This document shows, in pieces, positions 1 to 64,000 of a stretch of DNA of 64,000 bases (its first letter is position 1; each line of letters starts with the position of its first letter). The DNA is from Lepidostoma basale (taxonomy: Eukaryota; Arthropoda; Insecta; Trichoptera; Lepidostomatidae), in NCBI GenBank assembly GCA_022606425.2, contig JAHDVF020000880.1, forward strand, positions 868,001 through 932,000. Reading direction: 5' to 3'. Made by a program: the position numbers and the translations under genes. Below the pieces are notes generated by a model. That model worked only from the letters and a program-made list of their open reading frames with translations. It was not told the DNA's origin and made no database searches.

Positions 1-120
1 TAGTGTGACGATCTTTAAGGCAGAGTGGCAAGAGCTTTGATTGCAATATTGAAAGTCCTGGGTTCGATTCTCGGTGATTGTAGTGTGATTGTCACATTTT
101 CTTTGATGTGGTATAGAATT
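1..120 (+). repeat. tRNA-derived SINE, 5' head
   Basis: A Pol III B-box-like GGGTTCGATTCTC lies at about 60-72, followed by the TAGTGTGATTGTCACA hairpin and TCTTTGATGTGGTATAGAAT that recur in the other SINE copies (4.2, 25.1, 39.7 and 54.5 kb). The copy is cut by the window edge or truncated and stops before the usual ATAAAATGGCGATAG body. The B box marks tRNA ancestry; it is not a tRNA gene because no acceptor stem folds around it. Confidence 0.7.
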
Positions 121-223
121 TCGACCGTTTATAAGAGATGAAATAATTTTTTTTTTTTGTGAATGTATACTTATACTAGTACACGAATCCTGGATTTCAC
201 CCATGGTGGGTGATCAAGTGGTT

Positions 224-308
224 GATCAAGGTGTTTACAGGACTTATGACTTGTCATTGGTTGGGTTAAGCGCACGTTTTATGTAATTACAACATTCCCC
301 ATTCCACC
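224..308 (+). repeat. Unnamed dispersed repeat, copy 1
   Basis: About 85 bases from GATCAAGGTGTTTACAGGAC to CATTCCCCATTCCACC recur almost unchanged in reverse orientation at 53986-54070. No ORF and no family recognised. The high identity of the two copies suggests a fairly young repeat with more copies elsewhere. Confidence 0.6.
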
Positions 309-533
309 TATTTTCTTTATGACCATGTAAGACAAATTTTTGGAGGTTGTATATATGCTACAAATCTATACTTATCTGCACAGGTCAGTTTCAATTGGCC
401 ATCTATGTAGATTTGATTACATATGTTAATCTTTTTAAGATTAATCTATATAATCCACACACTAACGCCATCAATGGAGATTAATTTTTAGCATTTAGCA
501 AAGTACTTTATTAACACAATGTGAAGATAGCTA

Positions 534-572
534 CAACGACACAACACCAACATAGATGGTGTTGTGTCGTTG
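534..572. other. Perfect 16-bp hairpin
   Basis: CAACGACACAACACCA (534-549) is followed by a 7-base loop and its exact reverse complement (557-572). It abuts the point where SINE body sequence resumes at about 580, replacing the SINE's own head hairpin. The perfect stem in old DNA suggests a recent snap-back event or selection. Confidence 0.7.
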
Positions 573-574
573 AT

Positions 575-775
575 GATGGTATAGAATTCATGTGACAATA
601 AAATGGCGATAGATTAGCTACCTATCACATGTCATGGGACTAAGTAGATAAAATTTATAAACAGTAATTGGATTCAAATAACCTGCTGTATACAAATGTG
701 GAAAGAAACGAGAAACTACGACAATAAAGGCCAAAGTGGCTCCCAAGAACCAACAAAAACGTTATACTTTTCTGC
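575..775 (+). repeat. SINE body fragment with long 3' part
   Basis: Carries the shared SINE sequence GGTATAGAATTCATGTGACA, ATAAAATGGCGATAG and CTACCTATCACATGTCATG. It then continues into the longer body (ACCTGCTGTATACAAATGTG, AAAGGCCAAAGTGGC, CCCAAGAACCAACAAA) seen again near 12.9, 30.6, 43.3 and 48.2 kb. The head is missing. Confidence 0.6.
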
Positions 776-830
776 AAACCAATCTCTTGGATTGAATCTG
801 GCAATAAATAAGTATGAACACCATATTATA

Positions 831-862
831 TTAGGTGTATAACTTTGCTTCCACCGTTTTGC
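831..862 (+). repeat. mariner left terminal inverted repeat
   Basis: Begins TTAGGTGTATAACTTTGC directly after a TA. It matches the reverse complement of 2086-2116 apart from a one-base indel near the tip and a few substitutions. In mariner elements this is the transposase binding site. Confidence 0.85.
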
Positions 863-1003
863 AATAGATGGCAGTAGCGGTAAGTGGTAGTTGGAATAAA
901 TAGATCATAGATGTCATACAATAAGCTTAAGTATTTGTAAACATAACGCCATCGAAATATTAGTCGATTTATGTCTGCATCATAAAGTTATTCCCGATTA
1001 AAC

Positions 1004-2044
1004 ATGTCAGCTTACGAGCCAAATTCTCGTCATTTGCGGGAGGTTTTAATTTTATGCTTTAATATGAAGAAATCTGCAGCTGAGGCTCATCGAATGCTCT
1101 CAAATACCTATGGTGAGGCCGCTATTAGTGAAAGAACGTGCCGAGAGTGGTTTCAACGCTTCAAGAACGGTGATTTTAACGTCCAAGACCAGCATGGCGG
1201 TGGAAGAGAGAAGGTTTTCGAAGATGCAGAATTGGAGGCATTACTTGATCAAGACTCGTGTCAAACGCAAAAAGAATTGGCAGGATCATTGGGAGTGACG
1301 CAACCAGCCATTTCAAAACGCCTGAAAGTCATGGGAATGATTCAGAAACAAGGAAATTGGGTGCCGTACGAGTTGAAACCGAGAGCTGTTGAACGGCGTT
1401 TGTGTGTTTGTGAACAGCTGCTTGCAAGGCAAAGACGGAAGGGATTTCTGCATCGCATTGTGACTGGGAACGAGAAATGGGTTCATTACGATAATCCCAA
1501 GCGCAGAAAATCATGGGGATATCCCGGCCATGCTTCCACGTCGACGGCCAAACCGAATATTCACGGTTCCAAGGTTATGCTCGGTATTTGGTGGGACCAG
1601 CTCGGCGTAGTGTATTATGAGTTGTTAAAACCGACTGAAACAATCACAGGCGATCGTTATCGAACGCAATTAATGCGTTTGAGCCGAGCATTGACAGACA
1701 AACGGCCGCAATACAACGAGAGACATGATAAAGTGATTTTACAGCATGACAATGCTCGACCCCATGTTGCGAAAGTGGTCAAGACATACTTGGAAACTTT
1801 GAAATGGGAAGTCCTACCCCACCCGCCGTATTTTCCAGACGTTGCTCCCTCGGACTATCACTTGTTTCGATCAATGGCACACGGCCTAGCTGACCAGCAC
1901 TTCCGGTCTTATGAAGAAGTAAAAAATTGGATCGATTCGTGGATCGCTTCAAAAGATGACCAGTTTTTTCAACGCGGGATTCGTATGCTGCCTGAAAGAT
2001 GGGAGAAAGTAGTGGCCAGCGATGGACAATACTTTGAATCATAA
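1004..2044 (+). CDS. mariner transposase, intact frame with first catalytic Asp replaced by Asn
   Basis: Predicted 346-residue transposase, the usual mariner length, which would cut and paste the element between its inverted repeats. The N-terminal half (about 1-115) shows two helix-turn-helix DNA-binding regions, including TCREWFQRFKNGDF at 45-58. The linker WVPYEL (119-124) stands where the family usually has WVPHEL. The DDE/D nuclease core has TGNEKW, HDNARPH and APSDYHLF. Two catalytic Asp are visible, D249 and D284, 34 residues apart (DD34D). The first, normally in TGDEKW, is Asn156 (codon AAC at 1469-1471). That change should abolish catalysis while leaving DNA binding possible. The YSPD motif also reads YFPD. 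The start chosen is the first ATG of the frame; the frame has no stop or shift. Confidence 0.93.
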   Translation: MSAYEPNSRHLREVLILCFNMKKSAAEAHRMLSNTYGEAAISERTCREWFQRFKNGDFNVQDQHGGGREKVFEDAELEALLDQDSCQTQKELAGSLGVTQPAISKRLKVMGMIQKQGNWVPYELKPRAVERRLCVCEQLLARQRRKGFLHRIVTGNEKWVHYDNPKRRKSWGYPGHASTSTAKPNIHGSKVMLGIWWDQLGVVYYELLKPTETITGDRYRTQLMRLSRALTDKRPQYNERHDKVILQHDNARPHVAKVVKTYLETLKWEVLPHPPYFPDVAPSDYHLFRSMAHGLADQHFRSYEEVKNWIDSWIASKDDQFFQRGIRMLPERWEKVVASDGQYFES

Positions 2045-2085
2045 ATGTATCACCAATTTTTTACGATAAAGCTTCGAATTTCGGA

Positions 2086-2116
2086 AAAAAACGGCGGAAG
2101 TAAAGTTATACACCAA
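2086..2116 (-). repeat. mariner right terminal inverted repeat
   Basis: Reads GGCGGAAGTAAAGTTATACA then CCAA on the plus strand, the inverted partner of 831-862, and is followed by the TA duplication at 2117-2118. Confidence 0.85.
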
Positions 2117-2118
2117 TA

Positions 2119-2544
2119 AATAATGTTTATATTATGTAGATGATAGAATTTAAAAGAAATTGAGCTTTTGGTAAACATGCCGGCCCTGGTATTTCTAAAT
2201 CAAGGATCGAAGAGTAAACTCGTCTCATATTCCTTAACAACGCGAAACAATATGGCGGGTCTACTAACGTAATTGAAACAATGCCCGTTTCAGGGAACTT
2301 GAATATTTAGATCCGTCAAGTGCTCTTGACTGGATGTGAACTGATATTGGATGAAACAAAGGAATCACGGAGGACATATTGTTTTTAGAGGCATTAATGA
2401 AAAGGGCTTCTGTCACATCGCTGCTACATAAATCGGGGATGTTGATTGTGTGAAAAGTATATTGCTATTCTTATGCGACAATGAAATTAATCCACTCAAT
2501 CACGTATCAGAAATACAAATGTTTCGAGAATAATAATGATTTCA
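2119..2544. other. No recognisable feature
   Basis: Mixed-composition DNA between the mariner and a non-LTR tail. No frame longer than background, no inverted repeat and no match to the other repeats in this window was seen. Confidence 0.4.
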
Positions 2545-2800
2545 ATAACTTCTTCTTCTTCACTTTTGATAGACTCAGGAGTCTGTTATTTCTGGCGGGT
2601 TTTCTTGAGACGCTGAACTCCAGCTTTCTCTCCACCGTTTCGGGGGTCTTACAAGTCGGCGTTGTCCGTTTGGCGTTCCATGGAGAGCTATGTATGGTAT
2701 CCTATTTGAGCTCATTCTTTCTACATGTTGATGCCAGTATCTCCGTCTTTGACGTCCTCATCTGACCACATCTTCGTCCTTGCAGATTTCTCGGTTTCTA
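2545..2800 (-). pseudogene. Non-LTR retrotransposon ORF2 tail (family NL-D), degenerate
   Basis: Matches the clearer NL-D copy at 35990-36640 and the copy at 62055-62285 over the 3' end of ORF2. Shared plus-strand landmarks are CGCTGAACTCCAGCTTTCTC, CCACCGTTTCGGGGGTCTT and GTTTGGCGTTCCATGGAGAG. On the minus strand it encodes the tail around SSPWNAKRTTP and ends near a CTTCTTCTTC tract, the 3' end of the element. Frameshifts break the frame, and no RT domain remains. Confidence 0.7.
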
Positions 2801-2883
2801 TAGCGTTATTCATAATATGAAAAATTATTTAACACTACTGTATTTTTCTTGTTTTCTTTTTTTATATACACTGTATACTCGTA

Positions 2884-3111
2884 CAACACATACATAAAAA
2901 AAATTACATAGACATGTTTCGGACAACCAGTACTTTTTCAGTGATACACATTATAAAGATACATATTAAAAATATTATAACATTGTTTACATGATCTGAC
3001 CGATCACGTAAACAATTTCATAATATTTTAAATATGTATCACTGAAGAAGGACTAGTTGTCCGAAGCATGTCTATGTAATTTTAATTTTTTTAATGTACG
3101 TGTTGTATTAG
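2884..3111. repeat. Foldback element, family a, with hammerhead-like arms
   Basis: Two arms of roughly 110 bp (about 2884-2998 and 3001-3111) are inverted copies with almost no spacer. Both contain TTACATAGACATG or its complement and the CAGTGATAC / GTATCACTG block. The right arm reads as a hammerhead core on the plus strand, the left on the minus strand, so both point away from the centre. A half copy lies at 61605-61735. Confidence 0.75.
3040..3075 (+). ncRNA. Hammerhead ribozyme motif, family a (mutated)
   Basis: CTGAAGA (3042-3048), an extra A, helix II GGAC-TAGTT-GTCC (3050-3062), then GAAGC where the core needs GAAAC, then ATGTC. The opposite arm, read on the minus strand, has the intact GAAACATGTC but CTGAAAA. 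Each arm therefore carries a different disabling change, and a common ancestor with both halves intact is likely. Helix I is weak. Probably inactive now. Confidence 0.55.
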
Positions 3112-3119
3112 TTAGAAAG

Positions 3120-3455
3120 TTTCAATCCTGGGATTGGTTTGCAGCAATTTCTTCTATTATTCTCTTCTATTATTCCCTGTCTTGTGCGACTTTTTTGAAA
3201 TCTGCATATGATGAGCAGCGCACGTCCACCAACAGGTCCTCCAGGTACTCTCGGCGTGGGCGTCCCCTAGAGTTTGTCCCCTCGGTCATATCCTCCATTA
3301 TGGCATCCAAGAGATCTTCTTGACGTATTACATGGCCGATCAATCTTGCACGCCTATCGGACAAGGTCTTGAGCAGGTGTCTTCCTCCTTCGATTCCTTG
3401 AAGAACTTCTTCATTCGTGATGTGGTCTCTCGTGACGTGTTGTATATACAAAGTA
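3120..3455 (-). pseudogene. Non-LTR ORF2 tail (family NL-C)
   Basis: Minus-strand frame to about 3170 reads RRARLIGHVIRQEDLLDAIM then RGRPRREYLEDLLVDVR and AQDRE. This is the basic C-terminal tail typical of RTE-like or related non-LTR ORF2 proteins (a GHV-R motif followed by RGRPR and a W/AQDR block). No RT core is present, so the copy is 5'-truncated. It is the only NL-C copy I found. Confidence 0.7.
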
Positions 3456-3459
3456 TAAA

Positions 3460-3954
3460 AGTAATAGAGAAATAAAGCAATCTGCTATTGTCTTTCCAGC
3501 TTAGAGAGATAGTCTCAATCAATCATAATATTACATACAATTCAGTATTAAGAAACTAAAATAAAAGGTTTTAAAATACAATTAAAAATAAGCTGCAAAT
3601 GTAGTCTGCTGCAGTTCGAAACAATTTTTTTGGACTTTTGGGGTAAATAAATCAAATATTAATAACGTTTTGATGTATTATGTTTATAAAAGTCCTGAAT
3701 AGAGGTCAGAAGCGGCGCGTACACATAATAACACTTCCGCAAGTGATTTGCGCTATGTAAATATCCAAGGCGACATGCGTAGGTTGCGTTGTTGGGCAAG
3801 TTGAGCAAGTAACCGAGTTGACTTGTAGGTGGTGTATGTGAAGTGAAAAGCACTTGGGGTATGATTTTCTTTCTACTAAATACTTTGCTATTGAAAGAGA
3901 ATAATCAGTTTATAAAGCTCAAGGATTTAACACTGCAGAATTCCATTGTTACAT
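3460..3954. other. No recognisable feature
   Basis: AT-rich sequence. The last 30 bases before the next element contain AACACTGCAGAATTCCATTG, which resembles the outer arm of foldback family g. Otherwise nothing is seen. Confidence 0.35.
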
Positions 3955-4145
3955 TATTCTTCTTTCGGTGCCGTGTCAGGTCCCCCCGACGTTGGCGATC
4001 ACTGCAGCAAAGGCATCTCTGTCCTGCGCCACTTGGAACATGTTCTGAACTCTTGTAATTCCTGTCTACTCTTTGATGTTCGGCAGCCAGAACAGCTGCC
4101 TTATACCAACTCCCAGACGTCCCTCCACTTTACCCATTAATATCT
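3955..4145 (-). pseudogene. Non-LTR ORF2 tail (family NL-B), short
   Basis: Plus-strand sequence GTGCCGTGTCAGGTCCCCCC and GACGTTGGCGATCACTGCAG is the complement of the NL-B 3' end (protein end VIANVGGT). It stops after the block encoding the GRLGVGIR-type tail. Other copies lie at 6.9, 10.0, 19.1, 48.4, 50.9 and 57.3 kb. Confidence 0.75.
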
Positions 4146-4247
4146 CTCTTTCCAAATTAAAAAGATAATAATTTATTCTGATTCAATAAACGCAATTTAT
4201 TTCACGATGTATCTGATTTATTTAAATTTATGTTAATAAATTATTAT

Positions 4248-4475
4248 TTGGTTGGGTCGCTCTTTACATCATCCAGCGCGAACCGGATCTATGTAAAGGG
4301 TAGAGCTATCATAATGATTTTCATTACATAGGTAGCTAATCTATCGCCATTTTACTGTCACGTGATTTCTACACCAGACCAAAGACAGTGTGACAGTCAC
4401 ACTACCATCGCCGAGAATCGAACCCGGGACCTTCCGTATGGCAGTCAAAGCATTTACCACGAAGGTCGTTAATAC
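4248..4475 (-). repeat. tRNA-derived SINE, nearly complete
   Basis: Read on the minus strand: a head with GACCTTCGTGGTAAATGC, a B-box CCCGGGTTCGATTCTCG, the TAGTGTGACTGTCACACTG hairpin, GTCTTTGGTCTGGTGTAGAA, AATGGCGATAGATTAGCTAC, then CCCTTTACATAGATCC and a GCGACCCAACCAAATAATAA 3' end. About 230 bp, the same layout as the copies at 39.7 and 54.5 kb. Confidence 0.8.
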
Positions 4476-4479
4476 ATGT

Positions 4480-5095
4480 TTTATAATAGTGCAGAATATT
4501 AAAAATTTAAAATGAAAAATTTAAAATGAAAAACTAAATTTCTCCATTTCAAGTCACCATTGGGGTACTTTAAAGGTGTAGTTGACGTAGTCAAAAATCT
4601 TACACCTAGAAGTCATATGTTTCTTTTTCATGTACTTTATTTAATTTCAAAATAATATTGTTCATCACTGTATGTTTTTCAAATATATTATATAAAACAA
4701 TAAATAAAAAATACAAAATTAAAGTATCCGGTCTTTCTTAAAACTGAAATATGTCAGGGTTGTTTTTTATATGATCGAAAATATCTGTTTTCCTACATCC
4801 CTCAAGATAAACTGAATAAATCAGTTTTTCTCTATGAGGGACGACCCGGCCTCAGGTCGTAACCAGGACATAAACCTCGGATCTTATGAATATCCAAGTA
4901 TTCCTACACTAGAACACGCAGCACGATTCATTTTGTATTATAAAATATGCTAACAGAACGTACTTGCTTCGCTGCTCTCGAAAAATGAATTTTCCATATA
5001 TTAAAAAAATGTTTTGGAATAAATGTTGCTTTCATAAAACAAAAATGAATTGCTGTAAAACAAGTTGAAAAGTGTTCTAAGATTTAAAAAAAAAT
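4480..5095. other. AT-rich DNA without recognised features
   Basis: Long A/T runs and no open frame of note. A slightly GC-richer patch at about 4835-4910 (CGACCCGGCCTCAGGTCG is a near-palindrome) has no match elsewhere in the window. Confidence 0.35.
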
Positions 5096-5099
5096 TTCA

Positions 5100-5430
5100 A
5101 ACGCTTACGCATGAAAGCAAAGCTTGGAACTGGCAAAGGAAGGATGAGAGTAGAATAAATGCAGTACTGATAAGATCCCTTAGATGTATGCATGTAAAAA
5201 TAATATACGATTGAATTTCGAATGCGGAATATGGAGCGGAACGTAGTATGAAGTAAATAATAAAACGTATGAAAGTAGTATGAACAAAATTATCACTTCG
5301 TTGGTTTAAAAATATGGAATATCTCGATAGAATAAAAATGGTTAAGAATGTAAGACCGATTTGAATGAATTATGGAGTTAAGAAAGATCAAGGGAAAGAT
5401 GGCTTGATAAAATCAAACAAATATTAAATA
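5100..5430 (+). pseudogene. Non-LTR ORF2 tail (family NL-A), left part of an interrupted copy
   Basis: Reads like KAWNWQRKDESRINAVLIRSLR and further NL-A C-terminal sequence, with many stops and frameshifts. It ends at GGCTTGATAAAATCAAAC, and the rest of the element resumes at 5720 beyond a foldback insertion. Confidence 0.65.
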
Positions 5431-5431
5431 A

Positions 5432-5702
5432 AATAATAATACACTTTTTGTATTTGTTTCTAAACCACTTTATTTGGTAACACGACCGGTTTCGCTCTTT
5501 CAATCAGAGAACAACATATGAAGAAAGAAATATAAAATGAAGGGGAGAAAGAGTGGTAGGAGAAAGTGTGCGTGAGGACTAATATAATGTTAGAACGGTG
5601 AGTCATGATCATAAGGGAAAAATTATGGAGAATTTCTAATTAAAAGTTTAGTGGCGGACGGGTTTAGATACAAATACTAAAAGTGTATTATTATTATTAT
5701 AT
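5432..5702. repeat. Foldback element, family d, inserted in NL-A
   Basis: Short inverted arms: AATAATACACTTTTTGTATT at about 5432-5467 against its complement at 5660-5700. The left arm also carries a minus-strand hammerhead 3' half: GAAAC and the palindrome ACCGGTC at 5482-5493. The element separates the two parts of an NL-A tail (5100-5430 and 5720-5885), so it inserted after it. Confidence 0.6.
5481..5509 (-). ncRNA. Hammerhead-like motif, family d (degenerate)
   Basis: On the minus strand: CTGATTGA, a short AAGAG segment, then CGAAACCGGTCGTG. The GAAAC-CG-GTC end is canonical for minimal hammerheads, but the CTGATGA box has an insertion and helix II is not convincing. Best seen as a decayed ribozyme. 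Confidence 0.4.
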
Positions 5703-5714
5703 GTTTAATAATTT

Positions 5715-5890
5715 CACACCACAAATACGAAAGTTTTCAAATATTAATTGTCGGCCACGTGAGTTTTAGAGATCTATATACGTGCATGATACGTTGTATG
5801 AATGATGAGCAAGCGAGAGAAGTATTTCAGGAAAGAACGGTGTATCCCTTTGGGAGACGGCGTGATGGTTACTCAGATAGTTAGTTATCA
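5715..5890 (+). pseudogene. NL-A 3' end, right part of the interrupted copy
   Basis: Continues the tail: GTCGGCCACGTGAGTTTTAG, GTATGAATGATGAGCAAGCG, AGAACGGTGT and the terminal GGAGACGGCGTGATGGTTAC. In NL-A the TGA of GGCGTGATGG is the ORF2 stop. Confidence 0.7.
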
Positions 5891-5894
5891 ATAT

Positions 5895-6854
5895 TTTACA
5901 CTCTATAATTTAAACCGACCGTCGACAGCATTGGTGACGATTTGAATGTTGAACCATATAAAATAGTGCTTTATATAAAGGTTTTTAATTTTTCGAGTAA
6001 ATAAAATATCACGTCGTATTTTGACGTAACTTTTTTTAAGTATTAATCATTTAATAATTCATCTGTGCAGGATTAGAAAATTAAATATAAGCTAATTTGT
6101 AGGATTCGTATTCTCGGTCTGGTAAGGGTATAAAAAAAATATTTGACAGAAACATGTTTCGATAAATTCAAGTGTGCGAAAATTTTTCTTGGAATACACC
6201 CGAAAGAAAAAATAATTTGGAATTTTCACTCTTCTGTAGGTGCCGATACCTTTTATCATTTCCTCGCAGAATAGATACCTACATATTAGAAAAACACGTT
6301 TGCCTAAAAAGTCGCCATAAAAAATCACTTTCATAGATTATAACAGGAGACGAAAATATCTCTCCACATAAGGATGTTTGATTTCCTCGGTCTCGTGTGG
6401 AGGTTTTCTAAAGAAATTTGAGATGCTCCATTCTGCTCCAAATATTTTTCGAACGTCCTTAAGGTACTTGAGTCAATATTCAGGAGTACTTGAACGTGAT
6501 GGAGTCAATGTATCCAAGTTCTTTCGCGCTTTCATTCGTGATCTCCCGCCCTTCCTCCTCCTCTCTCGCCCTGTACCGTTATCCTCTCACCCTGAAATTG
6601 TTTTGAAGAACACTGTCGCGAATTTTATTCTCTAGACGTGACTTCCTTAAATTATAGCTTATTATGAAAAGGTAAGAGTGGCGAACGCTTTACATATTAT
6701 GTTAAATATTGTATCTAGGCGAGATGGAAATTTAAGTTCGTTTTAAATGTAATGATTTTATATATAGACGTTTAAAACATTTCTAAAAACGCTTGTATTT
6801 TTTTAAATTATAATATTACGTGTTTTAAAGTAAAAGTATAAATATATCAATATC
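5895..6854. other. No recognised feature
   Basis: AT-rich DNA. A pyrimidine-rich patch at about 6530-6600 (CCCGCCCTTCCTCCTCCTC) stands out, but no splice-bounded frame was found. Confidence 0.35.
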
Positions 6855-6945
6855 TTCTTCTTAAAGTGCCCTGTCAGGTCCCCCCGACGTTGGCGATCAC
6901 TCTGGTAAACTCTTCCCTATCCTGCGCTGTCCGGAACAGCTCCTA
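6855..6945 (-). pseudogene. NL-B 3' end, very short
   Basis: Complement of the NL-B terminus: GTGCCCTGTCAGGTCCCCCC, GACGTTGGCGATCACTCTGG and CTGCGCTGTCCGGAACAGC. Only about 90 bp, an extreme 5' truncation. Confidence 0.75.
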
Positions 6946-7139
6946 TAAAATTAGTAAAAATGGTGTTTTTTTTATCATGTTTCAATAAAATATTTTATCT
7001 CGTATATTTTTTTTATAATCTAAAATAAATAACAAATTATAATTAATAATTTTGTTTTTGAAATTTCATGGCAGAAGTTCATTGTAAATAAAAACGAAAA
7101 ATGTATTTAAAAAACGTGAATTTAGTTAAAAACCACCAA

Positions 7140-7240
7140 TATTTGTGTCTTCGACTGGTTTAGGCACTTGATGATGTCAACATCGCTTGGCGAAACAGCT
7201 ATCGCGACATCCAAAGAGTGAATAAAAAATTGTGATATTT
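7140..7240 (+). ncRNA. Hammerhead-like motif, family e (half element)
   Basis: TTGATGA (C3 replaced by T), extra T, helix II GTCAAC-ATCG-CTTGGC (one mismatch), GAAAC, then AGCTATCGCG. Same family as the intact core at 53162 and the foldback at 38.4 kb. Only the right, outward-facing arm is present. Confidence 0.5.
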
Positions 7241-7384
7241 AAAAAGTGACATAAATTTTAGCTTTTAAAAATATAAGATACATAAAAAATGCAACTTTAT
7301 TTTATTTTCATTATTTACATAAATAATATATTTATTTTCAATTTAGGTTTATTTTTCTTGGCTTGTATTTATGGTTTTAAATAT

Positions 7385-7450
7385 TTAAATCGTTCTCCCG
7401 ATGATGAAGGTATAAAACCTCTTTACCTCAAAAAAAAAAAGTGAACATAC
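7385..7450 (+). repeat. Foldback family g, partial right arm
   Basis: CGTTCTCCCGATGATGAAGG then TATAAAACCTCTTTACCTC: the CCGATGA box and helix II are recognisable, but the GAAAC half has decayed. Confidence 0.5.
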
Positions 7451-7494
7451 TTTTGGGACACCACAGCGTTTATAACGATGTGAAATTGAATATT

Positions 7495-7630
7495 AAATAA
7501 AATCTTTGTTATTTTATAAGTTTTACCATATTTTATTTGAATGATATGTTCAGCTTGCAGATGCTTTAATAACAATATTCAATAAAGCTACTAGAAAACA
7601 AATGTTTTCATTAATATTACAGGTTAACAA
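7495..7630. repeat. Foldback family k, decayed copy
   Basis: Contains the family k flanks AATATTAAATAAAATC and ATTTTATTTGAATGATATGT, and, inverted, AATAAAGCTACTAGAAAACA. The centre is rearranged and has no readable ribozyme core. Confidence 0.45.
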
Positions 7631-7634
7631 TATC

Positions 7635-8030
7635 TTCGTATTGAAATTAGACCTTTTATTTTAATAATTTCTATCAAATGAATAATGATAGTTATTCCAT
7701 TGAATTATGGAACGTAAATATGAGTCCCTTATATATTTTGAAGTAGCTGAATAAAATTCGTTTATTTATTTAGTGTTACATATTCGTCAAAGCGAAATGA
7801 ATACTCAAAGCGAGTTCTCAACGTAAAATTATAGTTACAAAATGTACCGCCTACACAGTCGTTTGTAGGAAAATAGAATATTGGATCAAAAGATTCCTTT
7901 CGAGACGTTCAAGATTTTTACTAAACGAACGATGTCCTCTCGAAAATATAGGCAAACCCTTTCTCCGTCATACAAGGCTATATGTGAAATGCGAATTTCG
8001 CTCCTCATTCCGTACAAATTTATAATACAC
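7635..8030. other. No recognised feature
   Basis: AT-rich at first, becoming less so after 7860. Short frames only; nothing supports a gene. Confidence 0.35.
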
Positions 8031-8039
8031 AGAGAATGC

Positions 8040-8400
8040 TATTCCACTCGCTTGGGGACTCGATGAGCTCGACGATGCTCAAAGGCATAACGAACATGAA
8101 AGTTTAAGTGTAGCATTCAATGTGTAATTGCCGACGGTGTAAAGTTCCCGAACGGCCCCCGAGATTATCGCAAAAAAGCTTCGGGCAAGGGAAGAAATTA
8201 AGCGGAGGGGGTGAAAGAAATGTGTTGTTCGGAATAAAAGGCTTAACGCACAAAAGGCCGAGAAACAATGGCCCGGGGTGGATTTTTATTCACAGCATAA
8301 AGAGCCGACCCCCGTAGATGTGCTCGTGGTCCGATCCACATGTTCCGCGTCGCTATTGAATTTGGCTAACGCGACAAAAAAAACAGCCAGCGTTACACTT
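8040..8400. other. GC-richer, apparently single-copy island
   Basis: Composition jumps above the AT-rich background from about 8120. Landmarks are AACGGCCCCCGAGATTATCG, GAAACAATGGCCCGGGGTGG and GCCGACCCCCGTAGATG. No match to any other repeat in this window. The plus frame 8120-8317 (65 codons) is too short and lacks clear splice sites. An enhancer or conserved non-coding element, or an exon of an unseen gene, are both possible. Confidence 0.35.
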
Positions 8401-8619
8401 TTAGTCTTCGAAGAAAATGAGGCACAGTAGATACCTACATTTGTAGCCAACGCGTCTCAATTTTATTCTGTGGCTTGGGCTTTAGATGTATAAAAAAGTA
8501 TACACATCACCCACGTAACACAAAAAAAATATATATGACAGTCCATCTTCTCTGCTACTTTCTGAGGAATTCCCTAATTAAAAAAATCATTTAATTCTTT
8601 CTCTGATGCATGCGTAATA

Positions 8620-8720
8620 ATAATAATTATTATTATAATTATATGCTAACTTTTAAAGCGCCGTTTTTGTGATGTATCACCTCAAGGGCGCATTAAGACG
8701 TGTTTTAAATCTAAATGTGA
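8620..8720 (-). repeat. CR1/L2-like retrotransposon 3' UTR fragment
   Basis: AATAATAATTATTATTATAA followed by AAAGCGCCGTTTTTGTGATG and CACCTCAAGGGCGCA. The same block, in one orientation or the other, occurs at 15.2, 22.9, 44.8 and 48.6 kb. At 44.8 kb it follows a CR1/L2-type ORF2 C-terminus, which identifies it. Confidence 0.6.
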
Positions 8721-8834
8721 CCGCTTAAAAAGCGATCGGTTAAAAAGTATAGTAGAATAAAGTATAAATGTTTAAATTGGGTATACATATTTTTGGAACG
8801 TTACACTTACCAATAATAACATATGGCGTCGAAG

Positions 8835-9185
8835 CAAGGGCAGACACAGTAAGGACCAAACAAGTTTAGAGGACTTCCGAGATGAAGACACTGAGGACGA
8901 TAGCAGGTTAGAGATTGCGTGAGGAACACCAGAATAAGATGAATATGTGAGATTGAGGATATTATAAGATGGAGCACACAGCGAAAAAGGGACTAGTACG
9001 GGCATGTTCAAAGAATAGACACCACCAGACTCCCCTATATTGCACTACATAATCAATCTCATGGGACTTGTCCTCGTGGAAGACCTCCTAAGAGATGGAA
9101 GGACAGCTGGGAGTTAACCTTACAGTAGGAGCAACACTCTGGAGAACAGACCACATAGGTGTACAACAATGAATAAGAAGAAGAA
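8835..9185 (+). pseudogene. Non-LTR ORF2 tail (family NL-I)
   Basis: GAGATGAAGACACTGAGGAC reads EMKTLRTIAG, the same motif as NL-D, followed by a broken tail and CGTGGAAGACCTCCTAAGAG (RGRPPKR-like). It ends GAATAAGAAGAAGAAAAG. A second copy, reversed and split, lies at 26045-26785. Confidence 0.65.
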
Positions 9186-9194
9186 AAGTCTTCA

Positions 9195-9310
9195 GTGTGT
9201 TTTGTATCCCTGACGAACCTCCGGCGGGAGCGAAACCGGTTAGTTGTTATAAAGAATAAAGTTTTGTAAATATGAATTTGTAAGTGTTTTAATATTACAA
9301 AATATTTAAT
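9195..9310 (+). repeat. Foldback family f, half element with hammerhead
   Basis: One arm only, joined to the NL-I 3' end. Contains the hammerhead at 9200-9254 and an AT-rich 3' flank (AAGTTTTGTAAATATGAATT). Confidence 0.5.
9200..9254 (+). ncRNA. Hammerhead ribozyme, family f
   Basis: CTGACGA (9210-9216, N7 = C), an extra A, helix II CTCC-GGCG-GGAG flanked by a C.C mismatch, and GAAAC at 9232-9236. Helix III is the palindrome ACCGGT, with a predicted cut after GTT (9239-9241). The distal helix I pairs TTTTGTA (9200-9206) with TATAAAG (9248-9254), including one or two wobbles, across an internal loop. All core nucleotides are canonical except the extra A; the first helix II pair is lost, so activity is uncertain. 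Confidence 0.6.
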
Positions 9311-9314
9311 AATG

Positions 9315-9955
9315 CCGCACCACAAAATTAAGTACTTCATACGAAATGATAGATTTCGGTAAAATCATTAGATTGTATCATAAATAGTTTGATTCATTTA
9401 CTAAGTTAATATTATAAGGCCGTAGATTTTCTGACCTCACTTTGTATGCGTCAAACATGATAAATATTACGAAAGGCTTTTAATTTGAAGCAAATATGTA
9501 CTATGGCAACTTGTTTATTTCACGGAAGAAACATAACATAGAATATATTTTTTATTATGTATTCAAGAATGCCGATTGAGAGAAGTTCTTCAAAGTATTT
9601 CATTGCGAAAATTTGATGTTAATAAATAAATGTGAAAGTTGTTTGAAAAATGAGAAAGCTATATCAAACGGTTGCTCAAAGTTTTCGTTTTAAAGAGACA
9701 GAATAAGTACTTATGTTTTGAAATCAATATTTGACCGACATTGGAATCAAATATTAATAAATCTGTAATAAAATGTGTTTTATAGGTCCACATTTTTCTG
9801 TGAGGGTCTTTGAGATTGGTTGCGAATTTGAATCCAATAATAAAAAGCTGTTATTGGCAAACACGTGAACATAATAAATCTGAAATATAGATTGATGAAT
9901 TTGTTTGATTTAATTTGTTTTAGAGATTATTAAATGTAAAGGTTAAAAATCCAAG
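9315..9955. other. No recognised feature
   Basis: AT-rich DNA with stop codons in all frames. It ends at a CTTCTTCTTCTTC tract that belongs to the NL-B terminus. Confidence 0.35.
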
Positions 9956-9957
9956 AT

Positions 9958-10500
9958 ATTCTTCTTCTTCTTCTGTGCCCTGTCGGGTCCCTCCAACGTT
10001 GGCGATCACCTTGGTGAACCTGTCTGGAACAGATCCTCCAAACTTCGGATGCCGGTCCACTTCCTCACGTTTCGCAGCCAGGACATTTGTCTCCTACTGG
10101 GTCCTCGGCGTCCCTTAATTTTCCCCTCCAATATCAGTTGGAGAAGGTGGTAATTTTCCCCACGCAGTATATGACCCAGATGTGAGATCTTTCGAACCTT
10201 GATAGTTGTTAACAGTTCCCTGTCAACTCTAGCTCGCCTCAGGACTTCGGTATTGTTAACTATGTCTGTCAGGGAACTCTGAGTATTCGGCGATGGAGCC
10301 ACAATTTAAATCCTTCCAGTCTATTCATTGAGTTAACTTTCAAGGTCCATGTTTCACATCCGTACAATAAAACATAGCATTTGATCATTCCCTGGCGGAG
10401 TTTCAAGTTTACGTTATCATTGCAGAAGAGTGATTCCATTTTATTAAACGTAGCTTTTGCTGCCTAAATTCTGCATTTTATCTCTACATCTGAGTCTAAG
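9958..10500 (-). pseudogene. Non-LTR ORF2 C-terminus (family NL-B), longest open copy
   Basis: Minus-strand frame of about 98 codons (10006-10302) reads LGHILRGENYHLLQLILEGK, GRRGPSRRQMSWLRNVRKWT and GIRSLEDLF, the family tail. Sequence upstream to about 10500 adds the CETWTLKVNSMNRLEGF block, out of frame with it. A basic tail of this type follows the RT domain in non-LTR ORF2 proteins; RT itself is absent. The 3' end is GGTCCCTCCAACGTTGGCGA in complement. Confidence 0.75.
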
Positions 10501-10504
10501 AGAC

Positions 10505-10620
10505 TAAGTGAGATTATTTAAAGCTGGAAAGTTGTTTGTTAAACCCAATGATGCCAATATGGTTTGGCAAGACAGCGTTGCAACAGTCTCATTAAAATAA
10601 ATTGTTTTGCGTATGAAAAC
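10505..10620 (+). repeat. Foldback family e, decayed half
   Basis: CCAATGATGCCAATATGG then TTTGGCAAGACAGC aligns with CTGATGATGTCAACATAGG then TTGACGAAACAGC of the family e hammerhead, with several core changes. Inactive. Confidence 0.45.
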
Positions 10621-10674
10621 AGTGTTTTAAAATTAAGGCATTTAATACTCTCAAATTTACTTATTGTATCTTAA

Positions 10675-10815
10675 ACAATGATGTAAAACTCCATATTAAA
10701 TAATTAATACGAATAAAAACGTCTGTTTTCTAAAAGTTTTATTATATATTATGCCTAAGATAGGCGAAACACGTAATTCACGTAAATTATAATAAAACTT
10801 TTAGAAAACAGACTT
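10675..10815. repeat. Foldback family k, collapsed copy
   Basis: ACGTCTGTTTTCTAAAAGTT recurs inverted as AACTTTTAGAAAACAGAC. Between them TGCCTAAGATAGGCGAAACA, CGTAATTC keeps helix II (GCCTAAGATAGGC) and GAAAC, but the CTGATGA side is deleted. Confidence 0.65.
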
Positions 10816-10819
10816 CTTC

Positions 10820-10990
10820 ACATTTCAGTTTTTTTCTCTACATGTTTCGAAGGCTTACACCTTCATCAGCATGAGAACGATAAAAAAACAGATTTTTATG
10901 TCGTTCTCCCGATGGTAAAGGTGTAAAACTTTCGAAACATCTCGAGAAAAATAAATTCAAAAGTGAAAAAAACAGTGTTTTAATTCATAA
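10820..10990. repeat. Foldback family g with paired hammerhead-like arms
   Basis: Left arm 10820-10885 (minus) and right arm 10895-10965 (plus) are inverted copies. Both contain a GAAAC-AT/CTC end and TCGTTCTC as the helix I strand. The outer arm on the right runs into CAGTGTTTTAATTCATAAAT, the standard family g border. Confidence 0.7.
10836..10884 (-). ncRNA. Hammerhead ribozyme motif, family g
   Basis: On the minus strand: CTGATGA (10863-10869), a helix II region AGGTGTAAGCCTT, GAAACATGTA (10839-10848) and GAGAAAA. Among family g copies this one keeps U4 of the core; most others read CCGATGA. It has lost three bases (TGA) relative to the CCGATGATGAAGG consensus, so helix II is imperfect. 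Confidence 0.55.
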
Positions 10991-11009
10991 ATAATTAGTC
11001 AGTTAATAT

Positions 11010-11520
11010 TTAATTATTCTGACGATGCGATAAGAATATTATAATAAACAGATTTAAATGAAACCATTTTTATGAAGTAATCATATATATGTTATAAAAC
11101 ATGATATTTATAAAAATGACTAGAAAAATATACACAATGGAAATAAAATTGTTTTAAAACACATTACAGCTATTACTTTGTTCACAAGTTACAGTTGTTC
11201 ATGTAACAATGATTAAATGAATACATAATAATTTGACATTCATTAATACATCGTTAGTAATTCTCTACTTGTGATATTATATGTGCTAGAACAGTGGTTG
11301 AACTAAATTATGATAGGAATTATAGAGCACTATCTTAGTCATTCAAATCCTATTCGAATTCAGTCAGTGTGTGTTCTATAATCCCGCCAGGAAGAGACCT
11401 CGTGTCGTACGTGATTACGTTGTACTATTCGCATTGTGATGGCAAATTTATCATTCATCATTGCTCACCGTAGCTCATTGTAAGGATAACAGTGTAATTC
11501 AGATAATAATAACTAGTTAT
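11010..11520. other. No recognised feature
   Basis: AT-rich DNA. A minor GC patch lies at about 11380-11420 (CCCGCCAGGAAGAGACCTCG). No repeats match. Confidence 0.35.
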
Positions 11521-11523
11521 ATT

Positions 11524-11831
11524 GAATATCACGAACATATAATAATAAACAAACAATCATTCCGTTTCCCCAGAATGGTAGGCAGAGAGAATGCACCGCC
11601 ACACTACTCTATCCTGACACAGCTCTGTAGATTCTTCCACATTTATACAGCAGTCATGACAGCTTTGTGGCCGAATGGAATATCACAAACATATAATAAT
11701 AATCAAACCATCACTCCGTTTTTCCAGAATAGTAGGCAGAGAGAATGGACCGCCACACTACTCTATCCTGACACAGCTCTTTAGCCTCCTCCACATTTAT
11801 TCAGCGAGTCATGAAACTTTCGTGGTCGACT
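11524..11831 (-). repeat. Tandemly duplicated NL-A 3' end (period 154 bp)
   Basis: GAATATCACGAACATATAAT at 11524 recurs as GAATATCACAAACATATAAT at 11678. Each unit carries the complement of the NL-A terminus (GAATGGTAGGCAGAGAGAAT, CCGCCACACTACTCTATCCT). The duplication includes non-element flank, so it arose after insertion. Confidence 0.8.
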
Positions 11832-11912
11832 CCGTATTACGACTGCCACACAAAAGATCTTGAGTTCGATTCCCGGCGATGTGAGTGTGTTTGTCATACT
11901 ATCTTTAGTAAA
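11818..11912 (+). repeat. tRNA-derived SINE fragment
   Basis: TTTCGTGGTCGACTCCGTAT, a B box TTGAGTTCGATTCCCGG and GTGAGTGTGTTTGTCATACT. Truncated before the ATAAAATGGCGATAG block. Confidence 0.7.
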
Positions 11913-11939
11913 TTAATCTATAAATTAAAACTAACTAAC

Positions 11940-12450
11940 TAACCATCACGCCATTTCTCTGGAGGGGTAAGCAAAGAGGATGGATCGCCACAATGCTCTG
12001 TCCTGGCAAAGCTCTCGGGATTTCTCTACATTCATACATCGTACCATGCACGCACGTCGATTATTCCGACTTCGAATGTGGCCGCTTTTTAGTAATTGAT
12101 TATTATCATGCCATGTTTTTCTCGGTCGTCCTCGGTTTCTTTTCCACTCACGCTGCTTGTGTAGAACTTTTTAACCATTCTTCCCTCATCCATTCGTTCC
12201 ATATGTTCAAACCATTTCAGGGATCCATTTTTAATTTTATCTATGATGCAGTCATAAATCAACTCGGCGATTCTTTCATAATTATGTTTATACTTTTAAT
12301 TCTTTGTTTCGCTCTGTATTTGAAATTCTGCTGTACATAGTTTTATTACATATACGTCTAAGGGATTTCATATCTGCTGTATCTATTCTGCTCTTACCCT
12401 TTTTTTGCCAGTCAGTAAGGGATGAAACTACAACTCCTTTGTGAGTGCGA
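11940..12450 (-). pseudogene. Non-LTR ORF2 C-terminus (NL-A), degenerate
   Basis: Complement of the NL-A terminus (CCATCACGCCATTTCTCTGG) continuing about 500 bp inward through the RGRPRKTWHDQ-type and YDRI-type blocks (ACGTCTAAGGGATTTCATAT). Very similar at its 3' end to the copy at 40835-41255; frameshifted inside. Confidence 0.75.
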
Positions 12451-12559
12451 AAATCTTACGAATATAAATTATTATACTAACAATACTAAAAACTTAAATT
12501 TTGTATATTATTAATAGATTAATAGAATTACATTTTGTATTATTAATAGAATTACATTT

Positions 12560-12745
12560 TGTATTTTCAGCCGGAGTAAGATCTCTAGGAAGACCTAGTC
12601 AGCGCCTAATCTGTCTAGTGCCTGATCTGTCTATGTTGGACGATGCAGACTGCTGGGAGCAAAAGGCGCAGGATCGAGGAGCATGGAATACAATCTTCAA
12701 GGAGGCTGAAACTCTTTAAGAGTTCTACGGCTATAAGAAGTAAGT
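12560..12745 (+). pseudogene. Non-LTR ORF2 tail (family NL-L) with TAAG repeat end
   Basis: Reads AGVRSLGRPSQRLI, then WEQKAQDRGAWNTIFKEAET and a stop, and ends TAAGAAGTAAGTAAGTAA. The (TAAG)n tail and AQDR-AW motif mark the 3' end of an RTE-like element. A second copy is at 35335-35555. Confidence 0.65.
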
Positions 12746-12929
12746 AAGTAAATATTTTCGCAACTCAAATGTGAATCCACAACACAAAGTGAAGCTGAAT
12801 ATAGATGAAATTAAAGTCCTATTTCCAAAAGTTATATAAAATGATTAGGATATGATTCCCCTAGAAAGGAATTTATGAAATGTGTTGCGTCAATGATAAG
12901 CTTGTTTTATACTTTTTTTTTTATCCGAG

Positions 12930-13255
12930 GGAGATTAATTCCCAGCAAAGTTTAATAACATCTTTGCTGGTTCATGGGATGCCATTTAGGCCTTTAATGT
13001 GGTAGTTTTCCGTTGCTTTTCACATTTGCATAAAGCAGGTTAATTGAACCCAATAATTGTTACTTTTGATTCTCGTAACATATGATAGGTAGCTAATCTA
13101 TCGCCATTTTATTGTCACGTGAATTCTACACCGGACCAAAGACGTTGTGACACTCACAATGCTTTCACCGGAAGTGTGAAATTACTCTTTCGGAACCTTC
13201 GGTATTGCAGTCATAGTTTTTTCAATCCAGCCACAAAGGTCGTTAATGTCGTATA
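12930..13255 (-). repeat. SINE with long body, reversed
   Basis: The standard SINE body in complement (AGGTAGCTAATCTATCGCCA, GTGAATTCTACACCGGACCA) is preceded by the long extension with GGGAGATTAATTCCCAGC and CAAAGTTTAATAACATC, followed by a decayed head. The same extension occurs at 43.2 and 48.2 kb. Confidence 0.65.
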
Positions 13256-13329
13256 TTTTTTTAATCGTTGGGATTAATCCTAAATATGGTATCTTCCCTC
13301 CTCTATCTATTGTCGTTGTGGTGAAATGT

Positions 13330-13775
13330 TTCTCCGACTCTATGTTTTTGGACCAGTTAAAAGCATACTAATGTATGGCTGCGAAACTTTGAAATCTACC
13401 ACGGACGTATTTGGAAAACTACAGGTGTACACAATTTTAGCCCAAAACAGTTGTCAATGTCGTTCTCTGGGCCATTGCAGGCGAAAGGCAAATCAGAGAA
13501 AAAGTCACTTGGCGCAAATGGCTATGGATCGGTCACATCCTGAAACGGAATCCAGCCTGCAATGGTCAGGGGGGAATAGAATGGTCCTCTGTGGGTGTAA
13601 ATAGGAAGCGAGAAAGACCTTGAGCCACCTGGGGAAGAATCCTGCAGGACAAGGATAATACGGTAGGACTCATATGGGTGTTAGGCAGAAGGCGTGCGAT
13701 AGAGTTGGGTTAAGGATAATCCTTGGAACCCTATGTTCCACGGTTTTGCGATAGCAAAAGTAGAAGAAGAAGAAA
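13330..13775 (+). pseudogene. Non-LTR ORF2 tail (family NL-F), frameshifted
   Basis: LMYGCETLKSTTDVFGKLQV at the start, then WRKWLWIGHILKRNPAC- and RKRERP-like sequence across frameshifts. It ends near CACGGTTTTGCGATAGC and AGAAGAAGAAG. Matches the copies at 33230-33610 and 63575-63835. Confidence 0.7.
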
Positions 13776-13794
13776 ATCAAAAATTATAACTCAT

Positions 13795-14105
13795 ACATTC
13801 AGTCTGTTTTCTTTTGGGAATGCTTGGGATTAACTCTCTGCAGCTTCGAAGAGATGGGCATCTCATAACCCATTTCTGTAGATTACTCAGGGGATATTTA
13901 AAGAACTCGGCCGTGTTGGAGGGCGTTCGGCTTTTCGTCTCTGATTGATATATCCGATAGCGACAGCATTGGTTGTTTTACCTACCGGCCGCCAAAACCA
14001 AACTCTCCCTGGTGACACCGGTGGGAAGATCAATTAATCTGCTGAACGCGGTCTCCTCGGAGATCGACGTATCAGAAGGCAAACACTCTTAATTCTGGAG
14101 AGTAT
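13795..14105 (-). pseudogene. Jockey-like non-LTR ORF2 C-terminus fragment
   Basis: Minus strand reads FLLGMLGINSLQLRRDG, LITHFCRLLRGYLKNSAVLE and LVTPVGRSINLLN, with stops. This matches the end of the 44.0-44.6 kb copy (FLLGMLGTNSLQIRRDG and the MPVGRAI region). No RT domain remains. Confidence 0.65.
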
Positions 14106-14164
14106 CTTGTCTTCCTAATGTCGAACCATCTCTCATGCGTTTCTTGTAGTAAACTATACACAAT

Positions 14165-14520
14165 ATATTATTTTAGTGTAGGAATGTAAAGCGTAAGGAC
14201 ACATAGGAATGTAAAGCGGATGAATGCGTGATACATAAAATCAAGAAAGGGTCACTATGGTTTAGACATATCGAACGAATGGATGAGGGAAGAATGGTTA
14301 AAAAGATATATACAAGTAGTGTGAATGGGAAAAGAAGTCGAGGAAGACCAAGGAAGACATGGCATGACCAAATTAATCAATTTTTGAAAGGTGGCCATGT
14401 TCGAAGTAGGAACAATCGACGAGCGCACATGTCACGATGTGTGAATGTAGATGTGTGAGATGATGTCACGATGTGTGAGTCGCTCCGTGGAAATGGCGTG
14501 ATGGTTAGTTAGTTAGTAGG
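14165..14520 (+). pseudogene. Non-LTR ORF2 C-terminus (NL-A)
   Basis: Plus frame 14228-14458 reads KKGSLWFRHIERMDEGRMVK, SVNGKRSRGRPRKTWHDQIN and GGHVRSRNNRRAHM. It ends in a partly duplicated GATGTCACGATGTGTGAG and the terminal GGCGTGATGGTTAGTTAG. This is the basic C-terminal tail of a non-LTR ORF2. Confidence 0.8.
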
Positions 14521-14532
14521 TATATATTATTT

Positions 14533-14620
14533 TACCTGTTCTCAATAGATGCCTTAAAATTAATTTTGTAATATCTATTGATGAAATAAGCAGATTTGAT
14601 TTGATTTGATTTGAAAAGAA
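14533..14620 (+). repeat. Jockey-like 3' UTR with (TTTGA)n tail
   Basis: TTTTACCTGTTCTCAATAGA and TGCCTTAAAATTAATTTTGT end in GATTTGATTTGATTTG. This is the complement of the end of the 43.7-44.6 kb element, giving the 3' terminus of that family. Confidence 0.7.
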
Positions 14621-14624
14621 ATAT

Positions 14625-15200
14625 CAGATTATTTAGATACTATATTTGAACTGCGATCGTGGTTTCCCACTGGATGAATACTTGATAGATATAGGCTTTC
14701 GTATTATTTACATGAAGTCACTTTGTTCAGTTGAACGAGTTCGTTTGTTTATTGTTTCATTTTGAATAACAAACTCGTTCATTAAAAACGCAAAACGTAA
14801 ACAATAACGTGGAAGAAAATATTTTCCAAGTATCGGCGATGATTAAATGAAACAACGAGTGGAATTTGAATAACGAGAGCTGGCTCGCATAGCTGTGCAG
14901 CGTTGAATGGCTCCATTCTAAAGGATTTTGATCGTACATAACGTAGGAGCTTTGTCTGAATTAATGAAGCCGGGTGAAAAAACTTGTTTGCCATTTTTTG
15001 ACGTTGTAAAAATAATAAATACAAATGAAAACGTCTGACACTGCTCCTCTTATCTTCCCCTCTGGAACATACTTTTTTTTTATAAATTCAATCCCAATCC
15101 TAACTGGTCTTCCATTCTCTGACAATAATGTAAGACTTTATCATAAACCCTAAATCTCCCCTCGCCCTCTTTCGTAGGGACACATACATTTTGCCCCATC
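14625..15200. other. No recognised feature
   Basis: AT-rich sequence. The last 150 bases (CTTCCCCTCTGGAACATAC, CCCTCGCCCTCTTTCG) may be CR1-like 3' UTR, since they run into the diagnostic block at 15205. Confidence 0.3.
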
Positions 15201-15204
15201 ATAA

Positions 15205-15300
15205 AACAACTACTATGCGCCCTTGAGGTGATTACATCACAAAAACGGCGCTTTAGAAGTTAGCATATTATAATTATTATTATTATTATTATTAAATCAC
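15205..15300 (+). repeat. CR1/L2-like 3' UTR fragment
   Basis: TGCGCCCTTGAGGTGATTAC, ATCACAAAAACGGCGCTTTA and a (TTA)n tail; the complement of the block at 8620-8720. Confidence 0.6.
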
Positions 15301-15404
15301 ATTTCAAAAATGTTTCCTACATGACGCGATGTATGTAGATGTACACTGAGCTGAACCTCTGTAAGCCAGAAGATCCTAGTTCCAAGTCTATTTTCTTGAA
15401 GTTA

Positions 15405-15550
15405 AATTATATTTTATGTGAATGATATATTTCGCATCTCTAAGGCATTATTAAAATTGATAATGCCTTAGACAGGCGAAACGTGTTAATCACATAAAAT
15501 ATAATAAATTTGTGAAAAATAGACGTTTTTGTTCGTATTAATTATTAAAT
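15405..15550. repeat. Foldback family k
   Basis: Left arm TATATTTTATGTGAATGATA-TATTTCGC and right arm GGCGAAACGTGTTAATCACA-TAAAATATA are inverted, with helix II GCCTTAGACAGGC at the right. Sense arm on the plus strand, antisense on the left: outward. Confidence 0.75.
15460..15500 (+). ncRNA. Hammerhead-like motif, family k (U3-A8 type)
   Basis: TTGATAA in place of CTGATGA, extra T, helix II GCC-TTAGACA-GGC, GAAAC, GTGTTA. C3 and G8, which pair in the folded hammerhead, are both changed, to U and A. Helix I is almost absent in cis. Function unproven. Confidence 0.4.
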
Positions 15551-15589
15551 ATTGAGCTTACATCATTGTTCAAGAAGCAATGTTGTAAA

Positions 15590-15930
15590 CTAATTTGAAT
15601 TTGGAAAACTTTGAATTTGGAGCAAGAAGATGAGTTCGTGTATTTAGGTAGTATATTTACAAGAGATGGGCGAGTGGAGAGGGATATTGAAAGAAGGGTT
15701 GGGGCAGGCAACAAAGTGAATGGTGCACAAAACCTATCCAAAAAAAGCCAAAATGGCAGTACACAATGGTATTCTTGTACTGACCCTGGACCCATGTACG
15801 GAGCGAAGCGTGGAACTGGCAAAAAATGATCAAAGTAGAATAAATTTAGTAGAAATGAGATCTCTTAGACGAATGTGTCGATATTCTGTGTATGATAGGG
15901 TGTCGAATGAAATCATTTCGTTTTTTATCT
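15590..15930 (+). pseudogene. NL-A ORF2 central-tail fragment, frameshifted
   Basis: Two overlapping plus frames carry NL-A protein. The first reads LEQEDEFVYLGSIFTRDGRV and ERDIERRVGAGNKVNGA. After a frameshift at about 15730 the second reads KKAKMAVHNGIL, RSLRRMCRYSVYDRVSNEI. This region lies between the RT core and the basic tail. It is cut at about 15920 by foldback sequence. Confidence 0.8.
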
Positions 15931-15944
15931 CGAAGACTCACGCC

Positions 15945-16200
15945 GAGAATTTGCCTTTCCATAAACCGTTGAGTGGTTTTTAATTTGTGAATTTTTTTCC
16001 GTAAGTTTACTTTTCTCCAGAAATATAAGAAAAAATCGAGGGAACGATATAAACAGTCAGTTAAAATCGTTTTCCCGATGATGAAGACGTAAAACCTTCG
16101 AAACGTGTCGAGAAAAATAAACTCAAAAATGGAAAAAAAACGTGTTTTAAATCATAAAAAAAAATCATAATGGAATTCCACAGTGTTAACGCCTAAAGCT
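15945..16200. repeat. Foldback family g
   Basis: A decayed left arm (GAATTTTTTTCCGTAAGTTT, ACTTTTCTCC) and a good right arm (TCGAGAAAAATAAACTCAAA, AACGTGTTTTAAATCATAAA, GGAATTCCACAGTGTTAACG). The outer border GGAATTCCACAGTGTTAACG recurs in family g elsewhere, e.g. 28.1 and 46.1 kb. Confidence 0.65.
16067..16116 (+). ncRNA. Hammerhead-like motif, family g (U4 to C)
   Basis: CCGATGA, extra T, helix II GAAGA...CCTTC (GAAGG/CCTTC in the consensus), GAAAC, GT loop, GTC. Helix I pairs TTTTC with GAGAA including one wobble. The only core departure is U4 to C. The structure is well kept although that base normally forms the uridine turn. Confidence 0.5.
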
Positions 16201-16204
16201 TATC

Positions 16205-16565
16205 TAAAGTTTTTTTATTTTTATTTTTATTTAATTTATTCTTTTAAAAACCCAATTAGGTTATGTGGTTACATTTTTAGATCTTACTATTAATTATGTA
16301 TTGTTTCAGATATTTTTTATATTGAGTTGTAGTGAGATTCCTTGTGTCTTTAGGTAGTTCATTGTAAAGTTTCAGTCCATTGTATAATATCCTTGATTGT
16401 CCTGTCTTAGTTCGTGCAATCGGTAAGTGATATCTGTCACAATTCCTGGTCCAGTGTCTGTGTATGTCTGAATTTTTAGTTAATTTGTGGGTGCTGTCTG
16501 TTGTCTTTTCCATGGTCACTCTGTGTACAATTTTTAAGTTCCTCAGACTTGTTTGAAATATAGAA
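16205..16565 (-). pseudogene. Non-LTR ORF2 extreme C-terminus (Jockey/R1-like)
   Basis: Minus frame 16277-16519 reads HRHWTRNCDRYHLPIARTKT, GQSRILYNGLKLYNELPKD and KKYLKQYIIN. The pattern of a short basic strand, G-R/S, Y-NGLKLYN-LP is typical of the end of Jockey-type ORF2 proteins. Only about 80 codons survive, followed by an A/T-rich 3' tail near 16210. Confidence 0.65.
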
Positions 16566-16599
16566 GTTAGTAAACAGTTTGTTAATACTTCGTTATAAT

Positions 16600-16805
16600 T
16601 TGAATTTCACGAAAACATGGCATGACCAAATCAATCAAATTTTAAAAGTTGGCCTTTTTAGAAGTCGAAAAAATCGACATGCGCGTATGACTCGCTGTAT
16701 ACATGTAGAGGAAGCTAGAGAGGTGTGTCAAGAAAGAGGAGTATGACAGTCCATTCTCTTTGCCTACCCTACCGGAAAAACGGCGTAATGGTTTGTTGTT
16801 GTTAC
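16600..16805 (+). pseudogene. NL-A 3' end
   Basis: GAAAACATGGCATGACCAAA, GAAAAAATCGACATGCGCGT, AGAGAGGTGTGTCAAGAAAG and a terminal GGCGTAATGG in which the stop TGA reads TAA. A 5'-truncated tail of about 200 bp. Confidence 0.75.
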
Positions 16806-17116
16806 ATTTTAATTTAGCATTTGCGCTCCATCAACATTATTCCTCCATCCCTTGTAACATAACGACGGAATTTCGTATTTTTTTTCGTTTAATTACTTGC
16901 GCAATAAGAGGATTATGGAAGCTCTCTCTTCGTCATGAAATTTTTCAGGAAATTTTATTGCGTTAATAGTGAAACTAAAGACGTAAAAATATAAATTTCA
17001 ACCGACTGATATAAAATTTCCGAGAAAATGTTATAAAATACTTCACTTGAAGAAAAAAAAAATCCAGTTTAATTATAATAATTCTTCATATAAAGCACTC
17101 ACTTTGTGGATAGACA
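16806..17116. other. No recognised feature
   Basis: AT-rich DNA with a short T-rich run; no repeat match. Confidence 0.3.
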
Positions 17117-17165
17117 TTTTAAATAATTATATAAATAAAACAACTTTGTATTTAATCACGGTAGG

Positions 17166-17228
17166 GTTATTATATTGATGCCAACTAGTTTCGCTTGGAC
17201 CCAAGCTTCATCAGGGCAGTATAATAAC
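17166..17228 (-). ncRNA. Hammerhead ribozyme (family q), left arm
   Basis: Minus-strand copy of the ribozyme described at 17460-17522. CTGATGA, extra A, GCTTGG-GT-CCAAGC, GAAAC, TA, GTT and GGCATC are all identical. In this copy the distal helix I is perfect: GTTATTATA pairs with TATAATAAC (9 bp), followed by the internal loop and TGCC/GGCA. All catalytic core residues are intact. Confidence 0.85.
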
Positions 17229-17459
17229 TAAACAAACATAAAATTCTTAGGTTTATATTTAATAACAAACAGTGAAATCAGAGTAGGGGGTGCGAGAAGG
17301 AAAGGGATAATAATATTGAAATATATACTCGTAAGTTAGTAAACAGTAAGTAAGTAAGTACGTCTTCATAACATAAATAACCCCTTTCCTTCTCGCACCC
17401 CCTACTCTGATTTCACTGTTTGTTATTATATATACACCTAAGAATTTTATGTTTGTTTA

Positions 17460-17522
17460 GTGATTATACTGCCCTGATGAAGCTTGGGTCCAAGCGAAAC
17501 TAGTTGGCATCAATATAATAAC
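17460..17522 (+). ncRNA. Hammerhead ribozyme (family q), right arm
   Basis: Type I hammerhead in order. Helix I 5' strand is 17460-17473, then CTGATGA 17474-17480 and an extra A 17481. Helix II is GCTTGG (17482-17487), loop GT, CCAAGC (17490-17495), 6 bp. Then GAAA 17496-17499 and a minimal helix III C-TA-G with U16.1 and H17 = U (17500-17505). Self-cleavage is predicted after 17505. Helix I is TGCC (17470-17473) with GGCA (17506-17509), an internal loop, and a distal helix (17460-17468 with 17514-17522, one mismatch). The flanking AACTAGTT is palindromic, so two molecules could share helix III. Confidence 0.87.
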
Positions 17523-17624
17523 CCTACCGTGGTTAAATACAAAGTTGTTTTATTTATATAATTATTTAAAATTATAATATATAACATGTATACGAGTATA
17601 TTGTGAAAAGTATTTGTGTGATTT

Positions 17625-17840
17625 GGATAACAACGTGTGATTTCCCCTTCTCGACCGACGTTTCGGAGGTCATTGCAATATCCATCTTCAGGGTTATGTG
17701 GTAGTTGGTGGGTTATGTGGAAATTGGTTGTGGTATTACGTGGTAGTTTACCACTACCACATTACCCTGAATATGGAGACTGCAACGATATCCGAATCGT
17801 CAGCCGAGAAGAAGAAATCACACGTTGTTACCCAATATTA
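17625..17840. repeat. Foldback family m with hammerhead arms
   Basis: Left arm about 17625-17711, right arm about 17747-17835: AACAACGTGTGATTTCCCCT inverted against GAAATCACACGTTGTT, and TGTGGTAGT against ACTACCACA at the centre. The inner spacer itself repeats GTGGTAGTT / TTATGTGG. It lies only 54 bp from the family q foldback. Confidence 0.75.
17651..17694 (-). ncRNA. Hammerhead ribozyme, family m
   Basis: Minus strand: CTGAAGA (17685-17691), extra T, helix II GGA...TCC (3 bp closing a 13-base loop), GAAAC-GTC with a helix III of one or two pairs (palindrome ACGT), then GGT pairing with ACC of helix I. Core canonical. The right arm copy has decayed (CTGAATA, GAATC). Confidence 0.6.
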
Positions 17841-18059
17841 CACAAAACATATTGCTGCCAACCTTGAAAATTTACGCAATTAATTGTGAAAAGTAGTCCC
17901 AATTATATATGGAAGTTTGACAAATTAAAATGGACACTTTTGGGAAAAGGTATTTTATAAATAATTAGAAAATAGTTAGTTTTTCTGTTTTAGAAGAATA
18001 GGCGCATGACGGATTAAGCTATAAGTGGAAACGGCGACAAACTGGACTTACTGAATTAA

Positions 18060-18300
18060 TATGAAAATCAATAAAATGACTTTTATATTCTGTTATCACA
18101 CCACTTTATTTTGTTTTATCGAACATTGGTTTCGCTTCGGCCAGAGCTTCGTCAGGGTTACAAAAAAAATATATAAATATAATATATCTGGAGGCATGTT
18201 GATAATAGACAGAAAATGGAGAAAAATATCAAGGGTTAGTGGTTGGAACAAAATGGTGCATTTACAGTAATCGAAATTGATTAACTGTCAAGTTAACATA
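18060..18300. repeat. Foldback family l, half element
   Basis: One arm with AT-rich border (AATAAAATGACTTTTATATT) and a minus-strand hammerhead. No inverted partner was found to the right; the arm stops near the AATGGTGCATTTACAG region. Confidence 0.5.
18108..18170 (-). ncRNA. Hammerhead ribozyme, family l
   Basis: Minus strand: CTGACGA (18149-18155, N7 = C), extra A, helix II GCT...AGC (3 bp, perhaps extended), GAAAC, loop CAAT, GTT cut site. The distal helix I pairs TTTTGT with ACAAAA across an internal loop. Core canonical apart from the extra A; the first helix I pair is mismatched. Confidence 0.6.
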
Positions 18301-18775
18301 AATTTTAATTTGTTTTTTTGTCAACTTATACCACTCGTGATTGCTTGTGTAGATGAGAATATGGAGTGTAGCGTACAACAAGTATATGTATAAAATTAAA
18401 ATATACTTTACAAATAAATACAAGTATGAGAAGAGTTAATCAAATCGTATCTATACATTGATTTTAGAAATTTAATTGATATTTCATCTACAATTTTTTT
18501 TACTTATAATATTTCTCAGTAAGGACAGTTTTATTATAAATGTGAGATTACATTCTTGTAGAATATGTATAGAGAAACTGAAGATTCTCGGAAGAGGCAG
18601 AGACCCGCCCCAGGTTGTCAAGCGAGCTATGATGAATGATGATTAGGGGATCGAAATTCTTTGTTACATCTAACTACGGGGTAGACAAAAGACGGCGTTG
18701 CTATACACGATATTTATCAAGATATCATATTACGCTATACTAAAACAGCTGACGTATGGTCACAATAAATCATCC
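18301..18775. other. No recognised feature
   Basis: AT-rich DNA. CGGAAGAGGCAGAGACCCGC at about 18582-18601 could be a scrap of a retrotransposon tail, but it is too short to assign. Confidence 0.3.
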
Positions 18776-19020
18776 AACTTCTTCTTCTTGATTTAGCCCT
18801 TTTCGGCTCTTATTATCTGTGTCAAGTTCTTTCTAGAGAATTGGACTGCTAGTTGTTACTCCATCCTTTTGGAGGTCGTCATCGATGTGTGCTTTCTTGA
18901 TCCCTTGCTACTCTCACGGTTCTCGAAGATTTCATTCTGCTAACATGTTCATTCCAGAACTTTATTCTCGCCGTCCTCATCTTATAATTTCTTTGGCTTC
19001 TCATAAACTTCGGATATCGG
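18776..19020 (-). pseudogene. Non-LTR ORF2 tail, unassigned family
   Basis: Minus strand reads RRIKFWNEHVSRMKSSRTV, RVARDQESTHRSRTSKRME and FSRKNLTQIIRAEKG, ending in an AAGAAGAAG 3' terminus. It resembles NL-D/NL-I tails (WNEHV-RM) but is distinct. About 240 bp, no RT. Confidence 0.6.
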
Positions 19021-19034
19021 TCACGACACGGTGT

Positions 19035-19130
19035 ATAAAAGTATATGAATCGAGAGATGTATGTCAGAAAAAAAACAATGTGGCGGTCAATGCTTTCTGC
19101 CCACCCCTTCGGGAGACGGCGTGATGTTTA
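19035..19130 (+). pseudogene. NL-A 3' end, short
   Basis: ATGAATCGAGAGATGTATGT, GTGTGGCGGTCAATGCTTTC-like sequence, then CCCCTTCGGGAGACGGCGTG and ATG: the terminal 95 bp of NL-A. Confidence 0.75.
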
Positions 19131-19134
19131 ATTC

Positions 19135-19590
19135 ATATTCTTCTTCTTTCGGTACCGTGTTTAGTTCCCCCAACGTTGGCAATCACTGTAGCAAAGGCAT
19201 ATCTATCCTGCGGCATTTGGAACAGGTTCTGAACTCTTGTTATTCCTGTCCACTCTCTAATGTTCAACAGCCAGTACCACTGCCTTCTACCAACTCCCTG
19301 GCGTCCCTCCACTTTACTCATTAATATCAGTCGAAGGAGGTGGTATTTTTCTCCCCTTAGCATATGACCCAAATATGACACAACAGCTCTCTATTGGCTC
19401 TGGCTCTCTGTAGTACGTCTGCATTACTGACCCTATTGGTCCACGGTATACGAAGCATTCTGCGGTTTATCCACATCTCGAACGCTTCTAACCGGTTCAT
19501 TACATTCACTTTCAGAGTCCAGGTTTCGCAGCCATATAGTAGAACAAACCATATATAACATTTAATCATTCTTTGGGTAATTAATTAGTT
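19135..19590 (-). pseudogene. Non-LTR ORF2 C-terminus (NL-B)
   Basis: Two minus frames. 19357-19569 reads LLYGCETWTLKVNVMNRLEA, WINRRMLRIPWTNRVSNADV and LQRARANRELL. After a frame change, 19133-19381 reads YLGHMLRGEKYHLLRLILM, GRRQWYWLLNIREWTGITRV and QDRYAFATVIANVGGT. Best view of the NL-B C-terminal domain, about 150 residues. Confidence 0.8.
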
Positions 19591-19599
19591 CATTTTCTC

Positions 19600-20284
19600 G
19601 ATTAACGAATTCAACCTTTGTAAAATGTCAAAAATAAATAAACACATTGTAAATTGCATTACTTGTGAAAATTCAAATAAATGTAATTGTCGTTTTTCCT
19701 CCATTAAATTTATTTGTGTTTTGAGAATATATTTGTCATTATCATAAAAATAATAAATGCTGGGTTGTACGTCAACCTACAAGGGGTTAAATGTGTATAT
19801 GTTGTGGAATTGTAACATAATGCATACGAAAACAAATGTAATGGTATATTATGTTGTGTAAACGAGATCTGTAGGTACTCCGCTTAAGGGTTAACTGCCA
19901 GGCTTTGTGGGATCGTTAGGTAGAAATACTATGGCCATTTACAAAAATGTTTCTCTGTACCTAGCTAGTTTCGGGATAACAAAATACAATTACCCCGGCC
20001 TGTTTAAAACACAACGACACCATGATTAAAGTGACTCCTTTGAATTCTCTGTTCTCTTATTCCAACTAGGATATAAAAACCAAAACGGACCGGGGAAAAC
20101 TAGACACTCAAAATTCTAGGGCTTAACTGGTGAATAATGAATAGCGGGGAAGGTTACAAAAATCAGTTGAAACTCTTTGAATAATAAATAGAATTCAGAT
20201 GTCGAAAGAAACAAGTGTGCGTGCTTTATGTAAAGCATTTATTACAAACACGTCTTTGCTTTGATTAGAATTGTATTATCTTAT
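19600..20284. other. No recognised feature
   Basis: AT-rich flanks with a less AT-rich middle (about 19860-20130; AATTACCCCGGCCTGTTTAA and GGACCGGGGAAAACTAGAC). No matching repeat and no splice-bounded frame. Confidence 0.35.
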
Positions 20285-20470
20285 TTCTTCTGTTCCTGGG
20301 TTGTTGACGTCCAACTGTCTTGCCATCTGTTGAGTGGTCTTCCTTGAGGTATTTTATTTGAGGCTTCACTAATCACTTTTTTAGAACATGCTCTCTCAAG
20401 TAAAGTATTTTCTGTCTTCTCTATCGCACAACATGAGATGGCATAATTTCTTGATGGTAGTGATTTTCAT
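20285..20470 (-). pseudogene. Possible non-LTR tail, unassigned
   Basis: Minus strand carries MPSHVVR, REHVLKK, IKYLKEDHSTDGKTVGRQQ and a basic end, the usual composition of ORF2 tails. Stops interrupt it. Weak call. Confidence 0.35.
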
Positions 20471-20529
20471 TTTGTAAAACTCCATTATAAAATAAATAAT
20501 GATAATGCAATTACTTTTTCGGTTTAACA

Positions 20530-20650
20530 TTGATTTTTTTTAATACAATTTAAAAATATATAAAAACAAATTTGTTTAGCCTTTCGAGGACATTCTCAAA
20601 TTTAATGATTTGGGAATGCCGTTAATAGTTTAAACAAATGTGTAACTAGA
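20530..20650. repeat. Foldback family k variant
   Basis: AAATTTGTTTAGCCTTTCGA, GGACATTCTCAAATTTAATG on the left and GATTTGGGAATGCC, TTTAAACAAATGTG on the right are imperfect inverted copies. Related to the variant at 34.75-34.85 kb (GAATGCCCTCGAAAGG then TGAAACAAATTTG). Confidence 0.55.
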
Positions 20651-20880
20651 AAATGCAATCAAGTTTTCTTTACACATAATATTTTAGGGTAGATATTTCT
20701 AATTTAGGAATTATTCACTCTCGAAGACTACATTTGCAGCACATACGAGTATTATAATGTATCTTCTAAAACATTTCTTAAGTTCCTTACAACTCAATTG
20801 TACGTATTATTATGATGCACTGTGTCTGAGCTAATTCCCGTTTTAGGCCTCGTTTCCTGCAAATGAAGCTTGCTAACACT
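20651..20880. other. No recognised feature
   Basis: AT-rich, no repeat match. Confidence 0.3.
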
Positions 20881-20929
20881 GTGGGTTAATCATAATTGGT
20901 TTTGGCAAGTTTTTCACGTAAAAAACAAT

Positions 20930-21185
20930 CCTGGCATTTAAAAATGTTAGTACGAATGAAACGAAAAAAGGTCTGTTTTAAAGAAGTTATATTATATTTT
21001 ATTGGAATGACATGTTTCGCGCTGCAATGTTACGTGTGCCTTAGTAGGGCAAAACATATCTTTCCCATAAAATATAATAAAACTTCTATAAAACAGAATT
21101 CATTCGTATTTATTATTTCATATGAAGTTTTACATTGTTGTCTAAGAAATTATAAATTTATTAATACGGTTTTCTAAAAATACAA
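20930..21185. repeat. Foldback family k
   Basis: Left arm TATTATATTTTATTGGAATG, ACATGTTTCGC; right arm CATATCTTTCCCATAAAATA, TAATAAAACTTCTATAAAAC. Outer borders GTACGAATGAAACG and CATTCGTATTTATT plus GAAGTTTTACATTGTTGTCT are the family borders. The core has decayed (GGGCAAAACA for GGCGAAACA). Confidence 0.7.
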
Positions 21186-21224
21186 TATTCATATTTTAAA
21201 ATTTCAACAACAACAACAACTACA

Positions 21225-21750
21225 AATCATCACGCCGTTTCCCCGCAGAGGTAGGCAGAGATAATGGACCGCCACACTACTCTATCATGACATACCTCTC
21301 TAGCTTTCTCCACATTCATCCAGTGAGTAATACACGCACGTCGATTCTTCCGACTGTTAACATGACCTTTAAAGTTAGTTTAATTTGGTCATGCCATGTT
21401 TTCCTTGGTCTGCATCGACTGCGTACTCCATTTACATCGGAAACGTACACTAATTTAACTATCCTTTTTTCACCCATGCGCTCCGTATGTCCGAACCAAC
21501 GCAGCGATCCTTTCATAATTTTGTTCATAATACCTTCTTTCGCTCTACATTCCTTTCTAATATCAGCATTTGAGATTCTGTCGTACATCGTTCTACCACA
21601 CATACGTCTTAAGGACCTCATCTCTACCGCATTTATTCTGCTCTCATCCTTCTTCTGCCAGTTCCATGCTTCGCTTCAATACATTAGGGCTGAGGTCAGA
21701 ACTCCATTATGAACGGCCATTTTCGCTTTCATTGATAAGTTTTTGACTAT
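21225..21750 (-). pseudogene. Non-LTR ORF2 C-terminus (NL-A)
   Basis: Minus frame 21316-21621 reads MRSLRRMCGRTMYDRISNAD, IRKECRAKEGIMNKIMKGS, LRWFGHTERMGEKRIVKLV and RCRPRKTWHDQIK. Upstream, out of frame, MYG-EAWNWQKKDE is visible. The 3' end lies at 21226 (ATCACGCCGTTTCCCCGCAG in complement). Good second view of the NL-A tail. Confidence 0.82.
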
Positions 21751-21784
21751 AAATAATTTAAGATACTGTTAAGTCATCTTTAGA

Positions 21785-21870
21785 GAGGGTTCGGGCAATG
21801 AAATATTAGCACGGGCGAGTACATCGCCTTGTGGTGACTCCATATCACCGAACTTCATTCGATATACGGC
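21785..21870 (-). pseudogene. Jockey-like ORF2 scrap
   Basis: CGAGTACATCGCCTTGTGGT then GACTCCATATCACCGAAC is the complement of the VIWSPHEARYS block seen at 44.3 kb. Under 100 bp. Confidence 0.55.
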
Positions 21871-21899
21871 CATCAGTATAAGTAGTAGGGTTCAAAAGG

Positions 21900-22260
21900 G
21901 TAGTAGGGCTACGATGGGGTATGTTTTGCTGCAAAATAAGCCTCTACAAAATGTCGTATAAACACTACTATCAAGTCCAACTCTCTAGCGTCCACGAGAG
22001 GTCATTTAAAGACCCCGCGAACCCCGGGTAATGTGGCACATATTACTTTGTGCCATAGCAGATAGAGAGGGGAAGAATGGCGAGCTTCCAGCGCCATAAA
22101 ACTGGATACACTCCGAGGTAACCCCGACAGAAAATCCTCCAGAGAAGGCAAGGGGATACCACTCTGGATATTTTTCCCCAGGTCATCACCATGAGGCCTA
22201 CTTAAGGGTGATAGTCAACGTTAGGGAGACCTGACAAGACACAGAAAGAAGTATAAGTAA
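21900..22260 (+). repeat. Unassigned repeat ending in an NL-B-like terminus
   Basis: The last 55 bases (GTGATAGTCAACGTTAGGGA, GACCTGACAAGACACAGAAA) match the NL-B 3' end in sense orientation. The 300 bases before it (GACCCCGCGAACCCCGGG, GGTAACCCCGACAGAAAATC) are GC-richer, with no readable ORF2 tail. Confidence 0.4.
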
Positions 22261-22580
22261 TTGTAAATGATGCATCATTTTCTTCTGTTTTCTTTATTCG
22301 TGGGCTACACATTCGCTCAAGTGGCGTTTTAGCGTGTATTTGCTGGGGCCGTTGGGGTTTAGAAAACAATGGCCATTTTAATTGCCGGGCACTTTGTTGT
22401 GGGGCGTGCGACAAGATGGACGGACGATAGGCGAGGCTCCGCCCCCCGGGGCCTGACGAGATAAGCGGAGTCCCGAAGCACACTCGTACAGCCAGGCACG
22501 ATAGCGGGACAATGCGCGAAGACAATTGAATAACTGCTATAAATTCTGTATGGGCTTTTGTGCTATATAAAACCAAGTTA
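22261..22580. other. GC-richer single-copy island
   Basis: GGGCCGTTGGGGTTTAGAAA, ACAATGGCCATTTTAATTG, CGAGGCTCCGCCCCCCGGGG and CGATAGCGGGACAATGCGCG. No repeat match. A minus frame of 124 codons spans it, but its product is not recognisable and codon use looks random. It shares the short word AACAATGGCC with 8040-8400. It may be regulatory or conserved non-coding DNA. Confidence 0.35.
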
Positions 22581-22859
22581 AGTATTATTATAATGCGTAA
22601 TAAATATAAATAATGGTGTGCTACATAAAGAGCAATCTTGGATTCTCCTTACAATTATATAAGAATTTAAAATCACGCATAAAAATACACAATATATATT
22701 AAAATAATAATAATAATAATAAAAACACAGGTATAATAAAGACACTCTTTTTTATTTATTATATTATTATATTATACGAGTATATCTAAAGCAAAGTTAT
22801 TTAATTTATCAGTTTATAATGTTAAAGTATCATAATGTTTGGCCAAAACAATGGACTAA

Positions 22860-23220
22860 TTAATTATATTTTTATTTTTGATAATTAATATTTTAAGTGC
22901 GCCGTTTTGTTAGATCAATTAGGTACACCAAGGGTGTACTAGGAAAATACTGACTAAATAGTGTAATCTTTAGAAGTTTCATAAATTTAATATTACTATC
23001 CTCCTACTTAATACTAACATGGAGGCTATTCCACGCCAACGGACCCGCAACGCTGAAAGCACGATCATAATTATAAACTTTATTTATTGGCTCTGACTGA
23101 AATTGTAATGTAGTTAGCATTTGTTTCTACTGATCGGAGTAAACGTTGCCTTTCCGTTGGCTTAGGTGTTACGCAGAGGTCCGAAATATACGTTGACGCT
23201 CTATACGCTCTATACCTACA
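22860..23220 (-). pseudogene. CR1/L2-like element 3' region
   Basis: The 3' UTR block (AAGTGCGCCGTTTTGTTAGA, TCAATTAGGTACACC) is followed inward by complement sequence for a broken C-terminus (GCTATTCCACGCCAACGGAC, CCGCAACGCTGAAAGCACGA), parallel to GIAGPTAWNRLP at 44.9 kb. Confidence 0.5.
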
Positions 23221-23403
23221 TGTTCTGTATATGTTAATTTTATTAATATTAACTAAATATAAACTATTTTATTTTCATTATCATAGCTATAAATAAACAT
23301 TTTAACAGGTTATACTTACCTGTCACTTGGTATAATCAATAGGAACATCGATTATATCAAGTAGGAAATATTTTTATTTGGTCCAATTAAGAGTTAAATA
23401 AAT

Positions 23404-23602
23404 ATTAAATAAAACGATGTTTTTTAACTACTTCCACTTTTGTCTTTATTTAGACAGCGACCTGTTTCGCCAGGCTCGCTGGCATTGACAGACTGGTGTT
23501 CAACCCACCGGTCTGTCGATGCCAGCGAGCCTGGCGAAACCGGTCACTATCTAAATAAAGACAAAAGTGGAAGTAGTTAAAATCATCGTTTTATTTAATT
23601 AT
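23404..23602. mobile_element. Near-perfect palindromic foldback with hammerheads (family n)
   Basis: Arms of about 95 bp (23404-23498 and 23506-23602) with a 7-base spacer. They share AACTACTTCCACTTTTGTCT, TTATTTAGACAG and GCCAGGCTCGCTGGCAT with only a handful of differences. Right arm ribozyme on plus, left on minus: outward. Confidence 0.85.
23506..23552 (+). ncRNA. Hammerhead-like ribozyme, family n (A6 to U)
   Basis: CTGTCGA (23513-23519), extra T, helix II GCCAG-CGAGC-CTGGC (5 bp), GAAAC, palindromic ACCGGT, cut site GTC (23543-23545). Proximal helix I is GGT with ACT (one wobble). Everything is regular except position 6 of the core, which is T instead of A in both arms; the left arm additionally has CTGTCAA. 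Confidence 0.5.
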
Positions 23603-23624
23603 TATTTAAAATGAACTTCCATCA

Positions 23625-24060
23625 AGAGATTTCAGTAAAATCATTTGATTATCTTTAGGGTTAAATATCTTATTTTATATCGCTGTTCAAAAAACATGCC
23701 TTTGATAGTACTTAAATAATTAGTAATATAAAGCACTACATAGACGAGAGTGCTTTGAGTTCTGATACGGGTTCAAAACACAGTACATGGACAATGCTCT
23801 ATTTACGAGACAAAAGCGGTTGATGTGGTCAAAAGCGCTGCCAATGAAATGGCCAAGACATTACATCAGAAACACTCGATTGTCACTTTTCTTTTATATG
23901 GATTCTGATATTGGATATGGATCTTAATATGAATAACAATCACTACGCTGGCAGAAGAAGTCTTAGATACTGATCATATTTCATATACCTACTCTGACAA
24001 GTGATGGAACATCAGCCTATCATAAAACCCATTTTTTTTATGAAATTTAAAATAACTTTG
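23625..24060. other. No recognised feature
   Basis: Moderately AT-rich, no repeats matched. GATATTGGATATGGATC and similar short direct repeats near 23910 look incidental. Confidence 0.3.
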
Positions 24061-24061
24061 T

Positions 24062-24150
24062 TTAATCCACTAATTATTAAATAAATAAAAAAAACACGAC
24101 ATATTTCGGAAGATACCTCCATCTTCAGGTGTAAAAATATAATAAAAACT
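24062..24150 (-). repeat. Foldback family o, half element with hammerhead
   Basis: A single arm: AATTATTAAATAAATAAAAA border, hammerhead, then TAAAAATATAATAAAAACTT. Its other arm is replaced by an NL-A 3' end at 24155. Confidence 0.5.
24094..24131 (-). ncRNA. Hammerhead ribozyme motif, family o
   Basis: Minus strand: CAC-CTGAAGA (24122-24128), extra T, helix II GGAGG-TATC-TTCC, GAAAT (canonical C lost), ATGTC, GTG. Proximal helix I CAC/GTG is perfect. Helix III would be the palindrome ACATGT but for the C-to-T change. Confidence 0.55.
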
Positions 24151-24154
24151 TAGC

Positions 24155-24380
24155 AAAGAAAGACTAGAGGAAGACCGAGGAAAACGTGGCACGATCAAAT
24201 AAATCGAATATTGAATGTCGGCCATGTGAGGAGTCAGAGAAATCGACGCGCGTGCATGACACGATGTATGAATGTTGAGGAAGCGAGAGAAATATATCAG
24301 GAAAGAAAAGTGTGGCAGTTCATTATTTCTGCCTACCCTATCGGAGAGACGGCGTGATGGTTAGTTAGTTAGTTAGTTAA
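24155..24380 (+). pseudogene. NL-A 3' end
   Basis: CTAGAGGAAGACCGAGGAAA, ACGTGGCACGATCAAATAAA, the tail to GAGACGGCGTGATGG, then TTAGTTAGTTAGTTAGTTA. Shows the (TTAG)n terminus of the family most clearly. Confidence 0.85.
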
Positions 24381-24519
24381 GAAATACTAATATAAAAACG
24401 CATTTAAAATTCGATACAATAATTCAAATTTAAAATTAACCCGGGCTATTTGTTATGAGTACTAATAATTATTTTTTACAGTAAGTTTGAGTTCTTACTG
24501 TTAAAAAAAATCATATATA

Positions 24520-25055
24520 ATACATTACAGATATAACAAACATATTTATAGTTTTAGGCATATATTTGAGAACATATAAAGTACCAGGAACTTCATGAGA
24601 GATGGTTCTAATTTAGAAAGGCAATATACTCTATAAAGTCAAGAGTGTTTGGCTTCTGAACGCACTTTTACTAATATGAAAGTTCTCATGTTAAGCAGAC
24701 TAATAATTGCTCTTCCCACCGGCATCAATAGAGGCAGGTTGGTTCTTGTGGCCAGCATAAACAACAATCTATGCTGGCACTGTCGGAGATATCTGTTGGG
24801 AACAAAAATACCAACACTCTTTAATACGGCTGAGTACTCAAAATATCCCCTAATTAATCTAAAGAAATGGGTTATGAGATCCGTATCATAGAAACTGCAG
24901 ATAATTGAACCCAACCTTCCCAAAAGAAATGATGTGGGGTAGAGCCAAATATAGCTTCCACATTCCTTCAAGTAGAGATTCCTCGGATTTTTTTACTGAA
25001 CCTTCTCCAGCTTAAGGGAATATTTCGAACCCTCTCCAGCATAAAAAATATGTTG
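24520..25055 (-). pseudogene. Jockey-like ORF2 C-terminus and 3' UTR
   Basis: Minus frame 24639-24971 (110 codons) reads MKECGSYIWLYPTSFLLGRL, ITHFFRLIRGYFEYSAVLKS, and LLMPVGRAIISLLNM. It matches the 43.7-44.6 kb copy, as does the 3' UTR at 24520-24640 (TTATAGTTTTAGGC, ATATTTGAGAACA). Confidence 0.75.
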
Positions 25056-25250
25056 ACCTTCGTGGCAGAGGTCCCGGATTCGATTCCCGGCGAAGGCAGT
25101 GTAATTGTAACACTGTCATTGGTCTGGTGTAGAATTCATGTGACAATAAAATGGCGATAGATTGGCTACCTATCACATGTCATGAGAATCAATGTAATAG
25201 CTAGAATAAATTTTATATAGTAATTGGACTCAAATGACCTGTTGTATACA
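25054..25250 (+). repeat. tRNA-derived SINE
   Basis: GACCTTCGTGGCAGAGG, B box GGATTCGATTCCCGG, CAGTGTAATTGTAACACTG, then the common body and CTATCACATGTCATGAGAAT. It ends with ACCTGTTGTATACAAGGAAA, the long-body variant cut short. Confidence 0.8.
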
Positions 25251-25259
25251 AGGAAAAAA

Positions 25260-25665
25260 AATCAGAAATATTTTTTTTTCGAATGGTATCAAATATTTGT
25301 TTTAACTCGCTTTTGTTACAATTTCGTTCCCATCCAATATTGCAAATTTCTCAAAGGTTAATTTCCATTTCGAATTGAGATATTCCTAAAAGGTCCAGAG
25401 AATAATCATCACAGCATATAAAGTGATACTCGGAGTACATAATACCTCCTTTATTACACCGTTTTCACATTTTGAAGCAGCATACAAAAGACCAAAGCAA
25501 AGAACCGCCATTTAAACCACATTCAATACGCTGAACGGCAGCGGCAGAGTTCGCTTACATGAAACGGGCACATCGTATATTGTGATATTATTGTATATAA
25601 AAAAAATTATAACTTGTAACAATGAAATTTAGTTGAGTGCACTGTACCGCTATACGAGAATCTGT
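25260..25665. other. No recognised feature
   Basis: AT-rich to mixed DNA. AACGGCAGCGGCAGAGTTCG at about 25534 is a small GC patch. No repeat match. Confidence 0.3.
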
Positions 25666-25669
25666 TATA

Positions 25670-25960
25670 TTATTCTAGGGCTCTTAGCTTTACGCTCTTA
25701 TATACTCGTACATTTGTGTCAACTGCCTTTGTTCCTTTTTCCAAAAGGGACGCGTGCGCGGGACAATGATGTTTAAACGTTCGAAATGGCGGGAAATGAA
25801 AGAAAAGGCGGGCTCGCTGAAATCTTTTTTCTGCCATCATCCACGGCCGACACAAACAATGAGGGGGTACAAACGGCTTAGTCAGAATTCCATGCGGCGG
25901 GTCGTGATTCTCTGCTATGCAAAACAAATGAAAGGCTGCACTCAAGTTTAAGCTTGAATT
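25670..25960. other. GC-richer single-copy island
   Basis: GGGACGCGTGCGCGGGACAA, AATGGCGGGAAATGAAAG and CATCCACGGCCGACACAAAC. Open frames exist on both strands (65 codons plus, 106 minus), as expected for GC-richer DNA; neither is recognisable. Candidate conserved non-coding element. Confidence 0.3.
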
Positions 25961-26044
25961 AAAAAATTCGAACCCTAGCAATTGTTTCAATATTCACAAG
26001 AAAAAATAAAACCCCTTTCTAAAACATTGTGGTGGCTTTCATAA

Positions 26045-26205
26045 TGTTTGAACTTGTACACTATTGTTTTTCTTTCTTGTTGTAGACCTAGGTGGTCTGT
26101 TCTCCAGATGGTTACTCCTTCCGTGAGATGTATTCCCAGCTGTCCTTCCGTCTTTTTGGAGGTCATCCACGAGGACGAGTCTCATGAGGCTGATTATGTA
26201 GTGCA
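26045..26205 (-). pseudogene. NL-I ORF2 tail, left part
   Basis: Complement of the 9.0-9.2 kb NL-I end (TTGTAGACCTAGGTGGTCTG, TCCAGATGGTTACTCC, GTCATCCACGAGGACGAGTC). Interrupted at ATTATGTAGTGCA by the insertion at 26206-26565. Confidence 0.65.
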
Positions 26206-26565
26206 TTATTTATTTATTTATTGTAGGGTAACATACAGTGATTGTTAATACAAATACAAATGAACAAACTTACAGTTAAATAAAGATATTGAAGGTTATC
26301 CGCCACTTACCCGAAGCTGTTATAGGACGCAGCGGTGCCCCTTCGTAAGCTTCGCTCAAACAAACCCTAGACCCGCTCCCCATCCACGCAGGACTTACAT
26401 TAGCTGGAGAATGCACCATTCCAGAAAAAATGCAAATGGCAAAAAGGGTATCTAGGCCACATTTAATCCAGTTTAATTTTAATCCACTTCTATGTCCCAA
26501 TCTAACAAAACAAAGCAAAAAATGGTACATGATTTTATGGCCTATGATTTTATGCCTATTATAAG
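26206..26565 (-). mobile_element. 5'-truncated non-LTR insertion with 13-bp target duplication
   Basis: ATTATGTAGTGCA occurs at 26193-26205 and again at 26566-26578, exactly flanking this 360-bp segment. The segment begins TTATTTATTTATTTATTG, i.e. a (TAAA)n tail on the minus strand. A minus frame of 84 codons (26276-26530) probably represents an ORF2 end, not assigned to a family. It sits inside an older NL-I copy. Confidence 0.75.
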
Positions 26566-26790
26566 ATTATGTAGTGCAATATAGGGGAGTCTGGTGGTGT
26601 CCATTCTTTGGACATAACCATACCAGTCCCTCTTTCGCTGTCTACTCTGTCTTACGAGATCAGCCTCAAATATATCTCACTGATTCTGGTGTTCCTCACC
26701 CGATGTTTCAGTGTCTTGCCTGCTACATCCTGAGTGTCTTCATCTCGGAAGTCCTCAAAATTTATTTAATCCCGACTGTATCTGCCATTG
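26566..26790 (-). pseudogene. NL-I ORF2 tail, right part
   Basis: Continues NL-I in complement: GTGCAATATAGGGGAGTCTG, CATTCTTTGGACATAACC and CATCTCGGAAGTCCTC correspond to 8860-9060. Frame broken. Confidence 0.65.
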
Positions 26791-26799
26791 CCTCAACGC

Positions 26800-27055
26800 C
26801 ATGTAATATTATTTTTAATTATTATTATTAATTAACTATTATAATCATTAATAAACTCTATAACAATTATTATTAATTAACTGTAGTTGTCACGATACAG
26901 GTCATGCCTAGTGTGACAAGAACAGATCATAAACTTTTTTTTATCAAATGTATATTGTAATCATGTAAAATAAAATAAATAAAAACTACCAGGCTGGCCA
27001 TCACGTCATCTCCACGAATGGTAAATAAATTATATGTAAATGACGTACACAAAAC
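26800..27055. other. AT-rich DNA with an NL-A terminal scrap
   Basis: CCATCACGTCATCTCCACGA at about 26998-27017 is the complement of the NL-A end; otherwise (TAAT)-rich sequence. Confidence 0.4.
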
Positions 27056-27190
27056 TATAACAATTAAGGAGCGAGAAAAACATGTCTCGATCAAATCAAC
27101 CAAATATTAAGTGTCGGCCACGCGAGTAGTCGCAAAAAAAACTGACGTGGGTGCATGACACGATGTATAAGTATTGAGGAATCAAGATAA
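27056..27190 (+). pseudogene. NL-A 3' region, decayed
   Basis: GAGCGAGAAAAACATGTCTC, AAGTGTCGGCCACGCGAG and GTGCATGACACGATGTATAA match the tail; the terminus itself is missing. Confidence 0.65.
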
Positions 27191-27480
27191 GTATGTCGGA
27201 TTTATGTCGGATGATATGTTTGGAAAGTCTTCGTACTGCGGTTTCCGTGAAAAATACAGGCTTCTGTTCAGAAACACAAAGCTGCGCTTTGGCAATATCA
27301 CTCGTTTTGAGACCAAGACTTGGCGAAGCTTTGATGCATATGTTCAATCAAGAAATTCGTCCAATTATGGATGCCGCTTATAACGAGAGCTGTGATAGAC
27401 CAGAACCGAGGTCGTCTGGTATGGATTGGACATGTATAAATAGCTGGTGGAACCAGAATCACTAATATTTTGTACACGTC
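27190..27480 (+). other. Open but unrecognised frames
   Basis: Plus frames of 69 and 90 codons overlap here. One contains MSDLCRMICLESLRTAVSV and DRPEPRSSGMDWTC. No family recognised; abutting NL-A suggests a retroelement scrap. No host-gene evidence. Confidence 0.25.
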
Positions 27481-27559
27481 TAGACCGGATGAATTTCTGG
27501 AATTGCTAATCAGAATTAATTGGATAATATTCTCGGATTTTTTATGAATTTAAACCATT

Positions 27560-27775
27560 TTTTTTCACTTTTGAGTTTACTTTTCTTGACATGTTTCGAA
27601 GTTGTTTACAACTTTCGTTCAGTTTATATCATTTTCCCGATGATGTAGATACTCGTATAAAGCCTTCAGAACACCTCGAGAAAAATATACTTAAAAGTGG
27701 AAAAAATAGTGTATTATTTAATTATTAAAAAATCGTCATTGTGGAATTTCATATAATTAACTGTGAAATTTAAAA
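27560..27775. repeat. Foldback family g
   Basis: Left arm TTTTTCACTTTTGAGTTTAC, CTTGACATGTTTCGAAGTTG (minus) and right arm TCATTTTCCCGATGATGTAG, CTCGAGAAAAATATACTTAA (plus), with outer border AATAGTGTATTATTTAATTA. Right core CCGATGA with decayed GAAAC (CAGAAC). Outward orientation. Confidence 0.7.
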
Positions 27776-27784
27776 AAAAAAAAA

Positions 27785-27995
27785 TTCTTGAAAAAGATGT
27801 AAAACTCCAGATTAAATAATTAATACGAATGAAAACGTCAGTTTTTTAGAAGTTTTATTTATTTATGGGAATGACATGTTTCGCCCTTATAAGGCACTAT
27901 CAAATGACATTTGATAATGCCTTAAAAAGGCGAAACACGCCATTTCCATAAAATATAATAAAATTTCTAAAAAACTGACGTTTTCATTCGAATAA
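27785..27995. repeat. Foldback family k, well preserved
   Basis: Left arm ACGTCAGTTTTTTAGAAGTT, TATGGGAATGACATGTTTCG; right arm GGCGAAACACGCCATTTCCA, TAAAATATAATAAAATTTCT, AAAACTGACGTTTTCATTCG. The arms nearly touch at CTATCAAATG-A-CATTTGATAA. Good reference copy. Confidence 0.8.
27910..27952 (+). ncRNA. Hammerhead-like motif, family k (U3-A8 type)
   Basis: TTGATAA, extra T, helix II GCCTT-AAA-AAGGC (5 bp), GAAAC, AC, GCC. Left arm equivalent reads TTGATAGTGCCTTATAAGGGCGAAACATGTC. Helix I has only two pairs in cis because the two arms meet at the centre. Confidence 0.45.
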
Positions 27996-28150
27996 ATAAA
28001 AAAAAAGCTGTTTACGGTATCACAAGTTTCGAGACAGTTTTTTGTCAACCGATGTTGACATCATCAAGTATAACAATAGATTTTTCGAACCTTTATGTGC
28101 ATTTGTTTCAATGTCAAATGAATTCCACAGTGTTTACGCCTTAAGTTTAT
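27996..28150 (-). repeat. Foldback family e, half element
   Basis: Minus strand: TTGATGATGTCAACATCGGT, TGACAAAAAACTGTCTCGAA, ACTTGTGATACCG. The GTCAAC-ATCG-GTTGAC helix II is perfect, but seven or more bases are inserted before the GAAAC box. The 3' side ends in the AATTCCACAGTGTTTACGCC border. Confidence 0.55.
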
Positions 28151-28269
28151 TTATACTTAAGATTTCGCTAATTGACGGAATTAATTTTGGGAGCAAATCC
28201 ACACACATGAGCTTGGAATAACAAGGAGATCAAAACTTTAAAATTTGTATAGAATTTTGAACTAAGTTC

Positions 28270-28372
28270 TTCTTCTTCTTAGCGCTACATTCCAGTGTGG
28301 GACTTGGCCTCCTTCACAACAGTCCTCCACTGGCCCATGTCCCCGGGCATCTCGCTGCAAAGTTCTGAAGTA
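28270..28372 (-). pseudogene. Non-LTR ORF2 tail scrap
   Basis: Minus strand reads EMPGDMGQWRTVVKEAKSHT then GM-stop, with an AAGAAGAAG 3' terminus. About 100 bp. The WRTVVKEAK pattern is a C-terminal ORF2 motif. Confidence 0.6.
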
Positions 28373-28374
28373 AG

Positions 28375-29255
28375 TTTTATTTTCAAATGTTTTAAATGAA
28401 ACATTCAGCTGTTACAAGGGGAAAAATGATCCCATTAAATTAATAATAACGTAAAGCTTTACCCATTTTTTATTCTATTAAACGAGCTTCCATTATGAGA
28501 AGTGGTTTTAAACATTAAAAGATACGTTTAGTATGTACTTTTCAATTGTTTCTTTTATTATTCCTTAAATATACTGCCGTGTAGCGAGGCGGCGTTACTC
28601 TCTCGCACGAGTCCTTTGGGAGTGTGTGAATAGGGAATGTAGAAACGCTTAAAACAGCAAAAAAGAGGCTTTCAGAAGGGAAATAAATCAATCAGTGACT
28701 GGTAAATAATATACCAAAAGCCTGGTATATAAAATATTTACGACATAATGTAATTCGCAACTATTGGTTGCTTTTTAATATATGTATAAAAGTGTTATAA
28801 TGAAATTTGCTGAATTGCTTGGTGAAGGATCGATTTACTTTGTAAAAAGGTTGACAGCGTGATACAAGCAAGTATCGAAATCATTAAATAAAAGCTACTG
28901 TAATTTGTATGGTTTTTACTTATGAATTCTCAATTTTTTGCTTTATATATAATATTATAATATTAATGTCTTCTTCATCATTTTCAATCCACTATTTTTC
29001 TCTATACTACCTCAGAAAACATTTTATCTGTAGCTATACAAAAAAATTCTTCGACCATTTTCTTAATTGGTTCATTTAAGAATGTAGTTAGTTTTTATTG
29101 TACAAGAAAGAAGAATATTGCAGTTGCTTAAACAATATACTAGTTATTATAGTTTATAATGTATTTGAAAAAAATATCCCCTTTCTTTTATTTGAAAGGA
29201 ATTTATTTTAAATTATAATTTTTTTATTAGTTGTTCCATTAACAATGATGCAAAA
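28375..29255. other. AT-rich DNA without recognised features
   Basis: One short GC patch (TAGCGAGGCGGCGTTACTCT, about 28577) and many A/T runs. No match to the repeats in this window. Confidence 0.35.
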
Positions 29256-29259
29256 CTCG

Positions 29260-29420
29260 ATATTAAATATTTTACATAAGTGAGAATGTCTGTTGTAGAA
29301 GCTACATTTTGCTTTGCAGAGGTATAATTATGTAGAATATTTACTCAGCAAGACGAACCATGTATTCCCATAAACAATAATAAAACTGTATAAAATATTA
29401 GTTTTCATAAATTTAAAATG
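29260..29420. repeat. Foldback family k, badly decayed
   Basis: AATGATGCAAAACTCGATAT, GAGAATGTCTGTTGTAGAAG and GTATTCCCATAAACAATAAT align with the family borders and arms; no core left. Confidence 0.5.
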
Positions 29421-29439
29421 TTAAATATGGAGTTTAAGA

Positions 29440-29670
29440 GAAATTATACGAATAAAAATGTCTGTCTATTTTTTTAAATTTTTTTTTTTGGAATAATTTT
29501 TCACTAAATCAGTGTTTCAGCTTACTAAGGCATTATCAAATACGTTAGATATTTTATAAAGCCCTAGTGAGGCGAAACACGTCATTTCCATAAAATAAAA
29601 TAATAAAACTATTAGAAAATTGAAATTTTCAATCGTATTTAATATTTAATATCGAGTTTTACGTCATACT
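29440..29670. repeat. Foldback family k
   Basis: Left core (minus) TTGATAATGCCTTAGTAAGC then TGAAAC; right core (plus) AAGCCCTAGTGAGGCGAAAC, ACGTCATTTCC. Outer borders ATACGAATAAAAATGTCTGT and ATTTTCAATCGTATTTAATA, AATATCGAGTTTTACGTC. Confidence 0.7.
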
Positions 29671-29724
29671 CGTATATATAAATAAAATGATAAATTTGGT
29701 CTTGCTTAGTTTTAAGGTTAACAT

Positions 29725-29840
29725 TTGGAAAAGCTTTTATAAGACGATACAAGTCTTACCCATATAGTATAATAAAACTTCTAGAAAACAAACGTTTTCA
29801 TTCGCATAAGTTTGTATGGAGTAATACGTCATTCTTCAAA
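29725..29840 (+). repeat. Foldback family k, partial
   Basis: ACGATACAAGTCTTACCCAT, AATAAAACTTCTAGAAAACA, AACGTTTTCATTCGCATAAG: right-arm outer half only. Confidence 0.6.
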
Positions 29841-29844
29841 CACC

Positions 29845-30575
29845 CCGAAATATGCATGTTTTCTTAATTACAAGGATTTTTATTTTATTTTCATTTTCAT
29901 TCATTAATGAAAAACATACATTTTCGTTAATATTTTTTTGTGGATTTTATACATCATTGTTTTTTAAACATTAAACTATATTTATATTTAAACAATTAAT
30001 CGGTGTAATCATTAATTAGTTTTGATTTAAACTCTGTTATAACTGACTAATATCCTTCCCTCATTGATATACTTATAGTGTAATAAAATATAATTATGCC
30101 GGGAAAATTATTTAAAACAAATATCAGTGAAACAAGCAGCTTCATCTGTTGAATATATTTTGCATAGAGTTCCGCGATTTTTGAGTTTATAATTTTTTCC
30201 CTAAATAATGGTAAGTTTAAGACAGTACTAAGGAATATATTAAACCTTGTAGGTTATATGTAGCAGCATTATATGTAGAGAGAAAAATAATGTGATGCTA
30301 CGATATATGATATGAAAATACAAGGTAATATAAAAAAAAATTCGCGTAGTTATATTTTTTTGTATCAGAATACAGACGGTATAATGCAGGGTATAACAAG
30401 TTTTATGTTCATTCCCCAGGAAGACAATTTCTCAACATGTTTTTCAATTTAATTTAAAGATGTCTCATAAAAAGTTATGACATAAAAGTACAAATTTGTA
30501 AATCAAGTCATTTTGTGCAAATATATAAAACATAGTATTATTTTTGCAAATGTGAAGGGCAATAAAAAACGACCA
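29845..30575. other. AT-rich DNA without recognised features
   Basis: TTTTCATTTTCATTCATTAATG and similar simple sequence; nothing supports a gene. Confidence 0.35.
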
Positions 30576-30579
30576 CATT

Positions 30580-30640
30580 TAAAAGGCCAAATTGGCATCC
30601 CAAGAACTAGCAAATGTTACATTTTGTTGCCCTGGGCTTG
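30580..30640 (+). repeat. SINE long-body scrap
   Basis: AAAACGACCACATTTAAAAG, GCCAAATTGGCATCCCAAGA matches 690-770. Lies head to head with the reversed SINE at 30710. Confidence 0.5.
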
Positions 30641-30709
30641 AAACTAAAAAAATACTGTTATTTAATATTTTGTTATTATTTTGATTAATCGCTATTTTCA
30701 CCATTACAG

Positions 30710-30832
30710 CGCCAGCCAAATCGATGTAAAGGGTATAGTTTCATTTTATTGTCATGTAAATTCTACAACAGACCAAAAACAGTGTGACAAACACACTGCC
30801 GTCGACGGGAATCGAACCCGGGATTCTTTAAA
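30710..30832 (-). repeat. tRNA-derived SINE, partial
   Basis: Complement: CCAAATCGATGTAAAGGGTA, CAGTGTGACAAACACACTG and a B box CGGGAATCGAACCCGGG. The part with ATAAAATGGCGATAG has an internal deletion. Confidence 0.7.
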
Positions 30833-30974
30833 ATTGTATTTTAAAGAACTAACCGGTTTTGCTTCAGCTGAAAACATCAAGATATATTTTTTATTCTTCT
30901 TTCCCTTTGTCATTTCCCATCATCTAGGGGCCGGCCCTCCTCGTACGAAAACGCCAAAATTTTCTATTTTGACT

Positions 30975-31650
30975 CATCTACACTCTCAGGTTCTTGCGTT
31001 GGAGCTCCTTTTCCATGTTGGCCCACCGTGTTGCCATTGAGCGACCTCTTCTTCTTGGTTTTGTGGGAATGCTGAGGGCTCTTTGGACAATGTGTTCACT
31101 GTGTCTTCGCATTACATGACCGTACCACCGGAGTCGAGATTCTCTTAAATTTTCCATTATTGGGGCGACCTTAAAGCTACCCCTCAAGTATTCGTTCCTT
31201 ACGTGGTCCAGCCTTGTGACGCCTCCGGCTCACCTCAGCATTTTCATCTCGGCAGGGTGGACTCGACGTTCGTGGACTTTTTTGTTGGTCCAGCACTCTG
31301 CTCCATATAGCATGGCGGGCCTCACTACAGTTTTGTAGACTCTGCCCATGGTCCTGATTGGAATTTTTCGATTACACAAGACACCAGATAGAGACCTCCA
31401 CTTGAGCCAGGCGGTGTTTGTTCTTTGTTTGATATCAGTGTCTACGTTGGCGTCCGCAGTAAGGGTCGACCCGAGATACTTGAATTGGGACACCTTGTTA
31501 ACTGGAGTATTGTCAATGTGAATTGTATTTTCATAGTCAAATCTGTAGCGATGCCCTCATATTCACATTCTTAATATTCTGTTTTACTCCTGCTAATGCG
31601 TAGTTCATTACACTCCAAGGCATCTGTCCACTCATTCAATTTAACTTGTA
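30975..31650 (-). pseudogene. Non-LTR ORF2 C-terminus (family NL-E)
   Basis: Minus frames in order: 31230-31493 reads FKYLGSTLTADANVDTDIKQ, KIPIRTMGRVYKTVVRPAML and YGAECWTNKKVHERRVHPAE. Then 30978-31187 reads ESRLRWYGHVMRRHSEHIVQ and RRRGRSMATRWANM. This is the classic connection region plus tail of RTE/related ORF2 proteins, with a break near 31200. Sequence to 31650 extends upstream but is frameshifted. Single copy in the window. Confidence 0.8.
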
Positions 31651-31659
31651 ATTGTTCTG

Positions 31660-32345
31660 CGTATGAAAATGTAGAGACTCTTGATTTTTTATAAGTATAT
31701 TTTTTAGAAAAAAATTGAGACAATATTGTATTCTTTGAAGGAAGTCATTAGTTTGTAAATCGAAAAAACAACAACACTGTATACCATATGTATCAACTCG
31801 CTAAGTTTATGAACCGCTGAAATTACTTTCTTAGGAGAAAGATATCTGTTTTTTTTTCTGAAGAAATATCCCGCCGCAAAAAATACCATCAGGGGTAATG
31901 CTGTTTTTAATAAAGTCCGCCCTCCCCGAAACTCAAGTCTTTTCCTTGTTAATAAGGTATTTTTATCACACTTTAACATCACGGCGAATTACATGCAAAA
32001 AGAAAATGAGAAATTCATAATGGCCGGGGAAAGAACCCGTCTTCAACAAAAGCATTTTTTCCCAGTTAGAGAAATGTTCGTAATAAGAACTGATTATACT
32101 AATGGTGATTCATATCAGATGATAACAATAGTTGCTGGGATCCTGTTTTGTATAACAGATATTAAAAAAAATATTTCATCCTTGACAAATTGTTATCGTT
32201 ATGAGGACCGCCTTTTGAGATGTAAATTTTCCACCGTAAAAAGTAAGTTGAGAAAAAACAGGATTAAACATGAGATGATCTTCAAATCTACGTGCTATTT
32301 ACTAAGTTAGGCATACTTTAATTATAAGCAAAACATTAAAATATA
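31660..32345. other. Unrecognised DNA with a 105-codon frame
   Basis: The plus frame 31993-32310 begins MQKENEKFIMAGERTRLQQK and has no recognisable domain. No supporting splice or promoter signals were seen. Most likely chance. Confidence 0.25.
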
Positions 32346-32346
32346 A

Positions 32347-32415
32347 CCCCCTTATGTATGGAAGTGGAGCTTGAAGATGGCTAAATAAGGACGACAGTAG
32401 GATGAATGCCGTAGT
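32347..32415 (+). pseudogene. NL-A scrap
   Basis: CCTTATGTATGGAAGTGGAG and AGGACGACAGTAGGATGAAT then GCCGTAG correspond to LMYGSGA...DDSRMNAV of the NL-A ORF2. About 70 bp. Confidence 0.6.
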
Positions 32416-32855
32416 TAATCTTTTCCTTACGGTGCTAAAATTAAAGCGCGCGTTCCTGTGTTGGGTAGTCAGTACCCGATCAAAAATAACAGATTTTAAA
32501 TCGGCAAAATAAGAACATTCCAAGAACAATCCCGAGAGCTACTGCCGGCGGCAGTGAGAACATTGAGCTCCTCGCGCTTCCACAGTGAAGTATGCAAGAG
32601 TGAGATGCAAATATAGTGTCGCGCACTCGCGCATACAGTTTATACGCGAATTTGTTTCCGATGTACCCGATAAATTCTGATTATTATTAATATTGTTTTT
32701 TAAATCAATGCGTCAATATATTATGGAGGAATACCTAAAATATTAACCCTGTGTTCATTATATTTATATAGACATTGATGGTTATTAGAAGCAAGGTGTA
32801 GAAGATACCCATCATCGGGAAGGGAGGGTTAAGAGATCACTATTTTTAGTGTACA
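32416..32855. other. Unassigned, partly GC-richer DNA
   Basis: AGCTACTGCCGGCGGCAGTG (CTGCCGGCGGCAG is nearly palindromic), TGTCGCGCACTCGCGCATAC. No frame or repeat identified. Confidence 0.3.
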
Positions 32856-33008
32856 TATATGATAGAATACCGAAACACTATATGATAGAATACCGTATAG
32901 TGTTTTGTATAAAAAACACTATATGATAGAATACCGAACGAAGAAATAAGGTAGAAATGTAAGGCAGATGAAAACATCAAAAATAAATTTAAAAAAGGAT
33001 CCCTGAGT
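32856..33008 (+). pseudogene. NL-A scrap with triplicated segment
   Basis: ATATGATAGAATACCG occurs three times between about 32857 and 32936, one pair separated by an inverted TATAGTGTTTTG / AAAAAACACTATA hairpin. It then reads NEEIR...KNKFKKGSL of NL-A. Confidence 0.6.
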
Positions 33009-33009
33009 A

Positions 33010-33228
33010 GCAATGAAGAAAAGAGGTTGGAGAAAGGTATTGGAGACCATGGATCGCAAAGCGAAGTGGATGGCGAACCCAACGAAGCGATAGTGTAAAA
33101 ATGACCTGAACCGACACATCGTTGTAACCTGGATGCAGTCTGCATAAGACAGAGTGGCGTGAAAGCCGATGGAGAAGGCTTTAATCCAGGAATGGACAGG
33201 AACATGTCGAGGAAGAAGAAGAATATGG
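33010..33228 (+). pseudogene. Non-LTR ORF2 tail (unassigned, NL-J)
   Basis: Across frameshifts: RWMANPTKR, DLNRHIVVTWMQSA, DRVAWKPMEKALIQEWTGT and an AGAAGAAGAAG 3' end. Directly abuts NL-F, forming a run of three different 3' ends. Confidence 0.6.
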
Positions 33229-33612
33229 AGTTTTATAAATAGGTGCCTTCGCTCAATATTCAAGATCTATTGGCCCCAAACAGTGTCAAATGCCGTTCTC
33301 TGGACCATGGCAGGCGAAATGCTAATGAGAGAACAAGTCGCTAGTCGCAAATGGCAGTGGATCGGTCACACTCAGAGACGGAACCCAGCCTGCATCGCTC
33401 AGGGCGCACTAGACTGGTCCACTTTGGGGGGAAAGAGGAAGAGAGGCAGACTTAGAGCCACCTTGAGAAGAGCCCTGCAGGACGAGGTTAAGGCAGTAGG
33501 ACTCACTTGGGATGATGTTAGGCATCAGGCATGCGATAGAGTCGGGTGAAGAAGGTTCCTTGAGGCCCTATGCACCACGGAGGAGTGACAGGACAAAAAT
33601 GAGAGAAGAAGA
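33229..33612 (+). pseudogene. Non-LTR ORF2 tail (NL-F), most open copy
   Basis: Part of a 126-codon plus frame (33169-33549). INRCLRSIFKIYWPQTVSNA, MLMREQVASRKWQWIGHTQR, RNPACIAQGALDW, KRKRGRLRATLRRALQDEV and WDDVRHQACDRVG. The end is the usual CACCACGGAGGAGTGACAGG and AGAAGAAGAAG. C-terminal region only. Confidence 0.8.
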
Positions 33613-33619
33613 AGATTAT

Positions 33620-34140
33620 TGAAAAAAAAACTTTATATTATCGGGAAGTTATTCATCAAAATAAAATGGTTTTATGTTAAGTTTTTAAAGTTGTAACCCA
33701 TATCTGTATTGAAAAGTTATATATTAGAAGAAAGGACTTACAAGTATAGTTTTCAGAATTATGTAGGGGTCAACAGTTTGATTATTAAGTCTTTAGGATT
33801 CAATAATCTGACAAAGTAAACGTATGTTGAAAAATAACTTTTATTGAATTAAAGTTATGATTTTTTGTTGTTGTTAGAAGTGAAAGTTTGTATTTAAAGT
33901 TAGATTTATAAGTTTTATTCGGAAAAAGTTATGTAAAGTTTGTATTAAAGTGTGAAAATTAGTGTTTATGTACTACTAAGATTTATATAAAAAAACAAGC
34001 ACCCCATTATGCTAACTCTTTTACATTTTGAATTTGACGCAATTTTGTTAAAATCTTATTGAATAAGTATTCAATGGAATAAGATAAACTGGATTAATTG
34101 TTGTGCTTACAAATATTGAGAATTACCCAGGAATGGGTGT
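33620..34140. other. AT-rich DNA without recognised features
   Basis: Long T-rich stretches; no repeat match. Confidence 0.3.
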
Positions 34141-34254
34141 TTTTTAAAGCAAATGTAGGTTATCATTGTTAATTTATTAATTTATAATAGTAAACACGAT
34201 TTTTTGTGGTTTTACTTGAATTTAATTTATATAAATTATTTAACAAACAAACCA

Positions 34255-34745
34255 ACAAATAAACCATCACGCCGTTTTCCCGCAGGGGTAGGCAGAGAGA
34301 ATGGACCGCCACACTACTCTATCCTGGCAAACATCTCTAGATTCCTCCACATTCATACAACAAGTCATACACGCACGTCGATTTCTCCGACTTCTAACAT
34401 GACCAACCTTTAAAATTTGATTAATTTGGTTATGCCAAGTTTTCCTCGGTCTGCCTAGACTCCGTACTCCATTTACATCATTAACGTATACTTTCTTAAG
34501 CATTCTTTCTCCATCATATCGCAGCGATCCTTTCTTAATTTTGTTCATAATACCTCTTTCCGCTCTACATTCCTTCCTTATAATAGCATTTGAGATTCTG
34601 TCGTATATCGTTCTACTCCATATACATCTGAGGGACCTTATCTCTAGGGACCTTTCATCCTTCTTCTGCCAGTTCCACGCTTCACTTCCATACATTAAAG
34701 ATGGGTCCAGAACTCCATTATGAACGGCCGTTTTCGCTTTAAATT
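34255..34745 (-). pseudogene. Non-LTR ORF2 C-terminus (NL-A), longest open copy
   Basis: The minus frame 34267-34827 is open for 186 codons. The first about 30 codons are foldback sequence; the element reads FKAKTAVHNGVLDPSLMYGS, EAWNWQKKDE, SLRCIWSRTIYDRISNAIIR, KECRAERGIMNKIKKGSLR, RSLGRPRKTWHNQINQILKV, GHVRSRRNRRACM, EESRDVCQDRVVWRSILSAY and PCGKTA-stop. A few codons are missing around the usual GHIERM motif. The stop is the TGA of the terminal GGCGTGATGG. Recent, since the frame is still open. Confidence 0.85.
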
Positions 34746-34747
34746 GT

Positions 34748-34860
34748 GAGGAATTTATTTTGCCTTGCTGGGGCATTTTAAAGCTCGAGTTTGAGAATGC
34801 CCTCGAAAGGTGAAACAAATTTGTCACAATTTATATAAATTAAATCTAAGTAAAACCACT
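34748..34860 (+). ncRNA. Hammerhead-like motif, family k variant
   Basis: TTTGAGAATGCCCTCGAAAG, GTGAAAC, AAATTT, GTC, ACAATTTATATAAATT. GAAAC-AAATTT-GTC gives a palindromic helix III and a GTC triplet; the CTGATGA box reads TTGAGAA. A decayed ribozyme. Confidence 0.35.
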
Positions 34861-34905
34861 TAATAATCGAGTTTACTATTATAAATTCATAATGGAGTTT
34901 AACAA

Positions 34906-35334
34906 AATTAATACCTCAACCATCAATAAGTTATCATTGTATGTTTGAATTTATTGAATAACTTTCTGGAATGATGTAGACACTTACAATTCGGGAAACT
35001 GTAATAATAATAAAATTGAGTTCGTTGATATATAGGTACATTAATCTAAAACAACAATGTGTGTTATGTTTTCATTCGTATTTTGAACATACAATAATAA
35101 TTGAGGATTCGTGCTCTAAGAACTTTCAGACAACCTTGGCTTTAAATTTGTTCTACTTTACGTTACTAAAAACGTTAACACATATGCTATTTGTATAAAC
35201 GGTGTTTCAAAATGTGTAGTACCAACAAGGAAAGGAAAAGTAATATTTAAGTATTTTAATAACATATTACTTACAAGGAAATAATCTGTTTTGCTTGAAT
35301 TAAAAAAAAAAAATTAAATAAAGAATTTATCACA
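34906..35334. other. AT-rich DNA without recognised features
   Basis: No inverted repeat, frame or known repeat identified. Confidence 0.3.
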
Positions 35335-35555
35335 GATTATCAAGACTCTGTACGCGTCCTGACGACCCGGAGTAAGACCTCTTGGAAGGTAAAGACAGCC
35401 AGGAAGACAGGCTGAACTGGTTGTAACCAAACAGAGCAAAATGAAGTTGTGGAAACAAAAGGCGGTGGATGAAGGAGCTCAGATATACATCACCAAGGTG
35501 CATAAAACTCTTCAAGAGTTTGTACGGCCAAGTTAACAAGTAAGTAAGCAGCATT
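35335..35555 (+). pseudogene. Non-LTR ORF2 tail (NL-L) with TAAG end
   Basis: Decayed tail: CGGAGTAAGACCTCTTGGAA, AGGCGGTGGATGAAGGAGCT, CTCTTCAAGAGTTTGTACGG, then AACAAGTAAGTAAGCAGC. Same family as 12560-12745. Confidence 0.65.
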
Positions 35556-35649
35556 TTTTATCATAAATGTTTTAATGAAAATAAATAATAATTAATGTTT
35601 TTAATTGAAATTTCTTGGTAAAAGTTCATTTTAAATAATGAAAACAAAT

Positions 35650-35835
35650 AAAATTTGATACCAAATTTCTTTATTATTATGTATTTAGTGTGCTTCCACT
35701 TGTGCTAGTGGAACTAAAGTATAATAACTTCCACTTGTGTTAACATAAGTGGAAGTACACTAAATACATAATAATAAAGACATTTTGCATAAAAAAAAAT
35801 TGTTTTCATTATTGAAAATAAGTAATATATGAAGT
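35650..35835. repeat. Foldback element, separate family without readable ribozyme
   Basis: TATTATGTATTTAGTGTGCT, TCCACTTGTG on the left is inverse to CATAAGTGGAAGTACACTAA, ATACATAATAATAAAG on the right. The GAAAC box is absent. Confidence 0.65.
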
Positions 35836-35989
35836 TCTAAATTACAATAATCATATTTGTAAATTCCTACTCTGAATATGGAATTAATTCACATTTTTCG
35901 ATTATCAGAATAATGCTTCTTTATTTTTAGAAACTTCTTCAAAAACATAAATTAGGCATTTAGATATTGTGTGCGTTGTGCGTACTATC

Positions 35990-36650
35990 TTCTTCTTCTT
36001 CTTCCCTTTTGGTAGATTCAGGAGTCAGTTATTTCAGGCGGGTCCTCTTGAGATGCTGAACTCCAGCTTTCTCTCCACCGTTTCGGGGGTCTTCCTGGTC
36101 GGCGTTGTCCGTTTGGCGTTCCATGGAGAGCTATGTGTGGTATTCTATTTGAGCTCATCCTTTTTACGTGTTCATGCCAGTATCGCCGTCTTTGACGTCC
36201 CCATCTGACCACATCTTCGACCTCGCAGATTTCTCGGATTGCTGTATTCCTAACTCGATCGCGTAGGGTCTTGCCAGCTATAGCGCGGAGCGTTTTCATC
36301 TCGGTTGTCCTGAGCATGCTCTTTGTCTTGACAGTGTCTGCCCTCGATTCAATGCCATATGTGAGGATTTGTCGGTCTTATAGATGCATACCTTGCTGTT
36401 AGTCCTCATGTCCTTGTTTCTCCATATGACATCTTTCAGGCAGCCTGCAACTGCTGCAGCCCTATCCACCTGTGACCTTACTTCTCTGGGGAGGTCATTA
36501 GAGCTGGTTACTTCGCTTCCGAGATATCTGAATAGGTTCACCTGTTCAATTTCCTCCTGGCGTACGGACACTTCGCATCTCAGTTGATTTCTTGCGAATG
36601 TCATACACTTCGTTTTTGGGATGGATATGATCATGTTATATATATGTGCG
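35990..36650 (-). pseudogene. Non-LTR ORF2 C-terminus (NL-D), best copy
   Basis: Two minus frames. 36296-36634 reads IISIPKTKCMTFARNQLRCE, IEQVNLFRYLGSEVTSSND and REVRSQVDRAAAVAGCLKDV. 36018-36317 reads MLRTTEMKTLRAIAGKTLRD, RYWHEHVKRMSSNRIPHIA and RRPGRPPKRWRESW. It runs from just after the RT palm (KTKCM) to the stop, about 210 residues. A frame change near 36310 disables it. Confidence 0.82.
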
Positions 36651-36724
36651 TACTTAAAATTGAAAAAAAAACTTTCAATTTATTTTCATTGTCTAATTGT
36701 GATAAAAAGCAATGTTCAATCAGT

Positions 36725-36870
36725 CTCTTTAAAAACACTGTTTTTTTTCACTTTTCAGTTAATTTATTTATTTGAGTTTGTATCATTCTCCCGATGATGA
36801 GATGTGAAACCTTTGAAATTTGTAGAGAAAAATAATTTCAAAATTGGAAAATGGCGTCTCAATTAAAAAA
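36725..36870. repeat. Foldback family g, decayed
   Basis: Right arm TCATTCTCCCGATGATGAGA, AAACCTTTGAAATTTGTAGA, GAAAAATAATTTC; left outer border ACACTGTTTTTTTTCACTTT. Confidence 0.55.
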
Positions 36871-36954
36871 ATTATTTATAATTATGGACTTCAATTTAAT
36901 GTTAACATCTTGAGTTTATCAAAATTAAAAATTAAAACTTTTTTTAAAACGGTA

Positions 36955-37095
36955 CAAACAACCATCATGCTGTCTCTCCAAAGGGGTGGGCAGAAAGAAT
37001 GGAAGACCACACGGTTCTTTCGAGACATACATCTCTTGTTTCCTTAACATTTTTACAATTTGTACAGTACGCACTTTATTTTCTCCGATTCTTTA
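36955..37095 (-). pseudogene. NL-A 3' end, decayed
   Basis: CCATCATGCTGTCTCTCCAA, AGGGGTGGGCAGAAAGAATG, GAGACATACATCTCTTG and CTCCGATTCTTTACGTAGCG: complement of the last 140 bp. Confidence 0.7.
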
Positions 37096-37099
37096 CGTA

Positions 37100-37670
37100 G
37101 CGAGATTTGAAAATGTTCTATTTTATCCTTTTAAAAAAAAAAGATAGAATAAAACAGAGAAGATACTACCACGGAACTAAGTCACGTCGTTAAATTGGAA
37201 ATCACCTTACAAAATGACGTAGGATCATCCATTTTGAGAAGGTATATCTAATTTCGGAACAACTTGTACATGTTGTAATATCATAAATTCAAATGTGACT
37301 TTGATAAATGTTCACGGAATGTCACAAAAGTACATTTATTATAGGTACTTTACACCTGAATCCCATATCATTGGCCGAACAAAACATTAATCTTACATAA
37401 GTACGTACATGAGTTATGTATCGTTTGCCCCCCCCCCCTACCCCACCCCGCCTCTGGCCTCGTCTCACGCTATAAAAATGTTAATATTTTAATACCAGTG
37501 AAAAGCGGGATTACTAGAATACTAATTTCGACTGAAAACTCACAGAATGGAAACCAATACATACTTTTGTATCCAAAAACATATGTAGCTTAATCTAATT
37601 ATCACATTATGTGCGAGAAACATAAAAAACCCTCATTTCAATGAGATAATCCATTTTTTTGGTCGAGACA
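37100..37670. other. Unassigned DNA with a C-tract
   Basis: Nine consecutive C at about 37430-37438, followed by TACCCCACCCCGCCTCTGGC. No gene signals. Confidence 0.35.
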
Positions 37671-37674
37671 ATAT

Positions 37675-38405
37675 ATGATACTTCAACATACTCTATATAA
37701 CCATGGTTGCTCACGCCTTGAATATGTATCTCCCGTTTGGTCTTCTTATTTCGCAGCACATATCCAACGCAATGAAAGTGTCCAAAAATGTTTATAAAAC
37801 ACATTAATTTTAAAATATTAAAATCGTTCTCGGATTACCAATCTGCCCTAATATTTCATTTATTGGACTCTCTCGAAAATAGACGTACGCTTAATGATAT
37901 GACGCCGCTTCACAAAATCATTCACTATAAAATTGATAATTCTGAACTTCTTTGCAAATTGACACCCAATACCCCTACATCTCGCACAAGACACACCGCA
38001 ACTCAAAATTTCCATCTCTCTGTTTATCGCACTAACTACGCTCAAAGCGCGGCAATGTACAGGATCTGTGACAACTACAACAAGTATTTTGGAGACATTG
38101 ATGTTTTCCATTTGAACAAACGAAATTTCAAAAAAACGATGGGAGCATCTTTTCGGCGTGGATGTTTAATGATATTATAATATGTTACTTTTAATTTTGT
38201 TCTTATTTCTACTACTGTTTTTTTTTTTAACTCTCAATCATTTCGTTTGACCATATTTTGCCTTAGTTTAAATTCAATTAACTGTTTATTGTATTTGTGG
38301 TAGCACGTAATTGGCTTTATTTATTATTTTTCTTAATGTTTCTTAATTAATATATTGATATCGCTGCTGCCCTTACTGAATAAATAAATAAATAAATAAT
38401 TAAAG
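37675..38405 (+). pseudogene. Jockey-like non-LTR ORF2 C-terminus with (AATA)n tail
   Basis: The first part (GCTCACGCCTTGAATATGTA, TCTCCCGTTTGGTCTTCTTA) reads RLEYVSPVWSSYFAAH, typical of the Jockey/CR1 region after the RT. After a frame change the 130-codon frame 37788-38180 reads MFIKHINFK, NDMTPLHKIIHYKIDNSELL, SVYRTNYAQSAAMYRICDNY and KYFGDIDVFHLNKRNFKKT. Then an A/T-rich 3' UTR and AATAAATAAATAAATAA at about 38381. Both ends fit a 5'-truncated insertion. Confidence 0.8.
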
Positions 38406-38409
38406 GTTT

Positions 38410-38620
38410 TAATTTTTCAAAACTGTTATACGTGACAAAATTTATACGCGACATCTGTTTCGTCAGTCTATGTTGGGATCATCAGGTACAAACAACTAAA
38501 AACAGTTGTTTATAATACCTGATGATACTAAAATAGTTTGGCAAAACAGCTATCGTAATGATACAATAAAATATAAATAAATTATGACACGTATTATAAC
38601 TGTGTTTTAAAACTAAAACT
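38410..38620. repeat. Foldback family e with two hammerhead arms
   Basis: Left arm TATACGTGACAAAATTTATA, CGCGACATCTGTTTCG; right arm GGCAAAACAGCTATCGTAAT, ATGACACGTATTATAACTG. Short central segment CAACTAAAAACAGTTG is itself a hairpin. Outward orientation. Confidence 0.75.
38438..38505 (-). ncRNA. Hammerhead ribozyme, family e, left arm
   Basis: Minus strand: CTGATGA (38479-38485), extra T, weak helix II around the ATAG loop, GAAAC, AGAT, GTC, GCG. Core boxes and a GTC triplet are canonical. Distal helix I can form between TTTATA (as in the right arm) and TATAAA. The right arm (CTGATGA at 38519-38525) has lost its GAAAC box. Confidence 0.55.
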
Positions 38621-38854
38621 TTGAATTATTGTATGACTAATATTACTAATTCACAGAAAATTAAAGCATATGTTTAGAACAAACTACAATATTTTTTTTC
38701 TATAGATTCTACTTAAAACAAGGTACTTAATATCTTAATTAAATAATAATATTTATTGAATGAGACTAGGGAAAGAAGCCAACCGAAGATTTCAGTTGGT
38801 TTGGGCGGCTTTCGGAAATTTACGTCATGTTTTCACCTCTAAAATACCACAATG

Positions 38855-39290
38855 CCTCAAGACTAAAGTCTTCAACTAGTGCCGGTGTACGGAGCCGAGG
38901 CGTGGATACTGACAAAAGGTCTACTCTACAGATTCAAGGTCGCCCACCGCGCCATGGAAAGAGCCATGCTTGGAATAACCTTGAAGGGGGAGATTTAGAA
39001 ACGAATTTATTCGACAACAAACCATGGTGACTGAGGTGGCTCTGAGGATGGGCGGACTGAAGTGGCAATGGGCTGGCCATATCTGTCGGAGAACTGACGG
39101 CCGATGGGGAAGAATTCCGCAGAGTTGGACGTCCCCCTGCCTGTTGAACCGACGATCTGAAGACGATTGCTGGACATGGATGGATGGGAGCGGCAACGGA
39201 TAGAGGGCGGTGGCGTGCTTTGGGAGTAACCTACGTTCAGCAGTGGACGACATACGGCTGATGATGATGATGATGATGAATGAAACTCCA
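38855..39290 (+). pseudogene. Non-LTR ORF2 tail (family NL-G)
   Basis: YGAEAWTLTKGLLYRFKVAH, RAMERAMLGITLK, then TMVTEVALRMGGLKWQWAGH, ICRRTDGRWGRRI and, across frameshifts, the end SAVDDIRL followed by (GAT)n. The pattern is shared by RTE-like tails in many insects. Upstream RT absent. Confidence 0.75.
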
Positions 39291-39354
39291 CGTGTGATAC
39301 CAAGTATAAAAAAAGAGGTTTAATTATCATTCGAAATGACGCTGATATCACACG

Positions 39355-39700
39355 AACAGAATAAATACTGGATGGATGAAGTGGTGAGAATTGTCAGGAG
39401 GTTTCTGCGACAAGCGAATACTGGTCCACGTAAGAACAAAAATTTTCATGGCGGTGGCGTGCCCAGCCATGACCTACGGTACGGAGTGCTGGTCGCTTAA
39501 AAACAATAGGAAGACAGACTGCATAGCATCAAAATGAGAAAGCTTAGACGGTCGCGCGGAGTAACGCTGATCGACTACTTCAGGAACATCCACACCTGCG
39601 GCAGTTTCAGTTTTCTGATATCAGATTAACCGGATTAGTCTGAGATGGTATGGCTATGTCATACGGTGCTCAGCCGATTATGTAACACGGAAGGAGAGGG
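39355..39700 (+). pseudogene. Non-LTR ORF2 tail, unassigned
   Basis: Decayed: VLVRKFLWRWRAQP-like, TYGTECWSLKN, MRKLRRSRGVTLIDYFRNIH, and IRLRWYGYVIRCSADYVTR-like sequence. No RT. It ends where a SINE begins. Confidence 0.6.
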
Positions 39701-39704
39701 AGAC

Positions 39705-39932
39705 GGACTAGCGATCAAGATGACACCCGAAGGTTCCAGGTTCGAATCCCGGCGAGGACAGTGTGATTGTCACACTGTCTTTGGTCTGGTGTAGATTTCA
39801 CGTGACAATAAAATGGCGATAGACTATAACATGTGACGAGAATCACTATGATAGCTATAATACCCTTTACATCGATTTGGCTCATGCTGTCATGATGTTA
39901 AGATCGATTCAACAAAATAATAATAATAATAA
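39705..39932 (+). repeat. tRNA-derived SINE, full length
   Basis: Head, B box GGTTCGAATCC (39739-39749), the hairpin CAGTGTGATTGTCACACTG, TCTTTGGTCTGGTGTAGA, ATAAAATGGCGATAG, CATCGATTTGGCTCATGCTG and GATCGATTCAACAAAATAAT with a (TAA)n tail. Best reference copy. Confidence 0.85.
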
Positions 39933-39983
39933 TCCTTCTTCATCCCCATTTCATATTTAAACGTGAACAGAAGAGATATATAG

Positions 39984-40195
39984 TCGTCGTCAAGCCGGAA
40001 ACGGATGATAGGGCAAGTCATGCTAGTTATGAGAAAAATGTAAAAAAAAACAGGGTGTTGATCTTTTCGATTTTTTTTAAATGTCTATGATTTAAAGAAT
40101 ATTAAACTTAGATTTTTTTTACATTTTTCTCGTAACTAGCATGATTTTCCCTCATCCGTTTCCGGCTTGACGTTGACTTCTGGAACACCCTGTAT
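39984..40195. mobile_element. Foldback / MITE-like inverted-repeat element
   Basis: Arms GTCGTCAAGCCGGAAACGGA, TGATAGGGCAAGTCATGCTA, GTTATGAGAAAAATGT (39984-40049) and their inverse at 40112-40176, separated by 62 bp. CAGGGTGTT at 40051 and AACACCCTG at 40183-40191 form a second inverted pair. No hammerhead. Confidence 0.75.
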
Positions 40196-40199
40196 TAAC

Positions 40200-40830
40200 A
40201 AGAAAAAATGGTCTAATAAACATGTGCTTTCGTAATCGCTTTAATGAACAGAATCGAAAAATCAAAACCGGTCAATAGTTGAAATAAAAAAAACTCGTGA
40301 CTGTTAAAATGTGATAACAAATTTTATTGAAATAATTTTTTTTTTAGCTAATCTTAGTTATGAAACTAAGAAATAATTATCATACATAAAGTAGTGAAGA
40401 TTTCTTATTGTGACAACGATGCCAACACTGACACTTGTATGTACTCAGTCATCCCAAGATCGTCTAGGGAAAAAATGTGGTGAAACTGTGGACATATTTG
40501 GGACTGTTTATATATTATACAAAAAATAACAATCGTCCGTGTGTCACGTGTCTATGTACAGAGCAGTATATAAAACACTGACGAATACATAAGGTTAAGG
40601 GTATTGTTTACCTTCTTTTCTTATTTACGCTTTTCCGTTTCTTTAATATTTCCATACAGACGTTCTTGAAATGAATGATAAAATGTTAATGTGAAACAAT
40701 ATTATTTTTTTGGATTTTTAACGTGTATTGCAATTAACATCGTTTTTTACTCAATGAGTTTATTTATATCTGTTTCAATACCAAATTATAATTACCCTGA
40801 TATATTGAATTCAATTCAATTCCCAGGAGT
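40200..40830. other. No recognised feature
   Basis: AT-rich to mixed; no repeat match. Confidence 0.3.
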
Positions 40831-40834
40831 ACAA

Positions 40835-41255
40835 TTTCCCAGGAGGGGTAGGCAGAGAGGATGGATCGCCACAATAGCCTGTCCTGGCATACCTCTCGGG
40901 CTTCCTCTACATTCATACATCGTACCATGCACGCACGTCGATTATTCCGACTTCGAATGTGGCCGCCTTTTAGTAATTGATTAATTTGTTCATGCCATGT
41001 TTTCCTCGGTCGTCCTCGGCTTCTTTTCCCACTCACGCTGCTTAGTTACAACTTTTTAACCATTCTACTCTCATGCATTCGTTCCATATATCCAAACCAT
41101 CTCAGGGATCCTTTTTTAATTTTATTCATGATGCAGTCATCTGCCTTAGATTTCTTTCTTATTTCATCGTTCGGTATTCTATCATACAACGTTTTCCCGC
41201 ACATTCTTCTTAGTGATCTCATTTCTACGGCGTTTATCCTGCTTATTAAAATTAA
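40835..41255 (-). pseudogene. Non-LTR ORF2 C-terminus (NL-A)
   Basis: Minus frame 40764-41036 reads MSGKRSRGRPRKTWHEQINQ, LLKGGHIRSRNNRRACMVRC, MNVEEAREVCQDRLLWRSIL and SAYPSWEI. Upstream blocks to 41255 (YDRIPNDEIRK-like) are frameshifted. The terminal stop-containing motif has decayed (CCCAGGAGGGG). Confidence 0.8.
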
Positions 41256-41479
41256 AATACGTTTAATGCTTGTAATTCCTCATGGGTGAAGCTCCAACTT
41301 TATTAAGAATTCCATACACGTAGATAAATATTAGGTAAGTTCTTGAATAATGTCACCGGTTAGCATTTACATTTTATTAAAACGCTTGTTTTAAATGAAA
41401 AAATAAGCAAAAAACGCATACATTATGAACACAACTCCCGCAGTAGCGGGGCTTTAATTAAAGTTTCGTTCCGCAGATT

Positions 41480-41780
41480 GTAGAGAAAAAAATGTATTTT
41501 ATATTTTCATTCGCAGAGCAGAGCGCCGGCCGCGCCGCCACTCGCTGTGTAATTGCAATTAGTGAATCGCGAATGAACCTTAATATAATTACGGTTGCCT
41601 ACAGGACTCGCTGCCAGGCGAGTGCAGGTAAACAGAACACGTCATTAAGGAACTGTCTTGGAAGGTTTCTTTTTAATTCTGTGAAATCGGATAGCAATGT
41701 AAACACCAAGGCTGCTTTCCGTGAATGCTCTCTTATAATCCTCAAGAGTTCAGTGATACTGTGTAAGATTTCCTAATTAA
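41480..41780 (+). other. Exon-like or conserved non-coding island
   Basis: TATTTTCATTCGCAG (ending 41517) is a good 3' splice site, and GAGTGCAGGTAAAC (GT at about 41629) a good 5' site. The about 110 bases between are GC-rich and open in one frame: QSAGRAATRCVIAISESRMN, then LNIITVAYRTRCQASAG. The segment also contains TAATTGCAATTA, a palindromic homeodomain-type site. Product unrecognised. Either a small exon of a gene whose other exons lie outside the window, or regulatory DNA. Confidence 0.35.
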
Positions 41781-41854
41781 ACAAGTTGTTTTGAATGGAA
41801 AATCCTGCTGTTTTTTATGCAAAACAAACAAAAATTCTGTTTTCCGTGTAACTA

Positions 41855-42720
41855 ACTAACCATCACGCCGGTTTCACGGAGGGGTAGGTAAACATGATGG
41901 GTCACTACACTGTTCTATCCTGACATAACTCTCGCGTCTTTTCTACATTCACACATGCACGCTCGTTGATTTTTCATACTTCGAACATGGTCACCTTTCA
42001 GCAATTTTAATTTTGTTATGCCATGTCTTATTTGTTCTTCCTCAACATTTTTTTCCATTTACACTACTTGTGTATATCATTTTAACCATTCTTTCCTCGT
42101 CCATTCGTTCCATATGTCCAAATCATCTAAATGACCCTTTATTTATAATATTTTATTAAGGACGTATTCATCTGCCTTACATTCCTTTCTTACTTCATCA
42201 TTAGATATATTCTATCATACATTATTTTTCTGCCCATTCATATTATTAACCTTATTTCATTAGCATTTATCCTACTTCTTAATCCTTCTACTGCCAACTC
42301 CAAGCTTTACTTCCATACATTAGAGTCGGCACTAGAATTCCACTGTGCACTGCGATCTTTGCTTCAGTCGATATACGTATATTTGCGTTAATGCATTTGA
42401 GTGCACCATTTATTTTGTTTCCAGCTCCAGCCCTTCTTTCGATATCTTTCTCCATTTTTCCTTCTCTTGTAAACATGCTTTTCAGATAAATAAATTCAGT
42501 ATCTTGCTCTAATTTCTCACTGTTCGCACTTATGACACAAACAGTCATACATTCTTCCTTTTCAAATGCCATACTTTGACACGTATATGATAAGGCCACA
42601 TTTATTGCATGTACAGCGACGTAATTGCCATGATCAGTTTTGTGATTATTCCATGCTTCTTTCTTCGTTTCCTTTAATTGAGGGTCGTGATCCATGAAAA
42701 AAACGCTTCCAATCCTCTCC
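41855..42720 (-). pseudogene. Non-LTR ORF2 C-terminal third (NL-A), long copy
   Basis: The 3' end is at about 41861 (CCATCACGCCGGTTTCACGG). Frame 42288-42695 reads MAFEKEECMTVCVISANSEK, LEQDTEFIYLKSMFTREGKM, EKDIERRAGAGNKINGALKC and PTLMYGSKAWSWQ. This is the stretch joining the RT palm to the connection region. The tail between 41861 and 42288 is frameshifted. Confidence 0.78.
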
Positions 42721-42920
42721 GTTATCTGCAGCCTGCATCGCCAAGAAGAGGTCTCCCCCAGTCATCTCCTCCACCGCGCAGGCGATCTTTCTATTATTCT
42801 TTTGCCCGGAACACTTCCTATGACAATACCCAGCTCGCTCTTGGGAATGTGACCAAAGAAATTCAACACTCGCTGACTGTATATTACAGATAGTCATGTT
42901 CTCGTTTGTCCGATCCATAG
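42640..42920 (-). pseudogene. Non-LTR ORF2 tail, unassigned (joined upstream of NL-A)
   Basis: Minus frame 42646-42918 reads FLWSHSQERAGYCHRKCSGQ, KIACAVEEMTGGDLFLAMQA and ADNGEDWKRFFHGSRPS. This is the D-W-R-F-HG end of a different ORF2 tail, so two elements meet at about 42690. Confidence 0.55.
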
Positions 42921-42979
42921 ATTTTCATGGGAGAGTAGTGCTATTTATAGAAGGACCACGCACATGCAAAACTTTGTCA

Positions 42980-43145
42980 CTTGTCAATTAAATGGAGATC
43001 ATTCAGTCTGGTTTGATATCAATTAAGGTATCAATCAGGGTTGCGTAATGACCCCGTGGTTAATTATCTATATATGGACAAGCGTATGAAAGATCTGAAA
43101 GAATTGGATGTAGGTGCCAAAATGAACGGAGTGTCAGTGCTTCAT
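42980..43145 (+). pseudogene. NL-A reverse transcriptase scrap
   Basis: AGTCTGGTTTGATATCAATT, CAGGGTTGCGTAATGACCCC and TGTAGGTGCCAAAATGAACG match the palm region of the 46.4 kb copy just upstream of YADD. Frame broken. Confidence 0.7.
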
Positions 43146-43219
43146 AAAAATAAAAGGATGAAATTTTATGTCTCTATTCTTTGTAAAGTATTTTTATACT
43201 TTTGTTTTTAAAAAGATCA

Positions 43220-43450
43220 TTCATTAGGAAATTTTTTTTGGAACCGGATTCGATGTAACTGATAATTAATTTTCTTTGCAGTTTCATTCAAAGGGACTGG
43301 TTTGCAACAAAATCTTGCACCTCATCCTATTTGAGATGAATTCATCTTTACTGATTCGTGGAATGACACTTGGGCCATTAATGTGGTAGTTTTCTGTTGC
43401 TTTCTACGTCCTAACTAAAGTACGTCTAGCAAAAAATAGCACAAAAATTT
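43220..43450 (-). repeat. SINE long-body fragment, reversed
   Basis: GATTCGTGGAATGACACTTG, GGCCATTAATGTGGTAGTTT, TCTGTTGCTTTC in complement match 640-770 and 12935-13075. Confidence 0.5.
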
Positions 43451-43514
43451 GAGCGAAATTTTTAAACTTTTGTTAATCATCATTCAAAATGAATCCTTTA
43501 AAATTGTTCTTCAT

Positions 43515-43745
43515 TTCTTGCAACACTTATCATCATCAAACTCAGCGTTTTAACCCTTGGTGGGTCTTTGTTTTCTCCAAGAAATATGTATTTTCTGTTC
43601 TGTCTCTGGATATCACTTCCAGATTTGCTGCCTCAATGTTCTGCAACATTTATTATCATTATTCTCAATGTTTTGACCCTTGGTGGGTCTTAATTTCCTT
43701 CAAAAAATATCTCTATCCTGTTCTGTCTCTGGCTGTCACCTTCAA
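43515..43745 (-). repeat. Diverged tandem duplication (period about 125 bp)
   Basis: CCCTTGGTGGGTCTTTGTTT and CCCTTGGTGGGTCTTAATTT, CTGTTCTGTCTCTGG twice, with about 75% similarity. On the minus strand each reads DPPRVKTL...; perhaps a retrotransposon tail unit. Both plus copies are joined in one 109-codon frame, likely by chance. Confidence 0.55.
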
Positions 43746-44605
43746 ATCAAATCAAATCAAATCAAATCAAATCAGTTTATTTTCTCAAAAGACATTACAA
43801 ACATTTTTTATAGTTTAAGGCATCTATTGAGAACAGGTAAAACATAAGGAATATAATATAATACCAGGAACGCATGAGAGATGGTTCGACATTAGGAATA
43901 CAAAATACTCTCCAAAGTCAAGAGTATTTGTCTTCTGAATGTACTTTCACGAATATGAAAGACATCGATCTTCGAAGCGATCATGTTCAGCAGTTTGATT
44001 GCTCTCCCCACCGGCATCACCAGAGGCAGGTTGGTTCTGCATGCTGTGAGATAAAACAGTCTGTGCTGACGCTGTCGAAGATAGCCATCCGGAACATAAA
44101 GATGGATAGCCTCCAAGATGACGGAGTTCTGATAAGTCTGAAGAAATGGGTAAGTGTGCACCCATCCCTTCTTATCTGTAAACTATTGGTCCCCAGCATG
44201 CCCAAGAGGAATGCAGTGGGATAAAGCCACGGATAGCTACCAAACTCCCTCATGTAGAGATATCTCAGAAATCTTTTCTGAACTCTCTCTAACATGAGCG
44301 AGTATCTCGCCTCGTGGGGACTCCATATCACCGAGCCACACTCGAGCCGGCTCCGGACCAATGAGTTGTACAAAATTCGCAAAACATAGGGATTCTTGAA
44401 AACTTTACCAGTTCGGAGAATAAATCCCAACATTTTCAGTGCAACTCCACATATTCTCTCGATGTGAGCATGGAAAGTCAGCCTACTTTCATAAACGATA
44501 CCAAGATCCTTTATCGTTGAAACACGCTTAAGTTGCTGGTTATCCAGCTTTGGTGCCCCAATATCATCCAACCATCGCAGTTTCACTTTGCTCCATGCGG
44601 TGCAA
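43745..44605 (-). pseudogene. Jockey-like non-LTR ORF2 C-terminus, best copy
   Basis: The minus frame 44017-44586 is open for 189 codons: MKLRWLDDIGAPKLDNQQLK, VSTIKDLGIVYESRLTFHAH, IERICGVALKMLGFILRTGK, LRILYNSLVRSRLECGSVIW, SPHEARYSLMLERVQKRFLR and YLYMREFGSYPWLYPT. This connection domain (LGI-D--L-F--HI, LY-SLVRS-LE-GS-IW-P) is typical of Jockey-clade ORF2. A 3' UTR follows and ends in (TTTGA)6 at 43745-43775. The N-terminal endonuclease and RT are missing. Confidence 0.85.
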
Positions 44606-44754
44606 ATGCACTAGTCAACGTAATACTTTAATAAACCTGACTTAGATAACATCCTGGTATAGATTGTAGAGTTCCGTATTGAGACAGAGGATTTTGAAGA
44701 AGATTTTGCCTTTGAAGCTGTCTAATCTCGTTTTATCAGGTTAATTAAGTGTTC

Positions 44755-45172
44755 GTAAGTTCGTATATGATGATGATGATGATAATGATGATTTATATAG
44801 CGCCATTTTTGTGAAAGATTCACTTCAAGGACGCTCAACGTACAGAAAGCTTCTCTTAAAAAGAAAAGTTTTAAGAGAGCTTCTGAACACTCCTTCGTCG
44901 TCTTGATTGCGGATATTGTAGGGCAGCCTGTTCCAAGCCGTCGGTCCCGCGATGCCAAAAGCGCGATCTGCGAAGTTTGAAGCTCCTTGGCGCCGCGGGA
45001 CGAGAAGTTTGTGTTTTGCTTCTTCCTTCGAGGATCGTAGAGTTGACTGCCGAGGGTTCAAATTTGTCAGCTGGCAAAGTTCTGTGAGGTAGCGGGGCGC
45101 TCGTCCATGTAAGGCCTTGTGAACAAGTAGACACAGTTTATAGTCGATTCGCTCAGGTATACTTAAAATTGA
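44755..45172 (-). pseudogene. CR1/L2-like non-LTR ORF2 C-terminus
   Basis: Minus strand: RIDYKLCLLVHKALHGRAPR, YLTELCQL, then LRSSKEEAKHKLLVPRRQGA, SNFADRAFGIAGPTAWNRLP, YNIRNQDDEGVFRSSLKTFL. The LL-HKALHG-AP-YL, FA-RAF--AGP-AWN-LP and F---LKT-LF motifs define the CR1/L2/Rex1 group end. The 3' UTR contains GCGCCATTTTTGTGAAAGAT and a (ATC)n tail at 44768-44790. One frame change near 45060. Confidence 0.85.
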
Positions 45173-45174
45173 TA

Positions 45175-45805
45175 AATTATTGAAGTAAACATTTGTTGTA
45201 TATTTAAGAATGGTGCGCTTTATATTTGCTTTTGGCGTTGATTTTACATATGTTTAATTACAATACTCTCAAAAATATATATTTTATATACAATACTTTA
45301 TAATTTGTGATATTAAATATCTTACCGGTTTTGAAATATATAAATTATCTTAAATAAATATTTAACGCCGCTACTGAGTACAGTATATTTATTTAAAAAA
45401 ATCTTCTCAATTACGAGTCGTATTTATCTATCTCCCTAATAAACTCGGCGGTGATCAAGGTATCGTGTGCCAGTGTCTGAAATTGATTTAAGGAGAAGTA
45501 CTCTTAAACGAATTTTCATTAAATAAAATACCCAGCAATATCGCCGAAACAAATTTTCCTCAAATAAAAACGCCAAATTACCTTTTCCATTTCGCGTTTC
45601 CTTATTGGTTCTATCTCCCGAGTAAGTGAACACATTTTTTCGATATTTTTATTCAATTTGCTGGGAAAATTTCCCATGAAACCTAATTTGTGTTTTGAAA
45701 GCAGGGTAATTAATTATTTTTTCGGCGAATTGACAAATTGCTAGGCTTAGTATCAATATTTTTAGATACTTAATTTCGATCCATAGACATAAATTTCTAA
45801 CTTAA
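45175..45805. other. Unassigned DNA
   Basis: AT-rich; a more complex segment at 45420-45660 shows no repeat match and no credible frame. Confidence 0.3.
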
Positions 45806-45811
45806 AAAAAC

Positions 45812-46010
45812 TTCCATCACGTCGTCTCCCCGAAGGGGTAGGTTGATCGAGGAGGTAGGTACTTGACTGCCACACTTTTCTTTTCTGACATACTTCTCTC
45901 GCTTACTCAATATTCATACATAATGACATGCACAAACGTTGGTTTCTCCGACTCCTCACGTGGCCCACATTCAATATTTGATTGATCGGTTATCTAATAA
46001 AAAATATTTT
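45812..46010 (-). pseudogene. NL-A 3' end
   Basis: CCATCACGTCGTCTCCCCGA, AGGGGTAGGTTGATCGAGGA, CGCACAAACGTTGGTTTCTC-like and CACATTCAATATTTGATTGA in complement. Confidence 0.72.
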
Positions 46011-46029
46011 TGCTATATTTTAAAGCATG

Positions 46030-46190
46030 GAACTTCAATACCATCATCATCTGGAGAACAATATATATTGCGTAAGCCTTCAAGAAAAATAAACGCAAAA
46101 GGGTAAAAAACTGTGTTTTAATTCATAAAAAATCGTTATTACGGAAGTCCACAGTGTTAACAGCGTAATTAATCTTAAATTATATTCAGT
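46030..46190 (+). repeat. Foldback family g, outer right half
   Basis: AAGAAAAATAAACGCAAAAG, AACTGTGTTTTAATTCATAA, AAAATCGTTATTACGG and AAGTCCACAGTGTTAACAGC; no core. Confidence 0.5.
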
Positions 46191-46394
46191 TTATCTTGAT
46201 TATACTTCAATGTCCGGAGAAAAATAAAATTCTGACAATAAACTTTTAAAAATGGTTTACTTGCAGTACAAGGAACTTTTTTTGAGCTGCTGCATTCATA
46301 GTAAAAAAAATAATGTTGTCCAACCTTTGATAAATAAGGAACAACAAGACAATATTCCTAAAAAAATCATGTTTTTAAGTATTTAAGAATTATT

Positions 46395-46900
46395 ATAGAG
46401 ATTAATAGAGTAAAGTTGTGGAAAATATTGTCTGAATATGGAATAAGTACAAAACTGATCACGGCAATTAAGTCGCTATACACGGAAAGCACTGCTAGTG
46501 TCAGAGTAAATGGAGATCTTACAGTCTGGTTTGATATCAATAAAGGTGTCAAACAGGGTTGCGTAATGTTCCCGTGGTTATTTAATCTATATATGGACAA
46601 GTGTATGAAAGAGCTGAAAGGGTTGGATGTAGGTGCCAAAATGAGCGGAGTGTCAGTAAGCTGTCTCTTGTATGCGGATGACGCTGTCCTACTTACAGAC
46701 AACGTGCATGAACTACAAGTCCTGGTGAATTGTATGTATGAGGTATGCATGCGAAATGATCTGATGATGAATGTTAATAAGTCCAAGGTAATGATTTTTG
46801 AAAAGTAAGAAATCATGACAGTCTGCAACATTAGCGTGAATGGTGAAAATTTGGAGCAAGTAGTTGAGTTCGTGTATTTGATAAAATTTGATGTTTAGAT
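46395..46900 (+). pseudogene. NL-A reverse transcriptase core fragment
   Basis: The plus frame 46416-46808 (130 codons) reads MWKILSEYGISTKLITAIKS, STASVRVNGDLTVWFDINKG, VKQGCVMFPWLFNLYMDKCM, SVSCLLYADDAVLLTDNVHE and NVNKSKVMIFEK, then a stop at EK-stop-EIMTVCNISVNGENLEQV. YADD (46671-46682) is the catalytic RT motif and QGC-SP-LFN (here QGCVMFPWLFN) the preceding one. The only reverse transcriptase active site found in the window. Ends abruptly in both directions. Confidence 0.88.
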
Positions 46901-46904
46901 TTAT

Positions 46905-48175
46905 TATAATATTATACAATTTTACGCACTAACGATAATAAATAACTAAATCGAATGAAAAAAATATGTCTACATTGTCAAAAAAAAAACTTTGTAATTA
47001 GAATTTTGTAGAAAATATTGAGTTCTTTTAGATACCAAAAATTCGGTTTTCATTTCAATTAAAAAAAGGATTATGAGATGCTTTAGGATTTTTAATTAAT
47101 GTTAAAATATTATTTAAAAATTAATTCCAAGTTTTAAAATCTTGTTTATGTAAACAAGTAATTAATTGCCTGTATAAAAGTTAATTGGCCTTAATTCTAG
47201 TTCTTAAAAAAAGAAACAAAAACATCGAACAAAATTAAACATATTGGTATGTTCTGATTTGTTCACTGAAGATACCACATTTATTAAAACTGTTTCTACT
47301 TGTAAAGCAGTTTAAAAAAAAAAAAAATTTTTTGGAATATTCAAGGAACCAAATTATATTCCATTTTCCTTAATCAAAACGGAAAGAAGCATTATGAATT
47401 TAAATTAACTTAATTAAACCAAAAATAAAAATGAAGCGGAAAATTGTGGAACTGTCAAAAAAATATAATAATGTGTGCAGAAGCCAACAAGAGATTCCGG
47501 GACAAAACGATCTCGTCCGAGGAAAAACTCATTTAAAAAGTCAATTTATCGCGAGATATTTGCAATTCAAATATATTAGACAGTAAAAATCTTTGGACAT
47601 CTTTTCTCTAACGGGCCCCGGGAACTTTTTGCTGACTTGGGATTTTTTCACTTTCTGTACCCCGGAATTCGACACTATTTACATTTATTTAAGGGCAGTA
47701 CAGAATATATTATACTGAAATATTCATGGTCCTTACTCATGCTTTTAAATTACCGAAATGAAATGTTTAATTTATTTGCATAATTTTGTAATAATTTTTT
47801 TATTCGTGTTTTGTTTAGTACTTGGGTGGGTGGAAAAAATATGTACATACGTAATTAATATTCGGATAATTTACGTATTAATTTGAACAATTATGGAATA
47901 ACACGCAATCTTTTATTTTTATGGCGCAATATTTCAAGGTTATAAATTTTTTATTGTTCAATTGTTTTTTTTTATCGCGACATAATTGTTAGTTGTACAA
48001 CAATAGATTATAGATAAATTATAGCTACTATTTTACATATGGAAGCTTACTTAACTACTATATTGTATTAAAATAACAGCTTTGTTCGAAACAATGTAAT
48101 TCCTTTATTGTTTGTGTACTGCTCCCTTGTTTTATTATATTAATATATAGGTAGTATTTATCGCTTTTGTTCCTA
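46905..48175. other. Long AT-rich stretch without recognised features
   Basis: No repeats matched. Only 47450-47680 is less AT-rich (AGCCAACAAGAGATTCCGGG, CTCTAACGGGCCCCGGGAAC) and could be a conserved non-coding piece. No convincing splice-bounded frame. Confidence 0.35.
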
Positions 48176-48189
48176 GACATATATTTTCA

Positions 48190-48262
48190 TAACTTGCTGT
48201 ATACAAAAAAAGTGTAAAGCAGCGGGAAACTACCAAAATAAAAAACCCAAGAATCAGCAAAG
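48190..48262 (+). repeat. SINE long-body scrap
   Basis: CTTGCTGTATACAAAAAAAG, GCGGGAAACTACCAAAATAA, CCCAAGAATCAGCAAAGATG: matches 680-770. Confidence 0.55.
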
Positions 48263-48414
48263 ATGTTTATAAACTTAAGAAGAAAATATTACACATTTTG
48301 ATAATGCGAATGAAAGCGTACATATTTAGTCATTTTGTTATATTTTATGGAAATGACAATGACAATCGCCTCGCATCATCAAACATTTCACCTTTGTATA
48401 TAATAGTTAAGCTA

Positions 48415-48612
48415 TCTGGGGTCACGTTCTAAGAGGAGAAAAATAGAGGGCCGTAGGGGGGCAGGGAGAAGGCAGATCTCTTGGCTGCGCAATGTGAGGG
48501 AATGGACGGGAATCGGAATTGTGGAGGAGCTATTCCGGACAGCGCAGGATAGGGAAGAGTTAACCAGAGTGATCGTCAACGTCGGGGGGACCTGACAGGG
48601 CACTTTAAGTAG
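48415..48612 (+). pseudogene. NL-B ORF2 tail
   Basis: Reads in sense GVTF-EEKNRGP then GRRQISWLRNVREWTGIGI and VEELFRTAQDREELTRVIVN then VGGT-stop, ending AGGGCACTTTAAGTAGAAGA. One shift at the start. Confidence 0.8.
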
Positions 48613-48690
48613 AAGAAGTTAAGCTTATTTGTACAGCGCCGTTTTAGTGAAATATTCACTTCAAGGGCGATTCAAATGAATTCGGCTCTT
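48612..48690 (-). repeat. CR1/L2-like 3' UTR scrap
   Basis: GTACAGCGCCGTTTTAGTGA, AATATTCACTTCAAGGGCGA, matching 44800-44835. Confidence 0.6.
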
Positions 48691-48804
48691 CCAGGATTCT
48701 GATGATCATGCTATAGGAAGGCAAACAATATCATTCCCATAAAATATAATAAAACTTCTAGAAAACATGCGTTTTCATTGCTATTATTTATTTAAACCAA
48801 ACTA

Positions 48805-49040
48805 ACTAACAAAATAACCATCACGCCGTCTCTCCGAAGAGATATGCAGAAATAATGGACTGCCACACTTTTCTTTCCTGACATATTTCTCTCACGTCCT
48901 CAACATTCATACATCGTGTCATGCATGCGCGTCGATTTCTCTGACTCTCCGCGTGGCCGACATTTGATATTTGATTTATTTGATCGTACCACGTTTTCCT
49001 CGGTTTTCTTCTATTTCTAGTTCCATTTACAATTTATTTA
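48805..49040 (-). pseudogene. NL-A 3' end
   Basis: CCATCACGCCGTCTCTCCGA, GCGCGTCGATTTCTCTGACT, CGACATTTGATATTTG and CCACGTTTTCCTCGGTTTTC in complement: the tail to RGRPRKT-like residues, then truncated. Confidence 0.78.
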
Positions 49041-49059
49041 TTAAATATGGAGCTTAATA

Positions 49060-49335
49060 TAATTTCAATACATCGTCAGAAATAAATACGTACTTTGTAT
49101 ATTCACACAACTTTTTTATTCAAATTGTAGACATGTTTTGGTCCATATTGCTACGCACCAATTTTATTAAAATATTAAAACAAAATTAGCTGAAATTTGT
49201 TCATAGAATAAGGACCGAAACATGTCTGTAATTAAATCAATACTAAAGTGATATGATAATACAAAGTGCGTTTCTATTTATTCAAATGTGAATCCACAAC
49301 ACAAATAGAAGGCGAATATATACAAACTATTTAAA
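49060..49335. repeat. Foldback element with hammerhead-like 3' half
   Basis: ACGTACTTTGTATATTCACA, TTGTAGACATGTTTTGGTCC on the left is inverse to AAGGACCGAAACATGTCTGT, AATACAAAGTGCGTTTCTAT on the right. GAAACATGTC is canonical, but no CTGATGA box can be placed. Similar core end to family a (GGACC/GAAACATGTC). Confidence 0.6.
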
Positions 49336-49339
49336 CTAA

Positions 49340-50140
49340 TCCGCTGTTTGTGTGATGAAATTATTGATGGATCTAAGGGATTAAGTGTTCTCTCCTCTAG
49401 ACTACCTCTGAATATATCCAAGAATGATCTCCGACAAATCGACACCAATTATTTTGTAACCGTGAGATGACATTAAAAGAGAATTTTCCCAGGCGACAAT
49501 TTAGTAGAAAGCCGGTTTTAATGTTTCTAAATTACTGCGAAGATAAAATATTACTTTGATATGGTAAGAACGCCTTTGAAGTGACACTTTTTCTTACTAA
49601 AGTTGAGACATTTCAAGAGCACCGCGACACCGTAAGTTGTCAGGTTCTCTTTTGTAGGACGAAAAAACGCTCTACGTGGTAGCAATTTTTAAATTACCTT
49701 TTTAGCCACTTTTAATTGGAATATTAAAGAATTCACGGTGACGAGTCTCATTTTTTTTCCTAGGAAATTTGTTAAGGTAAGTAAAGAGTTGGAAATTAAG
49801 TAATAATTGGAGTTTTTGATACAAAAAAGTTCTTTCTAACTTTCCGTCGCGTCGCTTGGCTTACTCGGAATAATATTTTATTTCACGTGTGTATTTACTT
49901 GGGTAAGAAGTTATGAATAGCAATATAACTCGAATATATCGGATTCTGTTTGTACGATCATTAGATACATCATTTATGTCTTATTATATTTAATTACCGA
50001 TGATTTTTACATATATAAGCTACTAACAAACTAACTAGCCATTTCCAAACATTATAAATCGGCACAATAATTGTTCTCGTCGATTTTTTTAATTATATTC
50101 GCATTGTGGTCCATCATGAATAAATTCCAGAGAAACAAAC
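49340..50140. other. No recognised feature
   Basis: Mixed to AT-rich DNA. AACTAACTAGCC near 50030 may be the start of a decayed NL-A end. No gene. Confidence 0.3.
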
Positions 50141-50144
50141 GTTC

Positions 50145-50575
50145 AATAATAAATACTATTTGGTCGTATTAAAGCGTTTTTGTAAAAAAAATCCATCAAA
50201 AACGGTCGGAATTGTGGCAAAACAATTCATGCATTGTCCACGCCGATAATGAGCAGTCGCGCAGAGCCACTATTGTGACCGAATTTAAGGCCAAAAACTC
50301 GATAAATACCATCGATCAACCACCATATTTTCTGGATTTGACTCCGTGTGACTTTCTTCTGTTCCTTAAACTAAATTTTTCGCTCCGTGGATCCCGTTTC
50401 CCGTCGATTGAAGTCATAAAACAATATTATTGGAAGGTGTTGAAGGACATACCAGAAAGGTTTCGAAGAGTGGAAAAAACGCTGGCATATGTGTATTCCA
50501 TCCAATGGAGATTTTTTGAAGGCGACAAAATAAATATTGATGAATAATTAAATATAATATATTGCGTTTTAGTTA
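50145..50575 (+). pseudogene. mariner-type transposase relic (C-terminal half)
   Basis: The plus frame 50212-50547 (111 codons) contains HADNEQSRRATIVTEFKAKN, QPPYFLDLTPCDFLLFLKLN and SLRGSRFPSIEVIKQ, ending FFEGDKIN. The HDN and PPYSPDLAPCDFFLFPKLK motifs are recognisable. The two Asp are 34 residues apart (DD34D). The N-terminal half and left terminal repeat are gone. A different lineage from the 831-2116 element (LAPCDF rather than APSDYHLF). Immobile. Confidence 0.8.
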
Positions 50576-50599
50576 CAGTTTACTGGTACATTATTGTCA

Positions 50600-50945
50600 T
50601 AGCAGTGTATCGTGTCATGCCTCAGGTCGATTTCTTCGAGTCCTCGCGTGGCTGAAATTGAATATGTGATTGATTTGATCGTGTAATTTACGTTGTTATT
50701 TTCTTTGCCATTCATTCATTCTTTCCATGTATCCAAACCACCTAAATGATAATTATATTATTTTGTTTTAATCACTTTTACATCTTATATTTGCATTTAA
50801 AACTCTTATCACACGCAGTTTATCGCACTTTCTTCTAAAATATCTAATGTAAACTGTATTTATTCTATAATACATTAATCTTTCTGTTATCAGTTCAATG
50901 CTTCACATTCATACAATATGGCCGGTACATGAAAAATATTGTGCA
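50600..50945 (-). pseudogene. NL-A C-terminus, decayed
   Basis: CATGCCTCAGGTCGATTTCT, TTCGAGTCCTCGCGTGGCTG and ATTCATTCTTTCCATGTATC in complement. The upstream part is strongly AT-mutated. Confidence 0.6.
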
Positions 50946-51380
50946 CTGCCATCTAAGGATTTTCGCCCTGTCCTGCGCCGCTCGGAACAGCTCCTCCATA
51001 CTTCGGATGCCGGTCCACTCCCTTACGTTTCGCAGCCAGGACATCTGTCTTCTACCGGGTCCTCGGCGTCCCTCAATTTTCCCCTCCAATATCAAGTTGG
51101 AGAAGGTGATACCTTTTCCCACGCAGAACATGACCCAGATGTGAAATCTTCCGAACGAGCCACATTTCAAGTTCTTCCAGTCTGTTCATTGAGTTGACTT
51201 TTAAGGTCTACGTTTCACATCCATACAATAAAACAGACCACACATAGGATTTGATCATTCTCTGGTGGAGTTTCAAATATATGTTATCACTGCAGAAGAG
51301 TGATTTTATTTTATTAAATGTAGCTTTTGCTGCCTCAATTCTGCAGTTTATCTCTACATCTGGGTCAAAATATTGCATTA
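50946..51380 (-). pseudogene. NL-B ORF2 C-terminus
   Basis: The minus frame 50895-51170 reads LILEGKIEGRRGPGRRQMSW, LRNVREWTGIRSMEELFRAA and QDRAKI. Upstream to 51380 the CETWTLKVN- and NKMESLFC-type blocks follow in other frames. Nearly identical in layout to the 10.0 kb copy. The 3' terminal VIANVGGT is replaced by a junction with NL-A. Confidence 0.8.
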
Positions 51381-51384
51381 CTTA

Positions 51385-52315
51385 TTAAAAGTAAAGATAT
51401 TTCAAATTCAAAATCTCACGAAAAAACGTTTTATAGGAACCTAAGTGTGACGTTCTTATTTAAATAAATGATATTTATTATATTAAATAAGCATTAATAT
51501 TATTCACAATTGTTTGGAGAAAACATATGATATTTGATATTGTGTCTTTTATTCATTTGTACGCACTGGGGTTTCAATCATTTAACATGAGAGAGTACAT
51601 TTATTCTCATTTTAGACATCACATTAGATAAGTTGGGAATCTTATTTTCCGAGGCAAGCGGCGAATCATTTCCGGTTCCAGAAACACACACAATGTTGAC
51701 GGAGCTCTTTCGAGCCGCAATGGGAGCTCCGGGACGTCGACAATTTATGTAAATAATACAGCTTCTACGAATGTATCTATTTCAGACTAAATTTAAGAGG
51801 ATTAAGTTCGAAACTTATCTTAAATTAGATTCATCAAAATTATCATTCCCTGAAGATGACATGAATCAAATTGAAATAACAGAGAAGTACGTTGAATCTC
51901 ATTTGTTTCGTTTATTTTCTGTCCATAAAATTTGAGTAAGATGGTCATGTTATAACGATATTACATAATCGTCTATAAAATATCGGTTTGAAATTATAGT
52001 TTTAGGTGTACAAATAAGTTTTCGTTGTTTTTAAATTATTTTAATTTGGCATTTATTGTGAAAGAATGGACCATTATATTCTATTCGAAGTATTGTCCAT
52101 CGCTTGCCACTACTTTTTCCCGTCTTTCTCCATACGGATACCATGTCGGAAGAATGCTTCATATTTTGAAACTATCCACGAATCGACAAAATTTTTGTTA
52201 TCTTCATATGATGTGAAATGCTACTCAGATAGGTCACGCGTCATCGATTGAAACAAGTAAAAATCAGAAGGAGAAATGTATGGTGAATACGGAGGTTGGG
52301 GTTAAACTTAACAAA
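51385..52315. other. Unassigned DNA with a GC-richer patch
   Basis: Mostly AT-rich. 51640-51760 (GAGGCAAGCGGCGAATCATT, GGGAGCTCCGGGACGTCGAC) is GC-richer and unmatched. No supported gene. Confidence 0.3.
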
Positions 52316-52317
52316 TT

Positions 52318-52670
52318 GACTAACTAACCATCACGCCATCTCCACGAAGGGGTAAGCAGAAAAATGGTCAGCCATAATTTTCTTTCCAGACTTATTTTTT
52401 TGTCTGGATTCCTCAACATTTATACATCGTGTCATGCACGCACGTCAATTTCGTCGAATCCTCCCTTGGTCGACATTCAATATTTGATTTATTTGATCGT
52501 GGCACGTTTTCCTCAGTCTTTCTCTTCCCTAATTTCTTCATTCCTTCTTTCTATGTGTTAAAACCATATTTATGCTCCTTTCATTATTTTGTTAATAACA
52601 CGCGCACCGCATTCACTTCTTATATTTTCATTCGATACTCTCTTTTGCCAGTTTCATGCAAACAAGATGA
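52318..52670 (-). pseudogene. NL-A C-terminus
   Basis: CCATCACGCCATCTCCACGA, AGGGGTAAGCAGAAAAATGG, ACGCACGTCAATTTCGTCGA and CACGTTTTCCTCAGTCTTTC in complement. The first half of the tail is clear, the rest decayed. Confidence 0.72.
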
Positions 52671-52834
52671 TCATGTAAATAATAATATAAAAAAATACAA
52701 TCGTCATTGATAGAAGTTTAAGATAATAGTATATATCTGTAAGTCTTCGAGATTAAATAAGAAATGAAGAAATTAGACACCGAACCAAAGTTGCTGATAT
52801 CATAGATTATTCTGCATAATTGAAGTGGCAATGG

Positions 52835-53145
52835 CTGGACAAAGAAAATGTGTTTTCGGTTTCAAAATGATGATCCAAATTCACACAATGATTCACCATT
52901 TCCGAAATGATGTTTCTGTTTTTGTATGACATTTTGTGTTCATATAACCTTTTCAAATATTAGCGACCCGTCTTTCCAATATACACGGCATCACAATCCT
53001 TACAATTAATCTGGTGGATTTCACTTTGGTTGAAAATATTTCGTTTGTCTCTAGAATTTCAGAGAATTTGTCCTAAATTGTTTTGGGTGTAGAATGCAGG
53101 CTTTATATCTTTGGGCAGAAGATTTATAATATTATCGGAATTTGA
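52835..53145 (-). pseudogene. Penelope-like element GIY-YIG endonuclease relic
   Basis: Read on the minus strand: LPKDIKPAFYTQNNLGQIL-stop, NSRDKRNIFNQSEIHQINCK, DCDAVYIGKTGR-stop, YLKRLYEHKMSYKNRNIISE and MVNHCVNLDHHFETENTFS. The order (N-LGQ-L, a K/R-rich link, I-C-DC-A-YIG-TGR, EH, then A-HC-----H) is the linker plus GIY-YIG endonuclease of Penelope-like retroelements. At least two in-frame stops kill it. The reverse transcriptase that should precede it is absent: at 53145 the reading stops and an oppositely oriented hammerhead of family e begins. Confidence 0.8.
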
Positions 53146-53149
53146 TATA

Positions 53150-53212
53150 TTATTGTAATACCTGATGATGTCAACATAGGTTGACGAAACAGCTATCGCG
53201 TAAAATAGAATA
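53150..53212 (+). ncRNA. Hammerhead ribozyme, family e, next to the PLE relic
   Basis: CTGATGA (53162-53168), extra T, perfect helix II GTCAAC-ATAG-GTTGAC (53170-53185), GAAAC (53186-53190), AGCT, ATC, GCG. The core is intact. The triplet reads ATC where the 38.4 kb arm has GTC, so the 15.2-16.2 pair is lost. Helix I starts G-C but its distal part is poor. Confidence 0.7.
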
Positions 53213-53339
53213 TTATATTGATTAGAAGTTAGTCGAATCCCATTTGTGAATAAGTCAGTAAGATGAAATTATAAAAATTTTGATAATATAATCGTCCGAG
53301 TCCTTGATATATACTCGTAGTTGTACTGATAAATGAATA

Positions 53340-53605
53340 CTCACCAGAATCAAGGCTCTGGTGGTTTGGCCACTTAATGAGGAGACTCTATGACTATGTC
53401 GTGAAAAAGTGTCTCCGTGGCTATTAGTAAAAAGGGAGAGAATGACTCCAAATTGTTTGACAGATTTGTACAGGAGAATGAAAATCTTAGCCCTCTAGGA
53501 AGAAGATGCCTACCAGTAAAACACCTGGCGCCAAGCGATTAAAAAAGCCGATTCCGTGTAACAGAAAGAGGTGAAGGGAAAAAAAGAAGGAAAAGTCAAT
53601 TTCTC
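53340..53605 (+). pseudogene. Non-LTR ORF2 tail, unassigned
   Basis: IKALWWFGHLMRRLYDYVVK, KCLRG, then frameshifted KKMPTSKTPGAKRLKKPIP and an AAAAAGAAGGAA 3' end. Confidence 0.6.
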
Positions 53606-53609
53606 GGCA

Positions 53610-53980
53610 AATATTTGTTTTACCAAAATATGCTTATTTTATAACATAATACAAATATTTGCTCCATATTCATAAAAAATTCTTATACAAAGTTACTTTA
53701 TTTTAAATAATTGAATAAAAATTAAATTTTGGCATAATAAGTTTTGCGAAAAAGGCACTGCAAAAAAGGAGTATGCTTATATTCTAATAAAAACGACTGA
53801 TAAATAATATTGTGAACTCTTTTATCAAATTCGTCGAAATCTAAACTAACTTACTATCTTTTATTATTATTTTTATTTTTTAACTGGACTGACTAGCTAA
53901 CTGGAACTGACACGTGAAGATAGGTATGGATTTGGAGTATATATACAACTTCCAAAAATGTATCATGCATGATCATAATA
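53610..53980. other. AT-rich DNA without recognised features
   Basis: No repeat match; short frames only. Confidence 0.3.
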
Positions 53981-53985
53981 ACAAT

Positions 53986-54070
53986 GGTGGAATGGGGAAT
54001 GTTGTAATTACATAAAGCGTGCGCTTAACCCAACCAATGACAGGTCATAAGTCCTGTAAACACCTTGATC
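53986..54070 (-). repeat. Unnamed dispersed repeat, copy 2
   Basis: Reverse copy of 224-308: GGTGGAATGGGGAATGTTGT, CGCTTAACCCAACCAATGAC, CCTGTAAACACCTTGATC. Confidence 0.6.
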
Positions 54071-54129
54071 ATCCATATTCAGTTTCCAGTTTGTTTCTTC
54101 GTCTCTATTGAGATACAATTAAAAATTTA

Positions 54130-54375
54130 ACTTACTATCTAACTAACCATCGCGCCGTTTCCCTGGAGGGGTAGGCAGAGAGGAAGGATCGCCACATTTT
54201 TCTATCCTGGCATAATTCTCGCGCCTCCTCTACATCCACACATTATGACATGCACGCTCGTCGATTGTTCCTACTTCGATCATGGCCGCCTTTCAGTAAT
54301 TGATTAATTTGATCATGCCATGTCTTCCTTGGCCTTCTTTAATTTATTTTCCCATTCACGCTACTTGTATTTCAA
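54130..54375 (-). pseudogene. NL-A 3' end
   Basis: CTAACTAACCATCGCGCCGT, GAGGGGTAGGCAGAGAGGAA, GCACGCTCGTCGATTGTTCC and CATGCCATGTCTTCCTTGGC in complement. It includes the (CTAA)n that marks the true end. Confidence 0.8.
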
Positions 54376-54419
54376 TGAACAATACATTGTTCTTTGAAAA
54401 TGGTATAAAACTCCATTTT

Positions 54420-54672
54420 TTTATTTTATTTTGTTGAATCGCTCTTTACATCATGACAGCATGAGCCAAATCGATGTAAATGGTATTATAGCTATCATAG
54501 TGATTCTCGTGACATGTGATAGGTAGCTAATCTATCGTCATTTTATTGTCACGTGAATTCTACACCAGACCAAAGACAGTGTGGCAATCACACTGCCCTC
54601 GCCGGGAATCAAATCCGGAACCTTCGGGGTGACAGTCAATGAACTTACCCCTCGGCCACGAAGGTCATCAAA
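54420..54672 (-). repeat. tRNA-derived SINE, full length
   Basis: Complement layout identical to 39705-39932: TTGTTGAATCGCTCTTTACA, CATGAGCCAAATCGATGTAA, CAGTGTGGCAATCACACTG, a B box in GGGAATCAAATCCGGAACC (one mutation) and GGCCACGAAGGTC. Confidence 0.85.
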
Positions 54673-54679
54673 GGTCATT

Positions 54680-54735
54680 AAAAATATATATACGAATGAA
54701 AACATCTGTTTTCTATTAGTTTTATTATAAATGTG
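54680..54735 (+). repeat. Foldback family k, border fragment
   Basis: ATACGAATGAAAACATCTGT, TTTCTATTAGTTTTATTATA: the left outer border only. Confidence 0.5.
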
Positions 54736-54739
54736 TTTT

Positions 54740-55320
54740 ATGTGAACGCGCAAGGATATGCCCCAGAAATTTAGCACAAACACGTACGAACACAGCTACT
54801 TTTAAAGGGCAATTGACTTTTAAATAAGCTTAACAATAAAAAGGTACGCAAACAAATTTACTATTTCAACTGCGTAATTGTGAACAGAAAACCACCAAAC
54901 ATAATGCCTACTATTCGAGAGTGAAATCTCTTTAAATGTTAATTTTATTTTTGTGTCTGTATAAAATAATCAGCCCGAGTACGGATCACCAGCGAGACCT
55001 TTGATATGGAAATGTTAGTGTACTTAATACATTTCTTGTTACAGTTTCCCAGATGAAAAAACAGTTCATTGCTTATATTAAAACAGCTGAAACGTAATTC
55101 CCAATTCAGGAAAATTCAGCTTTCGTCACAATTTTGTTGTAGCTGGGATCCCAATAGAAGGGGTTAAAATACAACATTATCAATAATGAACATGTTTATT
55201 AATATATTTATTACTTATGTTAATCCATTGTTTTGGCAGAAACACTATTATACTGAAACATTTTAAAATGTTTAAATTTAGAACACCGTTTTTACGTATC
55301 ACGATTTATTTACTGAATGA
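54740..55320. other. No recognised feature
   Basis: Mixed DNA with a few less AT-rich segments (CAGCCCGAGTACGGATCACC); no repeat or gene identified. Confidence 0.3.
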
Positions 55321-55324
55321 ATGG

Positions 55325-55575
55325 ACTGTCACACTTTAACCTATGCGGCACTCCATCCTTCTCTTTTCGCCCCGCGGGAGACGCGGTGTGATGGGTTGCG
55401 AACCTCATCGCCACTAATAGGCATCTCCCGCGCACACTTCAATCGTCCAACATCCACAAAAAAATCTTAAACAAATGATTTGAAATAAAATTATTTAAAA
55501 TAAAATAACTAAATAAAAAGAATTTAACACAAAATGTTCCTTTTAGATGGTGCACATATTGTCTATTTAATTTAT
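55325..55575 (+). repeat. Composite repeat with GC-rich retroelement-like 3' block, copy 1
   Basis: ATGGACTGTCACACTTT (an inverted NL-A-like end) is followed head to head by GCACTCCATCCTTCTCTTTT, CGCCCCGCGGGAGACGCGGT and GTGATGGGTTGCG, which parallels the NL-A 3' terminus in sense. Then CCACTAATAGGCATCTCCCG and an A-rich part to about 55575. Copy 2 is at 60085-60345. Confidence 0.65.
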
Positions 55576-55659
55576 GTTTCACTTTTTTTTTAACATTAGC
55601 AGTAATTAGGCACTTTTTAAAACCGTTTTGTAATACTAAGTAATATTAATTGTATCTCT

Positions 55660-55920
55660 ATTAATAAGAATTAATGTAATTAAGAAGGTTAGAACATATG
55701 GAAAGAATGAATGAAGAAATAAAGATAAAGAAACATATATTAACAATGTAAATGGAATAAGAAATCGACACGATGCACGATCAAAGCCACGTGAGGAGTC
55801 GGAAAAATCGACGTGCATAAATGTTGAGAAAATGGGAGAAGTATGCCAGGAAAAAAATAGTGCGGTACTCCATTATTTTTGACCATTCCATGATGGTTAG
55901 TTAAGTAGTTATCTTTTAAT
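55660..55920 (+). pseudogene. NL-A 3' region, decayed
   Basis: GAACATATGGAAAGAATGAA, AGTCGGAAAAATCGACGTGC, AGTATGCCAGGAAAAAAATA and a decayed CATTCCATGATGGTTAGTTA terminus. Confidence 0.68.
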
Positions 55921-55924
55921 ATAT

Positions 55925-56090
55925 TTTTATAATATTATAAATAATGACAATGAATTTAAAAAAAAAAGATTTGTGATTATGCGACATAAATTTTTGATTA
56001 TCTTTATATATCACAGATACAAAATCGTTTCGAGCTGTGATTTCTCGTTAAATTTTTAAAAAGTTAATAAATTTCTTCTCCCTAGCCTTG
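55925..56090. other. AT-rich spacer
   Basis: No recognised sequence. Confidence 0.3.
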
Positions 56091-56204
56091 TTTAATTTAG
56101 TTGGAGTTGGCTCTTCTTGTATGACGCCTCCAGAGCTGTTTGTCCTGGGTGGCGTCTGGTGGGATCCGATATCTTTTGAGACTCATTTGAATGAGTCCCA
56201 TCCA

Positions 56205-56320
56205 TGTCAAAATGAGCCTACTACGTCACAGTGTGATAATCACACTTCCATCACCGGGAATTGAATCCGTAAACTTCAGTGTGGCAGTCATAGCTCATTT
56301 TAACTAAGGTTTTCAGCTCT
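56205..56320 (-). repeat. tRNA-derived SINE head, decayed
   Basis: Complement: CAGTGTGATAATCACACTT, a B box in CGGGAATTGAATCCG (two mutations) and CAGTGTGGCAGTCATAGC. The 5' neighbour 56100-56200 (GTCCTGGGTGGCGTCTGGTG) is unassigned. Confidence 0.6.
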
Positions 56321-56324
56321 ATAT

Positions 56325-57225
56325 ATTTATAAATAAATAAATGCATTTGGTTGATAGCATTTTTGTCAATTAAAAAAATGCATTACTCTTATTTTAAATA
56401 TTATCGAACACTTAAATATACTTCTAGGAGGGTTTTGTACCTAGAGTAAAACTACAGGTCAGTGTAAAGGTTGATTTTATTTTATTCGTTTTATATCTAG
56501 ATCAAAGGGAACATTTTTAAGACTCTTGAATTTCATTTGCATTATAAATTGAATCACAAAACTCTGTGAATTATAAATTCACTAGACGAGTTTTTCAGAA
56601 GAGACAAACCAATGATCACTGAATATTTACGATAGAGAAATATTTACAAACGACAACAATTCCGTAAAAAATCTATTCTATTCTACTTATATAATATTTC
56701 GTAAAATGATGATAAATTATATAACATAATATTTAAATATTTTTTTTTCAAATCTACAGATGGCCTCTCCTGTCTAATACAAGACAGTGGAGAATCATCC
56801 AAATCTCAGAACTAATTTGATACATGGTTTACGAGTTTAAATAATGATTCGTTTGTTTAATAAGAGGTTTTTTACTATCAACCAAACAAAATAGCATCAC
56901 TAAATAGATGTCATTTAAATCCGAGAACCAAAGAATATTTTTTTACTTCAGGATTTATAACTGCACTAGATTGTAGTAGGATTTATAATGTCAAATTATT
57001 TTCAATTGAAATTTTGTGATTTTATGGAAAACAAATGATCGCTTGCATTCATGTTTTCCGTAAAAATGTATTTCTCTTCGTCACTGAGTATATTAAGGCT
57101 TTGTTAAGTTAATCCATAGTGATTATAGATTCAGGAAATTCTTTCCATGTTTTCTAGTTTGTTCTGCATAAGATAGAACTAAATAAGAGAAAAACTATTT
57201 TTTGATTTTATATTTTGTTTCTTGA
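56325..57225. other. AT-rich DNA without recognised features
   Basis: Long A/T runs; no repeat match and no credible frame. Confidence 0.35.
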
Positions 57226-57325
57226 ACAATGGTGTAAAAATTCCATATTAAATAATTATAAATATGAATTTAAATGTCTATTATCTAGAAGAGTAATTCT
57301 ATCACTACATTGATGGTTTAGGCAT
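57225..57325 (+). repeat. Foldback family k, left border and arm
   Basis: GAACAATGGTGTAAAAATTC, CATATTAAATAATTATAAAT, CTATTATCTAGAAGAGTAAT; ends near the NL-B insertion. Confidence 0.5.
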
Positions 57326-57326
57326 T

Positions 57327-57500
57327 CTTCTTATTTCGGTGCCGTGTCAGGTCCCCCCAACGTTGGTGATCACTGCAGCAAAGGCATCTCTATCCTGCGC
57401 CACTTGGAACAGCTTCTGAACTCTTGTAATTCCTGTCCACTCTTTGATGATCCGCAGCCACAGCTGCCTTCTTCCAACTCCACTTTACCCATTAATAACA
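57327..57500 (-). mobile_element. NL-B 3' end with 11-bp target-site duplication
   Basis: GTTTAGGCATT at 57316-57326 is repeated at 57501-57511, exactly bracketing this 174-bp NL-B terminus (CTTCTTATTTCGGTGCCGTG, CCCCCCAACGTTGGTGATCA). Only the last about 50 codons were copied. A clean example of a severely 5'-truncated retrotransposition. Confidence 0.8.
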
Positions 57501-57598
57501 GTTTAGGCATTAAGTCTGGAATTCCATTGTTATTTGAATTCAAATTAAAACACTGTTTTACATCACTTGTATTTATTAAATATATTTACAGAATAAGC

Positions 57599-57826
57599 AT
57601 AAAGGCAGAAACATACTATTAACACGCCACGCCACCCGATGCCACGTGATGCGTGTTGAGTCGAATCAAATTGTATTGTTTTCTATGAACAGAATTACAC
57701 TACGAACACCCGACGCGACGCCATGCGCGCACACGCCACCCGATCCAGGCGAGCTAGATAGACGTGTTGCCGATGGTGGGAGTAAACACGCGACGCCGCG
57801 TGTTAATAGTATTTTTCTGCCTTTAG
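57599..57826. mobile_element. Short inverted-terminal-repeat element (MITE-like)
   Basis: TAAAGGCAGAAACATACTAT, TAACACG (57600-57626) is the inverted partner of CGTGTTAATAGTATTTTTCT, GCCTTTA (57799-57825). The interior is GC-richer than its surroundings, with GCCACCCGAT repeated and CGACGCC words. No transposase. No clear target duplication seen, so the superfamily is open. Confidence 0.75.
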
Positions 57827-57854
57827 AGTTATATAAAGTGGATTGAATACAGTG

Positions 57855-58000
57855 TTATTATTACTATTCCAAAAATATAATTGTATTTTATGGGAACGAC
57901 ATGTTTCCCTTTCAAACCATTTGGTAATGCCTTACCAAGGTGAAACAAGTCATTCCCATAAAATATTATAAACGTTCTAGAAAATCTTTTTTTTCATCTG
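57855..58000. repeat. Foldback family k
   Basis: Left AATTGTATTTTATGGGAACG, ACATGTTTCCC; right AGGTGAAACAAGTCATTCCC, ATAAAATATTATAAACGTTC. Centre CCATTTGGTAATGCCTTACC. The right core is TTGGTAA with helix II GCCTTACCAAGGT, GAAAC, AA, GTC. Confidence 0.7.
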
Positions 58001-58004
58001 TTTA

Positions 58005-58995
58005 TTTTTAATGACATTATTTTTATCTTTGCCGCCCTCAGTTAATGAACCACTTATGTATATAAAAACGAGTACATATGATTCAACATGCAACGACTCT
58101 TTTGTGGTAATTATAATATCTCACATATTGTTTTTTGAATATGTCGTTTTCCCATGGGTTATGCTTTGAGATTAATAAAAAGTTTCCAATATAAAAGTAA
58201 TAAGCGATAAAAATGTAATCACACTTGCAGAATACGACTTTATTGCCTTTTCGAACATTCAAATATTTGTTCAGTATGTCAGATATCATATAGGTAATAC
58301 AATATATTATGTACAATTGTCATAACGAACGATCGGTTTTTCCTTTTGTCTCATAACCCTCAGGCTTATAGCGTTGGGAAATCGTCCGTAATTTCCCCAA
58401 AAAGAGATAAATAAAACAAATCAAATCGAAAGCTCCTTTCCCATTTAAGTTGGTAGCTATTCGTATATAAATTACACATGTTTATATGTCGCGCACACAC
58501 ATTCAAACGATCCAAGATTGACCCTTTTCGGGACATCTGAAACTCTCAAAGGAATTAAGTTTATTTCGTTGTAATAGAGAAGACGTTACTTGGAAGCATT
58601 TCTTTCCAGTTCTCGACCGATTCTCAGAATGAAAATAATACTTCAAACGGTTCTTCGACGGCAGACAATATTCAACTTTATTAAAAAGTGGTGAATTTCA
58701 GATAACGAGTCATCGGAGATCGCGGGCTCAATTAGGGTTCCTTTGTTCTTTGGAAACGTACGATTTTTATAATTATTATTTCATGCTTCGTGGGGTTCGG
58801 TTTCTTCATCGATTTCACAAATTTGAACGCCCAAAGAATAGAAAACAACTAGGCAAGAGTTGAGGGTGAATAATGAATACTTTGTGTTTTTTACTGATTA
58901 CATCAAATTCACTATACTTACTGTGAAATAAAAAGTGAATTTAAAAATAGCAGGGAAAAACGTTTAATGAACGTATTTATACAAAATTATTAAGT
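58005..58995. other. Apparently single-copy DNA without a gene
   Basis: About 1 kb with no repeat match, AT-rich with complex segments (58340-58400, 58500-58760). Weak open frames only (77 codons minus at 58083-58316, no domain). May include conserved non-coding DNA. Confidence 0.35.
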
Positions 58996-58997
58996 TT

Positions 58998-59185
58998 TCA
59001 AATGCTACCTTCGTGGTAGTGGCAGGATCTATGACTGCCACACTATTATTATTTCCTGCTCAGTATTATTCTCACATTTTCTTCGGTCCGGTGTAGAATT
59101 CTAGTAACAATAAAATGGCAATAGATTGTTATGAGAATGACAATCACATGTTATGAGAATCAATAACTAAAAACAAATTGTTAAC
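58998..59185 (+). repeat. tRNA-derived SINE, decayed
   Basis: TACCTTCGTGGTAGTGGCAG, GTCCGGTGTAGAATTCTAGT, AACAATAAAATGGCAATAGA and CACATGTTATGAGAATCAAT. The B box is lost and there are insertions in the head. Confidence 0.65.
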
Positions 59186-59189
59186 AAAA

Positions 59190-59590
59190 AATGGGTTCAA
59201 AAATAAACTATTGATACTGTACACTTCACAGGATTATTTCTGTAGTACTTTCTCCCTCATCTGATATTTTTGCAAAACAAGGTTAAATATGATTCTGATT
59301 ATTAAAAAAAAAAATATTTCATAGTTTAACCCATATAGTGGGCTGACTATGTATGCAGTCCAAAAACAAATGGTTTCGATCTGCAGCAGACTACATTGAA
59401 AGCTCATATTTGAATAAAATCTTATAAACCTTTTTACTTTCGTTTCTTAATGCTTAATTGTACGTAATATTATAAAGAATTAGGATTATCTGTCCAAGCT
59501 GCAAATGTATTCAGTCGAGGTTCGATTTTTTTACGGCAAAATTAATGTTAAAGTAAATTGTAAAACCTTTGAAACTTTATTATTGTTTAT
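59190..59590. other. No recognised feature
   Basis: AT-rich, no repeat match. Confidence 0.3.
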
Positions 59591-59599
59591 TGAACAAAC

Positions 59600-59775
59600 T
59601 TCTTGTCTGTTTTCTAGAAGTTTTATTATATTTTATGTGAATGTCTTATTTTGCCTGTCTAAGGCATTACTGAATATTCACATTTCATCATATTAGATAA
59701 TGCCTATTACAGGTGAAAAAAGCCATTCACATTAAATATAATAAAATTTCTAGAAAACAGACTTTCCATTCATAT
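59600..59775. repeat. Foldback family k
   Basis: Left CTGTTTTCTAGAAGTTTTAT, TATATTTTATGTGAATGTCT; right CATTCACATTAAATATAATA, AAATTTCTAGAAAACAGACT. Arms are over 60 bp with decayed cores (AGATAATGCC...AGGTGAAAAAAG). Confidence 0.7.
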
Positions 59776-59779
59776 TAGT

Positions 59780-59950
59780 CCTTTGAAACACGTTGAGAAT
59801 CAAAAGTGGAAAAAACAGTGTTTTATTTCATTTGAAAATTCATGAAATGTTTTTAATATCTTTAATTATTATTATATACTGTATAATAATTATTATATAC
59901 TATAAATGTTTTTAATATCTTTAATTATTATTAAGCCGTTATAAATTAAA
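59780..59950 (+). repeat. Foldback family g outer half plus local duplication
   Basis: CCTTTGAAACACGTTGAGAA, TCAAAAGTGGAAAAAACAGT then GTTTTATTTCAT. After that ATGTTTTTAATATCTTTAAT, TATTATTA is repeated twice (59850 and 59907). Confidence 0.5.
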
Positions 59951-60024
59951 AATAATCATAGTGTTTCCGCTAAGACAGTTAATAAATAATCAATAAAAAA
60001 ATTGACTATTGAAAACTTTAAGAA

Positions 60025-60100
60025 AACTTAATTAACTAACTAACTAACCATCACGCCGTCTCCCCGAAAGGGTAGGCAGAAAGAATGGACTGTCACACTT
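60025..60100 (-). pseudogene. NL-A 3' terminus
   Basis: TAACTAACTAACTAACCATC, ACGCCGTCTCCCCGAAAGGG, TAGGCAGAAAGAATGGACTG: complement of the last 75 bp with the (TTAG)n tail. Confidence 0.8.
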
Positions 60101-60345
60101 TTACTGATGTGGCACTCCATCCTTCTCTTTTCGCCCCGCGGGAGACGCGGTGTGATGGGTTGCGAACCTCATCGCCACCAATAGGCATCTCCCGCGCACA
60201 CTTCGATCTTCCAACATCCACAAAATAAATCTAAAACAAATAATATAAAATACAATGATATAAAATAAAATAACAAAATAAAAATAATTTAATACAAAAT
60301 GTTATTTTTAGATGGTGCACATTTGTCTATTTAATTTATGTTCCA
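60085..60345 (+). repeat. Composite repeat, copy 2
   Basis: GCACTCCATCCTTCTCTTTT, CGCCCCGCGGGAGACGCGGT and CCACCAATAGGCATCTCCCG are nearly identical to 55325-55575, including the flank up to GATGGTGCACAT. The left end is a true NL-A terminus, arranged head to head. Confidence 0.7.
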
Positions 60346-60454
60346 CGAATCCACCGTTTTTTAAATTTAGCACATAATGTAAATAACACATAATGTTTTT
60401 CCGATGTTGCACATGTTGACATGGACGATCCGGACTTTTGTATATACAACAAAC

Positions 60455-60575
60455 TCCGGAATGGTAGGCAGAAGGAATTGACCGTCACACTTATCTATCC
60501 TGACACATTTATATACAATCCTCCACATTCATATAGGGACTCACCTCGATTATATCGACATTTAGCATGTCCGAC
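60455..60575 (-). pseudogene. NL-A 3' end, decayed
   Basis: GAATGGTAGGCAGAAGGAAT, CCGTCACACTTATCTATCCT, CTCCACATTCATATAGGGA, resembling the duplicated units at 11.5-11.8 kb. Confidence 0.65.
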
Positions 60576-60587
60576 TCGATTATATCG

Positions 60588-60747
<160 letters not shown>

Positions 60748-60834
60748 ATAAGTGTGAAAAAAGATATACGGATCATTAAGACAGTTTGGATACTTGGAAA
60801 GAATAATTGGCAAAACAAATTATATGTAACAACG

Positions 60835-61010
60835 TAAACACAACTCGAAATACAGGAAACCGAAGAAAACGTGGCACGAATAAATCAATATAATATTAAA
60901 TATCGACTACGCGAGGAGTCGGAGAAATCGACGTGCGTGCATGTTATATGAATAATAAAGAATTAAGAGATGTATATCAGGAAAGAACGGTGTGGCGGTC
61001 TATTATTTTT
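60835..61010 (+). pseudogene. NL-A 3' region, decayed
   Basis: GAAACCGAAGAAAACGTGGC, GCGAGGAGTCGGAGAAATCG, AGAACGGTGTGGCGGTCTAT match the tail; the terminal motif is lost. Confidence 0.7.
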
Positions 61011-61019
61011 ATATCTATA

Positions 61020-61600
61020 TATGACTGTGAAAAATAAACATATTTTTACGCATTAAAAATAAAAGCTTTACGTAAATATAATCAACATCATTCGTACATT
61101 GTGAATGTACTCGTAATTCAATTATAGAAAATCTTTGAGAAACATTTGACACAGCATTTATCCACGAACTACTTTTTCTAGTTTTCTTTTCAAACCTCGA
61201 TTCCTTTAACTTATCTGTCAGTTTTGCAAAGACTGTGTGCCACGATTCTTGGTATCTAACTAAGTTGGATATAGGCGGGTTAGATAGGATTGTTTTAGAA
61301 AGAAGGGTCTCGTCCGATGAAAAAATCGCCCGGGGCATTCGTTGATCCGTAAAAAGATCTGACGGAAAGACGTTGAATGCTTAATACTAAATTCAAGAAA
61401 TGAACCAGAAATATTTTTATTTTATTTCGAAAGCCACTAAAATTCCACCGATTTAAAAATCATAGTTATAGTACAAAAATTATATTCATCGGAATGATCC
61501 AAGATGATGGTTGATAGGAGCAATCCCTTGTTCTTTTTCTATTAAATTTGCCATACTTTGTGTTGTAATTGCTTTATTTCTCTTTTTCTTTTTTTATACA
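61020..61600. other. No recognised feature
   Basis: Minus frame of 107 codons at 61015-61338, without recognisable domain. No repeat match. Confidence 0.3.
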
Positions 61601-61735
61601 CTTTGTTTATACAACACTTCTATAAAAAAAAAAAACAGTCAACCAGTCCTTCTTCAGTGATACATATTATAAAGATACATACATATTAAAAATATTATAA
61701 AATTGTTTACATGATCTGACAGATATGTTATTAAG
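61600..61735 (-). repeat. Foldback family a, half element
   Basis: CAACCAGTCCTTCTTCAGTG, ATACATATTATAAAGATACA, AATTGTTTACATGATCTGAC. Minus strand CTGAAGA, A, GGAC-TGGTT-GAC, then the GAAAC half is deleted. Confidence 0.65.
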
Positions 61736-61809
61736 ATTCCTAGTTCTTTGATCAAATTTCACATTGTATTTACTTTGTTGAAATATATTTCAACGATATC
61801 AGGAATAAT

Positions 61810-62000
61810 TAATACGAAACATGTCATTTTCTAGAATTTATATTATGTTTAATCAGAATGATGTGTTTCGCTTTGGTGAGGAGTTATAATAATGTTTGAT
61901 AATACCTGAGCAATGCGAAACAAGTCATTCCCATAAAATAAAATAAAACTTTATTGAAGGTTGCGTTGATACTATGGAATTCCATTTTAATAATCTTGGA
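61810..62000. repeat. Foldback family k
   Basis: Left AATTTATATTATGTTTAATC, AGAATGATGTGTTTCGC; right TGCGAAACAAGTCATTCCCA, TAAAATAAAATAAAACTTTA. Right core TTGATAA, T, ACC...GC, GAAAC, AA, GTC. Confidence 0.65.
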
Positions 62001-62054
62001 ATTGAATTAGCAACAATGTTTAATTTTACTTTCAAATATTAAATTCATATTCTC

Positions 62055-62285
62055 CTTCACTTTTGATAGACTTAGGAGTCTGTTATTTCAGGCGGGTCCT
62101 CTTGAGACGCTGAACTCCAGCTTTCTCTCCACCGTTTCGGGGGTTTTCCTGGTCGGTGTTGTCCGTTTGGCGTTCCATGGAGAGCTATGTATGGTATCCT
62201 ATTTGAGCTAATTCTTTCTGCATGTTGATGCCAGCATCGGCGTCTTTGACGTCCCCATCTGACTACGTCTTCGACCTCACAGATA
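62055..62285 (-). pseudogene. NL-D ORF2 tail
   Basis: TTTTGATAGACTTAGGAGTC, CTCTTGAGACGCTGAACTCC, CCACCGTTTCGGGGGTTTTC and GGTCGGTGTTGTCCGTTTGG in complement, matching 36000-36230. It ends inside the tail at ACGTCTTCGACCTCACAG. Confidence 0.78.
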
Positions 62286-62299
62286 TCTTATTTATTACT

Positions 62300-62380
62300 T
62301 ATTAAATATGTTTTTAAAATAAAAATAGCACAACATGTTTCAGAGTTGTCATCCATCCTCAGTTGTAAATATATAAATGT
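62300..62380 (-). repeat. Foldback family p, half element with hammerhead
   Basis: A single arm beside the NL-D 5' truncation point, with AT-rich border TTATTAAATATGTTTTTAAA. Confidence 0.5.
62326..62368 (-). ncRNA. Hammerhead ribozyme motif, family p
   Basis: Minus strand: CTGAGGA (62356-62362, N7 = G), extra T, helix II GGA...TCT (3 bp with one wobble), GAAAC-AT-GTT with palindromic ACATGT. Core boxes are intact apart from the extra T. Helix I is weak. Confidence 0.5.
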
Positions 62381-62384
62381 ATAG

Positions 62385-62880
62385 TACGTTACATTGACGT
62401 AAATCATTGATTTGTATTAATGTACATTTATAATAAAATCCTACAAAGTCCAAAAACCTAGAATTTGAAAGGGTACTCATACACGCGAACTAGAAAAATG
62501 AGATAAATCGAGTGAAATATTTTACCCATAAAAAGCCTTCTTATATTCTGGATTGGATATCGAGATAAATAGAAAAAGGCAAGAGTTTCAAGAGGGTTTT
62601 TACAATTTGGGTTGCCTTGAACAATCAAACGACGGGATGGCCATTCTCAGGTTTCTTATATTGTACATTATTAACAGCTTACAGATTTTTTTTATGTATT
62701 GAACAATACTGTTTTAACACATGAGGAAATTTTTTGGTTCACGTCGTGACGTTTTTAAAAAAATATACATAAACCCAACTAGTATACGAAGCTGGGTTTT
62801 TAAATTTGAAACATGGTTTTTCATATGCTTTAGAAACACGGACCGCATATAGAAAGACAAACGGACAAATGACAATAAGG
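62385..62880. other. No recognised feature
   Basis: AT-rich; CCCAACTAGTATACGAAGCTGGG near 62777 is a small hairpin. No gene. Confidence 0.3.
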
Positions 62881-62884
62881 TTAA

Positions 62885-63515
62885 TATAACGAGTATTGAA
62901 GCTGCCATCATTCAGAGAAAACTGCGCTAGACTTGTCATGTCATTAGAATTTCCGAGACAAAAGTCTCAAGGAAATTACTATTGGTACTCCCAGCTGACC
63001 CAAGGGAAACGTGCTTTGATGGTCAGAGAAAACGCTTCAAGGACTCCCTAAAAGCAAACTTCTGATAGTGATTCTAAACCAGCTAACCTCTATTTTTTTC
63101 TGGAAGATTCGCCTTATTGAACAAATAACAAATGATCCACAACGGCTCACTTATTTTACACAGGTTAATTCCGTGCTGTGCCAGCGGACGGCCTGCGTCG
63201 GACCCTTGATATTAATAGTGATTGCTGGAAAAATACTACAGAATGCAGATTTAGGTGAAGAATAACAATACAAAAAGGCATGCAGGCCTTGCAGAGCGCA
63301 GAGACAACGCCGCAGAGAGGAGAAAGAGGAGAAAGGAAAGGCCACCAGAGGAGACTGTGGCGGCTCCACTCTCAATGCCTTCCTCTGCTCTAGATGTGTC
63401 AGAATATGTGGATTCCAGGATTAGCTCTTTAGCTACATGCGGACTTACAAACGTGAAAGACAGTTTTCTCGGACGCGAGGGACAGCCAATGATGATGATG
63501 ACTTAATTCAGTAAA
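62885..63515 (+). pseudogene. Non-LTR ORF2 C-terminus with Cys/His tail (NL-N), interrupted
   Basis: Starts LRWTCHVIRISETKVSRKLL-like, FDGQRKRFKDSLKANF, then a foreign stretch around 63075-63170, and resumes with LDINSDCWKNTTECRF-like sequence, AERRDNAAERRKRRKERPPE and, in another frame, CSRCVRICGFQD-stop-LFSYMRT. Known relatives end in a C-x2-C-x(n)-H-x(n)-H zinc-finger-like motif of this kind (CxxCGRxCRSRIGLxSHxRTH); here it is frameshifted and mutated. The copy ends (GAT)n. Confidence 0.7.
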
Positions 63516-63574
63516 TAAATACATAATACTAATAATAATAAATACATAATAAATATATAATATTAAGTTATAAT

Positions 63575-63836
63575 ATAATACGCAAATGGCTGTCGTTCGG
63601 TAACACCCTGAGACGGAACCCAGCCTGCATCGCTCAGGGCGTACTAGACTGGTCCCCTATGGGGGGAAAGAGGAAGCAAAGTAGACCTAGAGCTATCTGG
63701 AGAAGAACCCTGCAGAACGAGGTCAAAGCAGCAGGCCCCACTTGGGATGATGTTTGGCATCAAGCATGCGATAGAGTTGGGTGGAGAAGATTCCTTGAGA
63801 CCGTATGCACCACGGAGGTGTGACAGGACAAAGGAA
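63575..63836 (+). pseudogene. NL-F ORF2 tail
   Basis: NPAWCRS-frame: CGCAAATGGCTGTCGTTCGG, AACCCAGCCTGCATCGCTCA, GTACTAGACTGGTCCCCTAT, AGAACCCTGCAGAACGAGGT and CACCACGGAGGTGTGACAGG. Third copy of NL-F, fairly close to 33340-33600. Confidence 0.8.
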
Positions 63837-64000
63837 AAAAAGTAGAAGAATAGGGGTAATATAGCAGTGCGAAGGGAACACATTCTGCGTTTGAATATTC
63901 AGTGTAGGTATATTATAAATATAAATACATTTTGTAGGACATAAATAGTAAAAATTTACAAATTCAATGTTTCGATTTAATTCAAGTTTTTATTTATTAC
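63837..64000. other. AT-rich DNA to the window end
   Basis: Nothing recognised. Confidence 0.3.

Follow-up and report, generated by a model that had tools for sequence, protein, structure and literature searches.

The stretch of DNA analysed here, a 64,000-nt window from the caddisfly Lepidostoma basale, contains an inverted repeat whose arms, at positions 17116–17311 and 17377–17572, are each 196 nt long, 97% complementary and separated by 65 nt. In an ungapped comparison 190 of the 196 positions match and 6 differ, in agreement with the near-identical arms of about 190 bp described in an initial annotation made from the sequence alone. That annotation placed the foldback at 17117–17571, where the arms do lie, and left out a tail (17081–17117) and a target-site duplication. 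Counting the 36-nt tail on one arm, the whole unit is best delimited as 17081–17572, with a 10-bp target-site duplication outside it. The duplication, AATTATAATA, occupies 17071–17080 on the left and recurs as the same 10-mer at 17570–17579 on the right, where it overlaps the arm end by 3 nt. Both arms are oriented with their 3′ ends outward, the left on the minus strand and the right, which is tailless, on the plus strand; the tail, on the minus strand of the left arm, consists of an ATG and 11 further codons (MSIHKVSALYEE) followed by one T. The spacer (17312–17376) is filler at the junction of the arms. It has no relative among the other loci fetched, and no other locus of the sample called S1 below reaches into it. 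A 15-mer from the spacer (17333–17347) is found again at 16564–16578, about 770 bp leftward, and copying from neighbouring sequence may have supplied the filler.

Each arm carries a type I hammerhead ribozyme motif on its outward-reading strand, with the core and three helices present. The right-arm motif spans 17460–17522 on the plus strand and comprises the core (17474–17480), an extra A (17481), helix II (17482–17495), the GAA (17496–17498) and the helix III region (17499–17504); the left-arm motif spans 17166–17228 on the minus strand, with a predicted cut between 17183 and 17182. The window was searched with a strict descriptor, requiring CTGANGA, a helix II and a helix I of 4 bp or more each, a minimal helix III and NUH, which returned 17474–17505 plus, 17183–17214 minus and 24098–24128 minus, against 1 match in total in 60 simulated 64-kb sequences of equal dinucleotide make-up. 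The foldback with two outward hammerheads was thus found again by an inverted-repeat search and by the descriptor, which also agrees with the cleavage site that had been predicted after 17505 on the plus strand. The perfect 9-bp distal helix I claimed for the left arm is there (GTTATTATA/TATAATAAC); its right-arm counterpart has one mismatch. The 6-bp helix II of the initial annotation is not borne out by folding, which gives 5 bp with a GGUC tetraloop; with six pairs the loop would shrink to 2 nt. Its description of the hammerheads as essentially ideal is too strong, because an additional A lies between A9 and 10.1 (CUGAUGA-A-GCUUG), and PMC3705267 reports that in chrysanthemum chlorotic mottle viroid an extra A10 moderately slows trans cleavage by the plus-strand hammerhead.

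In folding predictions, the hammerhead is the minimum-energy structure of the left-arm motif (−17.0 kcal/mol, z −2.45; 3 of 200 shuffles equal it). The right-arm motif adopts the same fold at −12.4 kcal/mol (z −0.63), with 50 of 200 shuffles as good, and so does not fold better than shuffled sequence. A single transcript across both arms is predicted to form one long hairpin (MFE −316 kcal/mol) and not hammerheads. A tandem dimer on the same RNA has been described for hammerheads with a short helix III (PMC6155905 and PMC7229834); one transcript of this locus could not supply such a dimer, because the two hammerheads lie on opposite strands. No Rfam hammerhead model was reported for the foldback, either at the gathering score or at E values up to 10. 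The best Rfam match on the foldback was a plant miRNA model (43.5 bits, gathering 73), which we take to be a hairpin artefact. The exact ribozyme 29-mer had 0 matches in viral_contigs. Compensatory changes within the family are too few for proof of the hammerhead fold; comparison by eye with the hammerhead of a sister family (L107, described below) shows pairing-preserving changes in helix II, helix III and proximal helix I.

The surroundings hold further motifs of this kind. A second head-to-head foldback adjoins the first at 17623–17835, with older, 83-nt arms that are 84% complementary and a degenerate, outward-facing hammerhead-like motif (CTGAAGATGG...CCGAAACGTCG); it looks like another Penelope-like element (PLE) family. 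Other hammerhead-like motifs lie at 9210–9235 plus, 10845–10869 minus, 18130–18155 minus, 24104–24128 minus, 38458–38485 minus, 53162–53189 plus and 62338–62362 minus. These probably belong to other families, and only 24098–24128 minus passes the strict descriptor. The window also holds a stop-free, mariner-type transposase frame of 352 aa at 986–2044 plus.

The assembly searched for copies comprises 769 Mb in 1572 contigs. A 30-nt ribozyme core gave 2,783 + 2,773 = 5,556 matches at no more than 3 mismatches, and its reversed-letter control gave 0. The initial annotation had proposed a genome search for copies, their ends and target-site duplications, and had named an absence of further copies as what would speak against it; the search yielded thousands of copies with defined ends and target-site duplications, the 5,556 near-identical cores among them. 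A 26-nt stretch 3′ of the core matched 1,432 + 1,388 times genome-wide. A shorter form of a pattern meant for AGTT loss just before the cut matched 285 + 271 times, a figure that is not a count of AGTT loss. Three samples of loci were fetched. S1 comprises 39 loci (L007–L045) that were best-scoring matches, from 40 scored of 1639 candidates, and was not used for inner ends because it is biased to full arms. S2 comprises 41 loci (L024 and L046–L085), every listed exact-core place on C1 to C91. S3 comprises 20 loci (L086–L105) chosen by hand among the listed matches to the 3′ stretch at places not yet fetched, 14 of them without and 6 with an exact core listed nearby; its stretches are 351–521 nt long, so far partner arms would be missed. 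As L024 is in both S1 and S2, the window and S1–S3 make 100 distinct loci. Positions in the alignment reference are given as r-numbers, with the hammerhead cut after r689.

Across 129 aligned arms, off-consensus cells amount to 1.5% at the 13 core positions, 2.0% in helix II, 2.2% in distal helix I, 3.9% in proximal helix I and 6.1% in the 50 nt from ribozyme to ATG, and all 13 core positions are intact in 108 of 127 genomic arms, figures to be read with the selection of S2 by exact core in mind. The ribozyme is the best-kept part of the arm, proximal helix I less so than the rest, although in an active family copies inherit such conservation whether or not the individual copy is in use.

Longer copies identify the element. 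Upstream of the arm, L106 contains a GIY-YIG frame (PF01541, E 2.2e-4, scoring 21.9 bits where the cutoff is 22.6), and L014 contains a 299-aa frame (PF01541, E 6.2e-4, below cutoff). The latter shares 63% identity with the last part of an 837-aa ORF at L107, a member of a sister family. The L107 ORF matches RVT_1 (E 1.7e-11, above cutoff) and then GIY-YIG (E 0.0014, below cutoff), and a hammerhead of the same form, with the extra A, was seen by eye to follow its stop codon. Among the best 120 of 513 matches, the L107 ORF has relatives in insects, some of which, in Phthorimaea and Cacopsylla, carry both PF00078 and PF01541. Because of the upstream GIY-YIG frame and its 63% identity to the end of the L107 ORF, the arm is identified as the pseudo-LTR (pLTR) of a PLE. 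Hallmarks of such elements are present: a single ORF with reverse transcriptase and C-terminal GIY-YIG endonuclease, as judged from the frame fragments and the sister ORF, pLTRs, 5′ truncation, an inverted pLTR, a short tail at one end and a short AT-rich target-site duplication. The open frame of the tail and the published anatomy of PLEs point to the tail being the start of the ORF. Of the window's own family only a C-terminal portion of the frame was found; no full-length copy or complete ORF was recovered. Related PLE families on contigs C887, C916, C956, C753 and C853 have open frames of 840–873 aa and endonuclease segments that score equally at many places, which suggests recent activity. 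On these sequence relationships, the foldback is a Penelope-like retrotransposon's terminal repeat, doubled and 5′-truncated, and other places in the genome encode the reverse transcriptase and endonuclease of that retrotransposon. The initial annotation was right that this is a genuine hammerhead-bearing mobile sequence, but its proposal of the 455-bp foldback as the best candidate for an active element is not supported.

Arm orientation was tallied over the 100 loci, provided that the arms extended to r715 and that the two members of a pair lay no more than 1 kb apart: 59 adjacent pairs are head-to-head, 5 are direct and 0 are tail-to-tail. Counting by hand among the matches listed for the shorter pattern, at loci that overlap the 100, gave 22 head-to-head, 1 direct and 0 tail-to-tail. 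PLE endonuclease coding segments no more than 5 kb apart, also counted by hand among the best 150 of 3438 candidates and mostly from related families, gave 20, 1 and 0. A small array at L059:1295–1835 consists of head-to-head ribozyme pairs with 29-nt tail-to-tail linkers, its units alternating in orientation; its two tail-to-tail junctions between ribozyme-only units fall outside the arm tally because these units do not reach r715.

Seven of the 59 head-to-head pairs were unclassifiable and were dropped before tails, duplications and lengths were counted. In all 52 remaining pairs exactly one outer end is continued by the 36-nt tail starting at the ATG, and two tails occur in 0 of 52. A target-site duplication score of at least 10 was reached at 33 of the 52 loci, as compared with 12 of 416 mismatched pairings. 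Among the 43 pairs with a score of at least 8, the duplication overlaps the tailless end by 3–7 nt in 26, which is what priming of that end through microhomology would produce; this count lacks a separate control for chance overlap in AT-rich sequence. The 36 single-arm loci (L024 counted twice) comprise 16 tailed, 19 tailless and 1 other, and single arms with apparent, uncontrolled target-site duplications are present. One-sided insertions occur, as judged from these copies, and may start at either site.

The inner ends of the arms were mapped in S2, picked by core, and S3, picked by the 3′ stretch. They lie at r640–650 in 41 of 72 S2 arms and 19 of 32 S3 arms, 60 of 104 together, and both inner ends lie at r631–650 in 22 of 32 classifiable S2 and S3 pairs. 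Most arms run through the hammerhead cut (66 of 72 in S2, 26 of 32 in S3). At the cut site itself (r687–692) inner ends number 0 of 72 in S2 and 0 of 32 in S3, which is the absence of a peak and not depletion, because 21 of the 104 ends are scattered over r651–730 and only 1–2 would be expected per 6-nt bin. Slightly upstream, at r681–686, lie 4 of the 104 ends: those of the single copies L093 and L102 at r685–686, inside the palindrome, and of two S2 arms at r681 and r684. Where both inner ends fall near r643, the arms meet as a near-perfect palindrome, and many pairs do so with 0–5 nt between them.

The position at which these ends cluster has the appearance of a transcription start. In most copies r643 is the A of TTTAGTT, and it lies 32 nt after the start of TATATATA, a TATA/Inr-like arrangement at the 5′ edge of the hammerhead. 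In the window the box is at 17427–17434 on the plus strand, −32 from the Inr-like A at 17459, which stands in TTTAGTG in this right arm and is the putative RNA start at which the inner ends of genomic copies pile up; the left arm has an altered box, TAAATATAA. From these features we infer that the PLE RNA starts at r643 and that cDNA synthesis ran to the 5′ end of the RNA, which would place the hammerhead at its extreme 5′ end. The ribozyme fold is an unlikely cause of the cDNA stop: an enzyme arriving from the 3′ side of the fold would run into it near r706, and not once it had already passed through.

Taken together, these observations make it likely that the foldback is the product of a single PLE integration, in which priming from both sides of the target on mostly uncleaved RNA left two 5′-truncated pLTRs head to head. 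The RNA would start at the Inr-like A (r643), and the GIY-YIG endonuclease would cut the target on both strands where it is rich in AT. From one target 3′ end, reverse transcription would begin at a fixed position some 36 nt into the ORF and so produce the tail; from the second, it would begin at the AU-rich stretch around the ATG, helped by microhomology, and leave the tailless end. Both cDNAs would run to the 5′ end of the RNA and be joined there, leaving outward arms within one target-site duplication, and the template RNA would be mostly uncut by its own hammerhead. Target-primed reverse transcription from two sides, of which the copies show a footprint, would account for the outward arms, the single enclosing duplication, the independent arm lengths and the one tail per pair. 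It agrees with work on a purified PLE protein, which cuts both strands and extends each of them, has two RNA-internal start sites with the tail sequence between them, and does not need hammerhead cleavage in vitro (PMC11167929). The same in vitro work found no difference in start site between the strands (PMC11167929), whereas the genome here shows one of each.

Several observations run against this reading: the right-arm fold that does no better than shuffles, the weaker conservation of proximal helix I, the ends shortly before the cut, the tail-to-tail junctions of L059, the single-arm loci, and the agreement between the arms of a locus, which two-sided priming neither requires nor predicts. 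Discordant subfamily sites between the arms of one locus number 0 of 27 at r647, 0 of 34 at r708 and 2 of 31 at r731, where independent draws would give 3.7, 8.5 and 13.5, and six sites pooled give 11 of 162 against 42 expected. Such concordance is compatible with a single source RNA for both arms or with bursts of one subfamily, and not with two RNAs from a mixed pool. Mean arm divergence, 0.063 within a locus (39 pairs) and 0.073 between loci, decides nothing alone.

Subfamily variants common to both arms would be natural if one (antisense) template or cDNA snapped back at the palindrome and copied itself, both arms then being one molecule, as proposed for head-to-head PLE arms in Adineta vaga in passages of PMC3846280. 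The many near-perfect palindromes that meet near r643 with 0–5 nt between the arms speak for such self-priming, and symmetric palindromes are compatible with it. The comparison of arm reach is harder to reconcile: in 17 of 52 pairs the tailless arm exceeds the tailed one by more than 20 nt on the 5′ side (the tailed arm reaches further in 10, and the two are within 20 nt in 25), and for these 17 the proposal fails because an arm made by self-copying cannot contain anything absent from its template. Copying of a tailed arm should, moreover, yield a second tail, and none of the 52 pairs has two. We therefore regard self-priming as a rather unlikely origin of the foldback.

A foldback, once formed, might also be copied as a unit. 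L042 and L043 share their inner junction and are near-identical from tail to tailless end in unrelated flanks, each with its own, different target-site duplication. Only one such pair was noticed, and its roughly five differences all lie within the tailless arm, a clustering at one end that also fits gene conversion between independent foldbacks; copying as a unit is accordingly an outside chance in our view. A non-LTR retrozyme, which is a small repeat bearing a hammerhead and multiplies through self-cleaved circular RNA, would share the type I ribozyme with short helix III and the high copy number. Retrozymes are tandem repeats of the hammerhead-bearing unit, according to passages of PMC7229834, whereas only 5 of the 64 adjacent pairs here are direct, as against 59 head-to-head; ends do not peak at the cut and copies extend into the PLE frame, which together make this reading very improbable. 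Two separate insertions side by side in opposite orientation would explain why the arm lengths differ, but a single duplication encloses both arms, tail-to-tail pairs are absent beside the 59 head-to-head ones and two tails never occur, so that hardly any weight can be given to such a coincidence. The weakest candidate, to which we give next to no credence, is a transposase-mobilised DNA transposon of the foldback or MITE kind, bounded by terminal inverted repeats, which would account for inverted arms and target-site duplications but not for unlike outer ends (one tailed, one tailless), inner ends that vary by retroelement-like 5′ truncation, single arms with apparent (uncontrolled) duplications, or arms that belong to a PLE.

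Returning to two-sided priming, we tentatively extend it, with somewhat less than even confidence, to the proposal that in this genome ordinary PLE integration yields an asymmetric head-to-head dimer, in which each target strand uses a different one of two start sites, one chosen by the protein and one by microhomology, on uncut RNA, and both cDNAs run off at its capped 5′ end. If this were true, the hammerhead would act against or outside retrotransposition: it might, for example, remove caps from transcripts or inactivate them, or trim RNA from tandem read-through, and would not prepare the template. The data bear on why PLEs keep a hammerhead and on how inverted, tailed copies form. With more than 5,000 ribozyme cores, a ribozyme at the extreme 5′ end of the putative RNA, clustered inner ends and one tail per pair, the competing ideas become countable predictions: ends at the RNA start or at the cut, and independent or self-copied arms. 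PLE hammerheads have been published before, as have inverted pLTRs, tails and short target-site duplications (PMC3846280, PMC11167929 and PMC6155905). Our literature search did not meet the near-absolute rule of one tail per pair, the clustering of inner ends where the ribozyme begins on its 5′ side, or a test for ends at the cut site, and we do not claim priority for them.

The ribozyme resembles hammerheads from several sources. The plus hammerhead of chrysanthemum chlorotic mottle viroid has the same extra A10 between A9 and 10.1 in the passages of PMC3705267 that describe it; that molecule is a viroid RNA, and no further relation to the PLE hammerhead is claimed. The hammerheads of the newt satellite and the axolotl retrozymes, as far as they are described in passages of PMC7229834 and PMC6155905, share the core, the weak helix III with its palindromic loop and the two-part helix I. 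By comparison with those descriptions, the family in the window has the extra A after A9, has its arms head to head inside a PLE and lies mostly outside direct tandem arrays. The nearest systems are PLEs of the Penelope/Poseidon type, namely Pen2a_Av of Adineta vaga and PAc of Anolis, as presented in PMC3846280 and PMC11167929, together with Penelope of Drosophila virilis, as cited in PMC11167929. Hammerheads of Penelope/Poseidon-type elements lack helix III, whereas helix III is a short palindrome here. In PAc the ORF starts at stem II (PMC11167929), whereas in the present family about 65 nt separate the hammerhead cut from the ATG downstream. The tail is optional in the PLE literature, whereas in the family described here it is present in 52 of 52 classifiable head-to-head pairs.
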